NCBI RefSeq assembly: GCF_002005165.1 | Contig: NZ_CP019699.1 | Location: 2,790,001-2,854,000, forward strand | Length of the DNA stretch: 64,000 nt | From: Novibacillus thermophilus | GTDB taxonomy: Bacteria > Bacillota > Bacilli > Thermoactinomycetales > Novibacillaceae | Direction of reading: 5' to 3' | Shown here: piece after piece, positions 1-64,000 of the stretch | How positions within the stretch are numbered: the stretch's first letter is position 1 | How the letters are laid out: each line of letters starts with the position of its first letter | Program-made: the position numbers and the translations under genes | The notes under the pieces: model-generated | Seen by the model: only the letters and a program-made list of their open reading frames with translations | The model's database searches: none | What the model was told of the DNA's origin: nothing

Positions 1-2
1 GC

Positions 3-734
3 GAGGCGCTAAAGACTGATGCCGTGGAGGTGACCATCCCCGAAGGGTGGAACGTCAAACAGATTGCGAACCGATTGGCGGAAAACGGTCTCGGCGATGA
101 AGGGCGGTACTTAGACCTGTTCGACGACCCCGATTTTTACGGTGAGATGCGAAAAAAATTCACTTTCCTCCCGCCGTTTGACGACAAAACGAAGTTTCCG
201 TTTGAAGGGTACTTGTTTCCGGAGACGTACCACTTTGCTGTGGATTCGACTGAAGAGGCCGTTATCGAGCGCATTCTGACCCATACAGAAGCGGTCATTG
301 AAGATTTGGCGACCGAATACCCTGACGTTGTGAAAAAGACCGACGAAGTGTTTACACTGGCGTCTATCGTCGAACGGGAGACGGTGTTGCCGGAGGAAAG
401 GGCAAAAGTGGCGGGCGTGTTTGCAAACCGTCTGGAAGAAGAGTGGAAACTCGAATCGTGTGCAACCGTTCAATACATTTTAGGCAAACAGCGCGATCGC
501 ATCTTGTACGAGGACCTCGATGTGGAAGATTCGTATAATACGTATCTCCACGCGGGACTGCCCCCTGGGCCTATCGCGAATCCGGGACGGGCGTCCCTTG
601 AAGCCGTCCTGAATCCAGACGAACACAATTACTTCTTTTTCGTAACCAAAAAAGACGGGAGCAACGGCCATCACTTTTCTGAAACGTATGAAGAACACCT
701 TCAGAACGACGCGAACAGCCGAGGAACTTGGTAG
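3..734 (+). CDS. mltG: Endolytic murein transglycosylase MltG (YceG-like), 3' part only
   Basis: The reading frame is open from base 3 and enters from the left, so about 243 C-terminal residues are seen and the N-terminal membrane anchor is outside the window. The visible part is the YceG/MltG catalytic domain: VTIPEGW near the left edge, SIVERET in the middle (its glutamate matches the catalytic Glu of the family), then AGLPPGPI and the closing HHFSETYEEH block. Family members cut nascent glycan strands at the membrane and so set peptidoglycan chain length. The gene is followed by a hairpin terminator at 746-776, so dacF downstream is probably a separate unit. Confidence 0.95.
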   Translation, partial: EALKTDAVEVTIPEGWNVKQIANRLAENGLGDEGRYLDLFDDPDFYGEMRKKFTFLPPFDDKTKFPFEGYLFPETYHFAVDSTEEAVIERILTHTEAVIEDLATEYPDVVKKTDEVFTLASIVERETVLPEERAKVAGVFANRLEEEWKLESCATVQYILGKQRDRILYEDLDVEDSYNTYLHAGLPPGPIANPGRASLEAVLNPDEHNYFFFVTKKDGSNGHHFSETYEEHLQNDANSRGTW

Positions 735-745
735 CGATACAGAAG

Positions 746-776
746 GCGGCCGCCACGGGGTGGCCGTTTTTTGTGG
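746..776 (+). terminator. Rho-independent terminator after mltG
   Basis: A GC-rich hairpin with the core GCCAC-GGG-GTGGC is followed by six T. It lies 12 bases after the mltG stop and fits termination of the mltG transcript. Confidence 0.7.
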
Positions 777-779
777 CCA

Positions 780-809
780 GTATAATTGTCACAACCCTAG
801 CCCAAAATA
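780..809 (+). promoter_or_regulatory. Possible sigma-F-type promoter of dacF
   Basis: GTATA (780-784) is followed 15 bases later by GCCCAAAATA (800-809), which resembles the forespore sigma-F -10 pattern GGnrAnAnT at the A/A/T positions only. dacF is a sigma-F gene in B. subtilis, which is why the match is noted. It is partial and tentative. Confidence 0.3.
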
Positions 810-830
810 GAGACAAAAGGAGGCTAGCGT

Positions 831-2153
831 ATGGTCAACAAATGGTTGGCAATGGTACTGTCGGTGTTCCTCACAGTCAATCTCGTCCCCTTGACCGCCT
901 ATGCCGGCGAAAATACTAACCTTGCACCGAATGCAAAATCGGCCGTGCTCATGGACATGGACACAGGTACCGTTTTGTACGAGAAAGACAGTCATCTGCC
1001 ATTACAGCCGGCGAGCATTACGAAGATTATGACGATGTTACTGCTGATGGAAGCGATTGAGGCAGGTCAAACGACGCTAAACGACATGGTGAGAGTAAGT
1101 GACCACGCCGCTTCTATGGGTGGTACGCAAATATACTTGGAAGCGGGGGAAGAAATGTCCGTGCGCGACTTGTTAAAGGGGGTCGCGATCGCTTCCGCCA
1201 ATGACGCCAGTGTGGCGATTGCCGAACACGTGGCAGGGACAGAAGAGGCGTTTGTCCGTCTCATGAACGAACGAGCCAAACAGCTGGGCATGAAGCATAC
1301 CCATTTTGTCAATTCGAACGGCTTGCCCCACCCTGATCAAAAGTCTTCTGCACACGATATCGCCCTCATGTCCCGGGAGCTGTTAAAACACGACGTCATC
1401 ACCGATTTTACGAAAGTGTATCAAGACTACTTGCGGCAGGATTCAGATGAACCGTTTTGGCTGGTCAACACGAATAAACTGGTCAAATATTACGACGGGG
1501 TGGACGGTCTCAAAACAGGGTACACGTCTGAGGCGAAATTTTGCCTCTCCGCTACAGCCAAACGAGGAGATTTTCGCGTCATAGCCGTCGTGATGGGAGA
1601 ACCGAATGCGAAGACGCGCAATGCCGAGGTCAGCCGAATGATGGACTACGCTTTTAATCAGTACACGAACCACGTCATCGCCCACAAAGGGGAGGTGTTG
1701 GGGAGCGTCCCCGTCGACAAAGGGACGACTACCACCATCACCGTGCGGGCGCCGCAGCAAATGAGCATCTTGGCCAAAAAAGGCAGTCAAGCTAGTGACT
1801 ACATCCGCGAGATTGTCTGGAAAAAAACGCTTCAAGCTCCCATCGAAGCAGGGGACTCCATTGGCGAGGTACGCGTGACAAAGGACGGAGATACTGTCGC
1901 TACTTTTCCGTTAACCGCGCATGAGGACATCCCGAGATCTAGTGTGTGGAATCTGACAAAGCGCACATTGAAAAAATGCTGTTCATTCCTGACGAAGCGC
2001 AAGATCCTGAAGTGGAGCAAGCGGCCAAATAAATCGCGACGCTCGACGTCGATGAAGACAAGGGCTGTCGGAAAAGAGCGGACAACGGTCTTTTTTGGCA
2101 GCCCCTTTTGTGTGGAATATTCAATACTCCCCTTTTTCCCAAAGCGATTTTAG
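831..2153 (+). CDS. dacF: D-alanyl-D-alanine carboxypeptidase DacF; C-terminus out of frame
   Basis: This is a penicillin-binding D,D-carboxypeptidase that trims the terminal D-Ala from peptidoglycan stem peptides. A strong AAAGGAGG site precedes the ATG. The product has a signal peptide (about residues 1-25), SITK with the active Ser near 62, SAN near 122 and KTG near 228. The frame as read is 440 aa, but it runs through a strong terminator (2062-2109), and its last 60 residues look unnatural. One extra A in the A6 run at 1971-1976 would give a 400-aa product ending at TAA 2030-2032, close to the usual DacF length (about 390). The true gene therefore probably ends at 2032. Position directly before spoIIAA matches B. 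subtilis, where dacF is a forespore gene. Confidence 0.93.
   Translation: MVNKWLAMVLSVFLTVNLVPLTAYAGENTNLAPNAKSAVLMDMDTGTVLYEKDSHLPLQPASITKIMTMLLLMEAIEAGQTTLNDMVRVSDHAASMGGTQIYLEAGEEMSVRDLLKGVAIASANDASVAIAEHVAGTEEAFVRLMNERAKQLGMKHTHFVNSNGLPHPDQKSSAHDIALMSRELLKHDVITDFTKVYQDYLRQDSDEPFWLVNTNKLVKYYDGVDGLKTGYTSEAKFCLSATAKRGDFRVIAVVMGEPNAKTRNAEVSRMMDYAFNQYTNHVIAHKGEVLGSVPVDKGTTTTITVRAPQQMSILAKKGSQASDYIREIVWKKTLQAPIEAGDSIGEVRVTKDGDTVATFPLTAHEDIPRSSVWNLTKRTLKKCCSFLTKRKILKWSKRPNKSRRSTSMKTRAVGKERTTVFFGSPFCVEYSILPFFPKRF
2062..2109 (+). terminator. Strong hairpin terminator after dacF
   Basis: Arms 2062-2077 and 2090-2105 pair over about 14 of 16 bases, with T-runs in and after the second arm. It sits inside the apparent 440-aa dacF frame, which supports a natural dacF stop at 2030-2032. 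Confidence 0.75.
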
Positions 2154-2197
2154 CTCCCCCTCACGTTTCGTCGCTTTTTTGCTTCTTTTGTCGAAGG

Positions 2198-2225
2198 GCA
2201 GGATTTGAACTGTCTGACAGCGAAT
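2198..2225 (+). promoter_or_regulatory. Sigma-H promoter of the spoIIA operon
   Basis: GCAGGATTT (2198-2206), a 12-base spacer and AGCGAAT (2219-2225) match the sigma-H consensus RnAGGAwWW-N11/12-RnnGAAT almost exactly. In B. subtilis the spoIIA operon is switched on by sigma-H at the start of sporulation. An ATG at 2224 lies inside this -10 element, so the start at 2266 is the real one. Confidence 0.75.
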
Positions 2226-2265
2226 GGAAAAGGGTAGGAAAAGGTCTGCAGTGAGAGGGAGTGGA

Positions 2266-2625
2266 ATGAGAGTGAGTCTCGATGTTGAATTGAAAGCCCA
2301 CAGGGACGTGCTGATCGTTCGCTTAACCGGTGAGTTGGATCACCACACCGCTGACGACGTGCGCCGTCAGATCGACCAAGAGCTGGATAACGACCGTTAC
2401 CCGCACGTTATTTTAAACCTGGGGGGACTGACATTCATGGACAGTTCCGGTTTGGGCGTCATACTCGGCAGATACAAGCGCATCAACGAACACAACGGCA
2501 CACTGGTCGTCTGTCAGCTCCACCCACCTATCAAAAAGTTGTTTAAGTTGTCCGGTATGTTTAAAATTGTAAACGAGTACCGACGGGAAGAAGACGCGCT
2601 GCGCGATCTGGGGGTGACATTGTGA
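2266..2625 (+). CDS. spoIIAA: Anti-sigma F factor antagonist SpoIIAA
   Basis: This is a 119-aa STAS-domain protein that binds SpoIIAB and releases sigma-F in the forespore. [13 protein letters not shown] carries the serine that SpoIIAB phosphorylates in this family. The start at 2266 follows a GAGGGAG site and gives the family length (about 117 aa). An upstream ATG at 2224 overlaps the promoter -10 and is rejected. It is the first gene of spoIIAA-spoIIAB-sigF, and its stop overlaps the spoIIAB start. Confidence 0.96.
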
Positions 2626-3077
2626 CAGACAAGCAGAAGAAAAACAGCATGCGCCTGGAGTTTTCGAGCGTTTCCGAAAACGAGTCGTTTGCTCGCGTCG
2701 CCGTCGCCGCCTTCGTCTCTCAGCTGGACCCGACGATGGCTGAGTTGACAGACATTAAAACCGTTGTATCTGAAGCTGTGACGAACGCCATTATCCACGG
2801 TTACGAAAGCGATCCGTCCCAAAAGGTTGTCATCGAAACAGTGATCGAAGGCCATCAGGTCGAGATCACGATTTCTGATTCCGGCGTGGGGATGGATGAC
2901 ATCGAAGCAGCGAGACAGCCGCTTTTTACCTCTAAACCGGAATTGGAACGCTCAGGCATGGGATTTACGATCATGGAAAATTTTATGGACAGTGTCGAGA
3001 TAACGTCCGCTCCGGGTGTGGGGACAACCGTCAAATTAGTCAAGCGCTTGAAAAAAAATCAGCCGCTAAAGAATTAG
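2622..3077 (+). CDS. spoIIAB: Anti-sigma F factor / serine kinase SpoIIAB
   Basis: This 151-aa GHKL-type ATPase holds sigma-F inactive and phosphorylates SpoIIAA. The Bergerat ATP-binding motifs are visible: [11 protein letters not shown] (N box), DSGVGM (G1) and SGMGFTIME (G2). It starts with GTG overlapping the spoIIAA stop (GTGA), which indicates translational coupling; sigF starts 9 bases after its stop. Confidence 0.97.
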
Positions 3078-3086
3078 GGGTCGCCT

Positions 3087-3842
3087 ATGGATACGGATGT
3101 ACGCAATGCCCGGCACCCCTACCTGTCAGATGAAGAAGTGAAAAAGCTCATCGCCCTGAGTCAGAAAGGTGATGACCAAGCCCGAGAACGGTTGATTCAC
3201 CACAATATCCGGCTCGTGTGGTCAGTCGTTCAACGCTTTATGGGTCGCGGGTACGAAGCGGATGACTTGTTTCAAATCGGCTGTATCGGTTTGTTAAAAG
3301 CTGTGGACAAGTTTGACCTATCTTATGAGGTCAAGTTTTCCACTTACGCCGTCCCGATGATCATCGGTGAAATCCAGCGCTTTTTGCGCGATGACGGCAC
3401 GGTGAAAGTGAGCCGGTCTTTGAAAGAAACGGCCAATCGCATTCGCAAGGCGAAAGACGAACTGTCCAAGACGCTCGGGCGGTTGCCCACTGTCAAAGAG
3501 GTGGCCGAGCGATTGGAGATTTCTCCTGAGGACGTGGTGTTTGCCCAGGAAGCCAACCGCGCCCCTTCCTCTATTCACGAAAAAGTGTACGAAAACGACG
3601 GCGACCCGATCACCCTGATGGATCAAATTGCTGACGACCAGGAAAGTGCCTGGTTTGACAAGTTGGCGTTGAAAGAAGCGATTGAACAGTTGAACGAGCG
3701 GGAGAAACTGATTGTCTACTTGCGCTACTACAAGGACCAGACACAATCGGAAGTCGCCGAGCGTCTCGGAATCTCCCAGGTGCAAGTCTCCCGGTTGGAA
3801 AAGAAAATACTGAAAACGATGCGGGACCAGATGGAAAGCTGA
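3087..3842 (+). CDS. sigF: RNA polymerase sigma-F factor (sporulation)
   Basis: A 251-aa sigma-70-family factor of the SigF/B/G group. Region 2 (DDLFQIGCIGLLKAVDKFD and the following STYAVPMIIGEIQRF) and the region 4 helix-turn-helix (SEVAERLGISQVQVSRLEKK) are clear. It is the first forespore-specific sigma factor. It is the last gene of the spoIIA operon; the terminator arm overlaps its final codons. Confidence 0.97.
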   Translation: MDTDVRNARHPYLSDEEVKKLIALSQKGDDQARERLIHHNIRLVWSVVQRFMGRGYEADDLFQIGCIGLLKAVDKFDLSYEVKFSTYAVPMIIGEIQRFLRDDGTVKVSRSLKETANRIRKAKDELSKTLGRLPTVKEVAERLEISPEDVVFAQEANRAPSSIHEKVYENDGDPITLMDQIADDQESAWFDKLALKEAIEQLNEREKLIVYLRYYKDQTQSEVAERLGISQVQVSRLEKKILKTMRDQMES

Positions 3843-3857
3843 CCATCTGGTTTTTTT
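3826..3857 (+). terminator. Terminator of the spoIIA operon
   Basis: ACCAGATGG (3826-3834) pairs perfectly with CCATCTGGT (3843-3851), followed by a T-run. The first arm lies inside the end of sigF. Confidence 0.85.
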
Positions 3858-3879
3858 GTGGTCGTGTCCACACATACTA
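3850..3879 (+). promoter_or_regulatory. Possible sigma-G promoter of spoVAA
   Basis: CATACTA at 3873-3879 is a perfect sigma-G -10 element, 38 bases before spoVAA, which is a sigma-G gene in B. subtilis. The expected -35 window (3850-3854) is a poor match and overlaps the upstream terminator, so the assignment rests on the -10 and the context. Confidence 0.4.
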
Positions 3880-3916
3880 ACGTTAGTGAATTTGATGCAA
3901 AGGTGGGCACATCACG

Positions 3917-4459
3917 ATGACACAGTCCGACAGACAGTTGTATTTGCGCTTAAAAAACAAACTCGACGTGCAACCTGGGCAGTCTTTGTGTCTGGAAGAT
4001 GTGGCGCAAGTGTTAGTGGCCGACGCGCACCGTGATGTCTTGCGCCTGGAGATATATACGGTCCCGAGGGACGAACACCTCGTTGTGCTGGATGTCATGG
4101 ACATCATGCAAAAAGTCGTCCGTTACAACCCCCAGTTGCAAATAGAAGCGCTCGGAAACGAAGAGATCATTCTCGAAGTCAAACAGAAGGGACGGTCCCC
4201 TTCGCGAGTCGCGCTCTTTTTGGTCTGGATGGTACTGTTCGTCGGTTCCGGGTTGGCGATTATGAACTTCCATACGGATGTCAGCATGCTGGAGGTTCAC
4301 CAGCGGATTCACTATTTGATCACCGGAGAGACGACTGAGCGCCCCCTGTGGATTCAAATCCCGTACTCATTCGGCATCGGTTTAGGCATGGTGCTGTTTT
4401 TTAACCACGTGTTCAGGCGGAGGTTCAATGAAGAGCCGACCCCCTTGAAGTGGAAATGA
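3917..4459 (+). CDS. spoVAA: Stage V sporulation protein AA, frameshifted near its end
   Basis: SpoVAA belongs to the spore inner-membrane SpoVA system for dipicolinate transport. The frame has a soluble N-terminal half and two membrane segments (about residues 95-115 and 148-165). As read it stops after 180 aa at EPTPLKWK. If one C is added to the C5 run at 4440-4444, the next frame continues as PLEVEMNLYQENVDQY and on to TAA 4525-4527, giving 203 aa, close to the usual size of about 206. That stop sits directly before the spoVAB start, as expected in an intact operon. The break is therefore a one-base deletion or a sequencing error. Confidence 0.9.
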   Translation: MTQSDRQLYLRLKNKLDVQPGQSLCLEDVAQVLVADAHRDVLRLEIYTVPRDEHLVVLDVMDIMQKVVRYNPQLQIEALGNEEIILEVKQKGRSPSRVALFLVWMVLFVGSGLAIMNFHTDVSMLEVHQRIHYLITGETTERPLWIQIPYSFGIGLGMVLFFNHVFRRRFNEEPTPLKWK

Positions 4460-4528
4460 ATTTGTACCAGGAAAATGTCGACCAGTACATTAAACAGCAC
4501 GAACACTCAAGGGGGCGGCAATCCTAAG

Positions 4529-4942
4529 ATGACAGCCGTTCTGTTAGCCTTTGTGGGGCTGGCGGGCGGTGTGGCGGTCGGAAGCGGGTTTGTAGCGTTT
4601 ATTACCGTTTTGGACGTCGTGCCCCGTTTGCACCAGCTGTCGCACTCGCCGAATCGAATCGTCTCTTCGGAGCGGGCGATTACGGCAGGAGTCGTTTTTG
4701 GAACGTGCGTCGACTTTTTCAATTGGCATGCGGCCTTGCCGTTCTTTGTGAACATCGTCATCGGCCTCTTTTCAGGCTGTTTCGTAGGGCTTTTGGCGGC
4801 CGCCCTGACAGAAGTCGTGAACGTCATTCCCATTCTCGCCAAACGGTTGCGGTTGGAACAGTGGATCGCCTACCTGCTGTTGGCGATGGCTCTGGGCAAA
4901 ATGGCAGGGTCCCTCATCCAGTGGCTCTTGACGATCCCTTAG
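4529..4942 (+). CDS. spoVAB: Stage V sporulation protein AB
   Basis: This 137-aa integral membrane protein has about four hydrophobic segments and belongs to the SpoVAB family, part of the dipicolinic acid channel genes. The start at 4529 follows an AAGGGGGCGG site and lies just after the restored spoVAA stop. An in-frame ATG at 4475 would overlap the restored spoVAA C-terminus and is rejected. In B. subtilis five more spoVA genes follow; here lysA follows directly. Confidence 0.93.
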   Translation: MTAVLLAFVGLAGGVAVGSGFVAFITVLDVVPRLHQLSHSPNRIVSSERAITAGVVFGTCVDFFNWHAALPFFVNIVIGLFSGCFVGLLAAALTEVVNVIPILAKRLRLEQWIAYLLLAMALGKMAGSLIQWLLTIP

Positions 4943-4960
4943 ATCCGTTCGCCTTCGTCC

Positions 4961-4990
4961 TTGTCATGTTTGCAGGGAATGTGCTATATT
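4961..4990 (+). promoter_or_regulatory. Sigma-A-type promoter of lysA
   Basis: TTGTCA (4961-4966), an 18-base spacer and TATATT (4985-4990) resemble a vegetative promoter. The leader to the lysA start is only about 50 bases, too short for a lysine riboswitch. Confidence 0.5.
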
Positions 4991-5044
4991 CTAACTAATT
5001 TTAAAAGGGACTCCCTAGTTGCGAGAGAGGAGAACTACCCGTAC

Positions 5045-6382
5045 ATGTATTTACACGGAACGAGTCGCATCAACGAACGCGGCCATTTGGAAATTGGCGG
5101 CTGTGATACGGTCCAGCTGGCGAAACAATTCGGGACGCCGCTGTACGTACTGGATGAACAGCTCATCCGGGAACGTTGTCGCGCTTATGTACGCGCCTTT
5201 CAACAGAGCGGCGTAGACTTTCAAGTCGCTTATGCCAGTAAAGCCTTGAGCACGATGGCCATTTGCCGCATCGTGGATGAAGAAGGTCTGTCCCTTGACG
5301 TCGTCTCTGACGGAGAATTGTACACTGCGTTGAAAGCAGGTTTTCCAGCGGGGCGCATACACTTTCACGGAAACAACAAGACGCCGGAAGAATTGAAGAT
5401 GGCCCTCGACGCCAAGATCGGCTGCATTGTGGTCGACAACTCGACGGAGCTTAAGCTGTTGCGAAGTATGGCCACAAAACGCAGTCAACAGGTAGATGTG
5501 CTCTTGCGCTTGACCCCGGGGATCGAAGCTCATACGCACGAGTACATTCAAACCGGACAGGAAGACTCAAAATTCGGTTTTTCATTGGCCAACGGACATG
5601 CCTTACAGGCAGTTGAAACGTGCCAACGTTCATCCTATCTGCGCTTGCTGGGATTTCACTGCCATATAGGGTCACAAATATTCGACGTCAGAGGGTATCA
5701 AGTGGCAATGGAAAAAATCGGTCAGTTTGCGTCAAAATGTTACGAACGGTATGACTTCACCACCCGCGTGATCAACGTGGGGGGAGGGTTCGGCATCCGG
5801 TACGTCGAAGGGGATCGGCCCCTTTCGCCAGACGCTTACGTGTCGGCCATTGTGGACGGGCTAAAAGCGTCGTTCTCCCACCAGTCTGAGCTGCCAGCCG
5901 TATGGATTGAACCTGGACGCAGTATTGTCGGGGAAGCGGGGACGACGCTGTACACGGTCGGAACAGAGAAGCGCATTCCCGGTATCCGCCACTACATCGC
6001 AGTAGACGGGGGCATGACCGACAATCCGCGGCCGGCACTTTATCAAGCGAAATACGACGCCATGCTCGCCAACAAAGGGAATCAAACAAACAGACAAGTC
6101 GTTTCCGTAGCGGGCAAATGTTGCGAGAGCGGCGACATGCTCATTTGGGACTGTGCTCTGCCCGAAGTAGAAATCGGGGACATTCTCGCAGTCGGCGCCA
6201 CTGGGGCGTACAACTACTCAATGGCCAGTAACTACAACCGCATCCGCAAGCCTGCTGTCGTACTGGTGCGGGACGGCAAGGCAGACGTCATTGTCAAACG
6301 GGAAACGTTAGACGACATCATTGCCCACGACGTCATTCCAGAGCGTCTTGCAAATGACATAGCACTGTCTCGTCAAGAGTGA
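5045..6382 (+). CDS. lysA: Diaminopimelate decarboxylase
   Basis: LysA is a PLP fold-III enzyme that converts meso-diaminopimelate to lysine, the last step of lysine synthesis. YASKA near residue 65 holds the PLP lysine; a GGGFG phosphate-binding loop and a C-terminal CCESGD block with the cysteine at the active site are present. The start at 5045 (MYLHGTSR) matches the typical N-terminus and gives 445 aa. The longer frame from 4961 starts inside the promoter. In B. subtilis lysA also lies downstream of the spoVA operon. Confidence 0.96.
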   Translation: MYLHGTSRINERGHLEIGGCDTVQLAKQFGTPLYVLDEQLIRERCRAYVRAFQQSGVDFQVAYASKALSTMAICRIVDEEGLSLDVVSDGELYTALKAGFPAGRIHFHGNNKTPEELKMALDAKIGCIVVDNSTELKLLRSMATKRSQQVDVLLRLTPGIEAHTHEYIQTGQEDSKFGFSLANGHALQAVETCQRSSYLRLLGFHCHIGSQIFDVRGYQVAMEKIGQFASKCYERYDFTTRVINVGGGFGIRYVEGDRPLSPDAYVSAIVDGLKASFSHQSELPAVWIEPGRSIVGEAGTTLYTVGTEKRIPGIRHYIAVDGGMTDNPRPALYQAKYDAMLANKGNQTNRQVVSVAGKCCESGDMLIWDCALPEVEIGDILAVGATGAYNYSMASNYNRIRKPAVVLVRDGKADVIVKRETLDDIIAHDVIPERLANDIALSRQE

Positions 6383-6411
6383 AACACTTCTATACACATT
6401 AGGTGACGCAC

Positions 6412-7170
6412 GTGAACATTGAATTGAAACTGGAGACGTTTGAAGGGCCCCTCGACTTGCTGCTGCACTTGATCGAACGGTCTGAAATCGACTTGTACGA
6501 GATTTCCATCGCAGAAGTGACCCAGCAGTACATGGAAGTCCTCGCGGAGATGCAGCGGCTCGAACTGGACGTCGCCAGCGAGTTTTTAGTCATGGCTTCC
6601 ACTCTTCTCGCCATGAAAAGCAAGATGCTCCTGCCCAAACCGGAACCGGACACCTTTCAACCAGGGTTCGACATGGACGTGGAAGACGTGGACCCGCGCC
6701 AGGAGCTTATTCTCCGCCTTGTGGAGTACAAACGGTTTAAACTCCTGGCCGAAATGTTAAAAAAAAGGGGAAAGGACCGGGCCAAAGTGTTTACCCGCAT
6801 ACCGGCAGATCTCCAAGCGTTTATCCCGGAAAAAGAGCCGAACCCCGTCAAAGACGTATCGGTTTACGATCTCGCTAAAGCGTTCCAGTCTATACTGGCA
6901 AACAAGAAAAAGGCGGAACCGACGTCTCGGATCAAGCGGGATACGCTTTCCGTCAGCGAGCGCGTCCATGCGTTGCGCACCTTACTCCACCGCAAAAAAG
7001 AGATAAAATTTACGAAACTGCTGACGGGCCTGCCGACGCGTGAAGCAGTGATCGTCACGTTTCTCGCTGTTTTGGAGCTGATCAAAAAGCGGGAAGTTGT
7101 GTGTGAACAAAAACAGCTGTTCTCGGAGATCGTCATTTGCCGAAACGAGGTGAATGAAGCCAGTGGATGA
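6412..7170 (+). CDS. scpA: Segregation and condensation protein A
   Basis: This 252-aa kleisin links the SMC head domains in the bacterial condensin complex. The N-terminal signature [21 protein letters not shown] and the C-terminal winged-helix region ([16 protein letters not shown]) are typical. The GTG at 6412 is preceded by AGGTGA at a good distance; a GTG at 6403 overlaps that site. It overlaps scpB by 17 bases, so the two are translationally linked. Confidence 0.96.
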
Positions 7171-7738
7171 CCGTGATCTGAAGGCAGTGCTGGAAGGACT
7201 GCTGTTTGTCGCCGGAGACGAGGGTTTAACCGCGAAACAAATCGCGAATGTTCTCAAACTGGATCAAGAGGTCGTGCGGGATATGGTGGACGATTTAGCA
7301 GCAGATTTTAACAGGGAGAAGCGGGGCTTGCAAATAGTGGAACTGGCAGGGGCGTATCAAATGACGACGCGTCCGGAACACGCTCCTTACTACGCAGCCC
7401 TTGCCGAATCTCCCAGCAGTTCCTCCCTCTCCCAGGCGGCAATGGAAACGTTGGCTATCGTCGCTTACAAACAGCCTATCACCCGCGGGGAAATTGAAGA
7501 CATTCGCGGCGTAAAAAGTGAAAGGGCCCTGCAGACGTTGAGCGCTAAGCGCTTAATTAAAGAAGTGGGGCGGGCGGAAGGCGTCGGCCGCCCGATCTTG
7601 TACGGCACGACCGAAGATTTCCTCCAACACTTTGGTCTAAGGGACCTCAAGGACCTGCCGCCTGCGGATCAGTTGGTCGATTTGAAAGACGTTGAGGAAG
7701 AGCATCGGGATCTGTTTGCCAAAAAGATAAACGCGTAA
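7154..7738 (+). CDS. scpB: Segregation and condensation protein B
   Basis: ScpB (194 aa) is the winged-helix partner that binds ScpA in SMC-ScpAB. Characteristic blocks are [14 protein letters not shown] at the N-terminus and [21 protein letters not shown] in the second winged helix. The ATG at 7154 follows GAGGTGA inside the end of scpA. A terminator follows immediately. Confidence 0.96.
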
Positions 7739-7740
7739 AG

Positions 7741-7765
7741 CCTGGAGGAAACTCCGGGTTTTTTT
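7741..7765 (+). terminator. Terminator after scpB
   Basis: CCTGGAG and CTCCGGG form a seven-pair hairpin (one G-T pair) followed by seven T. Confidence 0.8.
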
Positions 7766-7835
7766 GTTGCATACGACCAGAGCTAATTGGATAAAATAAC
7801 CAGTATCCGAAAAGCAGTGCCGGGAGGTCTCGCGT

Positions 7836-8474
7836 GTGGTGTGGTTGGGGTGGACAACCGCCGCCGTTGTCGCGTTCATCGTCCTGATCTCAATGCTGGT
7901 GATTCGCATCGACGTCGATTACCGCCGCAAAGGGGGAGACGATCGCCTCCAAGTGACGATCTCCGCTCTGAGGGGACTCGTCAAAGTCAAAAAGACTGTC
8001 CCTGCTCTGAAGTGGCGTCCAGAAGCACGGAGTGTGGACGTGAGTGAAGATGGTGTCAGGGAGCAGCGCATAACGTTGGACACCATTCGGCAGTCCCAAC
8101 AGCAACTGAACCGTTTGAAGGAAAGAGTCGTCCATCTGTTGAACATCGTGAAGGGCTTTTTGGCCAAGGTTCGCTGTGAGCATCTCCACTGGTATACCGC
8201 GCTGGGGACGGGGGATGCGGCGGAAACCGGCATGCTGATCGGTGCGGCTTGGGGCCTCAAATCAACGGCGGTCGGTTGGGTTTCCCGTTATGTCCAGATG
8301 AAGGACGTCCCGAATTTGGCAGTGACTCCCGACTTCTATCGCACCCGGTTGTACACGCACTTTCACTGCATAGTAAAATTTCGGCTCGGGGAGGCTATAC
8401 TTGCCGGAGTAAAAATTTTGTTGCACATCCGAAAGACGGAGGGAACGAGGGACAAAATCGGAAGCAGTGCGTAA
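7836..8474 (+). CDS. ytfI: DUF2953 membrane protein, YtfI-like
   Basis: A 212-aa protein with an N-terminal membrane segment (about residues 5-25) and the DUF2953 core with LGTGDAAETGMLIGAAWGL. It starts with GTG after GGGAGG. It lies 15 bases before ytfJ, as in Bacillus, where the pair is sporulation-associated. The molecular function is unknown. Confidence 0.85.
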   Translation: MVWLGWTTAAVVAFIVLISMLVIRIDVDYRRKGGDDRLQVTISALRGLVKVKKTVPALKWRPEARSVDVSEDGVREQRITLDTIRQSQQQLNRLKERVVHLLNIVKGFLAKVRCEHLHWYTALGTGDAAETGMLIGAAWGLKSTAVGWVSRYVQMKDVPNLAVTPDFYRTRLYTHFHCIVKFRLGEAILAGVKILLHIRKTEGTRDKIGSSA

Positions 8475-8489
8475 AGGAGTGAACATCTC

Positions 8490-8921
8490 ATGCCGGAACA
8501 TCCGATCCAAGGCCTGATGAAAACCGCCATGGAAAACATTAAAGAGATGGTGGATGTCAACACGATTGTGGGAGATCCGGTCGAAACGCCGGACGGTAGT
8601 GTTATTTTGCCCGTATCGAAGGTCGGGTTTGGCTTTGCAGCAGGAGGGAGTGAATTTCCGCCTGCCCAGCGGAGTGTAGACTATTCGACAGAAGAAGGGG
8701 AGTCGTTTCCGTTTGGCGGTGGAAGTGGCGGCGGCGTTTCCATCACACCGATCGCCTTTCTCATCGTCTCGTCAACGGAAATCAAATTGTTGAACCTCGA
8801 CCATTCGACCCATTTGTACGATCGTTTAATTGACCTGGCCCCTGGATTAGTGGAGAAGATTCAAGAAATGACGAAGAAAAAAGAAAAGATTGAGACCCAC
8901 ACCAAACTGAGCGACTTGTAA
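8490..8921 (+). CDS. ytfJ: Sporulation protein YtfJ (GerW family)
   Basis: A 143-aa GerW/YtfJ family protein, recognised by HPIQGLMKTAMENIKEMVD at the start and the glycine-rich GGGSGGGVSITPIAFLIVS segment. Members are made in the forespore and affect germination; the mechanism is not settled. It is preceded by ytfI and followed by a clear terminator. Confidence 0.9.
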   Translation: MPEHPIQGLMKTAMENIKEMVDVNTIVGDPVETPDGSVILPVSKVGFGFAAGGSEFPPAQRSVDYSTEEGESFPFGGGSGGGVSITPIAFLIVSSTEIKLLNLDHSTHLYDRLIDLAPGLVEKIQEMTKKKEKIETHTKLSDL

Positions 8922-8932
8922 ACGTGGAACAG

Positions 8933-8962
8933 ACCTCGTATCCGGAAAGGGTACGAGGTTTT
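8933..8962 (+). terminator. Terminator after ytfJ
   Basis: ACCTCGTA (8933-8940) pairs perfectly with TACGAGGT (8952-8959), followed by a short T-run. Confidence 0.75.
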
Positions 8963-9031
8963 GTTCGGCATACCGGTCCCTTACGCTCATATACATGTAC
9001 TAATCATGTGTGGACGAGGAGAGACAAGGGT

Positions 9032-10087
9032 ATGGAGCGATACGTCCGCGTGCTCGTTTTCGCTTTGCTGATCTCGGTTTTTCCCTTGCTTGCCCCAGGA
9101 GCCGTCGCTGCAGAACCGCCACACATCAGTGCACAAGCGGCTTCAGTGATCGACGTACAGTCTGGGCGTTTTCTTTACGAGAAGAACGCCGATGAACAAA
9201 AACCGATTGCCAGTATTACGAAAATCATGACTGCGATCATCGCCATTGAGCACGGCGATTTAGACGAAAAGGTGACAGTGAGTGCGCGTGCAGCGCGACA
9301 GGAAGGGTCATCCCTCTATTTAAAGAGCGGAGAAAAAATGACGCTCCGCCACTTGTTGTACGGTCTGATGCTTCGTTCCGGAAACGATGCGGCTGTCGCC
9401 ATAGCCGAACACATCGGAGGTTCCGTTCCGGGGTTTTCTGTTCTTATGAATGAAAAGGCGGAATATTTGGGCATGACCAATAGCCATTTTGTCAATCCCC
9501 ACGGACTGGACGCGGAAGACCACTATTCCACAGCGCGAGATATGGCCAAACTGACCGCTTATGCCCTGAACAACGACGTCTTTCAAAGCATTGTCGCCAC
9601 CCAGACGATCAACGTTCCGAATCCGGGAGAAAAATGGGACCGCAAATGGTATAACAAAAACAAAATGCTGCACTTGTACGCCGGTGCCGACGGCGTCAAA
9701 ACCGGATATACATCTCGAGCGAAGCGGACCCTTGTGTCGTCGGCCACGCGGGACGGCCAACAACTCGTGACCGTCACGTTGAACGCGCCAGACGATTGGA
9801 ACGATTCCATCGCCCTCTTGAACTATGGTTTTGAACAGTTCCCCCTTCGCACTCTCGTTGACGGCCGAAAGCCTGTCTCCCATGCCGTCAACCGTGAACT
9901 TGAAGCACACGGGCTTCAGATCGTTCCAGAACGTGTGTTTACCTATCCCCTCTCGGAACAAGAGTTGTCGTCAGTCGAGACGAACGTCGACATCCCGGGG
10001 GATTGCCGCAAGACCTTCAACCCGGTGTTCGCGTCGGGGAAGTGCAGATTGAGCTGGAAGGGGAACGGATCGGAACGGTTCCGTTAA
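9032..10087 (+). CDS. dacB: Sporulation D-Ala-D-Ala carboxypeptidase DacB (PBP5*), C-terminus out of frame
   Basis: DacB is a carboxypeptidase that controls cortex cross-linking in the developing spore. It has a signal peptide (about 1-27), SITK with the active Ser at 61, SGN near 116 and KTG near 223. The start at 9032 follows GAGGAGAG. As read the frame ends abruptly at 10087. Adding one G to the G5 run at 9997-10001 opens the next frame (LQPGVRVGEVQIELEGE, then a tryptophan-rich tail) to TGA 10180-10182, giving 383 aa, close to the B. subtilis protein. That stop overlaps the spmA start (ATGA), as expected for the dacB-spmA-spmB operon. Confidence 0.93.
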   Translation: MERYVRVLVFALLISVFPLLAPGAVAAEPPHISAQAASVIDVQSGRFLYEKNADEQKPIASITKIMTAIIAIEHGDLDEKVTVSARAARQEGSSLYLKSGEKMTLRHLLYGLMLRSGNDAAVAIAEHIGGSVPGFSVLMNEKAEYLGMTNSHFVNPHGLDAEDHYSTARDMAKLTAYALNNDVFQSIVATQTINVPNPGEKWDRKWYNKNKMLHLYAGADGVKTGYTSRAKRTLVSSATRDGQQLVTVTLNAPDDWNDSIALLNYGFEQFPLRTLVDGRKPVSHAVNRELEAHGLQIVPERVFTYPLSEQELSSVETNVDIPGDCRKTFNPVFASGKCRLSWKGNGSERFR

Positions 10088-10178
10088 TCGTGGCAAAAGT
10101 TCCTCGCGATGAGGAGACTGTCCAGTTGTGGGACCGTTGGACGGCCTTGATTTCCCAGTTGTGGGGCGGGGGATCGCC

Positions 10179-10760
10179 ATGATTCACTACATATGGGCTT
10201 TTCTGATCATTTCCGGGATTGTCGTGGCAGCTCTCCAGGGTAATATTGAAGTTATCGTCCCCGCTGCATTCCGTGGGGCCAAAGAAGCCTTGCTCGTGTG
10301 CGTCGGTTTAGTAACGGTGCTCGCCTTTTGGCTCGGTCTGATGAGGATCGCGGAAGATGCCGGGTTGCTGAAAAAACTGGGGAGGTGGATCGCCCCAGTC
10401 ATTCGCTTGTTGTTTCCAGACGTCCCGAAAGACCACCCGGCCATCGGTTACATTGTATCCAACGTGTCTGCTAACCTGTTCGGGTTGGGGAATGCGGCGA
10501 CACCGATGGGAATTAAAGCAATGAAAGCTTTACAAGATTTAAACCCAGACAAGCAGACGGCCAGTGCGGCCATGTGTACCCTCCTCGCCATTAACACGTC
10601 AGGGATGACCATTATTCCGACGATGATCCTGGGCATCCGAATGGAGTACGGTTCGCAAAACCCGACTGAGATCATCGGCACGACCCTCTTCGCTACATGT
10701 TGTGCCACCGTAGCTGCTGTCCTCCTCGACAAGTGGTTCCGCAGTCGTCACACACGGTAA
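10179..10760 (+). CDS. spmA: Spore maturation protein A
   Basis: SpmA (193 aa) is a nucleoside-recognition-domain membrane protein needed for spore core dehydration. Several hydrophobic segments and the motif NLFGLGNAATPMGIKAM are visible. The ATG at 10179 overlaps the restored dacB stop. spmB lies downstream after a 127-base gap. Confidence 0.95.
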   Translation: MIHYIWAFLIISGIVVAALQGNIEVIVPAAFRGAKEALLVCVGLVTVLAFWLGLMRIAEDAGLLKKLGRWIAPVIRLLFPDVPKDHPAIGYIVSNVSANLFGLGNAATPMGIKAMKALQDLNPDKQTASAAMCTLLAINTSGMTIIPTMILGIRMEYGSQNPTEIIGTTLFATCCATVAAVLLDKWFRSRHTR

Positions 10761-10887
10761 AGACTTGCACGTGGCCATCTGGTTTGCTTCCGAGGGAGAA
10801 GTTGACTCTTGCCCACATCACATTGCGCTCCCCGTCCAGTTGCGTGCGCAGCGCATCCAATCACTTATGAAGAAAGCAGGTGATGGC

Positions 10888-11424
10888 GTGTTTGAAATGA
10901 TCGGCTGGCTTTCGAAATGGCTGCTTCCGGCACTCATCGCCTTCATTCCAGTCTACGGTTTAGCCAAACGGGTTCCGGTTTATGAAAGCTTTGTCGACGG
11001 CGCGAAAGAAAGTGTACCGACCATCACGAGCATATTTCCCCATTTGTTAGGGATGATGGTCGGTATACACGTTTTTCGCGAGTCCGGAGCCATGGATGTC
11101 ATCATTCACGCGTTCGTTCCGCTGTTGTCGTGGGTGAACTTTCCGGAAGAAGTGGTTCCACTGGCCTTTATGCGCCCCATTTCCGGAGCGGGGTCGCTGG
11201 CGATGGCATCGGATATCATTCAAACGTACGGTGCCGACAGTTTCCTCGGGAGACTCGCTTCCACGATGCAGGGGAGCACGGATACGACTTTGTACGTCCT
11301 GACCGTATACTTCGGTGCCGTCGGCATACGCAACAGCCGTTATGCTCTCAAAGTCGGTCTGTTGGCAGACGCCGTCGGATTGACAGCCGCCTGGTTGATC
11401 GCTTCGATCGTCTTTCCATCTTAA
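10888..11424 (+). CDS. spmB: Spore maturation protein B
   Basis: SpmB is the partner of SpmA. The GTG at 10888 after AGGTGA gives 178 aa, the usual length. An in-frame ATG at 10765 would add 41 residues without family character. Membrane segments and the family block MRPISGAGSLAM are present. It is the last gene of dacB-spmA-spmB. Confidence 0.93.
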   Translation: MFEMIGWLSKWLLPALIAFIPVYGLAKRVPVYESFVDGAKESVPTITSIFPHLLGMMVGIHVFRESGAMDVIIHAFVPLLSWVNFPEEVVPLAFMRPISGAGSLAMASDIIQTYGADSFLGRLASTMQGSTDTTLYVLTVYFGAVGIRNSRYALKVGLLADAVGLTAAWLIASIVFPS

Positions 11425-11561
11425 CGTTCACACATTCGTATCATTATCGTCTGCCATTTTAGGCAGGTTCTATTTAAACTAGACTTTAGAGTTGCCTTCA
11501 GCTATCCGTTGTGGCAAGATAGCGATAGGTTTGAATAGTACATACTCGAGGAGGCTAAGTC

Positions 11562-11915
11562 GTGGCTAACGTGTTATACTTTACGCACGCCGATTCGTGG
11601 GCAGTGACACTGCTTTTGTTTATCGCCTCATTTGCCTTGATAAAAACGGGGAAGGTCAAGGGACACAAAATCACCCGCATGATCCTGCGCCTTTTTTTCG
11701 TCGTCATGGTCATATCCGGGTTGGGGATGCTCTTCCTTTACCAATTTCCCTTGATGTACATCGTCAAAGGAATCATCGCCGTGTGGCTCATTGCCGTGAT
11801 GGAGCGGATACTGTCCAGGACGGAGGCGGGGCAAAGAGCAGGCTCTTCCTGGGTCCAGTTCGCCGTCGCGCTTTTACTCGTCCTGCTTTTGGGCTTCGAA
11901 GTGATTCGCTTCTAA
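11562..11915 (+). CDS. yisL: YisL-family membrane protein (UPF0344)
   Basis: A 117-aa protein with four hydrophobic segments; KGHKITRMILRLFFV in the second quarter is the family signature. It starts with GTG after GAGGAGG. The function is unknown. It stands alone between spmB and a terminator. Confidence 0.8.
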   Translation: MANVLYFTHADSWAVTLLLFIASFALIKTGKVKGHKITRMILRLFFVVMVISGLGMLFLYQFPLMYIVKGIIAVWLIAVMERILSRTEAGQRAGSSWVQFAVALLLVLLLGFEVIRF

Positions 11916-11946
11916 ACAGCTTATATCAACTTTTTTCCTGCCCATG

Positions 11947-11984
11947 ACGTAAAACGGTCCCGTTGCGGCCGTTTTACGTTTTTT
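11947..11984 (+). terminator. Terminator after yisL
   Basis: ACGTAAAACGG (11947-11957) pairs perfectly with CCGTTTTACGT (11969-11979), followed by T. The symmetry could also work on the minus strand. Confidence 0.8.
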
Positions 11985-12053
11985 AGAACAGGAGCAGACG
12001 AAAGGCTTAAAACGATGTGAGTTGGTTAAGATGGGAATGAGGGGTTGGACCAT

Positions 12054-12770
12054 TTGGAACGTTTGCAAAAAGTGATTGCGCAAGCGGGCATTGCCTCCAG
12101 ACGGAAAGCAGAACAGCTGATCTCAGCGGGAAGGGTGCGGGTAAACGGTCAGACAGTGACGGAATTGGGCACGAAAGTGGATGAGGCGCGCGATGTCATT
12201 GAAGTGGACGGCCGCGTGGTAAAAGCGGAAGACAAACACACCTATCTGTTTTACAAACCGAAAAAAGTCATTACGAGTCTCTCTGATCCGAGGGGGCGAA
12301 AAACGGTCGCAAACTACTTCCGTGACGTCCCTGTTCGGCTGTACCCCGTAGGGAGACTCGATTACGATACCGAAGGGTTGCTGTTGATGACGAACGACGG
12401 TGAGCTGGCCAACCGGCTGATGCATCCCCGCTTCGAAATCGAAAAAAGTTACCTGGCCCTCGTTCAAGGGGTCCCGAATGAATCGGCGCTCAGTCGCCTT
12501 GCAAAAGGCGTCGCACTTGAAGACGGTGTAACGGCTCCCGCCCGTGTCTCGACAGTGCGAGCCATGTCGAAGACAGCCTGGATACGGCTCGTCATCCACG
12601 AAGGGCGGAATCGCCAGGTGAGGCGCATGTGTGAAGCCGTCGGACACCCGGTGAAAAAGTTAATCCGCGAACGGATCGGCTTTTTGCGCACAGGCGGTCT
12701 CAAACCGGGTCAATACCGCGCCCTCACGGTGGATGAAATGAAGAAATTGAAAGAGATGCTGTTTTCGTAA
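12054..12770 (+). CDS. rluB: 23S rRNA pseudouridine synthase RluB
   Basis: A 238-aa RsuA/RluB-type pseudouridine synthase with an N-terminal S4 domain (RLQKVIAQAGIASRRKAEQLI) and catalytic GRLDYDTEGLLLMTNDG, where the Asp is the nucleophile. It modifies helix 89 of 23S rRNA in the family. The TTG at 12054 lies 9 bases after GAGGGG and gives the family N-terminus; a TTG at 12045 touches the ribosome binding site. In B. subtilis rluB precedes resA; here resB follows. Confidence 0.93.
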   Translation: MERLQKVIAQAGIASRRKAEQLISAGRVRVNGQTVTELGTKVDEARDVIEVDGRVVKAEDKHTYLFYKPKKVITSLSDPRGRKTVANYFRDVPVRLYPVGRLDYDTEGLLLMTNDGELANRLMHPRFEIEKSYLALVQGVPNESALSRLAKGVALEDGVTAPARVSTVRAMSKTAWIRLVIHEGRNRQVRRMCEAVGHPVKKLIRERIGFLRTGGLKPGQYRALTVDEMKKLKEMLFS

Positions 12771-12823
12771 ACAGATTCACACAATTTTCAAACGTCGTCC
12801 CTGCTGGCGTTTACCGGTAACGA

Positions 12824-12829
12824 TATAAT
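12824..12829 (+). promoter_or_regulatory. Candidate -10 box ahead of resB
   Basis: A perfect TATAAT lies 82 bases before resB. No convincing -35 is visible 16-18 bases upstream, so this may need an activator such as ResD, which controls res genes in B. subtilis, or may be chance. Confidence 0.35.
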
Positions 12830-12911
12830 AGAAGGCGATAGAGACAGGTACCACCTTGCGCGAGTGTCACGACACTTTAAAGCTGCGAGTGACCGTTAGG
12901 ATGAGCATGCG

Positions 12912-14501
12912 ATGATCGAAAACACGAAGTGCACGTGCGGGCACAACAATCCAGTGGGAACGCTATTGTGTGAGAACTGTGGACGCCCTCTGGACAAGGA
13001 TGCTGAAGGAATCAAACAGGGCGAGCTGAACATGCGCTACGAGGGGGCTGCCCGACGATCACAAACCTATAAGAAAACGTTGATCGACCGCATTTGGAAC
13101 TTTTTCTCGTCTGTCAAAGTAGCGGTCATCTTAATTCTTATCACATTGGTGGCGTCCATTGTTGGCACCATTTTTCCCCAGGAGCGGTACGTCCCGGCGG
13201 CAAATAAGGAAGCGTGGTACGAACAGCAGTACGGCGTATGGGGGGAGGTCTACTACAAACTCGGCTTGGGTGACATGTACGCCTCTTGGTGGTACGTCAC
13301 CCTGCTGGCATTGATCGGGATTTCCCTCGTCATCTGCAGTTTGGACCGCGTCGTTCCCCTGTATAAAGCGTTAAAAAACCAACGGGTCAAAAAAGACGTC
13401 GCATTTATTGACAAACAACGGGTGGCGGCGTCCCGTCACATCTCGGATGGGGAGGAGGAGACCGTCCTCCGCCGTCTGACGGAGAAACTGTCGGAAAAGC
13501 GGTACAACGTACGTCGGGACGGAAATGCCCTTCTGGCGGAAAAAGGGCGCATTAGCCGTTGGGGGCCGTACATTAATCACATCGGGCTCATTATTTTTTT
13601 GTTAGGGACGTTAATGCGGCTCATTCCCGGCTGGTATTTGGACGAATACGTCTGGTTGCGGGAAGGGGAAACGGCAGATTTACCGGGAACGGACTACGCG
13701 TTAAAAAATGAACAGGCCATCATCAAGTTTTATGATCCGGAGGAGGCGCCGGAAAGCCAAAATCTTGAAGGCCAGATTGTGGAGCAGTACGAGACTCACG
13801 TGGTGTTGTACAAAAAAGACGAACAGGACGGAGGCCTAGAAGAAATTAAGTCCGACGTCATCCTCGTCAATCACCCGTTAAAACACGAAGATCTGCTCGT
13901 GTACCAGTCCGGTTTCCAACAGAGTCAACCTGTGTCGTTAAAGTTGACGCTTAACGACAACGCGAGCGGAAAAACAATCGGCACGTTCGACGTGAATCTG
14001 GACGACCCGCAACCGACTTATACGTTTGACAACGGGATAAAGGTTGAAATTTTGGAGTACTATCCCGACTTCGCTCTGGAAGACAACAAGCCGACGACCC
14101 GTTCGAACAACCCGAACCGGCCGGCTTTCGTGTTCAACGTCGTCACGCCGGAAAAACCAGAGGGCGAGAAGTCGTGGGTCATTTCGGGTTTGAATCTCGA
14201 TGAATTGTCCGAGAATAACCGATATGACATCGCGCTAGCGGACATTGAGATGGTCAATGTGAGCGGGCTCATGGTTCGGATGGACAAAAGTCTGCCTATC
14301 ATTTTTACGGGAGCGGGCATTTTTATGGTCGGTGTCGTCATCGGTTTTTACTGGCAGCATCGGCGCGTGTGGGTCGGGATTCAAGACCGCACCCTTCACT
14401 TTGGTGCCCACACAAACAAAAACTGGTTCGGTTTGAAAAAAGAACTGCGGGATGTAGCAGATGTTGTCGGGCTAGACATTCCGGACAAACCGAGCACGTA
14501 A
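12912..14501 (+). CDS. resB: Cytochrome c biogenesis protein ResB (Ccs1)
   Basis: ResB works with ResC (CcsA) in system II to carry haem across the membrane and attach it to apocytochrome c. The 529-aa product starts with a zinc-ribbon-like CTC...CENC segment (residues 8-24), has membrane segments near 62-85 and 128-148, another near 215-235, a long extracytoplasmic region, and a final helix near 460-480. resC follows 29 bases later. Confidence 0.95.
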   Translation: MIENTKCTCGHNNPVGTLLCENCGRPLDKDAEGIKQGELNMRYEGAARRSQTYKKTLIDRIWNFFSSVKVAVILILITLVASIVGTIFPQERYVPAANKEAWYEQQYGVWGEVYYKLGLGDMYASWWYVTLLALIGISLVICSLDRVVPLYKALKNQRVKKDVAFIDKQRVAASRHISDGEEETVLRRLTEKLSEKRYNVRRDGNALLAEKGRISRWGPYINHIGLIIFLLGTLMRLIPGWYLDEYVWLREGETADLPGTDYALKNEQAIIKFYDPEEAPESQNLEGQIVEQYETHVVLYKKDEQDGGLEEIKSDVILVNHPLKHEDLLVYQSGFQQSQPVSLKLTLNDNASGKTIGTFDVNLDDPQPTYTFDNGIKVEILEYYPDFALEDNKPTTRSNNPNRPAFVFNVVTPEKPEGEKSWVISGLNLDELSENNRYDIALADIEMVNVSGLMVRMDKSLPIIFTGAGIFMVGVVIGFYWQHRRVWVGIQDRTLHFGAHTNKNWFGLKKELRDVADVVGLDIPDKPST

Positions 14502-14530
14502 TCTGCTCTGAGTAGATGCAGGAGGTTTGG

Positions 14531-15757
14531 ATGATGAACATACTGTTAGCGGCGTTTTTTCTTTATTTGTTCTCTACTGTCGCCTTTGTCGTATCCATAA
14601 CGGGGCGAAAGTGGAAGCGGAGAAACGGAGATCGCGAACAGACGGCCCAAGGCGATTTTGTTGCGCGTCTCGGAACGATCGGATATGGGCTGGCGATTCT
14701 AGGTGTGATTTGTCACGCCGTATTTGTCGTATACCGCATGGTGATCGCCGGCCACTTTCCCACGAGTAACATGTTCGAATTTATGTCGTTTCTCGGGTTT
14801 TGCATCGCCTTGGCGTTTCTCTTCATTTACGGAATTTATAAAATACGGGTGTTAGGGGCTTTCGCTATGCCCCTCGCCCTCATCTTGATCGCGTACGCTT
14901 CCGTTTTTCCGACGGAAGTTCAGCCCCTTATTCCGGCTCTGCGAAGTCACTGGCTGTACATTCACGTCACGACCGTCTCTATCGGTGAAGGCGTGCTCGC
15001 CATCGGGGCTGTCGCCGGGCTGATTTCGTTGTTGCGTACCGTCGACCGCAAGAGCCGAAGCGCTTTTTGGCTGGAGATGATCCTGCTCGTCGTCACGATG
15101 CTGCTCGCGTTTATCGCTCTGTTTTTCCTCTTTTCCAGTTTGGGGTACGAAGCGGAATACGCCCACGTGGTCGATGCCGGTACTGCGGAGGAGCGTGTCG
15201 AGATACAGGCGTACGTCTTGCCGCCGCTTGTCATACCGGCAGACAGTGAGACGCTGTCCGAAGACCCATTCCTCGGCATGGACATGGGGTGGTTTGAAGC
15301 TCCCGCGTGGATGAAAGGCGTAAACGCCGCCCGCAAGTTCAATACGGTCATTTGGTCTGTCATCGGCGGGCTCGTTCTGTACGGCGTATGGCGCCTCGTT
15401 TTTCGCCGCCGGATGATCGACGTCTTGTACAGGGCCGTAAAGGGAGTTGACGGAGAACTGGCTGAAGAAATCAGTTACCGTGCCATCGCCATCGGCTATC
15501 CAATCTTTACCCTCGGCGGTCTCATCTTTGCCATGATTTGGGCCCATGAAGCGTGGGGGAGATTTTGGGGATGGGACCCGAAGGAAGTGTGGGCCCTCAT
15601 CACGTGGTTGTTTTACAGTGCGTATTTGCATCTGAGACTGTCCAGGGGCTGGCAAGGGGAAAAAGCCGCGTGGTTGGCTGTCGGCGGTTTTGTCATCATT
15701 ATGATTAACTTAGTGGTGATCAACCTCGTCGTGTCAGGCCTCCACAGTTACGCTTAA
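14531..15757 (+). CDS. resC: Cytochrome c biogenesis protein ResC (CcsA)
   Basis: The 408-aa multi-spanning membrane partner of ResB. The tryptophan-rich haem-binding WWD-type motif reads WGRFWGWDPKEVWA near residue 340, and conserved histidines flank it. The start at 14531 lies 5 bases after AGGAGG; the ATG at 14534 is also possible. Confidence 0.95.
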   Translation: MMNILLAAFFLYLFSTVAFVVSITGRKWKRRNGDREQTAQGDFVARLGTIGYGLAILGVICHAVFVVYRMVIAGHFPTSNMFEFMSFLGFCIALAFLFIYGIYKIRVLGAFAMPLALILIAYASVFPTEVQPLIPALRSHWLYIHVTTVSIGEGVLAIGAVAGLISLLRTVDRKSRSAFWLEMILLVVTMLLAFIALFFLFSSLGYEAEYAHVVDAGTAEERVEIQAYVLPPLVIPADSETLSEDPFLGMDMGWFEAPAWMKGVNAARKFNTVIWSVIGGLVLYGVWRLVFRRRMIDVLYRAVKGVDGELAEEISYRAIAIGYPIFTLGGLIFAMIWAHEAWGRFWGWDPKEVWALITWLFYSAYLHLRLSRGWQGEKAAWLAVGGFVIIMINLVVINLVVSGLHSYA

Positions 15758-15764
15758 AGTAAGA

Positions 15765-15773
15765 TGATATAAT
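15765..15773 (+). promoter_or_regulatory. Extended -10 promoter ahead of resD
   Basis: TGATATAAT combines a perfect TATAAT (15768-15773) with the TGn extension. The -35 region is weak. It would give a transcript for resD-resE separate from resBC, as is known in B. subtilis. Confidence 0.5.
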
Positions 15774-15800
15774 AAAGGATAAAGGGTAAGGCAGGTGTAA

Positions 15801-16523
15801 GTGGACATGTCTGATCAAGAACGGATACTCGTCGTCGATGACGAAGCACGGATTCGACGTCTCGTCCGCATGTACTTGGAGCGGGAGGGGTATGAGATCG
15901 AAGAAGCAGAAGACGGAGATACTGCACTGGCTAAAGCGCTGGAGACGGACTACGACCTCATCCTGCTCGATTTAATGCTGCCGGGGATGGACGGGATCGA
16001 CGTGTGTCAAGAGCTGCGCAAGAAAAAAGCGACCCCCGTCATCATGTTGACCGCCCGCGGTGAAGAAACGAACCGCATCCAAGGTTTTGAAGTGGGGGCG
16101 GACGACTACGTCGTCAAGCCGTTCAGCCCCCGGGAACTGGTACACCGGGTAAAAGCCTTGCTGCGCCGTTCCTCGGCCACTGCCTACTTGAAGACAGATC
16201 AAAGTGCGAATAACGCCATCGTATTTCCCGATTTGACGATTGACCACGACGCCCACCGTGTCGTCGCAGGTGGAGAAGAAGTGAATTTGACACCGAAGGA
16301 GTACGAGCTGCTGCACTACTTAGCCCAGTCGCCGGACAAGGTGTTTTCCCGTGAAGAACTGTTGAAAGACGTCTGGCACTACGACTTTTTCGGCGATTTG
16401 CGCACGGTGGATACCCACGTCAAACGTCTGCGGGAGAAATTAAATAGAGCGTCACCGGAAGCGGCTGCCATGATTGCGACGGTTTGGGGCGTCGGCTACA
16501 AGTTAGAGGTTCCGAAAGAGTGA
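15801..16523 (+). CDS. resD: Response regulator ResD
   Basis: A 240-aa OmpR/PhoB-type regulator. The receiver domain has the DDE acid pocket near 13-15 and the phospho-acceptor Asp at 57 (LLDLMLPG), with Lys in VVKPFSP. The C-terminal winged helix contains RTVDTHVKRLREKL. ResD controls respiration genes under oxygen limitation. GTG 15801 or ATG 15807 can be the start; both are downstream of GCAGGTG. It overlaps resE. Confidence 0.94.
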   Translation: MDMSDQERILVVDDEARIRRLVRMYLEREGYEIEEAEDGDTALAKALETDYDLILLDLMLPGMDGIDVCQELRKKKATPVIMLTARGEETNRIQGFEVGADDYVVKPFSPRELVHRVKALLRRSSATAYLKTDQSANNAIVFPDLTIDHDAHRVVAGGEEVNLTPKEYELLHYLAQSPDKVFSREELLKDVWHYDFFGDLRTVDTHVKRLREKLNRASPEAAAMIATVWGVGYKLEVPKE

Positions 16524-18361
16524 TCTGGCGCAGCGTCGTAGGAAAACTGTGGCTGACGATCATCGGCCTGGTGTCCGTCGTGCTCATCGTTCTCGTTCTG
16601 TTGCTCATTCAATTTTTAGATCAGTTCTTTGAAAACGAGAACGAGCGCTCACTGACGACCCTTTCGCAGGAATTGGCCCAGATGATTGAAGACTCCGGCA
16701 GCGGGCAAAGTTTACAAACGCGGCGCCACGTCATTGAAATGGCAGAAGAATTGCTTCCGGCTTACAACACGCAGATGGTGGTCCTCACGGCAGAAGGAAA
16801 CGGGGCCTCTTACGATTACTTTACGACGGCTCAAGAAGAGAGCTTAGGACCGATCGAACAGCTGCTAAAGCGCTCTGATTTAAAGGAAGTGTTTGAAGGG
16901 AAGGAGAAGAAAGTACGCGGCACGCTAGACGTCGAAGTCGAGGGCGGCGGGGAGACGGAAGAAACACCTCCATTTGAGGGCGACGTGCTGGCCGTGGCAG
17001 AGCCGATTCGTAGCGAAGGCGATGTGATCGGAGCCATCGTGCTGTATCAGTCGCTGTCCCAACTGGAGCATACGACGAACAGAACGAAAGAGCTCGTCTT
17101 TTACGCCGCTTTGATCGGCATTTTCCTCACGACGTTTTTTGCCTTTTTTCTCTCGTCCCGCGTCACGCAGCCGCTGTTGAAAATGAAGCAGGCGGCGAAT
17201 GAGATGGCAGAAGGGAATTTTGACATACGTGTCCCCGCCCGAACACACGACGAAATCGGGGAACTGGCCGGGACGTTCAACCGCATGGGGGCACAGTTGG
17301 AAGAGAGTATCCACGCTCTTTCCCAAGAGAAAGAGCAATTGTCGTCGGTGCTTAAAAGCATGACAGACGCCGTCATTACCGTCAATGCCGACGGTCACGT
17401 CATCATCACGAACCCTCCTGCTGACCACTTGCTGGAAGTGTGGTCTGAGTCAGGGGAGGATCAGCGTCAGTTGAACTATCAGCCGCTCCCAAAACCGCTG
17501 GTGGACAGTTTTAACCAGGTCGTCGAAACGGAACAAGAGTACGCCACCGATCTGTTCGTTCACGGCCGGACGTGGGCTGTCGTCATGACGCCCCTCTACA
17601 ACCGGGATCAAGTGAGGGGAGCTGTCGCCGTTCTGCGCGACGTGACCGAGGAACGGCGTATGGACAAGTTGCGCAAAGACTTTGTGGCGAATGTTTCCCA
17701 CGAACTGCGGACACCGCTGGCCATGCTGCAAGGCTACAGTGAGGCGCTCGTCGACGATATTGCTCAATCGCCGGAAGACAGGAAAGAACTGGCGACCATC
17801 ATCCATGACGAGACGCTGCGCATGGGGCGCCTCGTGAAAGAGCTGCTTGATCTGGCACGCATGGAGTCAGGTTCCATCCCGTTTAAACCGCGGGAAGTGG
17901 TCGTACAAGATCTGGGGCACCGCATTATTCGCAAGTTTCACAGCTATGCGACAGAAAACGGTGTCCACCTTGAGGCGGCGTTTCCTGAACAGCCGCTGTA
18001 CGGATGGCTGGATGAGGACGGTATGGAACAAGTGTTGACCAACTTGATCGACAACGCGATCCGCCACACCCCGGAAAACGGAACAGTCACACTGGAAATG
18101 GATAAGTCCTCCGACGGCGGCGTCGTGATTCGAGTGCGCGACACCGGGACGGGCATCCCCGTGCAAGATCTGCCCTTCATATTTGAACGCTTTTACAAAG
18201 CAGACAAGGCGCGCACCCGGGGTGGGTCCGGCACTGGCCTTGGGCTTTCCATTGCTAAACACATCGTGGAAGAGCACGGCGGCAACATTTCCGTCGAAAG
18301 CAAAGAAGGAAAAGGAACCGTCTTTACAATTCGCCTTCCCGACAGAAACGGAGAAGAGTGA
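16520..18361 (+). CDS. resE: Sensor histidine kinase ResE
   Basis: A 613-aa membrane kinase that phosphorylates ResD. Order: membrane segment (about 10-32), extracytoplasmic region, second membrane segment (about 195-215), HAMP, PAS, HisKA with NVSHELRTP (His394), and the HATPase with GTGLGLSIAKHIVEEHGG. The GTG at 16520 overlaps the resD stop (GTGA). A bidirectional terminator follows. Confidence 0.95.
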   Translation: MIWRSVVGKLWLTIIGLVSVVLIVLVLLLIQFLDQFFENENERSLTTLSQELAQMIEDSGSGQSLQTRRHVIEMAEELLPAYNTQMVVLTAEGNGASYDYFTTAQEESLGPIEQLLKRSDLKEVFEGKEKKVRGTLDVEVEGGGETEETPPFEGDVLAVAEPIRSEGDVIGAIVLYQSLSQLEHTTNRTKELVFYAALIGIFLTTFFAFFLSSRVTQPLLKMKQAANEMAEGNFDIRVPARTHDEIGELAGTFNRMGAQLEESIHALSQEKEQLSSVLKSMTDAVITVNADGHVIITNPPADHLLEVWSESGEDQRQLNYQPLPKPLVDSFNQVVETEQEYATDLFVHGRTWAVVMTPLYNRDQVRGAVAVLRDVTEERRMDKLRKDFVANVSHELRTPLAMLQGYSEALVDDIAQSPEDRKELATIIHDETLRMGRLVKELLDLARMESGSIPFKPREVVVQDLGHRIIRKFHSYATENGVHLEAAFPEQPLYGWLDEDGMEQVLTNLIDNAIRHTPENGTVTLEMDKSSDGGVVIRVRDTGTGIPVQDLPFIFERFYKADKARTRGGSGTGLGLSIAKHIVEEHGGNISVESKEGKGTVFTIRLPDRNGEE

Positions 18362-18418
18362 GACGGCGATCCATTTGCCGGACGTTGTGCTGCTGGTTTG
18401 AAGCACTTCATCCGGCTC

Positions 18419-18451
18419 AAACCCCTGTACGGTCCATGGCACAGGGGGTTT
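18419..18451. terminator. Bidirectional terminator between resE and the SDR gene
   Basis: AAACCCCTGT and ACAGGGGGTTT form a hairpin flanked by A/T-rich ends. It lies between two convergent genes and can serve both. Confidence 0.7.
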
Positions 18452-18452
18452 C

Positions 18453-19163
18453 TTATTGCAGTTCCGGAGGGACTTGCGGGCGCATGACCACCTGGTTCAT
18501 GATGACGCCTTCCGGCGCCGTGGCCATGTCGTAAGCCACTTTGGCCACATCTCTCGGTTTAAGGGCATACGACTTCGGTTCACTGCTGCCGAATCCCGTT
18601 TGGATCGAACCGGGACAGATGACGGACACCCTAACTTTGTGGGGCTTTAGTTCCTGCGTCAACACGTCGGTCAGCGCCATCAAGCCGAACTTGGAAGCGC
18701 AGTAACCGCCGCCACCTTTGAACGTCACAGTGCCCGCCACACTGGAAATGTTGATGATGTGGCCGCTCTTTCGCTCGATGAAATGGGGGATGGCGTATTT
18801 GCACGTCAAGTACGGTCCTTTCAGATTGACGGCCATCATCGTGTCCCAATCTTCCTCTGCCAGTTCGTGGACAGGGCCCATGTGGCCAACCCCGGCGTTG
18901 TTGATCAGGATGTCCAGTTTACCGAAACGTTCCAACACAAACTGAATGAGCCCCTCCACCTGATTGGACTGCGTCACGTCACTGGCGTAGGCGGCGATGG
19001 CTCCTTCACCGCTAAAGTTTTGGGCGAGGTCGATTAAGGCCGTTTTGTCCCGGGCAGTGGCCACGACAGTCGCCCCGTTTTCAGCGAACATCTCGGCAAT
19101 GGCGCGTCCCAGTCCGCGGCTTGCCCCAGTCACAACGGTCACCTTTCCCGTCAATGTCGACAT
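18453..19163 (-). CDS. Short-chain dehydrogenase/reductase
   Basis: A 236-aa classical SDR. TGASRGLG near residue 12 binds NAD(P), NNAG is the structural motif, and YCASK gives the catalytic Tyr and Lys with the Ser in NISSVAG. The substrate cannot be read from the sequence; FabG-like 3-oxoacyl reductases are the nearest general group. The ATG at 19163 lies 9 bases after AAAGGAG; a TTG at 19172 is less likely. It is convergent with resE. Confidence 0.85.
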   Translation of the reverse strand: MSTLTGKVTVVTGASRGLGRAIAEMFAENGATVVATARDKTALIDLAQNFSGEGAIAAYASDVTQSNQVEGLIQFVLERFGKLDILINNAGVGHMGPVHELAEEDWDTMMAVNLKGPYLTCKYAIPHFIERKSGHIINISSVAGTVTFKGGGGYCASKFGLMALTDVLTQELKPHKVRVSVICPGSIQTGFGSSEPKSYALKPRDVAKVAYDMATAPEGVIMNQVVMRPQVPPELQ

Positions 19164-19295
19164 CGTATCCAACTCCTTTATCTCTTAGCGTGATGTTGTC
19201 CAGTGCTGTGCCACAAAATAGCACGGCCGTCTCCCCCCATTGTACCACGAAGGGCGGTAGAGGAAACAATCGCTCAATTAGCGGGCGATTTATTA

Positions 19296-20876
19296 TTAAA
19301 GGTCGATTTCCGTGACGGAGCGGACTTCTTCGAGTGTTTCTAACGCTGTCACGACGTCGGCTGTTACAGGTTTGTCCACGCTCAACACCATGATGGCTTG
19401 TCCGCCGATATCGCGGCGCCCGACTTGCATCGCCGCAATGTTCACGTCGTGACTGCCGAGGATCGTGCCCACGCGCCCGATGGCACCGGGGCGGTCTTGA
19501 TGCTGGATGTAGAGCAAGTGCCCTTGAGGCTGCAAGTCGATGCTGTACGCGTTGATTTTGACGATGCGTTCTCCGAATCCGTTGACGAGGGTTCCGGCTA
19601 CGCTCAGTTCTTCCCCTGCCGTCTCCATGTGAACGGTAATCAAGTTCGTAAAGGCCCGACTGGCGGACGAACGCTCCTCTGTCACGTCGATGCCTCGGGC
19701 TTTGGCCAAGGCGACGGCGTTGACGTAGTTGACGTCTGTCACAAAACAGGACAACGCTCCTTTCAAAATCATGCGCGTGAGGGGGGACGTGTCGAACTCG
19801 TTCAACGAGCCGGCGTACGAGACGGTTATCTTTTCCACGGCATGTTCTGTCATTTGCACGACAAACTTGCCCAACTTTTCTGCGAGCGCCTGGTACGGTG
19901 CGATCCGCTCCGCCAGTTCCGCTGGAATGGACGGCAGATTGACGGCGTTCTTAAACGTTTCTCCGCGCAAGACGTGCAGCACTTCTTCCGACACGTCAAG
20001 GGCGACGTGTTCTTGGGCTTCCACGGTCGAGGCCCCTAAGTGCGGTGTGGCGATGACGCGTGGATGTTTGAGCAGCGGGTGATCAGTCGGCGGTTCGTCT
20101 TCGAAGACGTCCAGTGCCGCCCCGGCAACCTTGCCCGATTCGAGGGCGGCGAGGAGGGCTTCTTCGTCCACGATGCCGCCCCGGGCGCAGTTCAATATGC
20201 GCACACCGTCTTTCATGGCGGCAAAGGCGTCGCTGTCAATGAGGTGATGCGTTTCTTTAATTAACGGCGTGTGCACGGTAATAAAGTCGCTTTCGGCGAA
20301 GAGGCGGGACAGGTCGACTTTTTCCACGCCGATGCTTTTAGCCCGCTCTCCAGTCAAAAATGGATCGTAGCCCAAGACGCTCATCCCGAACGCTTTGGCG
20401 CGTTTGGCGACTTCCGTTCCGATCCGGCCCATGCCGACAACTCCCAACGTTTTGCCGCGCAATTCAACGCCTACGAATTTTTTGCGGTTCCACTCACCGC
20501 CTATGAGGGAGCGGTACGCTTGTGGGATGTTGCGCGAGAGGGCCATGAGCATGGCAAACGTGTGCTCCGCCGTGGAGACGGTGTTGCCGTCAGGGGCGTT
20601 TAAGACAACAATTCCCCTTTCTGTCGCCGCAGGAACGTCGATGTTGTCTACGCCGACTCCGGCGCGGCCGATGACCTTTAACTGTTTTGCCGCGTCGAGT
20701 ACGCGCTCGTTCACTTGAGTCTGGCTTCTGACGAGGAGCGCGTCGTAAGGGGGAATAGTGTCAATCAACGCCGACTCTGTGAGGCCAATTTTCTTTACAA
20801 CTTCCACGTCGCGGGCGTCCGTCAGCTGCCGCAAACCGTGATCGCTCAACGGGTCTGTCACCAGTACTTTATACAC
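19296..20876 (-). CDS. serA: D-3-phosphoglycerate dehydrogenase
   Basis: SerA oxidises 3-phosphoglycerate to 3-phosphohydroxypyruvate, the first step of serine synthesis. The 526-aa product has the split catalytic domain around a Rossmann fold (GMGRIGTEVAKRAKAFGM), an allosteric substrate-binding region, and a C-terminal ACT domain (HQDRPGAIGRVGTILG). The GTG start follows GGAGGTG and overlaps the end of the aminotransferase gene by 8 bases. Both are under the T-box leader at 22065-22340. Confidence 0.96.
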   Translation of the reverse strand: MYKVLVTDPLSDHGLRQLTDARDVEVVKKIGLTESALIDTIPPYDALLVRSQTQVNERVLDAAKQLKVIGRAGVGVDNIDVPAATERGIVVLNAPDGNTVSTAEHTFAMLMALSRNIPQAYRSLIGGEWNRKKFVGVELRGKTLGVVGMGRIGTEVAKRAKAFGMSVLGYDPFLTGERAKSIGVEKVDLSRLFAESDFITVHTPLIKETHHLIDSDAFAAMKDGVRILNCARGGIVDEEALLAALESGKVAGAALDVFEDEPPTDHPLLKHPRVIATPHLGASTVEAQEHVALDVSEEVLHVLRGETFKNAVNLPSIPAELAERIAPYQALAEKLGKFVVQMTEHAVEKITVSYAGSLNEFDTSPLTRMILKGALSCFVTDVNYVNAVALAKARGIDVTEERSSASRAFTNLITVHMETAGEELSVAGTLVNGFGERIVKINAYSIDLQPQGHLLYIQHQDRPGAIGRVGTILGSHDVNIAAMQVGRRDIGGQAIMVLSVDKPVTADVVTALETLEEVRSVTEIDL

Positions 20877-22020
20877 GTGCCCACACCTCCTCAGCGGCTT
20901 GTACCCCGCGTCCGAGGGAGACGGGGACGTTTAATGTTTTCAGCGCCACTTCCAACGTGGCGATGACGGCAAGGATGTCTCCCGGCTCACAATACCCCAT
21001 GTGCCCAATGCGGAAGATTTGTCCTTTCAAGTGTTGTTGACCGCCGGCAACGGTCACGTTCATGGCGGACAGTGTCTGGCGCAAATCTTCCACGTGAACG
21101 TCATTCGTCCCGTAAACAGACGTGACGGTAGGAGAGGCGGCTTCGTCTGTCGCCACGAGCGGTAAACCGAGGGCCCGAATGCCGGCGCGCGTCATCTCCA
21201 TCATCAATCGGTGGCGGGCGATGACGTTGTCCATCCCTTGCGCCTCTATAAGGTTCAACACTTCTTCCAAACCGAACAGTAAGGAGACGGCCGGGGTGTA
21301 CGGCGTCGTCTGTTTGCCCAGGCTTTTTCGGTAAGCCGAGAGATCGAGGTAAAAGCGGGGAGTCGCGTTGTTTTCGATGACTTGCCACGCCCGTTCACTG
21401 ACGGCGACAAACGCGAGCCCAGCCGGCAACATGAGGGCCTTTTGCGAACCGGTTACCGCGATGTCGATCCCCCAGGCGTCCATCTCCATCGGGACGGCGC
21501 CAATACAGCTGACGCCGTCGACGATGGTAAGGGCGTCTGTTTCTTCCCGCGCCACACGAGCTAGCTCCTCTATCGGGTTCAAAACGCCTGTAGACGTCTC
21601 ACAGTAGGTCATGAAAATAGCTTTGACGTCGGGATGTTGGCGCAAGTGGGACTTTAGCTCTTCCGGCGTACAGCGTTCCCCCCACGGGATGTCGAGGCGG
21701 TGCACGTGACAGCCGAAGCGTTCCGTTAATTTGGCAAAGCGGTCACCGAAGGCCCCAGTGACGACGACGCTCACCTCGTCTCCGGCTTGTACGGTGTTTG
21801 AAACAGCACTTTCCAGTGCAGACGTGCCGCTGCCGGTTATAATTAATACGTCCTGTTTTGTTCCGAAAATAGGTTGCAGCCGTTTACTGCTCTCTTGGAT
21901 GATGGCCGAGCAGGTGCTGCTTCGGTGACCGATCATCGGCCGGTTCATCGCGTGTTGAACACTCGGCGGAATCGGCGTCGGGCCCGGCGTGTGCAAGCGA
22001 AATTTGTCTTTAAACAGCAT
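20869..22020 (-). CDS. Class V aminotransferase, probable serine biosynthesis transaminase
   Basis: A 383-aa PLP fold-I enzyme of the alanine-glyoxylate/serine-pyruvate aminotransferase group. HTPGPTPIP at the N-terminus and VTGSQKALMLPAG with the PLP lysine are typical. No serC is nearby, and the gene is first in an operon with serA under a T-box. I therefore infer it acts as the phosphohydroxypyruvate (SerC-like) transaminase, which is known for some members of this class outside true SerC. The start at 22020 follows GGAGGAGAGG. Confidence 0.88.
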   Translation of the reverse strand: MLFKDKFRLHTPGPTPIPPSVQHAMNRPMIGHRSSTCSAIIQESSKRLQPIFGTKQDVLIITGSGTSALESAVSNTVQAGDEVSVVVTGAFGDRFAKLTERFGCHVHRLDIPWGERCTPEELKSHLRQHPDVKAIFMTYCETSTGVLNPIEELARVAREETDALTIVDGVSCIGAVPMEMDAWGIDIAVTGSQKALMLPAGLAFVAVSERAWQVIENNATPRFYLDLSAYRKSLGKQTTPYTPAVSLLFGLEEVLNLIEAQGMDNVIARHRLMMEMTRAGIRALGLPLVATDEAASPTVTSVYGTNDVHVEDLRQTLSAMNVTVAGGQQHLKGQIFRIGHMGYCEPGDILAVIATLEVALKTLNVPVSLGRGVQAAEEVWARV

Positions 22021-22064
22021 CGTTTCCTCTCCTCCTGGTCGTGATAGCTTATCGAAACAGTCAT

Positions 22065-22107
22065 AAAAAAACTCCGCCACACTGCACTCGCGCAGTGAGG
22101 GGCGGAG
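22065..22107 (-). terminator. T-box regulatory terminator
   Basis: On the minus strand CTCCGCC...GGCGGAG closes a long hairpin (22072-22107) followed by seven T (22071-22065). It is the terminator alternative to the T-box antiterminator just upstream. Confidence 0.9.
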
Positions 22108-22340
22108 ATCCGCGGTACCACCCTCATTTTACCGCTAGCTCGCACTAACGGTCTCTGACGGTTACGCAACCGAAGGATAACGGGACAACCGATTCAACCT
22201 ACTGACCGAAAGCGGGCGTTCAATTGAATAGCTCGGGAGTGCTCCACATGACAGGCAACACCGGTTCACACCACGCACCGGCTCTCTGAGCTTGCTCCGT
22301 CACGTTTAGTTCCGTCATAGCCGATCAACGACTTTAATTT
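22065..22340 (-). promoter_or_regulatory. T-box riboswitch leader, serine type
   Basis: The minus strand carries the canonical T-box AGGGTGGTACCGCG (22124-22111), which base-pairs with the acceptor end of uncharged tRNA. Upstream is Stem I with AGAGAGCCGGTG (22287-22276) and the distal GGTGTGAACC. The specifier loop region reads GAGCACTCCCGAG (22244-22232), in which UCC (22238-22236) would be a serine codon; exact alignment of the loop was not possible by eye. Serine is also what the controlled genes make. Confidence 0.93.
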
Positions 22341-22348
22341 TAAGTAGA

Positions 22349-22378
22349 ACTGTAACACGAACGATTGCGTCGTGTCAA
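22349..22378 (-). promoter_or_regulatory. Promoter of the T-box/serA operon
   Basis: A perfect TTGACA (22378-22373) with a 17-base spacer is followed by TTACAG as a weak -10. It lies immediately downstream of the ppa stop on the same strand. Confidence 0.5.
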
Positions 22379-22394
22379 CCGGAAATTTTCGCTT

Positions 22395-22886
22395 TTATCC
22401 GTTGAAGCGATCGACACATTCTCGGTACAGGTTTCGAGCGAACGCAGCATCTTCCCAACGGTCGATGCGAGTGACTTTGTTTTCCAGATCTTTGTACACT
22501 TTGAAAAAGTGTTCAATCTCTTTTAGCGTGTGGCGAGGAATGTCTTCCAAGCTATGTACGTCATCCCAACGGGGATCGTCTACCGGTACCCCCAACAGTT
22601 TTTCGTCTTGGCCTTTGTCGTCGGACATGAGCAACACGCCGATGACGCGGGATGAAATGATACATCCCGGAAACGTTGGAAATGTCGTCAACACGAGAAT
22701 GTCGAGGGGGTCGCCGTCAAGGGCGAGCGTCTTTTTCAGATGACCGTAATCGGCCGGGTAGTGCATCGGAGAATACAGCACGCGGTCCAACCGGTAAGCA
22801 CCTGCTTTTTCATCGTATTCGTATTTGTTTTGGCTTCCGCGCGGTATTTCTATAAAGGCGTCGACAACCAGATTATCGTTAGCCAT
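22395..22886 (-). CDS. ppa: Inorganic pyrophosphatase, family I
   Basis: A 163-aa soluble Mg-dependent enzyme that hydrolyses pyrophosphate. The family I signature DGDPLDILVL and EIPRGSQNKYEYD are clear. Many Bacillales use family II (PpaC) instead, so a family I enzyme is mildly informative. The start follows AGAGGTGATC. No terminator is seen between ppa and the T-box promoter. Confidence 0.95.
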   Translation of the reverse strand: MANDNLVVDAFIEIPRGSQNKYEYDEKAGAYRLDRVLYSPMHYPADYGHLKKTLALDGDPLDILVLTTFPTFPGCIISSRVIGVLLMSDDKGQDEKLLGVPVDDPRWDDVHSLEDIPRHTLKEIEHFFKVYKDLENKVTRIDRWEDAAFARNLYRECVDRFNG

Positions 22887-22995
22887 ATGATCACCTCTGA
22901 GCTGAGTTTTAAGGAACAGCTTACATTATAGCAATTCGCCCTGCACTTGCAAACATATGGTACAATATAGGCAGGAAAGGGTGTGGTGACGACCC

Positions 22996-23325
22996 ATGCA
23001 GCGCATTGAACCGGTGGAGTTTGCCCGAAAATACCGTAACGGAGAACTTCGCGATGTGCTTCTGCTCGACGTGAGAGAGACGGAAGAGTGGGAGACTTAC
23101 CGTCTTGACGAAGCTCTCAACATACCGTTAGAAACGTTGCCCGACAACGTGTCCCGGCTCGAACCCGAACGCCTGACGTACGTATTTTGTGCCCACGGTG
23201 TTCGCAGTCAGTATGCGTGTGAATTTTTGCAACGATCCGGTTTTGAACGCGTCGTGAACGTAAACGGAGGCCTCGCTGCGGTTATCCACTACTTGGAAGG
23301 CAGTGACAGAGACACACTGTCATGA
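22996..23325 (+). CDS. Rhodanese-domain protein
   Basis: A 109-aa single rhodanese domain with catalytic Cys in CAHGVRS, a loop that fits a persulfide-carrying sulfurtransferase. DVRETEEW is the conserved acidic block. The stop overlaps the start of the next gene (ATGA), which suggests coupled translation with the DUF92 protein. Substrate unknown. Confidence 0.85.
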   Translation: MQRIEPVEFARKYRNGELRDVLLLDVRETEEWETYRLDEALNIPLETLPDNVSRLEPERLTYVFCAHGVRSQYACEFLQRSGFERVVNVNGGLAAVIHYLEGSDRDTLS

Positions 23326-24122
23326 TGCACTTGTTAATCGGGATCATCAGCAGTGCAGCGGTCGCGATTACTGCGTACCGAAAACACGCTTTGTCCGCAG
23401 GCGGCAGTGTCGCAGCCGTTGTTGTCGGCACGGTGCTTGTGACGACGGCGCATCCGTTTTGGTTTGCTTTGATGCTCGTTTTTTTCGTTACATCCAGTGC
23501 GTGGTCCCGTTATAAACGAAAGCTGAAACGTCAAGTGGCGCAACAGTTTGCCAAAGGGGAACGGCGCGATGCTCTGCAAGTGATGGCCAACGGAGGAGCG
23601 GCCGTTCTATTTGCGTGTATGTATATCCAGTGGAACGATCCTGTATGGGTATGGGCTTTTACGGGGTCTCTGGCATCCGTTACAGCTGACACGTGGGCAA
23701 CGGAGATCGGCGTGCTCAGCTCTGCCCGCCCTCGCTCTGTGCTGAACGGCCGGAAAGTGGACACAGGGGAATCGGGCGGTGTCACCTTGGCCGGGACGCT
23801 GGCGGCAGCGGCAGGTGCGGCGCTAATCGCAGTGTGCGGGTATGTCTTGTCCCCCCTTGACGACGTGGCGATGCCACCAAGGTGGCATTATATTTTTGCG
23901 GGAACGGCGGCAGGCTTGATCGGTGCGTTCGTCGACAGTCTGTTGGGAGCGACCGTTCAACGCCAGTGCGTCTGTCACGTTTGCCAAAAGACAGTCGAAA
24001 GCTTAAGCCACTGCGGCCGTAAGGCGTCGCCAGTGAGAGGCGTGAGCTGGATGACGAATGACGCGGTGAACGCCATTGCCTCCTTCTCCGGGGGAGTGGC
24101 TTGTATTTTCTTGATGGGATAG
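23322..24122 (+). CDS. DUF92 family membrane protein
   Basis: A 266-aa polytopic protein with about six hydrophobic segments. SVTADTWATEIG, TGESGGVT and FVDSLLGATVQ are the conserved DUF92 blocks. Plant and cyanobacterial members include a phytyl-phosphate kinase (VTE6), so a prenyl-phosphate kinase role is possible but unproven here. Confidence 0.82.
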   Translation: MMHLLIGIISSAAVAITAYRKHALSAGGSVAAVVVGTVLVTTAHPFWFALMLVFFVTSSAWSRYKRKLKRQVAQQFAKGERRDALQVMANGGAAVLFACMYIQWNDPVWVWAFTGSLASVTADTWATEIGVLSSARPRSVLNGRKVDTGESGGVTLAGTLAAAAGAALIAVCGYVLSPLDDVAMPPRWHYIFAGTAAGLIGAFVDSLLGATVQRQCVCHVCQKTVESLSHCGRKASPVRGVSWMTNDAVNAIASFSGGVACIFLMG

Positions 24123-24268
24123 TCCCCGTATCGCTTAGCAGTGACGGCAACTCGCCCAGCGAACAGATTGGCCGGTTTTTCGATATTCCATTGGCAGTTA
24201 GGTTTGCGAATGAACGGCAGACTTCCATGACGCCTTTGCAGGACCATTAAAGTGGAGCGTGACTCAAC

Positions 24269-24844
24269 ATGAATCGCGTCGACGTTGAACAGCTCAGCCA
24301 TCGGGTGCTCGTGTGGAATTTGTACGTGACACAGCTAATCGTGCTTGGAGTCGCCTGTGCCCTTTTGTGGTGGCAAGGCAGGTTGACGGTCCAATTGTGG
24401 AACGTGGAGTCTTGGACTGTCCTCCTCGTAGGTGCAGGTACCGGGCTGTTAATTGTGTGTGCTGATCTGTTGTTGTCCAGGCGGTTTCCCCTCCACATGA
24501 CAGATAAAAGCGGCATCAATGAAAAGTTGTTTCGCCATCAACCTGTATGGCACATTTTGATCATGACACTGTTCATTGCCTCGGCTGAAGAGTTGTTGTT
24601 CCGCGGGGCCATACAACCGTACCTCGGTGTCGTCGGGACCAGTCTTTTGTTTACCCTGATTCATTTTCGCTACTTGAAACAGTGGGCGATGGTTGCCAGC
24701 GTATTTTTGGTCAGCCTTGTTTTGGGCAGCCTCGTGCTCGTGACGCACTCGATCGCGGCTTCTACCGTCGCCCACTTTACAGTGGACTTCACGTTAGGTG
24801 TCTGCATTCGGTACGGGCTGATCGACGCGTTCATCCAGCGCTGA
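24269..24844 (+). CDS. ypbD: CPBP intramembrane metalloprotease, YpbD-like
   Basis: A 191-aa membrane protein with the CPBP (CAAX protease/bacteriocin-processing) motif EELLFRG near residue 107 and a following conserved His (LIHFRYL). The position before mecA/ypbH and gudB matches ypbD in B. subtilis. Substrate unknown. The 146-base gap upstream shows nothing recognisable. Confidence 0.8.
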   Translation: MNRVDVEQLSHRVLVWNLYVTQLIVLGVACALLWWQGRLTVQLWNVESWTVLLVGAGTGLLIVCADLLLSRRFPLHMTDKSGINEKLFRHQPVWHILIMTLFIASAEELLFRGAIQPYLGVVGTSLLFTLIHFRYLKQWAMVASVFLVSLVLGSLVLVTHSIAASTVAHFTVDFTLGVCIRYGLIDAFIQR

Positions 24845-24916
24845 ATGACCAGGCATGTCTGATGCTGTTTGGACTATACATGTAGTAACAAAGCGAGTTT
24901 TTGGAGGCACGTCCGG

Positions 24917-25348
24917 ATGTATGCGCTGTACACCCTCGTTTTTCCTTTTGCAGCCTTGATACTAGCCCTCTTGGCTTCCTATTTTTTCCCGTTTCCACTG
25001 CCTGAATTTTTAACTCCCAAAGACAAGCGCCTCTTTTTCATGTATCAGTTTGTCGACTATTTGCTTTCCCTGTTTTTGTTGTTCTTCTGTATCCTCTTGT
25101 TGCGCCGCACTGTGAAGCGCTCCCTCTCGTTCCTGTTGCAGTTACCCGTTCCCCTTACAAAGTGGGTGCGGTGGCGACACCTCGTTCCAATCGTCTTATC
25201 CAGTGCTGTCGTCGTGTATTTACTGCAGGCGATGCTTGTTCACACCTTGATCGGTGTCGGAGTGACGATTTGGTTTGAATGGTTTTCCTGGAAGCGTGTG
25301 AGACTATGGCACGATACGTCCGTACAGAAAAAAAGATCCAAGGTGTGA
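24917..25348 (+). CDS. Membrane protein of unknown function
   Basis: A 143-aa protein with about four hydrophobic segments (roughly 5-25, 45-65, 95-110, 112-125) and a basic C-terminus. The ATG at 24917 lies 9 bases after GGAGG; an upstream in-frame ATG at 24869 has no ribosome binding site. B. subtilis has an uncharacterised membrane gene (ypbF) at this position, but I could not confirm homology. Confidence 0.65.
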   Translation: MYALYTLVFPFAALILALLASYFFPFPLPEFLTPKDKRLFFMYQFVDYLLSLFLLFFCILLLRRTVKRSLSFLLQLPVPLTKWVRWRHLVPIVLSSAVVVYLLQAMLVHTLIGVGVTIWFEWFSWKRVRLWHDTSVQKKRSKV

Positions 25349-25391
25349 TAAACGGGATGGGACGAGCATAGTCATGCACAGGGGGTGACGG

Positions 25392-25781
25392 ATGGTGAAC
25401 AAGCGGTTTGTTGTGCTGTGTTGCGGTTTTATCTTGTTATGTGGCGGAATTGTACTGGCACCTCAAGTGCAAAGCGGATTTCCTCCCACTGCAGTTGCCA
25501 GTGAAACCGACTTAGAGAAAGTAGTGGAGGTAGTGGGTTCATATGCGGACCGGCAGCGGGACGACGATCCGTTGATCGAAGTGGAACCTGGCATTTGGGC
25601 CAAACAGAGTAACGTAAAAGGTGTAGAGATTGACGGTGTCACCTATTACTACAATTTGTCCCCGCACATGAGTTACGATCCGGTTTCACGGAATGCCGTG
25701 AGAAAAAGAGATATCACCATCGTTTATGAAGATGGCGACAATGAGGCGCCAATGGTGATTTACAAATTAAGGAATCCGTAA
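25392..25781 (+). CDS. Secreted protein of unknown function
   Basis: A 129-aa protein with a signal peptide (about 1-36, hydrophobic core CCGFILLCGGIVLA). The mature part is acidic and ends with a short region resembling a beta-sheet domain. RBS GGGGGTGA precedes the ATG. No family recognised. Confidence 0.65.
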   Translation: MVNKRFVVLCCGFILLCGGIVLAPQVQSGFPPTAVASETDLEKVVEVVGSYADRQRDDDPLIEVEPGIWAKQSNVKGVEIDGVTYYYNLSPHMSYDPVSRNAVRKRDITIVYEDGDNEAPMVIYKLRNP

Positions 25782-25900
25782 AATTTGTCATGAATTGCGG
25801 GTGCAAAAATGAAACAAGTTGTGTATAGTAAAGGTAGTAACATACAAAAATGACATCACATACGCTAAATATATGCTTACGACGTAAGGGAGGGTAAACC

Positions 25901-26497
25901 ATGCGCGTGGAACGTTTGGGGCGGGACAAGATCAGGGTATTTTTGACGTTTGATGACTTAGTCGAACGCGGCATCGAAAAAGAGGACATGTGGCGGGACA
26001 TACCGAGAGTGCACGAATTATTTAACGACATGATGGAACAAGCGTACGAAGAACTCGGTTTTGAAGTGTCCGGTCCTGTGGCAGTAGAGGTTTTTGCCCT
26101 TCCAGCTCAAGGCATGGTGGTCGTTGTGACACGCGGACGGCCAAAAGATCATGAATGGATGGACGACCAGGACGAGGAGCTTTACGAGTTGGAAGTGACA
26201 TTGGAGGAGAGCGATCAGGTCGTCTTTCAATTCGACGACTTGGAAGCCATCGTGCAAGCCGCGCATCGCACGCTTCCGATGACGGAATCTGGCATGGGGC
26301 GTGTTTACATGTATGAAGGGCGCTACTATCTCGCCCTGGACAACGAATGCGGCACAAGTGCGTTTGACGACTTTATCGCGGTCCTCAGTGAATACGGCCA
26401 GACGACGACAACGACTGAAGCGGTATTGATCGAATACGGAACAACCGTGTTTGCCGAGGACGGATTGGTGAATCTGGTCCGGTATTTCCCAGCTTAA
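25901..26497 (+). CDS. mecA: MecA/YpbH family adaptor protein
   Basis: A 198-aa adaptor of the MecA family, which delivers substrates to ClpCP. The N-terminal MRVERLGRDKIRVFLTFDDLVERGI and the C-terminal EYGTTVFAEDGLVNLVRYF are characteristic. Position before gudB corresponds to ypbH (mecB), the MecA paralogue of B. subtilis, so either name could apply. Confidence 0.9.
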   Translation: MRVERLGRDKIRVFLTFDDLVERGIEKEDMWRDIPRVHELFNDMMEQAYEELGFEVSGPVAVEVFALPAQGMVVVVTRGRPKDHEWMDDQDEELYELEVTLEESDQVVFQFDDLEAIVQAAHRTLPMTESGMGRVYMYEGRYYLALDNECGTSAFDDFIAVLSEYGQTTTTTEAVLIEYGTTVFAEDGLVNLVRYFPA

Positions 26498-26510
26498 ACG
26501 CGTCAATAAG

Positions 26511-26545
26511 CACCCTCGAGAGAAGTCCTCTCCGGGGGTGTTTTG
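26511..26545 (+). terminator. Terminator after mecA
   Basis: A hairpin pairing CACCCTCGAGAGA with TCTCCGGGGGTG is followed by TTTTG. Confidence 0.7.
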
Positions 26546-26667
26546 ATTTTACCACTTATTGACATTTCGCTGAAGCTTTTTGGATTAGCCCTTCCCATAA
26601 CGGCGTTTCCGGTGTATACTAGGACATGAAGCACTGACAACTGGGTAGAGGTGAACATTTTAGGGAA

Positions 26668-27951
26668 ATGGATAAAGACGTAACCGCTTCCGACGGGGAA
26701 GTACAAAAAGAAGACAGCTTGGATGTATTGCAATCGACTCAAACGGTGATCAAGGAGGCGCTGGATAAACTCGGCTATCCAGAAGAAGTGTATGAACTGC
26801 TGAAAGAACCGGTCCGCATGTTGACGGTGCGCATACCGGTCCGCATGGACGACGGTAAAGTCAAAGTGTTTACAGGGTATCGTGCCCAGCACAACGATGC
26901 AGTCGGACCGACAAAAGGAGGCGTTCGCTTTCATCCTGACGTGACCATGGATGAAGTGAAGGCTTTATCAATTTGGATGAGTTTAAAGGCGGGCATCGTC
27001 GACCTTCCCTATGGAGGAGGAAAAGGGGGAATCGTATGCGAGCCCCGGAAGATGTCGTTCCGCGAACTTGAAGCTTTAAGCCGCGGGTACGTTCGCGCCA
27101 TCAGCCAAGTCGTCGGACCAAACAAAGACATCCCTGCACCGGACGTGTTTACGAATTCGCAAATTATGGCGTGGATGTTGGATGAGTACAGCCGCATTCG
27201 CGAATTCGACTCACCTGGATTTATTACCGGGAAACCCCTCGTATTAGGTGGTTCCCACGGCCGCGAATCGGCGACGGCGAAAGGGGTCACCATCGTCATT
27301 GAAGAGGCGGCCAAGCGGAAGGGGATCAAACTTGAAGGCGCCCGGGTCATCATTCAAGGGTTTGGCAATGCGGGCAGCTACTTGGCGAAATTCATGCACG
27401 ACGCCGGTGCCAAAATTGTGGCCATTTCAGATGTTTACGGCGCGCTGTACGATAAAGACGGGCTCGACATTGACTATTTACTCGACCGGCGCGATTCCTT
27501 CGGGACGGTTACGAACTTGTTCAAGGACAGGCTGACGAACAAGGAAATGTTAGAACTCGATTGCGATATATTAGTCCCAGCCGCTATCCAAAATCAGATT
27601 ACGTCAGAAAATGCACACAATATTAAAGCTGAAATTGTTGTAGAAGCGGCTAACGGACCGACAACGTTGGAAGCGACGAAAATTCTGACCGAAAGGGGCA
27701 TTTTGCTCGTCCCCGACGTTTTGGCAAGTGTCGGCGGCGTGACAGTGTCGTATTTTGAATGGGTTCAAAACAACCAGGGCTATTACTGGTCTGAACAAGA
27801 AGTGCAAGAAAAACTTCGGGAAGTCATTGTAAAAGCGTTCAACAACGTATATAATACAGCACATAGTCGCAAAGTTGACATGCGGCTCGCCGCGTACATG
27901 GTCGGGGTCCGCAAAATGGCGGAAGCGGCCCGTTTTCGCGGATGGGTATAA
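26668..27951 (+). CDS. gudB: NAD-dependent glutamate dehydrogenase
   Basis: A 427-aa hexameric-type enzyme that converts glutamate to 2-oxoglutarate and ammonia. KGGVRFHP, PYGGGKGG with the catalytic Lys, and GFGNAGSYLAKF of the NAD domain are present. Position before ypdA matches gudB rather than rocG. A perfect hairpin terminator follows. Confidence 0.95.
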   Translation: MDKDVTASDGEVQKEDSLDVLQSTQTVIKEALDKLGYPEEVYELLKEPVRMLTVRIPVRMDDGKVKVFTGYRAQHNDAVGPTKGGVRFHPDVTMDEVKALSIWMSLKAGIVDLPYGGGKGGIVCEPRKMSFRELEALSRGYVRAISQVVGPNKDIPAPDVFTNSQIMAWMLDEYSRIREFDSPGFITGKPLVLGGSHGRESATAKGVTIVIEEAAKRKGIKLEGARVIIQGFGNAGSYLAKFMHDAGAKIVAISDVYGALYDKDGLDIDYLLDRRDSFGTVTNLFKDRLTNKEMLELDCDILVPAAIQNQITSENAHNIKAEIVVEAANGPTTLEATKILTERGILLVPDVLASVGGVTVSYFEWVQNNQGYYWSEQEVQEKLREVIVKAFNNVYNTAHSRKVDMRLAAYMVGVRKMAEAARFRGWV

Positions 27952-27955
27952 CTCG

Positions 27956-27994
27956 AAAAACACCCTATTGTCGTTCGATAATAGGGTGTTTTTA
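27956..27994. terminator. Terminator after gudB
   Basis: AAAAACACCCTATT and AATAGGGTGTTTTT form a 14-pair perfect hairpin with A and T tails, usable on either strand. Confidence 0.9.
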
Positions 27995-28020
27995 CAAATG
28001 GTAGATGGAGTGAAATGACG

Positions 28021-29013
28021 ATGGAACAGACGAGAGACTTTATCGTGATTGGAGCGGGGCCATGCGGTCTGTCTTCCGCCGTTGAATTAAAGAAACGCGG
28101 ATTTAATCCACTCGTCATCGATAAAGGGTGTGTTGTCAACTCTATATTCCACTTCCCGACGTTTATGACGTTTTTCAGCACGCCGGAGTTGTTGGAAATC
28201 GGCGGGCTTCCGTTTACGACACAAGGTGAAAAGCCGACCCGTCTCGAAGCGCTGAAGTACTACCGAGCCGTAGTGAGCCATTACGGTCTCGACGTTCATC
28301 AATACGAAACCGTCACCGATATCGAGCGGCATCCAGACGGGTTCACGGTACACACTGTGAAACGGGATCAGCGACAAGCTTCCTATACCGCCGGTCGCAT
28401 CGTAGTGGCGACGGGCTACTACGACAACCCGAACATGCTCGGCATCCCCGGTGAAAACTTGCCAAACGTCCACCACTACTATAAAGAAGCCCACCCGTAC
28501 TTCGGGCAAAAAGCGGTCGTAATCGGCGGAAAAAACTCTGCCGTCGATGCCGCGTTAGAATTGCAGACAGCCGGTGTGGACGTGACGATGGTGTACCGCC
28601 GATCGGCGTTCACCAAGAGTGTGAAAGCCTGGGTCAAACCGGTCATTGAAAGCGCCATTGAAAAGGGGCGCATTCGCATGTACTGGAATGCCAACGTGAC
28701 GGAAATTACCCCAGATGCCGTAGTGGTGGACCAGAACGGAAAGCAGTTTCAACTCCCGTGTGATGTCGTGTTTGCCCTCACCGGTTACACACCGGACACG
28801 ACGATGTTGGAGAAACTAGGTGTCCACATTGATACCGAAACGGGTGTGCCGGAACACAACCCCGACACGATGGAGACCAAAGTGCCGGGTGTTTTCATTG
28901 CCGGTGTGCTGGCAGCCGGTTTCGACGCCAATTCTATCTTTATCGAAAACGGCCGGTTCCACGGCCAGGCGATTGCAGAAAACGCGGCGTCGAAAAGGGA
29001 GCACGCGTCTTAA
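28021..29013 (+). CDS. ypdA: YpdA, bacillithiol disulfide reductase
   Basis: A 330-aa FAD/NADPH pyridine nucleotide-disulfide oxidoreductase-like protein. GAGPCGLSSAVELKKRG binds FAD and VIGGKNSAVDAAL binds NADPH. The single Cys in GPCG, next to the first motif, is typical of YpdA (Bdr), which reduces bacillithiol disulfide. ATG 28015 is an alternative start. Confidence 0.92.
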   Translation: MEQTRDFIVIGAGPCGLSSAVELKKRGFNPLVIDKGCVVNSIFHFPTFMTFFSTPELLEIGGLPFTTQGEKPTRLEALKYYRAVVSHYGLDVHQYETVTDIERHPDGFTVHTVKRDQRQASYTAGRIVVATGYYDNPNMLGIPGENLPNVHHYYKEAHPYFGQKAVVIGGKNSAVDAALELQTAGVDVTMVYRRSAFTKSVKAWVKPVIESAIEKGRIRMYWNANVTEITPDAVVVDQNGKQFQLPCDVVFALTGYTPDTTMLEKLGVHIDTETGVPEHNPDTMETKVPGVFIAGVLAAGFDANSIFIENGRFHGQAIAENAASKREHAS

Positions 29014-29025
29014 TCCCAAACGGCA

Positions 29026-29996
29026 TCAGTCGAACAGTTTTCGCAGTTCACCGATGTTCTGCGTCTTGGACAGGGCGAGCATTAATTTAATGCGCGCCTT
29101 TTGCGCGCTTAAGCCGTCTGTAAAGAGGACCCCCCATTCTTTTAACTGCTGGCCTCCCCCCTCGTATCCATAAACATCCTGCACCACCCCGCTGAGACAG
29201 CGGGAAACGATGACAACCGGCACTTCGAGCTTTAAGGCGCGTTTCACACCTGACGTCATCTGCGGTGGAATGTTGCCTTGCCCGAGGGCTTCCAGTACAA
29301 TTCCGTCCACTCCCGCGTCTAGGGCGGCGTGCACAAACAAATCATCTGTCCCAGAAGCCGCTTTGACGATTGCGACATTCGCTGTCAGGTGGTCGATGGG
29401 CCCTATCGTTTCGTGTCCCTGGGGCAAGTGGGTGAAGACGACGTCCTGTTGAGTCAAAAAGCCAATCGGCCCGGTGTGCGGCGAGCGGAAAGCGGCGAGG
29501 TTGCTCGTGTGAGTCTTCGTCACCCAGCGCGCTGCGTGAATTTCTCCGTTGAACACGACCACAACCCCTTCCCGGTTGCTTGCGGCGAAGCGGCCACTCT
29601 GACGGCGCTCGTCAAGTTGAACGGTCCGTCCGCGCCCATTTGGTCGGAACTGCGCATCGCCCCTGTCAAAACGACAGGTTTTGTCGGATGCAAGACGAGG
29701 TCCAGAAAATAAGCCGTTTCCTCCATTGTGTCCGTTCCGTGCGTAACCACTATTCCGCTGATGTCCGATCGATTCAAGTACGTGTGAACCCGCTGACTCA
29801 ACTTCAACATGACATCCGGGGTGATGTGAGGACTGGGCAGATTGGAAAAGGCGTCCATTTCCACGTCAGCGTATTGGCTTAAATATGGAATGGATTTTGT
29901 CAACACGTCTGGATCTTTCGGTTTTACTCCGCCCGACTGTCTGTCTTCGCTCATGGCAATCGTTCCCCCGGTCGTGATGACGGCGACTTTTGTCAC
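29026..29996 (-). pseudogene. ansA: Type I L-asparaginase, frameshifted
   Basis: L-asparaginase makes aspartate and ammonia. The two halves lie in different frames. The N-terminal half (29520-29996) carries TTGGTIAM and HGTDTMEETAY with both catalytic Thr; the C-terminal half carries EIHAARWVTKTHTSN and GQGNIPP. The break is at the CCCC run 29565-29568 (GGGG in the gene): one more base rejoins GKG to VVVVFNGE and gives 323 aa, a normal length. It is therefore either a very recent pseudogene or a sequencing undercall. GTG 29996 follows GGAGGG. Confidence 0.88.
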
Positions 29997-30027
29997 GCTA
30001 CGTCCCTCCATTCAATTGACGGTTTTT

Positions 30028-30056
30028 TTGTTTCCAGCTACATGGTAGGATATATA
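30028..30056 (+). promoter_or_regulatory. Candidate promoter of prsW
   Basis: TTGTTT (30028-30033), 17 bases, then TATATA (30051-30056), 27 bases ahead of prsW. Confidence 0.4.
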
Positions 30057-30082
30057 TGGGTTGAACGCAAAGGAGAAGGCAT

Positions 30083-30757
30083 ATGTTGGCGCTTATCGCA
30101 TCGGGACTGGCTCCGGGTTTGGCACTTCTCAGCTACTTCTATTTAAGGGATTCCTACCGTCCGGAACCGTTGAGACACGTCTTCAAAATGTTTGTCGTCG
30201 GGGCGATGTTAGTTTTTCCCACCATGGCCTTGCAACACGCGGTTCGGGAAGGAATCGGGAATATTTTCATCTTTGATTCATACATCACGATTGCGTTGAC
30301 AGAAGAGGCCCTCAAGTTGTTTTTTTTGTATCATCTGGCTTTTAAATACCCGGGGTTTAAAGAACCGTACGACGGCATTGTCTACGCCGTTTCTGTCGGT
30401 CTCGGCTTTGCCTCAGCCGAAAATATTTTGTACTTGATCATCAACGGCATTGAACTGGCTTGGCTAAGGGCTGTTATTCCGGTGTCCGGGCACGCCCTGT
30501 TTGGCGTGTTCATGGGTTTTTACCTGAGTAAATTCCGCTTCGGAAAGGGAAACAAACGGAGAAAGTCTCTGTTTTTAACCGTCGCCATTCCAGTCGCTGC
30601 CCACGGCAGCCTCGATTTTATCCTGTTGTATACGGATTTGTTGTGGATGTGGTTCACCATCCCGTTTATGCTGCTGTTGTGGGTGGCAGGACTGAACCGC
30701 GTGAAAGTCGCCCACGAACGCTCACCGTACGCTCCAACCAATACACTGTCACACTAA
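30083..30757 (+). CDS. prsW: Intramembrane protease PrsW
   Basis: A 224-aa polytopic membrane protein. TEEALKLFF holds the conserved EE(A/S)xK motif, and FASAENILY and SGHALFG supply the other conserved residues of the PrsW family. In B. subtilis PrsW makes the first cut in the anti-sigma factor RsiW. The RBS is AAGGAGAAGG. Confidence 0.93.
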   Translation: MLALIASGLAPGLALLSYFYLRDSYRPEPLRHVFKMFVVGAMLVFPTMALQHAVREGIGNIFIFDSYITIALTEEALKLFFLYHLAFKYPGFKEPYDGIVYAVSVGLGFASAENILYLIINGIELAWLRAVIPVSGHALFGVFMGFYLSKFRFGKGNKRRKSLFLTVAIPVAAHGSLDFILLYTDLLWMWFTIPFMLLLWVAGLNRVKVAHERSPYAPTNTLSH

Positions 30758-30829
30758 AGGGACATAAAATGTCCCCACATTGGCGATAATGGGTAGGAGG
30801 GGAAAGACAGGGAAGAAAGGAAGTTCAGT

Positions 30830-30994
30830 TTGGGCAAGGAACGCTTTAGGGTGACGATCCACTGCAACCACTGTGGGGAGCAATTTACGTTAAAGGGCCG
30901 CAAGAAGAACGGACGGGTCGTAACGGGTTTTCGCCGTTGCTTGTGTGACAATGAAGACGACTTTACCATTGAGGAAGAAAAAATCGTCCTTTAG
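30830..30994 (+). CDS. Small zinc-ribbon-like protein, 54 aa
   Basis: A TTG-started frame with AAAGGAAG 8 bases upstream encodes 54 residues: HCNHCGEQF early and RRCLCDNEDD later, giving four Cys (CxxC...CxC) that could bind zinc. It ends in an acidic tail (FTIEEEKIVL) and is followed by a terminator. Small genes occur here in other Bacillales, but I do not recognise the family. Confidence 0.6.
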   Translation: MGKERFRVTIHCNHCGEQFTLKGRKKNGRVVTGFRRCLCDNEDDFTIEEEKIVL

Positions 30995-30999
30995 TGCGA

Positions 31000-31032
31000 A
31001 AAGAGTCGGAAGAAATTCCGGCTCTTTTTCTC
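31000..31032 (+). terminator. Terminator after the small zinc-ribbon gene
   Basis: AAAAGAGTCGGAA, loop GAAA, TTCCGGCTCTTTTT: a strong hairpin with a T tail. Confidence 0.85.
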
Positions 31033-31037
31033 GCTTT

Positions 31038-31067
31038 GCATAATCGGCCATCAATCCACTCAAACTA
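31038..31067 (+). promoter_or_regulatory. Sigma-G promoter of ypeB
   Basis: GCATA (31038-31042), exactly 18 bases, and CAAACTA (31061-31067) match the forespore sigma-G consensus GnATR-N18-CATnmTA with one mismatch. ypeB is a sigma-G gene in B. subtilis. Confidence 0.6.
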
Positions 31068-31174
31068 GACGGTAGATGACCCTAACGGGTGCTGTATCCA
31101 GCAGTCGTGTCGTGTTGGGCATTTACCGGCATGATGGTTTGTTGACATATTGTCTGAAAGAAGGAGTGAGTGGG

Positions 31175-32524
31175 ATGTACAAACGCATTGCTGCCATCAC
31201 ACTGCCTTTTGCCCTTGTGGCCCTTGTGGCCGCCGGTGTGTGGGGTTACCAGGAGAATCAGGAAAAAAACGCGATTTTAATTAAAGCGGAAAACCAGTAC
31301 CAACGCGCTTTTCACGATTTGAACTTCCACATGGACCAGTTGCAGGACGAACTGGGCAAGGCGTTGGCTATCAATTCGAGGAAACAACTGGCGCCGTGTT
31401 TGACAAACGTGTGGCGCCTCGCGTATTCGGCCCAAAACGATGTGGGGCAGCTCCCGCTTTCGCTCATGCCGTTTAACAAAACGGAGAGCTTTTTGGCCGA
31501 TATCGGGTCGTTTTCCTATCACGTCGCGGTGCGCGATCTGAACGAGGAACCTTTGACGGAAAAAGAGTACGACACTTTAAAAACGCTGTACGAGCGATCC
31601 AACAAATTGCAACGAGAACTTCAAACGGTTCAGAAGAAAGTGATCCACGATAACTTGCGTTGGATGGACGTGGAAACGGCCCTCGCATCGGAAGACAAAC
31701 AGACGGACAATACGATCGTAGACGGGTTGCGGTCCGTTGACAAAAAGGCGGAAGAGTATTCGGAAGTCGACTGGGGGCCGGGTGTCAACGACACAGTGGC
31801 ACGGAGAAAAGAACATGTGCAGAGCATTGAAGGGGAGCCGATTTCGGCCCAAAAGGCCAAGCAGGTCGTGTCCGACTTCCTCGGCATGAAAAGTTCGAAG
31901 GGCATTGACGTCACGAAAAGCCAGGACAAAGATTTCCCCGTTTACAACGTACGAGTCGACCGGCCCGGTGACAATCGACAATTGAACGCCGATGTCACGG
32001 TAAAAGGCGGACACGTCGTATGGATGCTGGACAACCGAGAGGCGAAAGAACGAAAACTGTCCCTGAAAGAGGGGCAAGAACGAGCCGAAGCCTTTTTAAA
32101 ACGCCGCGGTTACGAATCCTTGCAGACCATCGGATATGACGATTACGGCAATGAGGCGTCGTACACTTTAGTTTACCAACAAGATGGTGTCACGGTCTAT
32201 CCTGATCTCCTGTCGGTAAAAGTCGCCCTCGACGACGGAGACGTCACCGCCTTTGAAGCCTCCCAGTACGTCGCGAATCACAAAAAGCGGAAACTGGAAA
32301 AGCCAAAGTTGACGGAAAAAGAGGCTTTAACACACGTCAATCCAAACGTGAAGGTCGAAGAGACTGGGCTTTCACTCATTGCACTCGAAAACGGGGATGA
32401 GGTATTGTGCTACGAAGTGCTGGGGACGTTAGGACAGTCGCAGTACCGGATCTTTATTAACGCCCAATCGGGTGATGAAGAGAAAGTGGAAAAACTGAAG
32501 AACGTCAACTTAGACAGTATTTAA
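31175..32524 (+). CDS. ypeB: Germination protein YpeB
   Basis: YpeB (449 aa) stabilises the cortex lytic enzyme SleB in the dormant spore. It has an N-terminal membrane anchor (about 6-24), a coiled N-terminal domain, and C-terminal PepSY-like repeats (AEAFLKRRGYESL and similar). The start at 31175 follows AAGGAG; the longer frame from 31076 overlaps the promoter region. sleB, normally directly upstream, is absent here. Confidence 0.93.
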   Translation: MYKRIAAITLPFALVALVAAGVWGYQENQEKNAILIKAENQYQRAFHDLNFHMDQLQDELGKALAINSRKQLAPCLTNVWRLAYSAQNDVGQLPLSLMPFNKTESFLADIGSFSYHVAVRDLNEEPLTEKEYDTLKTLYERSNKLQRELQTVQKKVIHDNLRWMDVETALASEDKQTDNTIVDGLRSVDKKAEEYSEVDWGPGVNDTVARRKEHVQSIEGEPISAQKAKQVVSDFLGMKSSKGIDVTKSQDKDFPVYNVRVDRPGDNRQLNADVTVKGGHVVWMLDNREAKERKLSLKEGQERAEAFLKRRGYESLQTIGYDDYGNEASYTLVYQQDGVTVYPDLLSVKVALDDGDVTAFEASQYVANHKKRKLEKPKLTEKEALTHVNPNVKVEETGLSLIALENGDEVLCYEVLGTLGQSQYRIFINAQSGDEEKVEKLKNVNLDSI

Positions 32525-32537
32525 AGTGCAACGTAAG

Positions 32538-32578
32538 GGATCCAAAGGAGGAAGTGGGCCTTTGGGTCTTTTCTTTTT
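32538..32578 (+). terminator. Terminator after ypeB
   Basis: GATCCAAAGG pairs with CCTTTGGGTC, followed by TTTTCTTTTTT. Confidence 0.8.
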
Positions 32579-32599
32579 TCGTCACCGGCTGCGTTAACA

Positions 32600-32628
32600 T
32601 TGCAACAGCGCCTTCTTTGTGGTAGGAT
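32600..32628 (+). promoter_or_regulatory. Candidate promoter of cmk
   Basis: TTGCAA, 17 bases, TAGGAT; moderate match. Confidence 0.35.
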
Positions 32629-32705
32629 TAAACGAGCGAGATAAACTGAATGACCAACCGCCTAAAGTTGTCGTTCCTTGACCGAAGCGTTGCACTTTGG
32701 AATTG

Positions 32706-32752
32706 AATAACGTTTTCACGTTATCCGAGAGCAGGCGGTGCCTGCTTTTATT
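32706..32752 (+). promoter_or_regulatory. Two hairpins in the cmk leader, one terminator-like
   Basis: The leader contains an AATAACGT/ACGTTATC stem-loop and then AGCAGGC-GGT-GCCTGCT followed by TTTTATTG. The second has the form of a small intrinsic terminator about 30 bases before the cmk start, so it may act as an attenuator. No known riboswitch is recognised. Confidence 0.45.
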
Positions 32753-32782
32753 GTTTTAAAGACACATGAGGGGAAGGGCTCG

Positions 32783-33463
32783 ATGCAAAAATTTAACATT
32801 GCAATCGACGGCCCGGCTGGGGCCGGCAAGAGCACTGTAGCGCGATTGACGGCAAAACGCTTAAATTTTCAGTACATAGATACAGGGGCCATGTACCGTG
32901 CCGTCACGTGGGAAGTGTTAAGGCGGCAAATTCCGATGGACGATGAACAGCGCATCGCCGAAATCGCCGCAGAGATGGACTTTTCACTGGAAACGACGGC
33001 TTCGGGGACAAAAATTTACGTCAATGGCCGAGACGTGACAGAAGAGATTCGTTCCGAGGCCGTCACCTCCCACGTATCGGCGGTTGCCCAATTGCCTTCC
33101 GTTCGCGATGTGCTCGTAGCGAAACAACAAAAGATGGCTGCCGCCGGAGGTGTCGTAATGGACGGGCGTGATATCGGAACAAAAGTGCTGCCCGAGGCAG
33201 AAGTGAAGGTACTGTTGACCGCATCCATCGAAGAACGGGCAAAGCGTCGATTGCACGAGATGAGAGCGAAGGGGATCCAAACGGATTTGGAGCGACTAAA
33301 ACGCGAAATTGCTGCACGGGATAAGATCGACAGTGAGCGCTCGGTCTCTCCCTTGCGCAAGGCAAAAGATGCGGTCACGGTCGACACGACGGGCATGACA
33401 ATCGAACAAGTTGTAGAAAACATCTTGGATTTGTCGCGAACGAAAGTAGGCCCTCTGGAGTAA
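32783..33463 (+). CDS. cmk: Cytidylate kinase
   Basis: A 226-aa P-loop kinase that phosphorylates CMP and dCMP. GPAGAGKS (residues 10-17), DTGAMYRA and DGRDIGT are diagnostic. The ATG at 32783 follows GAGGGGAAGGG. It precedes the S1-domain gene as in B. subtilis; ypfA and ypfB, normally upstream, are missing. Confidence 0.96.
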   Translation: MQKFNIAIDGPAGAGKSTVARLTAKRLNFQYIDTGAMYRAVTWEVLRRQIPMDDEQRIAEIAAEMDFSLETTASGTKIYVNGRDVTEEIRSEAVTSHVSAVAQLPSVRDVLVAKQQKMAAAGGVVMDGRDIGTKVLPEAEVKVLLTASIEERAKRRLHEMRAKGIQTDLERLKREIAARDKIDSERSVSPLRKAKDAVTVDTTGMTIEQVVENILDLSRTKVGPLE

Positions 33464-33520
33464 ATATATGTTGTATTCTCATATCAGCAGGGTAAAATAA
33501 AGATGTATGTCTGCGTGTTT

Positions 33521-33601
33521 AATGAAAAAGGATACTCTTTCCTTTTTCATTAATCCCGGCACTGCCGGTATAGATGTGTTTTGGCCGGTTAAAACCGGCC
33601 G
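33521..33601 (+). promoter_or_regulatory. Structured leader of the S1-domain gene
   Basis: A perfect 12-pair hairpin (33521-33532 with 33540-33551) and a second perfect palindromic stem (GGCCGGTT-AA-AACCGGCC near 33583-33600) lie just before the ribosome binding site. Neither is followed by a T-run, so they are not terminators. They could be control elements or processing sites. Confidence 0.45.
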
Positions 33602-33622
33602 TCAATTGAGGAGGTTGTCTGA

Positions 33623-34774
33623 ATGGTAGAGGAAATGAACGCTGAAGTGAATGAAGTGAAACATTTTCAGCGGGGTGACGTCGTCAAAGGCAAAGTGACA
33701 AAAGTGGAGGATAAACAAGCTTACGTCGACGTAGGCTACAAGACAGACGGAATTGTCCCAATTTCCGAATTGTCCAGCCTTCACGTTGAAACGGTGTCCG
33801 ACGTGCTGAAAGAAGGAGATGAGATAGAGCTTAAAGTTATCCGCATAAACGACGACGAAGACGAACTGGTGCTGTCAAAGCGGGCAGTAGACGCTGAACG
33901 CGCCTGGGCCGAACTAAAGGAAAAAATGGACCGCGACGACATCGTGGAAGCGGAAGTGGCCGAAGTCGTCAAAGGTGGCCTCGTCGTCGATTTGGGTGTG
34001 CGCGGTTTTATTCCCGCTTCCCTCGTTGAGCGCTATTATGTTGAAGATTTTTCTGACTATAAAGGCCGTACGCTGCGGATGAAGATCATCGAGTTGGATG
34101 AACAGAAAAACAAATTGATTTTATCGCAAAAAGCTGTGCTGGATGAAGAAGCAGAGGCTGAAAAACGAAAAACACTGGAAAGCCTGGAAGTCGGACAGGA
34201 GTTGGAAGGGACCGTCCAGCGGTTGACGGACTTCGGTGCGTTTGTCGATATCGGTGGAGTTGACGGGCTTGTCCACATTTCCGAACTCGCTTGGCACCGG
34301 GTGGAAAAGCCGTCGGATGTCGTCAATGAAGGTGACCGCGTGAAGGTGAAAGTGTTAAAGATTGACCGGGAACAAGAGCGCATCAGCCTCAGCATTAAAG
34401 AAACGCAGCCAGGGCCGTGGGATCAGGTTTCAGACGAAATTTCTGTCGGGGACGTCATCACGGGCACTGTTAAACGACTCGTCTCGTTTGGGGCATTTGT
34501 GGAAGTGTATCCCGGTGTCGAGGGTCTTGTCCACATCTCTCAAATTTCTCATCGGCACATCGGGACCCCGCATGAAGTTTTAAAAGAAGGCGAAGACGTC
34601 CGGGTCAAAGTGTTAGATATGAATCCGCAAGAACAACGAATCAGCTTAAGTATGAAAGAAGTTGAACCGGAACAGACACAACGCGATAGGCAAGTGGCAG
34701 AAAGCGACGATGATCCCGGCATGAACGTAACCCTGGGAGACGTTGTCGGCGACGAGTTGCGCAAGTTGAAGTAG
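33623..34774 (+). CDS. rpsA: S1 RNA-binding domain protein (ribosomal protein S1 homologue, YpfD)
   Basis: A 383-aa protein with four S1 repeats, beginning near residues 18, 105, 190 and 278; the last two carry the clearest VHISEL/VHISQI motifs ([35 protein letters not shown]). Firmicute homologues associate with ribosomes but are not essential. RBS GAGGAGG, ATG start. Confidence 0.92.
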
Positions 34775-34783
34775 AGGTACTTC

Positions 34784-34822
34784 AAACACCGGTGATCGCG
34801 ATGGGGTCACCGGATTATTTTT
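34784..34822 (+). terminator. Terminator after the S1-domain gene
   Basis: CCGGTGA and TCACCGG pair, with a T-rich tail ATTATTTTTTAT. Confidence 0.75.
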
Positions 34823-34915
34823 TATCGTCTCTCTGCTCCCACAATTCATGCTACCCTCTCTTTTTGCCCATACTAAGACCACCGTACACTGTTGATAAAA
34901 GGTGGGGACGCGTGG

Positions 34916-35542
34916 GTGATGCATCCGGGCCTCTTATCTGTCACGCTTTACTTTATCGCGATGACGTTGTTGTCTACGGGCTGGTGGAGCTCATTGCTCA
35001 AAAAAAACGACATCCAGCGCAGGGCGCTCATCGTGTTTCTCACGACGTGTTTTTTCAGCGGGTGGATCGCGATCCCTGTCGCAGAGACGATGAATGTGGG
35101 CGGGGCGTGGGGACTTGCACTCGGTACAGCCGTTTACGGTTGGAGAAAAACCGAGCTAGAGCAGCGCCCCATGTTGTTTGCGGCTTCAGTTTTGATGGCC
35201 GCAGTTTGCTATTTCATTCGTGAAGTCGCCGTCATCGACCCAGCTCTGTTGTTTCTTCCGGCAGATTGGCTTCAGGCCGGTGCACTGTTTTTACTGGCCA
35301 GCTCGTCCCTTAAAGGGTTTTGGGGGCGTGTCGTCTTAGTTACCGGCGGCGTCACGTCTGGCTATACACTGAGTTTGCTGTGCCACGCCCATGAACTTGC
35401 CGTGCTGTCATTTGGGGATCTCGCGTTGTACGATCTGCTCTCAGTGTGTCTCTTCGGCTTGACGCTCATGGAGAGCATTTCCCCGGTATCCGTCGGAGGA
35501 AGGTGGCGCCTGCTCAAGAAAGCGGGTGAGACGAATGGATAG
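34916..35542 (+). CDS. yphA: YphA-like membrane protein
   Basis: A 208-aa protein with about six hydrophobic segments. It sits between the S1 gene and the YIEGIA gene, where B. subtilis has yphA; sequence similarity could not be checked. GTG 34916 or ATG 34919 both fit the AAGGTGGGG site. It overlaps the next gene by 8 bases. Confidence 0.65.
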   Translation: MMHPGLLSVTLYFIAMTLLSTGWWSSLLKKNDIQRRALIVFLTTCFFSGWIAIPVAETMNVGGAWGLALGTAVYGWRKTELEQRPMLFAASVLMAAVCYFIREVAVIDPALLFLPADWLQAGALFLLASSSLKGFWGRVVLVTGGVTSGYTLSLLCHAHELAVLSFGDLALYDLLSVCLFGLTLMESISPVSVGGRWRLLKKAGETNG

Positions 35543-36404
35543 TCACATTTGGGCCGTCAGTTTCGGACTGTTTTTCGGGCTGAGCTCCCGCCTGATGATG
35601 TTAATTACCGATTATCGCCAATATCCAACCCACCCTCACGGCAAAGTGATCCACATTGCCCTCGGTGCCATTGCTGCCGGTTTGGGGGCAGTGGCGGTAC
35701 CGGCTCTATTGGAACCCGATTTTTCGGCGATCACGTTTCTAGGTGTCGCAGCCCAGCAGTTCCGGGATGTGCGCAACATGGAGCGGGAAACGCTGTCCAA
35801 ATTAGATCAGTTTGAGATGGTGCCGCGCGGGACGACCTACATAGAAGGGATCGCATTGTCGTTCGAGGGAAGAAACTACCTCGTCATTTTTGTCGCTTTC
35901 ATGACATCCCTGGCGACCATCATTGTGTCAGAGCCCGTCGGCGTCGTGACCGGCATTTTGTTCGTCCTCGTATCGTGGCGATTGAGGACGGGGCAGTACA
36001 TTCGCGACATAGCGGTCGTCAGAGAAGGGCGGTTGCACTTTGATGACGACCACCTGCTGTACGTCGACGACATCGTCATCATGAACGTTGGGTTAAAGAA
36101 TAGCCGCGAGGCTATTTTGAAGTACGGCATCGGGCTTATGATCGAGCCGAAGAGCCGTGAATCTGTCATCACCTTGTCGAACGTCGGACAGAGGCAGGCC
36201 ATTCTCCACGATGTGTCGAGCGTCCTCGGGATTTTTAGCGACACGGGAATTCCGTCCTTAACCCCCTTGGCCAAACGGGATCTTGAAACAGGTCGCATCG
36301 GCGTGTTTCTCATCCCGCAAATTCGCGATCTCGACCTTGCGCGCCAAGTGGCGGAGCGCGTTCCCGTCTTGGAGAACGCCGTCCGGCTGCCAAAGGAATT
36401 TTAG
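35535..36404 (+). CDS. YIEGIA family protein
   Basis: A 289-aa membrane protein carrying the name-giving motif TYIEGIA near residue 99. N-terminal membrane segments (about 5-22, 35-55) and two more near 115-150 precede a soluble C-terminal domain. B. subtilis SeaA (YphB) at this site is sporulation-related. It is followed 16 bases later by its small partner. Confidence 0.85.
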   Translation: MDSHIWAVSFGLFFGLSSRLMMLITDYRQYPTHPHGKVIHIALGAIAAGLGAVAVPALLEPDFSAITFLGVAAQQFRDVRNMERETLSKLDQFEMVPRGTTYIEGIALSFEGRNYLVIFVAFMTSLATIIVSEPVGVVTGILFVLVSWRLRTGQYIRDIAVVREGRLHFDDDHLLYVDDIVIMNVGLKNSREAILKYGIGLMIEPKSRESVITLSNVGQRQAILHDVSSVLGIFSDTGIPSLTPLAKRDLETGRIGVFLIPQIRDLDLARQVAERVPVLENAVRLPKEF

Positions 36405-36420
36405 TTGGGGAGTGTGAAAG

Positions 36421-36615
36421 GTGGGCACGACAATCGAAAAATCAGTCTTGGCCGTCCTGACCGTTAACCGGGAAGACGTCGAGGGAGGCGCTCCCATTTT
36501 TGTCGTAAAAGACGAGGACGAATTACAGAGGTATGCGGTGCTGTTGGAAAACATTTTAGACGGAATGGTGCATACCTTGAAACCGGGTCTGGCGATTATT
36601 GTCCGCCACGGGTAA
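36421..36615 (+). CDS. Small capping complex subunit for YIEGIA
   Basis: A 64-aa soluble protein with a GTG start directly after the YIEGIA gene; length, position and the central FVVKDEDELQRYAVLLENI block agree with the small protein annotated as the YIEGIA capping subunit. Function inferred by association. Confidence 0.7.
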   Translation: MGTTIEKSVLAVLTVNREDVEGGAPIFVVKDEDELQRYAVLLENILDGMVHTLKPGLAIIVRHG

Positions 36616-36688
36616 CGTGACGTATTGCCAGTTGGCGCAAATCCCGATATGATTAAGACGGCAGTCGGTTGAAAGAGAGGAACGTGTG

Positions 36689-38014
36689 ATGAGCTTTCCA
36701 GTCGTTGCAATAGTCGGACGAGCTAATGTGGGAAAATCGACGCTCTTTAACCGGATTGTCGGAGAGAGAGTCGCCGTTGTAGAAGACCAACCGGGAGTGA
36801 CGCGAGACCGCATTTACGGTCAAGGCGAGTGGAATGGCAGGCGTTTCCACATCATTGACACTGGTGGTTTGGAGTTGGATGCCCGCGAATCCATCCCCAT
36901 CTCTGTGCGCGAGCAGGCCGAGCTGGCGATCGACGAAGCGGACGTCATTCTGTTTGTCGTCGACATTGAAACAGGCGTCACACCCGATGATGTCGAAATC
37001 GCCAGTATGTTGCGGAAAACGAAGAAACCGGTCATCGTCTGTGTGAACAAGATGGATCATCCAAAGCGGCGGGATGACTTGTACGAGTTTTACTGCTTGG
37101 GATTCAGTGACATCTTCGGCATTTCCAGCATCCACGGTATCGGAACCGGAGATTTGCTGGATGCAATCGTTAAACATGTTGGCGAAGAAGAAGAGGAGCC
37201 GTACGGGGAAGACGTCGTCTGCATCTCGGTCATTGGCCGCCCTAACGTAGGAAAATCGTCTCTCGTGAACGCGATTTTGGGCGAGGAGCGCGTCATTGTC
37301 AGCGATGTGGCTGGGACGACGCGTGACGCCATTGACACGGAGTTTGAATCCGACGGAGAGCGGTACGCGATTATTGACACGGCCGGTATGCGCAAACGCG
37401 GAAAAGTTTACGAAAAAACTGAAAAATACAGTGTGCTCCGGGCACTGAGGGCGATCGAGCGTTCTGACGTCTCGCTCGTCGTGCTGGATGGAAAACAAGG
37501 CATTATAGAACAAGACAAAAAAATTGCCGGCTATGCGAAAGAGGCGGGCGTCGGGACGATTATCGTCGTCAATAAATGGGATGTTGTGGAAAAGGACGAT
37601 AAAACGGCGCATCGCTTCACAGAACAGATCCGCAGTCATTTCTCTTTTGTGGATTACGCCCCGATATTATTCGTCTCAGCGAAGACGAGGCGGCGTATCG
37701 GAACGATTCTTCCGACTGTCAATCGGGTCGCGGACAACTACGCGATGCGCGTGCCGACTTCTGTCTTGAACGACGTGTTGCGGGATGCTGTGGCCATTAA
37801 CCCGCCGCCGTCGCACAAGGGGCGGAAGCTGAGAATTAACTACATAACGCAGGTCAGTGTCAAACCGCCGACTTTCGTTTTGTTCGTGAACGACCGCAAG
37901 TTGATGCACTTCAGTTACGAGAGGTACATCGAAAACCAACTGCGTGAATCCTTTGGGTTTGTGGGGAGTCCGATCAGGCTCGTGATCCGGAATAAAGCCG
38001 ACGAGAAAGGGTAA
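36689..38014 (+). CDS. der: Ribosome assembly GTPase Der (EngA)
   Basis: A 441-aa protein with two tandem GTPase domains: GRANVGKS near residue 10 and GRPNVGKS near 184, each with its own DTGG/DTAG and NKMD/NKWD motif, and a C-terminal KH-like domain. It acts in 50S subunit maturation. ATG 36689 or GTG 36686 may be the start. Confidence 0.97.
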
Positions 38015-38031
38015 TGAGGAGAGGTGTTGTG

Positions 38032-38631
38032 ATGGTTTTGGTCGCTTTAATTGGCGCTTATTTGCTCGGCTCGATCAGTTCCAGCTACTTAGTGGCGAAA
38101 AAGTGGGCCGGAATTGATATCAGGCAACATGGGAGCGGAAATGCAGGTGCGACCAATACGTTGCGGGTGGTCGGTAAATGGGCAGCACTTCTCGTGTTTG
38201 TGCTTGACATTGCCAAAGCGATGATTGCAGTCGGCCTGGGGTACGCATTGACACAGGACGAGACCGTGATGTTCGCTTGCGGATTCGCCGCCATCGTCGG
38301 GCACAACTGGCCGGTCTTTTTTCAATTCCGCGGTGGGAAAGGGGTGGCCGCGACGATCGGAGTAGCGGCGATGATGGTGTTTTTTCCCGCGTTGATCGTC
38401 GGTGTGATCGCTGTCCTTTCCATCGTTGTCACACGGTACGTGTCCCTCGGTTCCATCATTTTCGCCGTCGGCTTGCCTTTTTCTGTCTGGCTGGCAAACG
38501 AACCTCCTTCCTTCGTATGGATTAGTGCAGGCATCGCGTTGCTGACTGTTTTTCGCCACAGAAGTAATATTCAACGCCTTATTCAAGGAACGGAAAACCG
38601 AATCGGACAGCGTCCGACAGGGGGGAAGTGA
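38032..38631 (+). CDS. plsY: Acyl-phosphate:glycerol-3-phosphate acyltransferase PlsY
   Basis: A 199-aa membrane enzyme that makes lysophosphatidic acid from acyl-phosphate. GSISSSYLVAK, GSGNAGATNTLR and FRGGKGVAAT are the three family motifs. ATG 38032 follows GAGGAGAGG. In B. subtilis plsY lies elsewhere; here it is inserted between der and gpsA, which links two steps of glycerolipid synthesis. Confidence 0.96.
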   Translation: MVLVALIGAYLLGSISSSYLVAKKWAGIDIRQHGSGNAGATNTLRVVGKWAALLVFVLDIAKAMIAVGLGYALTQDETVMFACGFAAIVGHNWPVFFQFRGGKGVAATIGVAAMMVFFPALIVGVIAVLSIVVTRYVSLGSIIFAVGLPFSVWLANEPPSFVWISAGIALLTVFRHRSNIQRLIQGTENRIGQRPTGGK

Positions 38632-38716
38632 CAAACAGGTTGCCGGGTGACCGTCACCCTTGACGGACGTTCGTCTCGTCGTCGTCAACATGACAATAGA
38701 AGCGGGGAGTGTTGAA

Positions 38717-39742
38717 GTGGAGCGCAAAGTTGCTGTATTAGGATCTGGCAGTTGGGGTACAGCGCTGGCTACAGTGCTGGCGCACAACGGATACAACGTG
38801 TCCTTGTGGTCGAGGAACCGTGAAAAGGTGTGGGAGATGGCTGAGACACGCCGAAATCAGCAGTACTTACCGGATGTTGAGCTGGAAGAGGCCATCTCCC
38901 CGACTGCGCAAATGGAGCATGCCCTTCAAGGGGCTGAAACCGTCCTCTTTGCCGTTCCTTCACACGCGATGCGAAAAGTTGCAACACAAGCAGCCTGTGC
39001 CATACATACTCATCAACTCGTCGTGCATGCTGCCAAAGGATTTGAACCGGAAACATTGAAACGAATGTCCCAAGTGTTGAGCGAAACGTTGTCCACACAT
39101 ACTGAAGGGCAAATCGTCGCGCTGTCTGGCCCGAGTCACGCTGAAGAGGTCGTGCGCCGGCAACCTACAACGGTCGTCGTGTCGTCAATGGATGCGCGTT
39201 TGGGCGATAAGGCGCAAGACATGTTGATCAATTCGTATTTCCGCGTTTACACAAATCCCGATTTAATCGGTGTCGAAATCGGTGGTGCGTTGAAAAACAT
39301 CATCGCGCTGGGCGCAGGAATGTCCGATGGCCTCGGCTTTGGTGATAACGCCAAAGCTGCCCTGCTGACGCGAGGATTGGCGGAAATCGGGCGTCTAGGT
39401 GTCGCCATGGGCGCCAAGCCGACGACGTTTGCCGGTTTGGCCGGAGTCGGGGACCTCGTGGTTACGTGTACGAGTCAACACAGTCGAAACTGGCGCGCCG
39501 GGTACTTGTTGGGGCAAGGTTACCCCCTCGAAAACGTACTCGATGAGATGGGGATGGTCGTGGAGGGCGTGAAAACGACGAAAGCCGCTTATGACTTGTC
39601 GAAGCGCTACGGCGTGGACATGCCCATCACCCGGGAACTTTACCGTGTGTTGTTTAACGGTAAACAACCGCAACAGGCGGTCGAAGACCTGATGGGCAGG
39701 GGCAAAACACACGAAATGGAAGACGTCGTACGCTATCTGTAG
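38717..39742 (+). CDS. gpsA: Glycerol-3-phosphate dehydrogenase (NAD(P)+)
   Basis: A 341-aa enzyme that makes sn-glycerol-3-phosphate, the substrate of PlsY just upstream. GSGSWGTALA binds NAD(P); AAKGFE, ALSGPSHAEEV and GALKNIIALGAGMSDGLG are conserved. The GTG at 38717 lies 7 bases after GGGGAG; the longer frame from 38660 lacks a ribosome binding site. Confidence 0.96.
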   Translation: MERKVAVLGSGSWGTALATVLAHNGYNVSLWSRNREKVWEMAETRRNQQYLPDVELEEAISPTAQMEHALQGAETVLFAVPSHAMRKVATQAACAIHTHQLVVHAAKGFEPETLKRMSQVLSETLSTHTEGQIVALSGPSHAEEVVRRQPTTVVVSSMDARLGDKAQDMLINSYFRVYTNPDLIGVEIGGALKNIIALGAGMSDGLGFGDNAKAALLTRGLAEIGRLGVAMGAKPTTFAGLAGVGDLVVTCTSQHSRNWRAGYLLGQGYPLENVLDEMGMVVEGVKTTKAAYDLSKRYGVDMPITRELYRVLFNGKQPQQAVEDLMGRGKTHEMEDVVRYL

Positions 39743-39903
39743 GATTGGGCTAGTTAGCGTGTCGCGGTTGCTTCGCGTCGTTCATACGATGTAGTACAGC
39801 TTACCGATTGTCCGCGATTGTTTCACTTCAGTGCAAGGCGGGATGCAGTTCTTCTAATCACACTCACTGAGAGAGAAAGTCGCGGCAACGGTAAGTGAAA
39901 AGA

Positions 39904-39938
39904 GGGATGCGTCATGACGACGTCATCCCTTTTTTTGT
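39904..39938 (+). terminator. Terminator between gpsA and the convergent gene
   Basis: GGGATG...CATCCC with an inner GTCATGAC stem is followed by seven T on the + strand. It overlaps the end of the minus-strand gene and lies 160 bases after gpsA. Confidence 0.6.
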
Positions 39939-40469
39939 GGAAGAACCGCTGTTGAGCGCATCTCCTTGGAAAATCTGTTTTAAAATGTTTTGTACGAAGG
40001 GCGATTGCATCAAGGTCATCAACTGTCCGACGTCCACATTGTCAAGCAATCCCGAAAGCTGATCGTCACTTTGTCGCCGTTCTGACTTCTTGTCCCTCCT
40101 TTTCGGCGCCCTGTTGTCAGGAGGCAGCAGCCTCAAGGGAGGACGCCCCTTGCCGGACGACTGGTTGTTGAACAAACTTTGCGCTATTTCAACCATTTGG
40201 TACGCAGAGTCCATGGCACTGTCGAGCTTTTCTAACGAGACGCGTAAGTCCTTTACTGTCATGCGTATCGTGTAGAACGAGTTTAAGATGCTCATAATAT
40301 TGATGGAACTGAGTGACCGCAAGATTGACTCAGGGGTGGCTTGAGCTGTGGATGGACGTCGAGTGCTGTGCTTCCGTTGGTGTGATCTCGTTTTTGTCTT
40401 GTACTGTCTGTAAGGAACAGGGGTGGCCGGCTTCTTTGCATACACTTTTTTACGGTTAATCTGATTCAC
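39912..40469 (-). CDS. Basic, low-complexity protein of unknown function
   Basis: A 185-aa protein with a very basic N-terminal 45 residues, a helical middle (about 50-95), a second basic stretch (KRRDKKSERR), and a hydrophobic amphipathic end (GQLMTLMQSPFVQNILKQIF). The GTG at 40469 follows AGGAGGGGG. It is the only minus-strand gene in this cluster. The layout recalls small spore-associated proteins near spoIVA, but no family is recognised. Confidence 0.6.
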   Translation of the reverse strand: MNQINRKKVYAKKPATPVPYRQYKTKTRSHQRKHSTRRPSTAQATPESILRSLSSINIMSILNSFYTIRMTVKDLRVSLEKLDSAMDSAYQMVEIAQSLFNNQSSGKGRPPLRLLPPDNRAPKRRDKKSERRQSDDQLSGLLDNVDVGQLMTLMQSPFVQNILKQIFQGDALNSGSSTKKGMTSS

Positions 40470-40533
40470 ACACGTCCCCCTCCTCATGGTATAGACGCTC
40501 TTCTAGCATGTTATGCCTTAGGTTTGCATCCTG

Positions 40534-40542
40534 TGTTATAAT
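40534..40542 (+). promoter_or_regulatory. Extended -10 promoter of the DUF2768 gene
   Basis: TGTTATAAT (TGn plus perfect TATAAT at 40537-40542) lies 17 bases before the ATG. Confidence 0.45.
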
Positions 40543-40558
40543 GTCTCCTGGGAGTGTG

Positions 40559-40726
40559 ATGGACGTGTTAGATTCGATGATTGCCATCGGACTGCTTGTT
40601 TTGGCAAATTTCATACTGATGCTGGCACGCAAGAGAAAACGCGGGTTCTTGCGCTTTACCCTGTCATTTCTGGCGTTCTCTATGTTGTTTCCGGCATTTT
40701 TATTCGCACTTCGCGCGTTGACGTAG
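40559..40726 (+). CDS. yphE: DUF2768-like small membrane protein (YphE)
   Basis: A 55-aa protein with two hydrophobic segments separated by ARKRKRG. Size, topology and position between gpsA and spoIVA agree with YphE/DUF2768. GGGAG stands just before the ATG; the leader from the -10 box is very short. Confidence 0.6.
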   Translation: MDVLDSMIAIGLLVLANFILMLARKRKRGFLRFTLSFLAFSMLFPAFLFALRALT

Positions 40727-40763
40727 GAAATAACGACTGGCGGAAAGTGGGCTCGGAACGACG

Positions 40764-41369
40764 ATGGGAAATCATTTGACGGAAGTGTACAGGCCGTTAG
40801 TCTCTTTGTGTGAAAGGCTGAATCAACTGGACATTCCTTGGCTGGTGGGAGGAAGCACGAGCTGCCTGTTGCAGAAAGTGGGACTGGACCGCAAGCCAAA
40901 CGATTTGGACGTTTACACGGATTGCCGGTACCTCGATCAAATCGAGCCTTTTTTGCTCGATTGGTGCATCGAGCCAGTCCAGTACAGCCAGACGGAGCGA
41001 TACGAAAGTTATTTGGGGCGTTACCGCATACATTTGACAGAGACGGAGCTCGTCGCCAACCTCACCGTCCGTACGGCGAACGGGCGGTATGACGTAGAAG
41101 TGGGGGCACTGCTCAGGCGATACGCTCCAACGGTCGAGATCGGGACGGAGCGCATCCCCCTCATGCCTTTAGAACACGAACTTATTTTTAATTTGCTGCG
41201 CGGCCGCGAAGACCGCTACGTCCCCATTGCGGAAACGGTGAGGCAAAGGGGAGTTGACGAACTGTTGTGGCAGCAACTGCAGGAACGCAATGCCTTAAGC
41301 CTCGATTTTTGGAAGCGGGCGTCGGCGTTAATCGGCCTCTCGCGTCGAACGGGTGAACGACTAGGTTAA
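40764..41369 (+). CDS. Nucleotidyltransferase-like protein
   Basis: A 201-aa soluble protein. LVGGSTSCLLQ (residues 27-37) followed by KPNDLDVYTD (about 44-53) has the GGS...DxD form of the minimal nucleotidyltransferase fold, and VEVGALLRRY could give the third acidic residue. Target unknown; such proteins include tRNA- and antibiotic-modifying enzymes. It lies between yphE and yphF and is not part of the B. subtilis order. Confidence 0.6.
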   Translation: MGNHLTEVYRPLVSLCERLNQLDIPWLVGGSTSCLLQKVGLDRKPNDLDVYTDCRYLDQIEPFLLDWCIEPVQYSQTERYESYLGRYRIHLTETELVANLTVRTANGRYDVEVGALLRRYAPTVEIGTERIPLMPLEHELIFNLLRGREDRYVPIAETVRQRGVDELLWQQLQERNALSLDFWKRASALIGLSRRTGERLG

Positions 41370-41385
41370 GAAGGGGGGATCGGTG

Positions 41386-42114
41386 ATGGGTAAGCCGTTC
41401 TCAATCTGTACAGTGACGATGTTATGTGTGTGGCTCCTCTCCGGATGTCTCTATCCTCAAGACAGGTTGAGCGGAGGAATGGAAGCATTGCCGAGGCACG
41501 TTAACGAAGTGCAACAGGCAGTGGACCGCTATCAAAAAGAGCACAGGGTCCTCCCGATTAAGACTGAAGAAGGCGATGTCCCAGTTTATCAAAAGTATCC
41601 CGTCGACTTCGGGAGACTGGTTCCGGCGTACATCGGCGATGCGCCTCCGAGCTCCTTTGAAAAAGGCGGGCCCTACATGTACGTCTTAATTGACGTCGAG
41701 GAAGATCCGACCGTGAAGTTGTTCGATTTGCGCGTCACGGACCGTCTGCGCGGTATACAGCAAGAAATAAATGTGTACACCGTGGAGAACGACCGTTATC
41801 CGCGGGGGATGGAAATCGAACCCGGCGTGTTTGAGCTAAATGCTGAACTGCTGGAACAGGCTGACGTGACTGTTCAAAGTCCGTACCACCCTGAGACGGA
41901 ACTCCCCCTCGTCATGAGCTCTGACGGAACAGTGTACGTCGATTACCGGTCGGATTTAATCCGCATGATCGAAACGATGGATTCACCCCCTCCCCCTGAA
42001 ACGGACATTCGTTATCTGTTGACGGAAGACTCTCTGTTCGCGCCGGCCCATTCCCTCCCTTACGTGTATGAAGACGGGAACGTCATGTTTAAACCTACAG
42101 CAGAAAACCCATAA
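41386..42114 (+). CDS. yphF: Lipoprotein YphF-like
   Basis: A 242-aa lipoprotein with lipobox LLSGC near residue 20 and an extracytoplasmic mature domain rich in Asp, Glu and Pro. Position before spoIVA equals yphF in B. subtilis. GTG 41383 immediately upstream is an alternative start. Function unknown. Confidence 0.75.
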   Translation: MGKPFSICTVTMLCVWLLSGCLYPQDRLSGGMEALPRHVNEVQQAVDRYQKEHRVLPIKTEEGDVPVYQKYPVDFGRLVPAYIGDAPPSSFEKGGPYMYVLIDVEEDPTVKLFDLRVTDRLRGIQQEINVYTVENDRYPRGMEIEPGVFELNAELLEQADVTVQSPYHPETELPLVMSSDGTVYVDYRSDLIRMIETMDSPPPPETDIRYLLTEDSLFAPAHSLPYVYEDGNVMFKPTAENP

Positions 42115-42285
42115 CGGTATTGAAGACGGGAACGGTCGGACTGTGAGAAGATTTTTCTCGCGAAACGTCATAACCGCTTAATCCCCTCATATATTTATAG
42201 TGTCCAAATGGTCTCGTACGAATAGGCTTACATCATGCACCTCAAGGAGTACTGTACGGCGTTTCATTATCGAGGAGGGGATTAC

Positions 42286-43764
42286 GTGGAAAAAGTCGAT
42301 ATCTTTAAAGATATTGCCGAACGAACAGGAGGCGATATTTACCTGGGAGTTGTCGGGGCAGTTCGCACCGGAAAATCCACTTTTATTAAGCGGTTTATGG
42401 AAATGTTGGTGCTGCCGAACATTGAAGAAGAGGCGAGCCGCGTTCGGGCACAAGATGAATTGCCCCAAAGCGGTGCCGGAAAGACGATTACGACGATCGA
42501 ACCGAAATTCGTACCGAATGAAGCTGTCAACATCCATGTGGCAGAAGGGTTGAATATGAATGTACGCATGGTCGACTGCGTCGGATACCCCATCGAAGGG
42601 GCCAAAGGGTACGAAGACGAAAACGGGCCGCGCATGATCAATACCCCTTGGTACGATGAGCCCGTTCCGTTTCAAGAGGCGGCCGAAGTCGGCACGCGCA
42701 AAGTGATCCAAGAACACTCCACGCTAGGTGTTGTCGTCACGACAGACGGCTCGATCGCTGAAATTCCACGCTCGGCTTACGTAGAAATGGAAGAACGGGT
42801 CATTGCCGAGATGAAGGAAGTCGGAAAGCCCTTCGTCCTAGTCGTCAATTCGGCAAGGCCTTACAGTGCAGAAGTGCAAGAGCTCAGAGGCGAGCTAGCG
42901 GAGAAGTACGACATTCCTGTGTTGGCGTTAAGTGCGGCGACGATGGATGAGCACGACATATTGGGCGTGTTGAAGGAAGTGTTGTTCGAATTCCCGGTTC
43001 ACGAAGTGAATGTCAACCTCCCCAGTTGGGTGATGGTGTTGGATGAGGACCATTGGTTGCGAAATCACTTTGAAGACTCCGTCCGGGATACCGTAAAAGA
43101 CATTCGGCGCTTGCGGGACGTGAACCGCGTCGTAGAAAATTTCGATACTTACGATTTTATTGAACGGGCCGCCTTGGCAGACATGAACATGGGGCTTGGA
43201 GTCGCCGAAATTGATTTGTACGCCCCTGACGAACTGTACGACCAGATTTTGACTGAAATCGTCGGTGTCGAAATACAGGGGAAAGACCACTTGTTGCAAC
43301 TTATGCAAGATTTCAGCAAGGCGAAGAAAGAGTACGACAAAGTCGGCGAAGCCCTAAGGATGGTTAAAACGACTGGATACGGCGTTGCTGCCCCGACGCT
43401 GGAAGAGATGACGCTGGACGAACCGGAACTGATACGTCAAGGTTCCCGTTTTGGCGTACGCCTCAAAGCGACGGCGCCGTCCATCCACATGATCAAAGTC
43501 GACGTTCACTCAGAATTTGCCCCCATTATCGGAAGTGAACGCCAGAGCGAGGAGCTCGTTAACTTCTTAATGCGGGATTTTGAATCAGATCCGCTCAAAA
43601 TATGGGAATCGGACATATTCGGCCGGTCATTGAACTCGATCGTGCGGGAAGGTATCCAGGCCAAACTGTCCATGATGCCGGAAAACGCCCGTTACAAGTT
43701 ACAAGAAACGTTAGAGAGAATCATAAACGAAGGGTCCGGCGGCCTTATCGCCATCATTTTGTAA
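42286..43764 (+). CDS. spoIVA: Stage IV sporulation protein A
   Basis: SpoIVA is the mother-cell ATPase that polymerises on the forespore and forms the coat base layer. The 492 aa equal the usual length. The N-terminus EKVDIFKDIAERTGGDIYLG, Walker A GAVRTGKST (24-32) and the C-terminal NEGSGGLIAIIL, which anchors it via SpoVM, are highly conserved. GTG 42286 follows GAGGAGGGG; the ATG at 42235 is rejected because it adds a non-family extension. Confidence 0.98.
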   Translation: MEKVDIFKDIAERTGGDIYLGVVGAVRTGKSTFIKRFMEMLVLPNIEEEASRVRAQDELPQSGAGKTITTIEPKFVPNEAVNIHVAEGLNMNVRMVDCVGYPIEGAKGYEDENGPRMINTPWYDEPVPFQEAAEVGTRKVIQEHSTLGVVVTTDGSIAEIPRSAYVEMEERVIAEMKEVGKPFVLVVNSARPYSAEVQELRGELAEKYDIPVLALSAATMDEHDILGVLKEVLFEFPVHEVNVNLPSWVMVLDEDHWLRNHFEDSVRDTVKDIRRLRDVNRVVENFDTYDFIERAALADMNMGLGVAEIDLYAPDELYDQILTEIVGVEIQGKDHLLQLMQDFSKAKKEYDKVGEALRMVKTTGYGVAAPTLEEMTLDEPELIRQGSRFGVRLKATAPSIHMIKVDVHSEFAPIIGSERQSEELVNFLMRDFESDPLKIWESDIFGRSLNSIVREGIQAKLSMMPENARYKLQETLERIINEGSGGLIAIIL

Positions 43765-43785
43765 AAAACTGTCAGATTTTGACTC

Positions 43786-43813
43786 GTAGAGCACTCGAAA
43801 GGGAGTGCTTATT
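43786..43813 (+). terminator. Terminator after spoIVA
   Basis: AGCACTC and GAGTGCT pair, followed by a T-rich stretch. Confidence 0.7.
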
Positions 43814-43844
43814 TGCTTTTTTCGACAAAAAAAGTGAAAAAGAC

Positions 43845-43873
43845 TTGAATTCCTCAAACGGTCTATATTATGA
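43845..43873 (+). promoter_or_regulatory. Candidate sigma-A promoter of hbs
   Basis: TTGAAT (43845-43850) with TATTAT (43866-43871) 15 bases later, upstream of a strongly translated gene. Spacing is slightly short. Confidence 0.4.
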
Positions 43874-43939
43874 TTAGCGTGTCCGATAGCTAAGCGCGAC
43901 GCAAATGCGCAACAAAGCCTTATGGATGGAGGTGACTTC

Positions 43940-44212
43940 ATGAACAAGTCAGAGCTGACTGCAAAAGTGGCTGAAGCGTGTAACTTGACGAAAAAGGACG
44001 CTTCAGAAGCCGTCGATGCGGTTTTCGACGCGATTACGGAAGCACTGAAAGCTGGAGAAAAAGTTCAGCTCATCGGCTTTGGCAACTTCGAGGTCCGCGA
44101 ACGTGCCGCTCGCAAAGGTCGCAATCCGCAAACCGGGGAAGAGATCGACATCGCTGCGAGCAAGGTGCCGGCTTTTAAACCAGGGAAAGCCCTGAAGGAG
44201 CTCGTTCAGTAA
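43940..44212 (+). CDS. hbs: DNA-binding protein HU
   Basis: A 90-aa histone-like protein. [21 protein letters not shown] is the DNA-binding arm signature of the family. The ATG at 43940 is preceded by a very strong GGAGGTGA; the in-frame ATG at 43922 overlaps that site. Own terminator downstream. Confidence 0.97.
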
Positions 44213-44242
44213 AAAGTGAATACATAAATACGGACAATAGAC

Positions 44243-44270
44243 GGAGCCGCCTGTCGGCTCCTTTATTTTG
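44243..44270 (+). terminator. Terminator after hbs
   Basis: GGAGCCG (44243-44249) pairs with CGGCTCC (44255-44261), followed by TTTATTTTG. Confidence 0.85.
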
Positions 44271-44328
44271 TTTACCGACGCCTTGTGGTATGATGGTGCT
44301 TGGGAGATTTTGTGGAGGTGAACGTTCG

Positions 44329-44892
44329 TTGGCAGTGGATCACGAAAAGATAGAAGCAGCCGTGCGCATGATACTGGACGCAATAGGAGAAGACCCCGAT
44401 CGGGAAGGGTTAGTGGATACACCAAAACGCGTAGCTAGGATGTACGAGGAACTGTTTACAGGGATGAACGAAGATCCGGGTGAACATTTTTCCGTCATGT
44501 TTAACGAAGAACACGAGGAACTGGTACTCGTGAAAGATATACCGTTTTTCTCCATGTGTGAGCATCACCTCGTCCCGTTTTTCGGTCAAGCCCACGTCGC
44601 TTACATCCCACGGGATGGCCGCGTAACCGGGCTGAGTAAACTGGCGAGGGCTGTCGAGGCGGTTTCGCGGCGCCCGCAGTTGCAGGAGCGGATTACGTCA
44701 ACGGTCGCGGACACGATTATGAAAAAGCTGAATCCGTACGGCGTTGTCGTCGTTTTGGAAGCAGAGCACATGTGCATGACGATGCGCGGAGTGAAAAAAC
44801 CGGGGGCCAAAACTGTCACGTCTGCCGTTCGCGGCATTTTTAACAAAGATGCGGCGGCCCGGGCTGAAGTGTTTAGCCTGATAAACAGCTGA
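44329..44892 (+). CDS. folE: GTP cyclohydrolase I
   Basis: FolE converts GTP to dihydroneopterin triphosphate for folate synthesis. The 187-aa product has [14 protein letters not shown] (zinc and catalytic Cys/His) and [13 protein letters not shown]. The start is TTG at 44329, about 9 bases after GGAGGTG. In B. subtilis folE (mtrA) is followed by mtrB; here a tRNA gene stands between them. Confidence 0.96.
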
Positions 44893-45024
44893 TCTATTTT
44901 CACGGAAATAAGATTTTTCGCCTTATTTTTCATGGCCGACGGTATTTGTCGAAAAATTGCGAGACCGTCTGAGCATATTGACTTTCCCCATGATGTGCGT
45001 TACAGTAAACTATGGTCACGCCGT

Positions 45025-45101
45025 CGGGCTATGGCGCAGCTTGGTAGCGCGCTTGCATGGGGCGCAAGAGGTCGTCGGTTCAAATCCGGCTAGCCCGACC
45101 A
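45025..45101 (+). tRNA. tRNA-Pro (anticodon GGG)
   Basis: A full cloverleaf of 77 bases with encoded CCA: acceptor CGGGCTA/TAGCCCG, D-stem GCGC/GCGC, anticodon stem CTTGC/GCAAG with loop ATGGGGC (anticodon GGG, reading CCC and CCU), and T-arm GTCGG-TTCAAAT-CCGGC. Confidence 0.97.
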
Positions 45102-45104
45102 TGG

Positions 45105-45137
45105 AAACCCCTGTTTCACGAAGAAACAGGGGTTTCG
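45105..45137 (+). terminator. Terminator after tRNA-Pro
   Basis: AAACCCCTGTTTC (45105-45117) pairs perfectly with GAAACAGGGGTTT (45123-45135), loop ACGAA. Confidence 0.85.
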
Positions 45138-45221
45138 CTTTGACGTTGAAAACATTGACAAATAGAGCGGTCGCGATATAGTAAGCAGTAGAGGCAACTG
45201 TCTATGTAACGGGGGATGAAC

Positions 45222-45443
45222 ATGAACCCATACCATTCTGGTGATTTTATCATTATTCGGGCGCAGGAAGACGGAGTAAACGTCATCGGGTTGACCCGAG
45301 GAAAAGACACGCGCTTTCACCACTCGGAAAAACTGGACAAGGGCGAAGTGATGATCGCCCAGTTTACCGAGCACACGTCTGCGATTAAAGTTCGGGGGAA
45401 GGCGTTGATCAAAACGGCCCACGGTGAAGTGCAATCTGATTAG
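45222..45443 (+). CDS. mtrB: Trp RNA-binding attenuation protein TRAP
   Basis: A 73-aa subunit of the 11-mer ring that binds tryptophan and (G/U)AG-repeat [23 protein letters not shown] and [17 protein letters not shown] are highly conserved. ATG 45222 is spaced better from GGGGG (45211-45215) than the ATG at 45216. No trp gene lies in the window. Confidence 0.96.
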
Positions 45444-45462
45444 TCGCGATGGTTATGACGCG

Positions 45463-45493
45463 CCCTTTGTCCCAATACAATAGGACAAAGGGG
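45463..45493 (+). promoter_or_regulatory. Hairpin that can hide the ribosome binding site of the next gene
   Basis: CCCTTTGTCC and GGACAAAGGG form a perfect 10-pair stem; the second arm contains AAAGGGGG, the likely ribosome binding site of the gene at 45501. It may also end the mtrB transcript, but no T-run follows. Confidence 0.5.
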
Positions 45494-45500
45494 GTTATCT

Positions 45501-45974
45501 ATGTTTCGGTCGCTTGCCAATTCTTTCGTGTTTGCCGTTCTCATTGCCGTGGTTCTATCTTTTTTGCCAAACGTCCAGCTGTTACACGACGGAGACGTGA
45601 CTGTGTTTCAACCAGACAACCCGACAGCCCTCACAGAAGAATCACTGGTCGATTTACTGTCGCTGAACAAGTTAGAAAAGTTCGACTATCGCCATGTCGA
45701 GTGGATTGCAGCTCAGTCTACTCTGGAAGTTGAATTTGTGACGAATGGGCACCCGGAGAAAGGATACGTCGGGGACGAGTGGTACCGCTTTGCCTCAAAT
45801 GTGTTTCAGTCGACGACAAATGTGGAAAATCTGATTTGTCATTTGTACGATAGCCAAGGAAACCTGTTAGCAGAACTGGAAGTGGACGACCGGCTGTCAG
45901 AGAGGGAGAAATCCCAAGGTACAAGAGCCGAAGACTATTTAGAGGAGCACTTTCATTTTCGCTTTCAAAACTAA
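45501..45974 (+). CDS. Signal-peptide or membrane-anchored protein of unknown function
   Basis: A 157-aa protein with one N-terminal hydrophobic segment (about 8-24) and an acidic extracytoplasmic domain. No family recognised. It lies between mtrB and hepS; the ribosome binding site is in a stable hairpin. Confidence 0.65.
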   Translation: MFRSLANSFVFAVLIAVVLSFLPNVQLLHDGDVTVFQPDNPTALTEESLVDLLSLNKLEKFDYRHVEWIAAQSTLEVEFVTNGHPEKGYVGDEWYRFASNVFQSTTNVENLICHLYDSQGNLLAELEVDDRLSEREKSQGTRAEDYLEEHFHFRFQN

Positions 45975-46013
45975 AGTCATTTGAGGAAAAGCGTGCTGGG
46001 TGTGACAGGTTTG

Positions 46014-46022
46014 TGTTATACT
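46014..46022 (+). promoter_or_regulatory. Extended -10 promoter of hepS
   Basis: TGTTATACT (TGn plus TATACT at 46017-46022), 44 bases before hepS. Confidence 0.45.
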
Positions 46023-46065
46023 GTACAAGGAATTATTCATCCTCTCAAACGTTGGAGGCACCTTC

Positions 46066-46851
46066 ATGGCATTTATAAGTAAAACGTACCAGCAGGAATT
46101 CCAAACAATACTTCGCACCGTCCAAGACGAGACAAGCGATCCATTAGTGGTGAACGTTATCGGAAAGCTGCCCATCCCACGCCTGGCGTTAGCCTTGCAA
46201 TATTTATACTTTAAAGAGCAGTACACCCCGTTTGACGCCATACGGGATTACTGTATCAGCACTGTTCTCATACAAATGGGGTTAAACGTTCACAATGAAG
46301 TGCCTTCCGGCAGTGAAACGCCGTCTAGCTCCGTTCATGACAGGTATCAGCAGTTCCAAGTGTTGGCGGGTGATTTGTACAGCGGAAGATTTTATCAGAT
46401 CTTGGCGTATCGTGGAGACACGCGCATCATACGGTTTTTGTCAGATGCCGTCAGCGTCATAAATCAGGCGAGAACAAACTTGTACGACTTGTTTCAAAAC
46501 AATGAACTGACGGTTGCGCTGTACGTTCAGGAAATGGAAAAGATTGGCACAGCGCTCATAAAAGCGTGGTTTCAGTACGAAAGGAAGCACGAGGGAACGA
46601 AGTGGGAGAGCGTGGTATCCAATTTGCTGACCGCTGAGAAGCTGTTGTCCGATTCGAACGACACGGTACCTGTTCATTGGCAGCCAAGTGTGGTGTCCCA
46701 ATTGAAACAGAGGGCCATGCAGTTGATTGCCCACTCCCGGTCATTAGTACAGGAATGGAGCACACTGGAGATAAAACGGGAATTGGAACACTTGATTGAC
46801 GTGTCGTTTCCAGGCACTACTCAATTGGGGAAGACAGCGGAGGATTACTGA
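46066..46851 (+). CDS. hepS: Heptaprenyl diphosphate synthase component I
   Basis: HepS is the non-catalytic subunit that with HepT makes heptaprenyl diphosphate for the menaquinone side chain. The 261-aa product has the HEPPP_synt_1 type features (VLAGDLYSGRFYQILA). It is first in hepS-menG-hepT, all closely spaced. Confidence 0.9.
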   Translation: MAFISKTYQQEFQTILRTVQDETSDPLVVNVIGKLPIPRLALALQYLYFKEQYTPFDAIRDYCISTVLIQMGLNVHNEVPSGSETPSSSVHDRYQQFQVLAGDLYSGRFYQILAYRGDTRIIRFLSDAVSVINQARTNLYDLFQNNELTVALYVQEMEKIGTALIKAWFQYERKHEGTKWESVVSNLLTAEKLLSDSNDTVPVHWQPSVVSQLKQRAMQLIAHSRSLVQEWSTLEIKRELEHLIDVSFPGTTQLGKTAEDY

Positions 46852-46852
46852 C

Positions 46853-47608
46853 ATGAACAGACAACCGGATCACGCGTCTAAAGAACAGTTCGTCCATCAA
46901 GTGTTCGAAAGTATTGCCCCGAAATACGATCGCATGAACACGCTGCTCAGTTTTCGCCGGCATAAAGCGTGGCGCCGTTTCGCGATGCAAAAAATGAACG
47001 TGCAACCAGGGGATGACGCCATTGACGTTTGCTGTGGAACGGCGGATTGGGCCATCAGTCTAGCTCAGGCGTCGGGCAGCGGACAGGTCATCGGTCTAGA
47101 CTTCAGCGACCGAATGTTGGCCTTCGGGAAGACAAAAGTAGTGAATGCCGGACTCGACGATCAAGTCACACTCGTGAAAGGAAACGCGATGCAGCTCCCT
47201 TACCCTGACAATTCATTTGACCACGCGACAATCGGGTTCGGTCTGCGCAATGTCCCGGACATTAAGCACGTGATCAGTGAAATGAGACGGGTGGTGCGCC
47301 CTGGCGGACAAGTCGTCTCCCTCGAATTGTCAAAGCCGACGTGGCCCCCGTTTCGCGCAGTGTATTATGCTTATTTCCGGAAAATTCTTCCCTACCTGGG
47401 GAAGGTGTTTGCCAACCGGTATGAACAGTACCGCTGGCTGCCGGAATCGCTCGTGACCTTTCCGGATTACCGCGAGCTCGCCGAACTGTTTCGCGAATGT
47501 GGGTTGACCGGGGTGAAGGTATACCCCCTCGCCGGAGGCATTGCGGCGTTGCACATCGGGATCAAGGACCAGGAAGAAGGCAGAGAGGAAGACGGTGGTT
47601 GCGGTTGA
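46853..47608 (+). CDS. menG: Demethylmenaquinone methyltransferase
   Basis: A 251-aa SAM-dependent enzyme that adds the final methyl group to menaquinone. YDRMNTLLSFRRHKAWR, DVCCGTADWAI (SAM-binding) and PYPDNSFDHATIGFGLRNV are UbiE/MenG motifs. The ATG at 46853 follows GCGGAGG, and the hepS stop is one base before it. Confidence 0.95.
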   Translation: MNRQPDHASKEQFVHQVFESIAPKYDRMNTLLSFRRHKAWRRFAMQKMNVQPGDDAIDVCCGTADWAISLAQASGSGQVIGLDFSDRMLAFGKTKVVNAGLDDQVTLVKGNAMQLPYPDNSFDHATIGFGLRNVPDIKHVISEMRRVVRPGGQVVSLELSKPTWPPFRAVYYAYFRKILPYLGKVFANRYEQYRWLPESLVTFPDYRELAELFRECGLTGVKVYPLAGGIAALHIGIKDQEEGREEDGGCG

Positions 47609-48585
47609 AACTTACAGGCATTGCACACATCTGTCAGGACTTAAAAAAAGATATGCAGGTCGTGGAGCGGGAGCTGTCGGCCGCCATCGAAACGGATCAC
47701 CCTGTGCTCAACGAAGCGGCGCATCATCTTTTGCGTGCCGGGGGCAAGCGCATTCGCCCGATTTTCGTCCTGCTGGCGGGAAAATTTGGCGATTACTCCA
47801 TTGATCGCTTAAAATACGTCGCCGTTCCACTGGAACTGATTCACATGGCGACGCTCGTCCATGACGACGTGATTGACGACGCTGCTACGCGGCGCGGTCA
47901 CCCGACGGTGAAATCGAAGTGGGACAACAAAATCGCCATGTACACCGGCGATTACATTCTCGGCCGCTCGCTCAGCATCGTCTCCCGCTTGTCTGATCCC
48001 GAGGTGCACAAACTGCTTTCAGACGCCATTGTGGAAATGGTAAAAGGAGAAATTGAGCAGATTCGCGACTTCTTCAACTGGAAACAAAATCTTCGCCGCT
48101 ATTTGCGCCGCATCAAACGCAAAACAGCCTTGCTCATTGCGGTCAGCTGCCAGTTGGGCGGCATGGTGAGCGGGGCGCCAGAGCGCCACGTTCGCGCCCT
48201 CTACCACTTCGGCTACAACGCAGGAATGGCGTTTCAAATTACAGACGACATTTTGGACTTCACCGGAACGGCTAAACAGCTCGGTAAACCGGCGGGAAGC
48301 GATTTGCGGCAGGGCAATGTGACGTTGCCGGTGCTGTACGCGTTAAACCGTGAAGAAGAGACGAAAAAAAGACAGATTCACGCCTTTCTGCAGTCGGAAG
48401 GAGAAGCGGTTCCCATCGACGACATGGTCAGACTGATCCGAAACAGCGAAGGAATTCGATTTGCGCAAGCGTTGGCGGATACGTACTTAAGCAAAGCCAT
48501 CCACGCGTTAAATGAGCTCCCCCTGGGCAAGTACCGGGATTCACTGAAGCAAATTGCCCACTTTATTGGAGAGCGTTCTTACTGA
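47605..48585 (+). CDS. hepT: Heptaprenyl diphosphate synthase component II
   Basis: The catalytic all-trans prenyltransferase subunit. First Asp-rich motif DDVIDD and second DDILDF bind Mg-diphosphate; RAGGKRIRP binds the substrate. TTG 47605 overlaps the menG stop (TTGA) and gives 326 aa; a TTG at 47599 is possible. Confidence 0.95.
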   Translation: MKLTGIAHICQDLKKDMQVVERELSAAIETDHPVLNEAAHHLLRAGGKRIRPIFVLLAGKFGDYSIDRLKYVAVPLELIHMATLVHDDVIDDAATRRGHPTVKSKWDNKIAMYTGDYILGRSLSIVSRLSDPEVHKLLSDAIVEMVKGEIEQIRDFFNWKQNLRRYLRRIKRKTALLIAVSCQLGGMVSGAPERHVRALYHFGYNAGMAFQITDDILDFTGTAKQLGKPAGSDLRQGNVTLPVLYALNREEETKKRQIHAFLQSEGEAVPIDDMVRLIRNSEGIRFAQALADTYLSKAIHALNELPLGKYRDSLKQIAHFIGERSY

Positions 48586-48674
48586 TGAAACGTGCAGTTT
48601 GCGAGAATTTCCCGAATTTGGTAACATATGTTTTGTCTTCACACTTGATCTGACAAAAATGGAGGAAACACAAA

Positions 48675-49121
48675 GTGGAGAGAACGTTTGTAATGGTTAA
48701 ACCTGACGGTGTGCAGCGTGGGCTCGTCGGAGACATCGTCTCGCGCTTTGAGCGCAAAGGATTTAAGCTGGTGGGCGGCAAGTTTATCACTATTTCACAG
48801 GAGCTGGCGGAGAAACACTACGGCGAACACAAGGACAAGCCGTTTTTTGGCGAACTGGTAGATTTTATCACGTCTGGGCCAGTATTTGCTATGGTGTGGG
48901 AAGGGGAGAACGTCATTTCCGCTGTCCGCACGATGATGGGAGCGACAAATCCGGCAGACGCAGCTCCGGGAACAATCCGCGGCGATTACGGACAGACGGT
49001 GGCGATGAACATTGTCCACGGGTCTGATTCCAAAGAAAGTGCCGCACGGGAGATCAAACTGTTCTTCGCTGAAGACGAGCTCATCTCGTACGATCAAACG
49101 ATCAGCAAGTGGATCAGCTAA
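48675..49121 (+). CDS. ndk: Nucleoside diphosphate kinase
   Basis: A 148-aa enzyme that transfers phosphate between nucleotides through the His in NIVHGSDS. The N-terminus [16 protein letters not shown] is diagnostic. It starts with GTG after TGGAGGAAA. A TTGCGA-N17-TAACAT promoter-like pair lies near 48597-48625. Confidence 0.97.
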
Positions 49122-49154
49122 GGTCTTGCTCCCACTCGGGATTCAGACGACCAA

Positions 49155-49190
49155 CAACCTCTATTGAACCGAAAGTTCAGTAGAGGTTTC
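49155..49190 (+). terminator. Terminator after ndk
   Basis: AACCTCTATTGAAC and GTTCAGTAGAGGTT form a 14-position hairpin (one mismatch) followed by TCTTC. Confidence 0.75.
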
Positions 49191-49204
49191 TTCATCGCCG
49201 TCAC

Positions 49205-49357
49205 AGCGGCTCACCGTTTCGTAAAAGCGAGCGCGCTTTTCCAGTCGGCGTCCATGGGAGCGCAGCCAATCCCGGAAACGGAGCATGCGTTCGATCTCAA
49301 GTGTTCCCTCGAGCCTCGTACAAGGTGAACATTCACGTTAGGAACGGATTGTTCCGC
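49205..49357 (-). pseudogene. Relic of a GrpB family (UPF0157) gene
   Basis: On the minus strand two short frames read in sequence as VPNVNVHLVRGS and then IERMLRFRDWLRSH, which together match the C-terminal GrpB pattern (HxHvv..GS...R.L.FRDyLR.H) broken by a frameshift. There is no start codon or full-length frame, so this is a decayed fragment. It fills most of the 375-base space between ndk and cheR. Confidence 0.5.
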
Positions 49358-49496
49358 AACGTGTGGCCGGACAATGCTTGCCTTAGACCTTGAATTTGCT
49401 GAAAACAGTACACCCCCGCATTGAGGGGTTTTTAAATAGTCTTTATTGAAGTGTAAGTCCAGCCTTTAACTGTCGATAACGTATACAGGTGAAGCA

Positions 49497-50273
49497 ATGA
49501 TGGACGATTACGGGCAGTTTGTGGCACAAGTCTACCGCAAAACCGGCATCAACCTCGCCGATTACAAAGAAGCGCAAATGAAACGCCGGTTGACATCGTT
49601 CCGCGACCGGGAACAGTACGCCAGCTTTCACGACATGTTAGAGGCTTTTAATCGAGATCCGACGCTGTTGGAACGTTTCTTGAACCGGATTACCATTAAA
49701 GTTTCAGAGTTTTTTCGCAATTCTGAACGGTGGCAATCCTTGCAAAAAGAAGTGCTCCCGGTGCTCGCGTCGAACCGCGCCCATCTCAAGTGCTGGAGTG
49801 CTGCCTGTTCCACCGGGGAAGAGCCGTACACGTTGGCGATGATCTTAAAGGAGATGGGCATCCCATTCGAACTGTTGGCCACGGATATTGACAGGTCTGT
49901 GTTGGAACGGGCGAAAACAGGCGAGTACGGTCCCCAGGCGGTGCGGCACGTGCCCCGCCATTTTCGGGAACAGTACTTTATCCCTTTGGAGGATAACCGT
50001 TTTCGTGTGAAGGCGGAATTAAAGCGCGGAATCCGGTTTTTTCAGCACGATTTGCTGCAGGATGCGTATCCAGAAGGGTGTCACCTCATCGTCTGCCGCA
50101 ACGTGATGATTTACTTTACCGACGAAGCGAAAACGCGCATATACCGCGCGTTCTCCGACAGTCTCGTCCCGGGAGGGGTGTTGTTTGTGGGCAGCACAGA
50201 ACAAATCCTCAGGCCGGCGGACTACGGGTTAGCACCCCTCGCCCCTTTTATGTATCAGCGCGTCTCGTCGTAA
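49497..50273 (+). CDS. cheR: Chemotaxis protein methyltransferase CheR
   Basis: CheR methylates glutamates of chemoreceptors using SAM. The 258-aa protein has the N-terminal helical domain and the SAM domain with [16 protein letters not shown] and CRNVMIYF. Location before aroC matches B. subtilis. ATG 49500 is an alternative start. Confidence 0.94.
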
Positions 50274-50361
50274 CTTGTGTAGATGGCCATTTGTCAATGA
50301 AAAGGGGCTGTACTATAATGGGCACATAAACAGCACATCTAGTGCGGAGAGGAAGGCGATC

Positions 50362-51525
50362 ATGCGTTATTTGACAGCAGGGGAATCTCACGGCCCGCAG
50401 CTGACAGTCATCATTGAGGGCATGCCGAGCAATGTGCCCATTTCCATCGACGCCATCAACGAACAGTTGGCAAGGCGCCAAAAGGGATACGGGCGCGGCA
50501 ACCGCATGAACATCGAGAAAGACGAGGTACACGTCTATTCCGGCATACGGTTCGGGAAGACGACAGGCGCCCCCATTACCCTTGTGATAGAGAATAAGGA
50601 CTGGAAACGCTGGAAAGACGTGATGAGTGTCGAAGATAACGTGGACAATAAAGACAAACGCCGCGTATCCCGGCCGCGGCCGGGACACGCCGATTTGAAC
50701 GGGGCGATTAAGTACGATCACCGTGACATGCGAAACGTTTTGGAGCGCTCAAGCGCGAGAGAGACGGCGGCCCGCGTGGCGGTCGGTGCCGTCGCCCGGC
50801 AGCTGCTGCACCACTGCGGCATTGATATCGCCGGCCACGTCGTCCGCATCGGTTCAGCCGGGACCGTCCCGACACCCGACATCCCGCTAGAAGAGCTGCG
50901 TCAGCGATCGGAGGCTTCACCGGTCCGCTGCATTGACAAAGAGCTGGAAGCCAAAATGATAGAGGTTATCGACAAAGCGAAAGCAGAAGGGGATTCCGTC
51001 GGCGGCGTAGTCGAAGTGATTGCGGAGGGCGTGCCCGTCGGACTGGGGAGTCACGTTCACTGGGACCGCAAGCTGGACGCGCGGCTAGCGCGGGCTGTCA
51101 TCAGCGTCCAGGCGTTTAAAGGGGTCGAATTCGGGATCGGTTTTGAAGCCGGGGAAAAAATGGGATCTCAAGTGCACGACGAAATTGCGTGGTCTGAAGA
51201 CCGGGGCTATTACCGTAAAACGAATCGCCTCGGCGGCTTTGAAGGCGGGATGACTTCAGGTGCCCCCATCGTTGTCCGCGGCGTGATGAAGCCGATCCCG
51301 ACATTGTACAAACCGCTCAAAAGTGTGGACATCGACAGCAAAGAAACATTTGACGCCAGCATCGAGCGTTCGGACAACTGTGCCGTCCCGGCTGCCAGCG
51401 TCGTCGTCGAAGGGGTTGTCTCCTGGGAAATTGCGTGTGTCCTCTGCGACAAATTCAGCCGAGACACGTTGACAGACTTGCTAGACGATTTGGCCGCTTA
51501 CCGGCGGTACGCGAAGGAATTTTAG
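50362..51525 (+). CDS. aroC: Chorismate synthase
   Basis: A 387-aa FMN-dependent enzyme for the last shikimate step. [31 protein letters not shown], and [15 protein letters not shown] are family signatures. ATG 50362 follows GAGAGGAAGG. aroB starts 2 bases after its stop. Confidence 0.97.
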
Positions 51526-51527
51526 CG

Positions 51528-52622
51528 ATGGAGACACTGTACGTCGAACTTGGAGAACGTTCGTACCCGATTCACATCGGTCCCGGTTTGCTCAGACGTC
51601 TTCCGTTGCTCCTCGCTGAATGCGACATTGCACCCGACCATCCGCTGTTCATCGTCACCGATGAACACGTCAATCAGCGATACGGCAGTGACGTGCAACA
51701 GTTTCTGAAAGATGCCGGATATAAAGTTGGAAAGTCCGTCGTCCCTCCCGGCGATACGTCCAAGTCGCTCCATGTACTGGAACACCTCGTGACAGACGCC
51801 CTTCACTTTGGCCTCGACCGCAACGGGGTCGTCCTGGCATTAGGCGGGGGGATGATCGGGGATTTGGCCGGTTTCCTCTCGGCCAGTTACATGCGCGGTG
51901 TTCGTTTTGTCCAGTTGCCGACGACCCTTCTCGCCCACGACAGCAGCGTAGGAGGGAAAGTGGCCGTCAATCACCCCCTGGCCAAAAACGTCATCGGCGC
52001 GTTCCACCAACCCGTCGGCGTCATTTACGATACGACGACATTGGCGACCCTTCCAAAAAGGGAACTCACATCTGGATTTGCAGAAGTCATTAAACACGGC
52101 CTTATTCGAGACGTTACACTGTTGGAGTTGCTTGAGGAGAAGCGCGACCAGTTGGTAGGGCTCGAGTCGCCGTACATTGACCGGGCCATTTTGAAAGGGT
52201 GCCGCATTAAAGCCGAAGTTGTGTCCCGCGACGAGAAAGAACACGGGCTGCGGGCAGTGTTAAACTACGGACACACGATTGGACATGCCGTTGAGGCACT
52301 GGCTGACTTCGGGCGATTGACTCACGGTGAATCGATTGCCATCGGGATGGTCGGCGAAGCGATGATCGGCGAGCGTCTCGGGACGGTGAAAGAAGATATT
52401 GTCACCCCGACGAAGGAGCTGCTTCGCGCCTACGGTTTGCCGACGACGCTTCCCCCTTATTTGGCGGAAACGGACATTTTGGCCCGCATGTACCACGACA
52501 AGAAAAACCGATCGGGCAAACTGGTCATGGTATTGCCGACCGGCTGGGGGCAAGTGGACATTTTCCCGAACATCCCAGATGATACCGTATTAGACGTACT
52601 AAGACAGTTGAAGGACGAATAG
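51528..52622 (+). CDS. aroB: 3-dehydroquinate synthase
   Basis: A 364-aa NAD- and metal-dependent cyclase. GGGMIGDLAGFLSASYMRG, LPTTLLAHDSSVGGKVAVN and the metal-binding NYGHTIGHAVE and HGESIAIG are present. The ATG at 51528 sits just after the aroC stop. aroH and the trp operon, which follow in B. subtilis, are absent. Confidence 0.97.
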   Translation: METLYVELGERSYPIHIGPGLLRRLPLLLAECDIAPDHPLFIVTDEHVNQRYGSDVQQFLKDAGYKVGKSVVPPGDTSKSLHVLEHLVTDALHFGLDRNGVVLALGGGMIGDLAGFLSASYMRGVRFVQLPTTLLAHDSSVGGKVAVNHPLAKNVIGAFHQPVGVIYDTTTLATLPKRELTSGFAEVIKHGLIRDVTLLELLEEKRDQLVGLESPYIDRAILKGCRIKAEVVSRDEKEHGLRAVLNYGHTIGHAVEALADFGRLTHGESIAIGMVGEAMIGERLGTVKEDIVTPTKELLRAYGLPTTLPPYLAETDILARMYHDKKNRSGKLVMVLPTGWGQVDIFPNIPDDTVLDVLRQLKDE

Positions 52623-52652
52623 TGAAATCAACGGTAAGGGGCAAATCGCCCA

Positions 52653-52690
52653 AAACCGCATCACGTTAAGAGGTGGTGCGGTTTTTTTTT
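52653..52690 (+). terminator. Terminator after aroB
   Basis: ACCGCATCAC pairs with GTGGTGCGGT (one G-T), followed by a run of T. Confidence 0.85.
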
Positions 52691-52725
52691 GAACGACAGG
52701 TTGTCACCTCGGTTGCCTCAACGCC

Positions 52726-53445
52726 TCAGAAAGGGGAAACCCACAGTATCAAGAGGAAAAAGACGACGGCGTTACATATTTCGATAATTCCGACCGTGAG
52801 GGGTCGGATGTGTTTATCCCGCGGTGTGAACCAGTCTTTGAGGGTGCCGGGAACAAATGCCAGTGCGAGCGTCCCGAGCCCGAACAGCCACGGCACGAGC
52901 AGCATCAGACCGTGGTAGATGTGCGATGTTTTGTGGAAAGACGTGTTTTTGCGTTCGCGGATGAGCGATTTGACGTAAAAGGCTGTACCGGAAAAATAAA
53001 AGGTGACGACTGCCCACAGCAGTATCGCATCCGATGTGAGATCGTCCGTGCCGATGACAAAAGCGGCCGGGGCACCGAATGAGAAAATGGCGATGCCGCA
53101 CAAGTCGTTCAACAAGTGGCGTTCCTGCTTGCGAAGTACAAAAACGATGTTTACGCAAAATAAAAGCATGATGATGAACCCGAGCCATAAGAGTTCAACG
53201 TAAAACAGCATAACAGGAACACAAAAGAGTAAACCGATCGCAGTGTAAGTCAACGCCCAAGGGCGCATCTGTTTCCGCAGCTTAGCGTTGCGCAATTGGC
53301 TCAGCCACGGCGTCGCGGACAAGTACAAAAAAAACCACCCGATTAGGAATGGAATGTGGACGAGCGTCGGCCCGGAGAAAACGGCGCCAAGCGCATACGG
53401 GAGAAAGAACATCATCCACGTGCCGTGTTCTTTCGGCAAGACCAT
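52726..53445 (-). CDS. ywiC: YwiC-like membrane protein
   Basis: A 239-aa polytopic protein with about eight hydrophobic segments; LPKEHGTWMMFFLPYALG at the N-terminus is the YwiC family signature. In B. subtilis ywiC neighbours the fnr/nar nitrate respiration genes. The TTG at 53451 is an alternative start. Confidence 0.78.
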   Translation of the reverse strand: MVLPKEHGTWMMFFLPYALGAVFSGPTLVHIPFLIGWFFLYLSATPWLSQLRNAKLRKQMRPWALTYTAIGLLFCVPVMLFYVELLWLGFIIMLLFCVNIVFVLRKQERHLLNDLCGIAIFSFGAPAAFVIGTDDLTSDAILLWAVVTFYFSGTAFYVKSLIRERKNTSFHKTSHIYHGLMLLVPWLFGLGTLALAFVPGTLKDWFTPRDKHIRPLTVGIIEICNAVVFFLLILWVSPF

Positions 53446-53649
53446 TTTCAACGAAACCGCCCCCCCATAGAAGATTCCAACGAATTGTACGACGTGTCTC
53501 TATTGTAACGGAAAGGTGACGAGTCATTGTGATCTGTATCACGGTGTACATGACGATACTGTGAAACATCGGGGATCGCACTTCAACCCACCTCCTGTTT
53601 TTCTTTATACTGAAAGTGAAATTGAGTGATTTTTGCGGGTGGGTGTCCA

Positions 53650-54027
53650 ATGAAACGTCAACTAAAGAACAGTCTATTGATCACCTTCGGTTCTATCGCT
53701 TTCGTTTTTGGCATTTTAGGCGTATTTCTGCCTCTCGTTCCGACAACTCCGTTGTTGTTGCTGGCAGCCGCATGCTATGTCAGAAGTTCACAAAAACTGT
53801 ACCGATGGCTGATCCACAATAAGTGGTTTGGGCAATACATCGAGAACTTCCGCTCCGGTCAAGGCATCCCTCTAAGGGCTAAAGTATCGGGAATTGTCCT
53901 TTTGTGGCTCACGATCGGGATGAGTGCCGTCTTTGTTGTCCCGCTCCATGCTGTAAAAATAGCACTTGTCCTCATGGCAGCGGTCGTCACGTGGTACATT
54001 CTATCTTTCAAAACGTTAAAAAGCTGA
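53650..54027 (+). CDS. DUF454 (YbaN-like) membrane protein
   Basis: A 125-aa protein with about four hydrophobic segments; FGILGVFLPLVPTTPLLLLA and YVRSSQKLYRWLIHNKWFG are the DUF454 blocks. Function unknown; members often sit near haem or respiratory genes, as here before hemQ. Confidence 0.82.
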   Translation: MKRQLKNSLLITFGSIAFVFGILGVFLPLVPTTPLLLLAAACYVRSSQKLYRWLIHNKWFGQYIENFRSGQGIPLRAKVSGIVLLWLTIGMSAVFVVPLHAVKIALVLMAAVVTWYILSFKTLKS

Positions 54028-54107
54028 CAAAAGGGTGTAGTTGATTCCCGAATGGAGTATGATAGTCTAAAGGAGACAAGTTATCATCTGCAAAGGAGCG
54101 AATCAAC

Positions 54108-54854
54108 GTGAGTGAACCGGTTCAAACCCTGGACGGCTGGTACGCGCTGCACGATTTTCGCCTGATCGACTGGAAAGCCTGGAAACAAGCCGATCCGGAA
54201 GAACGAAAACAGATCGTCGAGGAATTTCTAGAGCTGACGGCTTCTTTCTCTGCCGTTGAAGAGGCGCGGAACGGCAGCTACGGCCAATATTCGATTGTCG
54301 GCCACAAAGCAGACCTCCTGTTTATCCACATGCGGCCGACAGTGGAAGAATTAAACCAACTGGAGCATCAATTCAACAAAACGCGGTTCGCTGACTTTTT
54401 GACGTCGCCTTATTCATATTTTTCAGTGGTTGAGCTGAGTGGTTACTTAGCCAAAGGAGACGCCGACCCAGACAGCAACCCTTACTTGCAAAAGCGGTTG
54501 AAACCAGTACTGCCGAAAACGAACCACGTCTGTTTTTACCCGATGAACAAAAAAAGGGAAGGGAACGACAACTGGTACATGCTGTCGATGGACGAACGGC
54601 GGGAGATGATGAAAAGCCACGGCATGATCGGACGCGCCTATGCCGATACGGTCACACAAATTATTACGGGGTCTGTCGGATTGGACGACTGGGAGTGGGG
54701 TGTGACGCTGTTTTCCGACGATCCGCTGCAGTTCAAAAAACTCATTTACGAAATGCGCTTCGACGAAGTGAGTGCTCGGTATGCAGAGTTTGGCTCCTTC
54801 CTCGTCGGAAACAGGTTGACGGAACAAAAGGTGAAGGACATGCTGCAAGTGTGA
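54108..54854 (+). CDS. hemQ: Coproheme decarboxylase HemQ
   Basis: HemQ performs the last step of the coproporphyrin-dependent haem pathway of Gram-positive bacteria, converting Fe-coproporphyrin III to haem b. The 248-aa chlorite-dismutase-fold protein has [16 protein letters not shown] and [10 protein letters not shown], with the proximal His and catalytic Tyr. GTG start after AAAGGAG. Confidence 0.95.
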
Positions 54855-55015
54855 CGCACGACGGAAGACGTCTTCGAAAGATGGTCGGGATGACACACTC
54901 CAATCCACGACGAGAAGGCCCGCATCCGCTCCTACGAGCTTATTGCGGAAACGTATGAGAAGCGTATGAATTGAAAGGAGATTGTTCGGAATAAAACGCA
55001 AGGAGACGTTAAGTC

Positions 55016-55483
55016 ATGGAGAGTCGTGGCATTAAATGCCATAAAGCGTTGCAACCGCCGTCCTGCTACCACCATCACAGTTGGATCATGGCATACCGCT
55101 CAATGAAAGCGGGCACAGAAGCGAGTTCGTGTTCCAACGACGAATTAGTAGAGCAGTTGCAGATGTTGTGGGATTCCGGAGGAAAAGACCTCTTTCGTGA
55201 GGGAGAAGCATTACTGTTCTCTGCGTATGCTAAGTACGCATCCCCCGATCAGCCGGAAATTGTGGAAAACCTGTTGGAACACGCACTGATTCGCAGCAAG
55301 GTGCAGCAACTGCTGACGCAACTTTCGATTTCCGAAGCGCTGATGCACGAACGGGGTTCCCTGTTGGAAGGGCGTATTCAAAAGGAAGAGCGCGTTCTCT
55401 TTCCTGTATTTAAACGGGCACTTCCCGAGGAAGAACTGGAGAAACTAAGCCTGGCATTTACAGAGATGACACAGCACCGATGA
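55016..55483 (+). CDS. Hemerythrin HHE-like protein
   Basis: A 155-aa protein. The C-terminal part LEGRIQKEERVLFPVFKRALPEEEL resembles the last helices of HHE domains (HxxxEE..LFP), but some metal-ligand His positions look replaced; an HHH cluster is at residues 19-21. A role in iron, NO or oxygen handling is possible. It overlaps mobA by 4 bases. Confidence 0.6.
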   Translation: MESRGIKCHKALQPPSCYHHHSWIMAYRSMKAGTEASSCSNDELVEQLQMLWDSGGKDLFREGEALLFSAYAKYASPDQPEIVENLLEHALIRSKVQQLLTQLSISEALMHERGSLLEGRIQKEERVLFPVFKRALPEEELEKLSLAFTEMTQHR

Positions 55484-56097
55484 ACCGGATCGTGTTGACA
55501 GGTGTCATCCTGGCCGGAGGACAGAACCGGCGGATGGGCGGCCGCGTCAAAGCTTTGTTGCCTTTCCACGGGGAACCAGTTATCGTAAGGCAAATTGGGC
55601 GAATGAAACGAATCTGTGATCAGATCATCGTCGTCACCCGTGACCGAGACCTTTTCTCCCAGACTGTGGGAGATTCTGCACGAATCGTCGAAGACCGCAT
55701 TCCAGGCAAAGGTCCCCTCAGCGGCATGCACGCGGCCTTCTCTGAGCTGAACAGCCAGGACGCGTGGGTGGTCGGCTGCGATATGCCTTTTATCAGTGAC
55801 CGGGCTGCCCTTCTGATGTGGGAACAGAAGCAGGAAACCGGGTGTGACGTTGTCGTACCGAAAATCGGCGGTAGAATCCAACCTTTGCACGGGATTTATG
55901 ACGTACGGTGCACACATCACGTAACGGGTCTTTTACAATCTGGTCAGTACCGGGTGAAAGAGCTGTTTAACCGGGTCAAGTGGGCGGCGGTAGAGGAAGG
56001 ACGTTTTCTTCAGCAAAAGATCGACATCCGGTTTGTGGTGAACGTGAATACACCAGAGGAGTATGAAGAGGCTTTAAGCCTGAAGGTGCACAGTTAG
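55480..56097 (+). CDS. mobA: Molybdenum cofactor guanylyltransferase
   Basis: MobA adds GMP to molybdopterin. The 205-aa nucleotidyltransferase has LAGGQNRRMGG near residue 11, the Lys of KALLPF, and GCDMPFI with a metal-binding Asp. Start overlaps the upstream stop (ATGA). Confidence 0.93.
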   Translation: MNRIVLTGVILAGGQNRRMGGRVKALLPFHGEPVIVRQIGRMKRICDQIIVVTRDRDLFSQTVGDSARIVEDRIPGKGPLSGMHAAFSELNSQDAWVVGCDMPFISDRAALLMWEQKQETGCDVVVPKIGGRIQPLHGIYDVRCTHHVTGLLQSGQYRVKELFNRVKWAAVEEGRFLQQKIDIRFVVNVNTPEEYEEALSLKVHS

Positions 56098-56180
56098 GCA
56101 GACCGTGGCGATTCAATCCCCTTGGGATGCCTTTGTTCTTTTGCAGTACGATGATTGATCATCCAGACCAGGAGATGGAG

Positions 56181-56972
56181 ATGAGAGGCTTCAGGTGGAG
56201 AGCGAAACACGTCGCAGTGCTCGTGATTTTCACGGTTCTGTCCAGTCTCACTGGCTGTCACAGAGGGGCCCTGCCCGAAACAGAACTAACTGTTTCCGCG
56301 GCAGCCAGCTTACTGGACGCCGTGGAGGACTTAAAAGCGGCCTACGAGGAAGAAACGGGTGTCAATGTCATTCTTAATGTTGGATCTTCCGGAGCCTTGC
56401 GAAGACAGATTGAACAGGGAGCCCCTGTTGACGTATTTGTGTCCGCGTCGGTCCAGCATGTGGAAGAACTCGTGGAACAGGGCAAAATCGAGGGAGAGAG
56501 CGTCGTCCCTCTGCTGACCAATACCCTTGTCCTCATCACGCCGGCGAGTGCAACGACAAGGGTCAAGTCGTTTTATGACTTGACAGATGATGAAGTGAAA
56601 CGCATTGCCGTCGCGTTTCCCGATTCGGTACCTGTCGGGCAGTACACCCGCGAATCACTGGAACATCTAAATCTGTGGGAGGTCCTATACGACAAGTTCG
56701 TCTTTGCCAAAGACGTGCGGCAAGTGCTGTCGTATGTGGAAGGGGAAAACGCCGAAGCGGGCTTTGTGTACAAAAGTGACGTCAGCATTTCATCGAAAGT
56801 GAAAGTCGCAGCGGAAGCCCGCTCTTCGTGGCATCAACCGATTGTTTACCCGGCAGCGGTCGTCGCCTCCACCGACCACAAGGAGGAAGCAGAAGCGTTT
56901 CTGAACTTTTTACAGTCGAGAGAAGCTGAAACGGTTTTTAAACAGTACGGCTTTTCATTACGGAAGAAGTGA
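56181..56972 (+). CDS. modA: Molybdate ABC transporter, substrate-binding lipoprotein
   Basis: A 263-aa type II binding protein for molybdate. Lipobox SLTGC near residue 26, SAAASLLDAVEDL, and NVGSSGALRRQIEQGAPVD are ModA motifs. ATG 56181 follows CAGGAG. It overlaps modB. Confidence 0.95.
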   Translation: MRGFRWRAKHVAVLVIFTVLSSLTGCHRGALPETELTVSAAASLLDAVEDLKAAYEEETGVNVILNVGSSGALRRQIEQGAPVDVFVSASVQHVEELVEQGKIEGESVVPLLTNTLVLITPASATTRVKSFYDLTDDEVKRIAVAFPDSVPVGQYTRESLEHLNLWEVLYDKFVFAKDVRQVLSYVEGENAEAGFVYKSDVSISSKVKVAAEARSSWHQPIVYPAAVVASTDHKEEAEAFLNFLQSREAETVFKQYGFSLRKK

Positions 56973-57646
56973 ACGGCGTGCACGGAGTTTTCTCACCGGA
57001 ATTTACATCACCGATCATGTTGTCACTGCAAGTGGCCTCAGTGTCGTCTTTGCTCGTCCTCATTGTCGGCATTTTCGCAGCTAAAGTGATGTCGGAATGG
57101 GCATTTCGCGGCAAAGTTGTGGTGGAAACAGCCCTGTTGCTTCCCCTCGTGTTGCCGCCTTCTGTCGTTGGATTTACTTTGTTAGTCATATTCGGGAGAC
57201 AAAGTCCTGTCGGCCGGGTGTTCGAATGGCTGTTCCATCAGCCCCTCGTCTTTACTTGGTGGGCCGCGGTAGGGGCCGCTGCAGTCGTGGCATTTCCCCT
57301 CATGTACCAGTCGGTAAAAGGGGGCTTGACGTCCATTGACCGTGAGGTCATCGACGCCGCCCGTTCCGACGGGGCGAGTGAACGGCAACTGTTTGTCTAC
57401 ATCACGTTACCGCTTGCCACAAAGTTTATCGTTTCCGGGTGGGTGCTCAGCTTTGCCCGGGCCCTAGGCGAGTTTGGCGCCACGCTGATGGTGGCCGGCA
57501 GCATTCCTGGGAAAACCCAGACGATTGCAACAGCTATTTACGTGGCGGTGGAAGCGAACGACATGAGGTTGGCTGCTTTGTGGGTGGGTGCCACGGTCGT
57601 CGTGTCCTTCTTGATGCTCCTCTTTGTGCAAATTTACCAGAGGTGA
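56969..57646 (+). CDS. modB: Molybdate ABC transporter, permease
   Basis: A 225-aa permease with about five membrane segments and the EAA loop IDAARSDGASERQLF...LP. GTG 56969 overlaps the modA stop (GTGA). No ATPase (modC) gene follows; the transporter must use an ATPase encoded elsewhere. Confidence 0.95.
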   Translation: MNGVHGVFSPEFTSPIMLSLQVASVSSLLVLIVGIFAAKVMSEWAFRGKVVVETALLLPLVLPPSVVGFTLLVIFGRQSPVGRVFEWLFHQPLVFTWWAAVGAAAVVAFPLMYQSVKGGLTSIDREVIDAARSDGASERQLFVYITLPLATKFIVSGWVLSFARALGEFGATLMVAGSIPGKTQTIATAIYVAVEANDMRLAALWVGATVVVSFLMLLFVQIYQR

Positions 57647-57730
57647 GTCGCCGAAAACCAACATATGCCAAATAAAAGGGTTTCCAAGTGTGCTAAGATA
57701 GAGACACATCCACATAGGGGAGGTGGTCAA

Positions 57731-59143
57731 TTGAAAGGGCATGAAATGTTCACTGAGATGGAATTGGAAGCGATCGTCCGCTTCTCCCACGACAATATCG
57801 TCATTGCCGACGGAGAGGGCACTGTGTTGCGCGTCAGCCCCAACTGCACGGACATTTACGGAAAAGAACCGTCGTACTTAATTGGCAAGACTGTGTTTCA
57901 ACTGGAGAAGGAACGCATTTTTGCTCCCTCTGTGACCGTCAGAGTGTTAAAAGACAAAAAGGAAACTCAGGTCATGCAAAAGACGAAAAACGGACGCATC
58001 GTGATGGCGACAGGCATTCCCATTTACGATGACAACCGAAACATCGTCAGGGTCATCAGTTTTTCCCACGATTTGACCGAACTCGAGCGGCTAAAAAACG
58101 ACTACGAAGCGTTGCAGGCCAAAATGGAACGGTATGAAACCGAGATCGAAGAATTGAAAGAAAAGGTAGCAAAGGACCAACACATCGTTGTGAAGAGCCC
58201 AAACATGGAAAAAATATGGAAACTCGTGAACAGGGTCGCTCGGTCGGATGCGACGGTGCTCTTTTTGGGAGAATCGGGAGTGGGGAAAAACGTCTTTGCC
58301 CGCGCCTTACACGACGGAAGTACACGAAGGGAGGAAAGGTTCATCGAAGTCAACTGTGGCGCCGTTCCCAAGAACTTATTTGAATCGGAAATGTTCGGAT
58401 ACGAGGGAGGCGCGTTTACAGGTGCGGACAAACGGGGAAAACCCGGCATTTTTGAAATGGCGGATAAAGGGACGTTGTTTCTCGATGAAATTGCAGAACT
58501 GCCCTTGGACATGCAAGTGAAGCTGCTGCAAGTACTGCAGGAAAGGAAAGTGACGAGAATCGGCGGAAGGGAAGCCAAGCCCGTGGATTTTCGACTCGTA
58601 GCGGCGACGAACCAGGATTTAGAGAGCCTGGTGAAACAAAAAAAGTTTCGCCAAGACTTGTTCTACCGTTTGAATGTCGTTCCCATCGCGATCCCGCCGT
58701 TACGCGAACGCAAAGAAGATATTTATCAACTGGCGCACTACTACTTGTCCAAATTTAATGAGAAATACAACATGCACAAAATGCTCCACACCGCAACGGT
58801 TGACGCGCTTATCCACTACGATTGGCCCGGGAATGTGCGGGAACTGGAAAACTTGATGGAACGTCTCGTCATCACGTCTGAAAGGAACACGATATACCCC
58901 CATCACCTTCCTTTCGCCACCCGAGAGGAAGCAGGTGACTACGAAAAGCACGATTGGAGTGTGTTAGAGACATTTGAACACCGGGGCCTGACCCTGCAAG
59001 AGGCCTTGAGAGAAGTGGAGAAAAACTGGCTTACGAGGGCGTATCGCCAATATAAAACAACGTATGAGATGGCGCAGTATTTAGGGGTGAGTCAGTCGAC
59101 AGTCGTCCGGCGGCTAAAAAAATACGGCATTAATTCAAAATGA
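57731..59143 (+). CDS. Sigma-54-dependent transcriptional activator with PAS sensor
   Basis: A 470-aa enhancer-binding protein. Order: PAS domain (about 10-115), a coiled linker (about 116-150), the AAA+ domain with Walker A GESGVGKN (180-187), sigma-54 contact loop GAFTGA (227-232), Walker B TLFLDE (248-253), and a C-terminal Fis-type helix-turn-helix (MAQYLGVSQSTVVRRL). The TTG at 57731 after AGGGGAGGTGG gives a clean PAS start; a further ATG upstream at 57665 is less likely. It stands directly before a sigma-54 promoter and probably controls the ureohydrolase and aldehyde dehydrogenase. Confidence 0.94.
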   Translation: MKGHEMFTEMELEAIVRFSHDNIVIADGEGTVLRVSPNCTDIYGKEPSYLIGKTVFQLEKERIFAPSVTVRVLKDKKETQVMQKTKNGRIVMATGIPIYDDNRNIVRVISFSHDLTELERLKNDYEALQAKMERYETEIEELKEKVAKDQHIVVKSPNMEKIWKLVNRVARSDATVLFLGESGVGKNVFARALHDGSTRREERFIEVNCGAVPKNLFESEMFGYEGGAFTGADKRGKPGIFEMADKGTLFLDEIAELPLDMQVKLLQVLQERKVTRIGGREAKPVDFRLVAATNQDLESLVKQKKFRQDLFYRLNVVPIAIPPLRERKEDIYQLAHYYLSKFNEKYNMHKMLHTATVDALIHYDWPGNVRELENLMERLVITSERNTIYPHHLPFATREEAGDYEKHDWSVLETFEHRGLTLQEALREVEKNWLTRAYRQYKTTYEMAQYLGVSQSTVVRRLKKYGINSK

Positions 59144-59160
59144 ATGAAATCATTCAAAAT
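59137..59160 (+). promoter_or_regulatory. Palindromic activator site (UAS) upstream of speB
   Basis: TGAATGAAATCATTCA (59141-59156) is a perfect palindrome with a 2-base centre, flanked on both sides by ATTCAAAATGAAT-like repeats. The regulator stop codon TGA at 59141-59143 is part of it. It lies 81 bases upstream of the -24 element, a usual distance for enhancer-binding proteins. Confidence 0.7.
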
Positions 59161-59236
59161 GAATCGACACAGTGATCATAATTCAGGATTGAATCGGATG
59201 ATGACGGGTCACAATAGGAATACTCGTCTTTTTTTT

Positions 59237-59252
59237 TGGCACGATATTTGCA
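59237..59252 (+). promoter_or_regulatory. Sigma-54 (-24/-12) promoter of speB
   Basis: TGGCACGATATTTGCA matches TGGCAC-N5-TTGCA exactly: GG at 59238-59239 and GC at 59250-59251 are separated by the required 10 bases. It is 44 bases before the speB start. Confidence 0.92.
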
Positions 59253-59295
59253 AAAGCTTTAAAGGGGATCGAGATTTTTGTATAGGGGGAGAATC

Positions 59296-60246
59296 ATGTA
59301 CGGACCGAAAGACTCTTCTCAATCACCTCGCTTTTGCGGGACGCGAACGTTTATGAGACTGGAGCAAATCCGGACGACGGAAAATGTAGACTTTGTCGTC
59401 GCAGGTGTGCCGTTCGACACAGCGGCGTCCAACCGCACGGGACAGCGCTACGGTCCTCAACACATTCGCAATTTTTCCGTACTGTTGAGGCCGTACAATC
59501 CGGATCAAGACATCAACATTTTCGATTACTGTTCTGGGGTAGACTATGGAGACATCGACGTCATACCCGGCAACGTTCACCGGACGTACGACAACATTGA
59601 GAAAGAACTGACACACATTTTGAACCAGTCTGTAACGCCGATTCTCATGGGAGGCGACCACTCCATTACACTGGGGCATTTACGGGCCTTTCACAAGAAG
59701 TACGGCCCTGTCGCTCTCATTCAGTTCGATTCCCACGGCGACACGTGGGACCACTACTACGGCGAAAAGTATATGCACGGAACGCCTTTCCGCCGGGCGG
59801 TGGAAGAGGGCCTGCTCGACGTCGACCACTCCATCCAAATCGGAATGCGCGGTCCGCTGTACGGTCCCGAGGACATTGACGATGCAAGGCAACTCGGATT
59901 TCACGTGTTGACGATGCGGGACGTGCGGCGGCTGGGGTATGACGACGTGATCAAACAAATTCACGAGCGGGTAGGGGATCGACCGGCCTTCGTTACCTTT
60001 GACATTGATTTTGTCGATCCGGCTTACGCACCGGGGACCGGAACACCGGAAGTCGGAGGGCCGACCAGTTACGAAGCGTTGGAGTTTGTCAGGGGACTGG
60101 ACGGTCTGAACTTAGTAGGCTTTGATCTCGTCGAGGTACTGCCTGCATACGACAGTGGTGAAATGACAGCCATAGCGGCTTCAGCCGTTATGTACGAGAT
60201 GATTACCCTAGTGGCGCTGAAAAAGCGTCGCGAACGAGAGGGCTAA
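59296..60246 (+). CDS. speB: Agmatinase-family ureohydrolase
   Basis: A 316-aa binuclear-manganese ureohydrolase. Metal ligands are visible in GGDHS (His122), DSHGD (Asp145, His147, Asp149) and FDIDFVDP (Asp236, Asp238); HGTPFRRA and APGTGTPEVGG are conserved. Agmatinase (agmatine to putrescine and urea) is the default call. Guanidinobutyrase or another guanidino-compound hydrolase is equally compatible, especially with an aldehyde dehydrogenase next to it. The ATG at 59296 follows GGGGGAG. Confidence 0.88.
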   Translation: MYGPKDSSQSPRFCGTRTFMRLEQIRTTENVDFVVAGVPFDTAASNRTGQRYGPQHIRNFSVLLRPYNPDQDINIFDYCSGVDYGDIDVIPGNVHRTYDNIEKELTHILNQSVTPILMGGDHSITLGHLRAFHKKYGPVALIQFDSHGDTWDHYYGEKYMHGTPFRRAVEEGLLDVDHSIQIGMRGPLYGPEDIDDARQLGFHVLTMRDVRRLGYDDVIKQIHERVGDRPAFVTFDIDFVDPAYAPGTGTPEVGGPTSYEALEFVRGLDGLNLVGFDLVEVLPAYDSGEMTAIAASAVMYEMITLVALKKRREREG

Positions 60247-60331
60247 GAAAACGTCAGTCGCAGGTTCAAGAGATTACAAGTGTTTAAGGTTAAAAGACAG
60301 GGCAGCTTTTGGACAGGAGGTGCCTGGAAAA

Positions 60332-61780
60332 GTGACTCAATTGTTTATTAGCGGCCAGTGGGTTGAGGGAGAGGGGGACGAACGAAAAATTGTCAATCCG
60401 GCCAACGGAGACGTAATCGACGCAGTCCGTGACGCGACACCGGACCAAGTGTCAGATGCGATCAGCGCAGCTCTTAACGCCTTCGAACGGACGGATTGGG
60501 CGACGAACGTCAAGAGACGTATCGACGTGCTGCGGCGCACGGCGGACGCCGTCCACCAACGCGCCGACGAAATCGCCCGGATAGAGACAGAAAATACGGG
60601 GAAACCGATCCGGGAAGCTCGTTTAGATGTGGAAGACAGTATCACGTGTTTACACTATTACGCCGATCTGGTGGAAAATCGGACGCCTTGGACAAAAACG
60701 ATGCCGGACGGCACCACGAGCCGTGTAGTGGAAGAACCGGTCGGTGTTACGGGTTTAATCGTCCCGTGGAATTTCCCGCTGTTGTTAGCCGTATGGAAAC
60801 TGGCTCCAGCTCTGGCTGCCGGCAATACAGTCATCCTAAAGCCGTCTGAGTTGACACCGCTCAGCATTGCGCGTTTGACTGACCTGCTTCACGCATCCGG
60901 TTTGCCCGAAGGAGCGTTTAACCTCGTCCTCGGAGGCGGGGAAGTGGGACAGGGAATCGTCCGCGATCCCCGTGTGGACAAAGTATCCTTTACCGGGAGT
61001 GTCGCAACAGGTCAGGCGGTTTACGCTCAGTGCGCCGAAACATTGAAGCGCGTCTCCCTTGAATTGGGAGGAAAATCGCCGCTCATCATCTTCGATGACA
61101 TCGATCTGGACCATGCGGCCGAGTGGATGATGTTCGGTTCGTTTTTCAACCAGGGCGAAGTGTGTGTTGCGGCATCCCGCATTCTCGTCCATGAGCGGAT
61201 ATTCAAGCCGTTTACAGAACGGCTTATCCAGCGCGCCCAAAACATCAACATAGGCGATCCTCTATCGGAAGAGACAGAGTTAGGGCCCCTCGTTAGCGCC
61301 TCTCACTTGGCCAAAGTGCAGTCGTATGTGGAGATAGGAAAGCATGAAGGGGCGCGTTGCTTGTTTGGAGGAGAGGCCCTCGAACAGAAACCGGGCTACT
61401 TTTTTCAACCTACCGTGTTCGTCGATGTGAAGCAGGACATGCGCATCGTGCAGGAAGAGATTTTCGGCCCCGTGGCCACCGTTCAGCCGTTTCAACACGA
61501 AGAAGAGGCCATCGCATTGGCAAACGGGACGAAATACGGGCTGGCTGCCGGCATACTCACCAATGATACCGATCGGGCAGAGCGAGTGGCTTCCCAGATA
61601 AAAGCTGGAACGATTTGGATAAACGGGTATCACACGCCTTACGTGGAGGCGCCGTGGGGCGGATTTAAATTCAGCGGCATGGGCAGGGAACTCGGTCCTC
61701 ACGGTTTAGCCCATTACGTCGAATACAAACACGTGAACGCGCGGCCAAAGTTTGATCAGCTCGGATGGTATTCTTCATGA
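60332..61780 (+). CDS. Betaine/aminoaldehyde dehydrogenase-type ALDH
   Basis: A 482-aa NAD-dependent aldehyde dehydrogenase. PWNFP (Asn147), LELGGKSP (catalytic base Glu244) and NQGEVCVAASR (nucleophile Cys278) are intact. The sequence is of the betaine/4-aminobutyraldehyde/guanidinobutyraldehyde dehydrogenase group. GTG 60332 lies 11 bases after AGGAGG; the GTG at 60320 overlaps it. Likely co-transcribed with speB. Confidence 0.9.
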   Translation: MTQLFISGQWVEGEGDERKIVNPANGDVIDAVRDATPDQVSDAISAALNAFERTDWATNVKRRIDVLRRTADAVHQRADEIARIETENTGKPIREARLDVEDSITCLHYYADLVENRTPWTKTMPDGTTSRVVEEPVGVTGLIVPWNFPLLLAVWKLAPALAAGNTVILKPSELTPLSIARLTDLLHASGLPEGAFNLVLGGGEVGQGIVRDPRVDKVSFTGSVATGQAVYAQCAETLKRVSLELGGKSPLIIFDDIDLDHAAEWMMFGSFFNQGEVCVAASRILVHERIFKPFTERLIQRAQNINIGDPLSEETELGPLVSASHLAKVQSYVEIGKHEGARCLFGGEALEQKPGYFFQPTVFVDVKQDMRIVQEEIFGPVATVQPFQHEEEAIALANGTKYGLAAGILTNDTDRAERVASQIKAGTIWINGYHTPYVEAPWGGFKFSGMGRELGPHGLAHYVEYKHVNARPKFDQLGWYSS

Positions 61781-61789
61781 AAGGAGGGC

Positions 61790-62040
61790 ACGATTTGGCT
61801 TGCCCGATTCTGTTGCGCACAACGGTTGTACTTGACCCGGCGTTTCCAGCCGGGTCGGGTTAGCCGCATTCTCGTTGTAACGGACCGTGTCATTCGGGAA
61901 GCAGGGCTCATTGAAGGCGTTTTAAACAGTTTAAAAAAGACGCGTTCCCCTGCGTCGTATTCAACAAACTTTCTGGCGTTCAGCTTTTCGGTCCGCAAGA
62001 CTTTCAACAGTTGCGAACGTGGCTAAAACGACACCGATAA
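61790..62040 (+). pseudogene. Relic of an iron-containing alcohol dehydrogenase
   Basis: The segment RILVVTDRVIREAGLIEGVL (61862-61921) is the nucleotide-binding start of type III (Fe) alcohol dehydrogenases. The frame breaks around 61940, where another frame continues as FPCVVFNKLSGVQLFG, then ends. No catalytic domain remains. It occupies the space between the aldehyde dehydrogenase and the transporter, about 306 bases without an intact gene. Confidence 0.6.
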
Positions 62041-62086
62041 CGGCAACTGTCTTAAAATATTTTCGTTCCTTGAAAGGATGGTTGTC

Positions 62087-63385
62087 ATGGAAAAAAGCAT
62101 GACGGCAAGAAATTTTAACGAAAAGCTGCCTTTTAAAGTTAAGCTGGCGTACGGTTTATCTGGTTACTACAGCTTCATTACGTGGACAGCTTTCAGTTAT
62201 TACGGATTGTACTTTTTTACAGACGTAGTGGGTCTCTCAGCCGTGTTCGCAGGGGCGATCATTTCACTCGGTACTTTATGGGATGCAATAACCGACCCCG
62301 TCGTTGGAGGTATTTCTGACAACCTTAAGAGCAAATATGGAAGAAGGCGTCCGCTGATTATTGGTGTTGCACTTCCATTCGTGATCCTCAGTATACTGAT
62401 GTTCACAAACTGGGGATTCAGCGAACCTGTTGCGAATGTATATTTTGTAATCATGATTTTACTGTATTACACAGCACAGACCGTACTTGATATTTCATCA
62501 TCAGCCCTTGGATCCGAAATGACATTGGACTACGATGAAAGGTCTACACTTGCGACGTACAAGAATTACTTCGGCCTGATGGCAACCGTTGCGATCAGCC
62601 CTACACTCGTACTGGTAGCGTATTTTGGGGGATGGTTTGAAAATGCCGATTTCGGTTGGAGCCTCACTCTGGGCGTTTATATGATTGTTGCACTTGTTTT
62701 CATTTTTATTCTTTGGAGAACAACGAGAGGATATGAAAGACACAGAGAAGAAGGTATAAGTAAGTTCTCGATTGCCGATATCAAAGAATTGTTCAAAAAT
62801 AAGGCAGCGAGAATTGTTGCCATTATATTCGCACTCGGAATTTTCTCAAATACTATCAACTATGCAATTCAGGTTTATTACTTCACAAACTATGTGCAGC
62901 TGACTGAAGGTCAAATTGCAAGCATTACCTTGGTGTTTGGTGTGGCAAGTATTATTGGAGCCTGGATTGTTGACATACTTATGAAGAAATTTGGTAAGAA
63001 GTTGGCGTGGATCATCGGCGTTGGATCTGAAGGGATCGTTTTGTTTGCCATGGTTGGACTATTCATTCACCCAGGACAAATTGGATTAATTTATGCATTG
63101 GTCATTCTCATGGCTGTTGGCAATGCTGCAGTTTACCAGGTACCTTGGGCGATGATCCCTGACTGTGTTGATGTTACTGAACTTTATACAAACAAGAGGA
63201 TGGATGGAATCATATTTGGAATCATTGCTTTCCTTCAAAAGGCTTCAGGTGCTTTAGGTGCAGCATTCCTTGGTGTTTTGCTTTCAGCAATCGGATATTC
63301 TGAAGCAGCTGTACAGTCACCTGAAACTGTTTCAGGCATTAAGAACATTTTCGGATTTCTGGTTGGAGGTCTCTATATCGTTTAA
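62087..63385 (+). CDS. GPH-family sugar:cation symporter, C-terminus disrupted
   Basis: A 432-aa MFS transporter of the glycoside-pentoside-hexuronide group with about eleven membrane segments. DAITDPVVGGISD in the loop between helices 2 and 3 and SKYGRRRP are signatures. The frame stops at GGLYIV; a typical cytosolic tail (KEKHDRVREAVKERRR) continues in another frame at 63386-63473, and much of helix 12 is missing. The gene is clearly more AT-rich than its neighbours, which suggests transfer. ATG 62087 follows GAAAGGATGG. Substrate unknown. Confidence 0.82.
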   Translation: MEKSMTARNFNEKLPFKVKLAYGLSGYYSFITWTAFSYYGLYFFTDVVGLSAVFAGAIISLGTLWDAITDPVVGGISDNLKSKYGRRRPLIIGVALPFVILSILMFTNWGFSEPVANVYFVIMILLYYTAQTVLDISSSALGSEMTLDYDERSTLATYKNYFGLMATVAISPTLVLVAYFGGWFENADFGWSLTLGVYMIVALVFIFILWRTTRGYERHREEGISKFSIADIKELFKNKAARIVAIIFALGIFSNTINYAIQVYYFTNYVQLTEGQIASITLVFGVASIIGAWIVDILMKKFGKKLAWIIGVGSEGIVLFAMVGLFIHPGQIGLIYALVILMAVGNAAVYQVPWAMIPDCVDVTELYTNKRMDGIIFGIIAFLQKASGALGAAFLGVLLSAIGYSEAAVQSPETVSGIKNIFGFLVGGLYIV

Positions 63386-63473
63386 GGAAAAACATGACAG
63401 AGTTCGCGAAGCAGTTAAAGAAAGAAGGCGGAGTAAAGAGATCGATATGTCAGAGTTGAAAGGGCTGATTTAA
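63386..63473 (+). pseudogene. Out-of-frame C-terminal tail of the GPH transporter
   Basis: In the frame different from the transporter, SFKEKHDRVREAVKERRR and a 10-residue end resemble the usual cytosolic tail of GPH carriers (YxLxEKKHxxI..LxxRR). It shows that the transporter suffered a frameshift with loss of part of the last helix. Confidence 0.65.
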
Positions 63474-63516
63474 AAATTTAATAGTTTCTTTCCACGAAAA
63501 TAAACTGACTTGTAGC

Positions 63517-63577
63517 AACCTCTTTGGGTAAGGTTCATGCGTTCCTTGCCATATACCCATAGAGGTTCACTTTTTTT
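63517..63577 (+). terminator. Terminator after the transporter region
   Basis: AACCTCTTTGGGTA (63517-63530) pairs with TACCCATAGAGGTT (63554-63567) with one mismatch, followed by CAC and seven T. Confidence 0.65.
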
Positions 63578-63725
63578 GTCTTAGCATTGAGTAAAGGCTG
63601 CCGGAATCAACCGTCAAGGCCACCGTGATGAATGGTATTACCGGATACACCACGACGGTTGGCGCCCTGATTATCCACTATGAGCGGCCCGGGAATGTCG
63701 GAAACTGGAAAGCGTTAATTCAAAA

Positions 63726-63741
63726 TGAATGAAATCATTCA
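63726..63741 (+). promoter_or_regulatory. Second copy of the UAS palindrome
   Basis: TGAATGAAATCATTCA is identical to the copy at 59141-59156. Confidence 0.75.
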
Positions 63742-63822
63742 AAATGAATCGACACAGCGATCATCATTCAGGATTGAATCGGATGATGACGGGTCACAAT
63801 AGGAATACTCGTCTTTTTTTTT

Positions 63823-63838
63823 TGGCACGATATTTGCA
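63823..63838 (+). promoter_or_regulatory. Second copy of the sigma-54 promoter
   Basis: TGGCACGATATTTGCA, identical to the copy at 59237-59252, with the same GG-N10-GC spacing. The T-run ahead of it is one base longer. It faces only gene fragments inside the window. Confidence 0.85.
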
Positions 63839-64000
63839 AAAGCTTTAAAGGAGATCGAGATTTTTGGATAGGGGAGAATCGTGTACGGACCAGGGAGAGG
63901 TGTGTATGGCGGCATCTCGCGTTCTCGTCGATGAACGTATATTTAAAGCCGTTCTGTAAACGGCTATCCAGCGCCATTCAAAATAAGCGATCCTATATCG

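What the first reader, a model, noticed from the sequence alone, without database searches (positions are those of the whole stretch)
63649..64000. Shrunken duplicate of the sigma-54 locus keeps its promoter and activator site intact
The last 350 bases repeat, in order, the activator end, the UAS palindrome plus -24/-12 promoter, the speB start and a slice of the aldehyde dehydrogenase, with large internal deletions. The coding pieces are clearly decayed, but about 170 bases of regulatory DNA are about 95% identical, including a perfect UAS and a perfect sigma-54 core. Either the duplication is recent with mosaic deletions, or the regulatory part is kept because it still drives something past the window or binds activator as a decoy.
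Basis: seen in the sequence. Interest (0 to 1): 0.8.

Follow-up and report, generated by a model that had tools for sequence, protein, structure and literature searches.

The report
Duplicated operon split by reciprocal decay
A bacterial gene cluster was copied once and the two copies then lost opposite halves, so the leftover promoter at the window's end looks like a scrap but is most likely the working switch for the second half of the cluster, just beyond the window; it is a rare visible half-way stage of how bacterial operons get rearranged.

Summary
In detail: 63647-64000 repeats the locus at 57.7-62.0 kb. A 180-base regulatory block is 96% identical, its double UAS and -24/-12 core are unchanged, and the coding pieces around it are decayed. 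Extending past the window explains why. The decayed pieces run to the aldehyde dehydrogenase (ALDH) stop at about 64292 and are followed directly by an intact iron alcohol dehydrogenase (ADH, 64307-65461), a small ORF, an NCS1 permease and two nitrilase-family enzymes. Copy 1 holds intact activator, speB and ALDH but only a decayed scrap of that same ADH (61781-62040). Each gene covered by the repeat is thus alive in one copy and dead in the other; only promoter and UAS survive in both. Differences polarised against relatives agree: ALDH changes lie in copy 2 (15:2), ADH changes in copy 1 (8:1). Best reading: one sigma-54 operon was duplicated and lost opposite halves, leaving two units under one activator, with a terminator-like hairpin between. 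A decoy is unnecessary; an assembly artefact is unlikely. No expression data exist, and a second horizontal acquisition is not excluded. The process is known in principle (SNAP model); a visible intermediate inside one operon is unusual.

The parts
57731..59143 (+). Copy 1, intact PAS / AAA+ sigma-54 activator gene (470 aa), the only activator copy left; predicted to act on both promoters
   Evidence: Pfam Sigma54_activat 2e-69, PAS_9, HTH_50; GAFTGA motif visible in the translation
59134..59163 (+). Copy 1 UAS: two TTCANNNTGAA dyads 19 bp apart, starting 103 bp before the -24 element
   Evidence: same double dyad at 104-105 bp in two relatives (L005, L025); only two perfect copies in the genome
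59237..59252 (+). Copy 1 sigma-54 -24/-12 promoter TGGCACGATATTTGCA
   Evidence: consensus match; a -24/-12 element sits 49-76 bp before speB in most relatives that have the activator next to speB; Sigma54_DBD gene present in the genome
59296..60246 (+). Copy 1, intact speB-type (agmatinase family) gene
   Evidence: Pfam Arginase 4e-94; NCBIfam agmatinase models over cut-off
60335..61780 (+). Copy 1, intact aldehyde dehydrogenase gene
   Evidence: Pfam Aldedh 3e-174
61781..62040 (+). Copy 1, decayed Fe-alcohol dehydrogenase (Shine-Dalgarno and 5' end, large internal deletion, scrap of 3' end); the intact partner is in copy 2 beyond the window
   Evidence: 61782-61965 = 64294-64501 and 61993-62038 = 65339-65385; in-frame stop at codon 14, residues off the family consensus
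62078..63385 (+). GPH-family sugar:cation symporter between the two copies, G+C about 0.40 against about 0.54 around it, probably a later insertion; its C-terminus appears frameshifted
   Evidence: Pfam MFS_2 5e-68, TIGR00792 over cut-off; composition; no other copy in the genome
63517..63578 (+). Terminator-like hairpin with U-tract between copy 1 unit and copy 2 promoter
   Evidence: -22.3 kcal/mol, z = -2.5; not reported by the simple scan, whose loop limit is 8 nt
63647..63711 (+). Copy 2, remnant of the activator gene (65 nt, 82% identical to 58788-58850)
63712..63891 (+). Copy 2, regulatory block (activator last codons, UAS, spacer, promoter, leader, first 11 nt of speB), 96% identical to copy 1
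63719..63748 (+). Copy 2 UAS double dyad, identical to copy 1
63823..63838 (+). Copy 2 sigma-54 -24/-12 promoter, identical to copy 1; predicted to drive ADH-small ORF-NCS1-nitrilase-CN hydrolase beyond the window
   Evidence: downstream genes in L083 (window coordinate = L083 coordinate + 62999):
63889..64000 (+). Copy 2, decayed aldehyde dehydrogenase (continues to about 64292 outside the window), followed by intact ADH from 64307
   Evidence: hairpin-loop inversion 63946-63965 against 61206-61225

Best explanation
The ancestral locus was one sigma-54 operon: activator, then UAS and -24/-12 promoter, then speB - ALDH - ADH - small ORF - NCS1 permease - nitrilase - CN hydrolase - SSS symporter. 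At least the stretch from the activator to ADH was duplicated in direct orientation. The copies then decayed reciprocally: copy 1 kept activator, speB and ALDH and lost ADH; copy 2 lost activator, speB and ALDH and kept ADH joined to the rest of the operon. The UAS and promoter are the only part of the repeat with function left in both copies, because each copy still has genes behind it. The single activator, with sigma-54 polymerase, is predicted to fire both promoters, turning one operon into a two-unit regulon. Shown by sequence: the repeats, reciprocal decay, polarity of changes, intact motifs and intact downstream genes. Inferred: that the copy 2 promoter is active, that it is needed, and that the copies arose by duplication rather than a second acquisition.
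For: Reciprocal collinear decay. Intact ADH, NCS1, nitrilase and CN hydrolase straight after the copy 2 remnants. ADH has no other close copy in the genome: next best full-length match 36% identity. Polarised amino-acid changes: relatives side with the copy 1 ALDH at 15 of 18 differing codons (2 against) and with the copy 2 ADH at 8 of 14 (1 against); a nonsense codon lies in each dead copy. The regulatory block is more conserved than the decayed coding pieces (p = 0.0055 substitutions, 0.0023 with gaps) and none of its 6 substitutions falls in the UAS or -24/-12. The double dyad and its roughly 104-bp distance to the -24 element recur in relatives with 68% identical activators. The UAS occurs perfectly only at these two places in 3.63 Mb. 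A sigma-54 gene is present. A terminator-like hairpin lies upstream of copy 2, with no terminator-like site on the plus strand between its promoter and ADH.
Against: No expression or binding data. The leader from the copy 2 promoter to ADH is about 455 nt of decayed, mostly untranslated sequence, which could invite Rho termination. No relative with the unsplit operon was found, so the ancestral order is read only from the two copies here. A 69-nt block at the ALDH end and ADH ribosome site is also 100% identical (p = 0.0009), so patchy gene conversion could account for part of the conservation. The rate test covers only 176 bases. Chance retention of the whole UAS-promoter interval by random placement of the kept blocks is about 4%.
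Confidence: 0.8

Rival explanations
1. Two acquisitions instead of one duplication: a second, already diverged version of the operon arrived by transfer and recombined next to the first, then the same reciprocal decay followed.
For: The NCS1 gene of this operon is absent from 41 other genomes of the order and 398 others of the class that were sampled, and the nearest relatives of ADH-small-NCS1-nitrilase are in Siminovitchia, so the cluster is mobile. Decayed pieces differ by about 10-12%. A foreign-looking GPH gene sits between the copies.
Against: The copies are adjacent, in the same orientation and collinear; the 69-nt block is 100% identical and the promoter 96% identical; no near relative carries a candidate donor. 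It changes the first step, not the present function.
Confidence: 0.15
2. The promoter block is a chance survivor of a dying duplicate and drives nothing of use; ADH and the genes after it are expressed from elsewhere or are themselves on the way out.
For: The SSS symporter at the end of the operon is frameshifted. The kept blocks could include the UAS-promoter interval by chance about 4% of the time.
Against: Lower divergence than the flanking debris, no change in any motif position, intact ADH, NCS1, nitrilase and CN hydrolase, sigma-70 promoter-like sites in the region at background level (12 found, 9.2 expected) and none stronger than 9 of 12 on the plus strand near ADH.
Confidence: 0.12
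3. The copy 2 UAS is kept as a decoy that titrates the activator.
For: Two perfect dyads are kept.
Against: The -24/-12 core is kept as well, which a decoy does not need, and intact genes lie behind it.
Confidence: 0.02
4. Assembly artefact (mis-joined or collapsed repeat).
For: Reads are not available here.
Against: Single-contig genome, completeness estimate 100; the copies differ by many substitutions and indels polarised in opposite directions; flanks differ on both sides.
Confidence: 0.02

Closest known systems
SNAP model of gene-order change (Brandis and Hughes 2020, PMC7055797)
   Same: Segment duplicated, then different genes inactivated in each copy, so that neither copy can be lost. 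The paper names pseudogenes with matching active copies as the intermediates to look for.
   Different: The model speaks of regions of tens of kilobases and more, driven by selection; here the repeat is about 4-5 kb within one operon, gene order is unchanged, and the lasting result is a second promoter inside the operon. Selection for the duplication is not shown.
[quoted passage not shown]
   Same: Same proposed route to operon separation.
   Different: There inferred from end products; here the decayed intermediates are still readable.
Duplication-degeneration-complementation (from general knowledge)
   Same: Complementary loss makes both copies necessary.
   Different: Usually stated for regulatory or domain subfunctions of one gene; here whole genes are lost and the regulatory element is what stays double.
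Bacillales activator-speB sigma-54 clusters (for example Scopulibacillus L005, Oceanobacillus L025, Geobacillus L018/L023)
   Same: Activator next to speB, -24/-12 about 55-63 bp before speB, and in L005 and L025 the same double-dyad UAS.
   Different: Single promoter, no ADH behind ALDH, no duplicate.

Membership tests
Sigma-54 dependent promoter with enhancer | TGGCAC-N5-TTGCA core | tested here: met
   Both copies TGGCACGATATTTGCA
Sigma-54 dependent promoter with enhancer | Upstream activator site at about 100 bp, conserved in relatives | tested here: met
   Double dyad 103-105 bp before the -24 in both copies and in L005, L025; near matches in L035, L042
Sigma-54 dependent promoter with enhancer | AAA+ activator and sigma-54 in the genome | tested here: met
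Sigma-54 dependent promoter with enhancer | Activator-dependent transcription start at each copy | not testable with these tools
   no expression data
Duplication with reciprocal loss (SNAP-like intermediate) | Two collinear copies in one chromosome | tested here: met
Duplication with reciprocal loss (SNAP-like intermediate) | Different genes dead in each copy, each with a live partner in the other | tested here: met
   ADH dead in copy 1, activator/speB/ALDH dead in copy 2; polarity 15:2 and 8:1
Duplication with reciprocal loss (SNAP-like intermediate) | Copies arose by duplication within this lineage, not by a second transfer | tested here: inconclusive
   no unsplit or freshly duplicated relative among 41 order and 398 class genomes
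Duplication with reciprocal loss (SNAP-like intermediate) | Duplication was kept by positive selection | not testable with these tools
   needs population or experimental data

The most novel reading that the evidence does not exclude
The locus is a readable intermediate of operon fission: duplication plus coding decay gave an operon a second copy of its own enhancer and sigma-54 promoter in its middle, and selection now keeps both so that two halves of one pathway can be read as separate units under one activator.
Probability: 0.5. Interest if true: 0.6.

Novelty: new variant of a known kind. Interest (0 to 1): 0.5.

Why it matters
Models of how bacterial operons split and gene order changes rest mostly on end products, and the authors of the SNAP model note that a finished event leaves no unique trace and that intermediates must be sought (PMC7055797). 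Here the intermediate is still legible, with dead gene pieces on both sides and a shared enhancer-promoter kept in both copies. It also shows a simple way for an operon to gain an internal promoter with the same regulation. The locus gives a clean test bed: delete one promoter and ask which half goes silent.

Tried and rejected
Decoy: rejected as unnecessary, since intact genes follow the promoter. Assembly artefact: unlikely. Unsplit operon in relatives: not found in the order (42 genomes), the class sample (399), 21 genomes behind speB loci or the family of G407 (34); the nearest gene sets are in Siminovitchia with a different order and no -24/-12 match before speB (L039, L041). Other copies of the regulatory block in the genome or in plasmids: none. 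Known RNA element in the region: none. Special structure of the copy 2 leader: none, z = 0.06. Other copy of the GPH gene or of the 63.48-63.65 kb spacer in the genome: none, apart from the known activator piece. Microhomology at deletion junctions: 0-3 nt, uninformative. Literature on reciprocally decayed operon copies: only the general models came up. The substrate of the pathway was not settled.

Full report
Observation. The last bases of the window do repeat the earlier sigma-54 locus. Repeat finding and BLAST give, in order, activator piece 63647-63711 (82% to 58788-58850), regulatory block 63712-63891 (96% to 59127-59306) and ALDH piece from 63889 (77%, with indels, to 61149-61359). The UAS (two TTCANNNTGAA dyads, 19 bp apart) and the -24/-12 core TGGCACGATATTTGCA are identical in both copies.

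What lies past the window. The window is bases 2790001-2854000 of a single 3,629,225-base contig. Reading on (L083; window coordinate = L083 coordinate + 62999), the debris continues as decayed ALDH to its stop codon near 64292: 64081-64224 = 61468-61609, then 64228-64501 = 61716-61965. Immediately after it comes an intact Fe-alcohol dehydrogenase (64307-65461, 384 aa, TTG start behind AAAGGAGG). It is followed by a 56-aa ORF (65479-65649), an NCS1 permease (65681-67075), a nitrilase (67062-68135), a second CN hydrolase (68224-69042) and an SSS symporter broken by a frameshift.

The other half of the story is inside the window. After the intact ALDH of copy 1, bases 61781-62040 are a decayed remnant of that same ADH: the ribosome site and 5' end, a large internal deletion, a scrap of the 3' end and an in-frame stop. 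So the two copies complement each other: activator, speB and ALDH live only in copy 1, ADH and the rest only in copy 2. The regulatory block is the only part of the repeat with function left in both.

Polarity. To ask which copy changed, differing codons were compared with relatives: 12 ALDH relatives of 56-60% identity side with copy 1 at 15 of 18 differing residues and with copy 2 at 2; five ADH relatives of 52-67% identity side with copy 2 at 8 of 14 and with copy 1 at 1. Each dead copy carries a nonsense codon. This is not what a misassembly would give. ADH mismatches are spread evenly over codon positions (9, 8 and 7 for positions 3, 1 and 2), as expected for a dead gene.

Is the promoter kept by selection? 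The regulatory block has 6 substitutions in 176 aligned bases, the decayed pieces 63 in 652 (Fisher p = 0.0055; with gaps 0.0023). None of the six lies in the UAS or -24/-12. Limits: a 69-nt block at the ALDH end and ADH ribosome site is also perfectly identical (p = 0.0009), so gene conversion or a need for the ADH initiation region may act too; and by random placement of the kept blocks the UAS-promoter interval would survive whole about 4% of the time. The case rests on the sum: motifs intact, lower divergence, intact genes directly downstream, and a terminator-like hairpin at 63517-63578 (z = -2.5) cutting off copy 1 read-through.

Are the UAS and promoter real? In relatives with the activator next to speB, a -24/-12 match lies 49-76 bp before speB in most loci. 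In L005 and L025 (activators 68% identical) the same double dyad lies 104-105 bp before the -24, and L035 and L042 have a close variant. In the window's genome the double dyad occurs perfectly only at these two places, and a sigma-54 gene is present.

Origin. The NCS1 gene of the cluster is absent from other sampled members of the order and class. Its closest gene set is in Siminovitchia, in a different order. The cluster was probably acquired horizontally before it was duplicated (inference), and a second acquisition in place of the duplication cannot be excluded. A GPH symporter of markedly lower G+C (about 0.40) now lies between the copies; the original duplication junction is not readable.

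Verdict. This is a duplicated operon caught part-way through reciprocal loss, most likely leaving a two-unit regulon under one activator. It fits the duplication, inactivation and fixation steps of the SNAP model (PMC7055797), in miniature and within a single operon. The decoy idea is not needed. Expression remains untested.

Noticed in passing
61206-61225 and 63946-63965: The loop of a small quasi-palindrome (AGCCGTT-TACAG-AACGGCT) is inverted in the decaying copy (AGCCGTT-CTGTA-AACGGCT), the signature of a template-switch or hairpin-loop inversion.
   Followed up: partly
62078-63472: GPH-family symporter of low G+C; its open frame ends at 63385 while a plausible charged C-terminus continues in another frame to about 63472, so it seems frameshifted.
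   Followed up: partly
L083:6084-7486 (beyond the window, 69083-70485): SSS-family symporter at the operon's end is split in two frames near a G run; either a real frameshift or a sequencing error.
   Followed up: partly
L083:7809-9368, minus strand: Transposase-like ORF (HTH domains, weak rve match) directly after the operon.
   Followed up: no
61717-61785 = 64229-64297: 69 bases at the ALDH 3' end and ADH ribosome site are 100% identical between copies although the surroundings differ by about 10%; gene conversion or constraint on ADH translation start.
   Followed up: partly
L083:2480-2650 (beyond the window): 56-aa ORF with one hydrophobic stretch before the NCS1 permease, no Pfam or NCBIfam match, but with relatives (53%) next to NCS1 genes in Siminovitchia; perhaps a permease partner peptide.
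   Followed up: no
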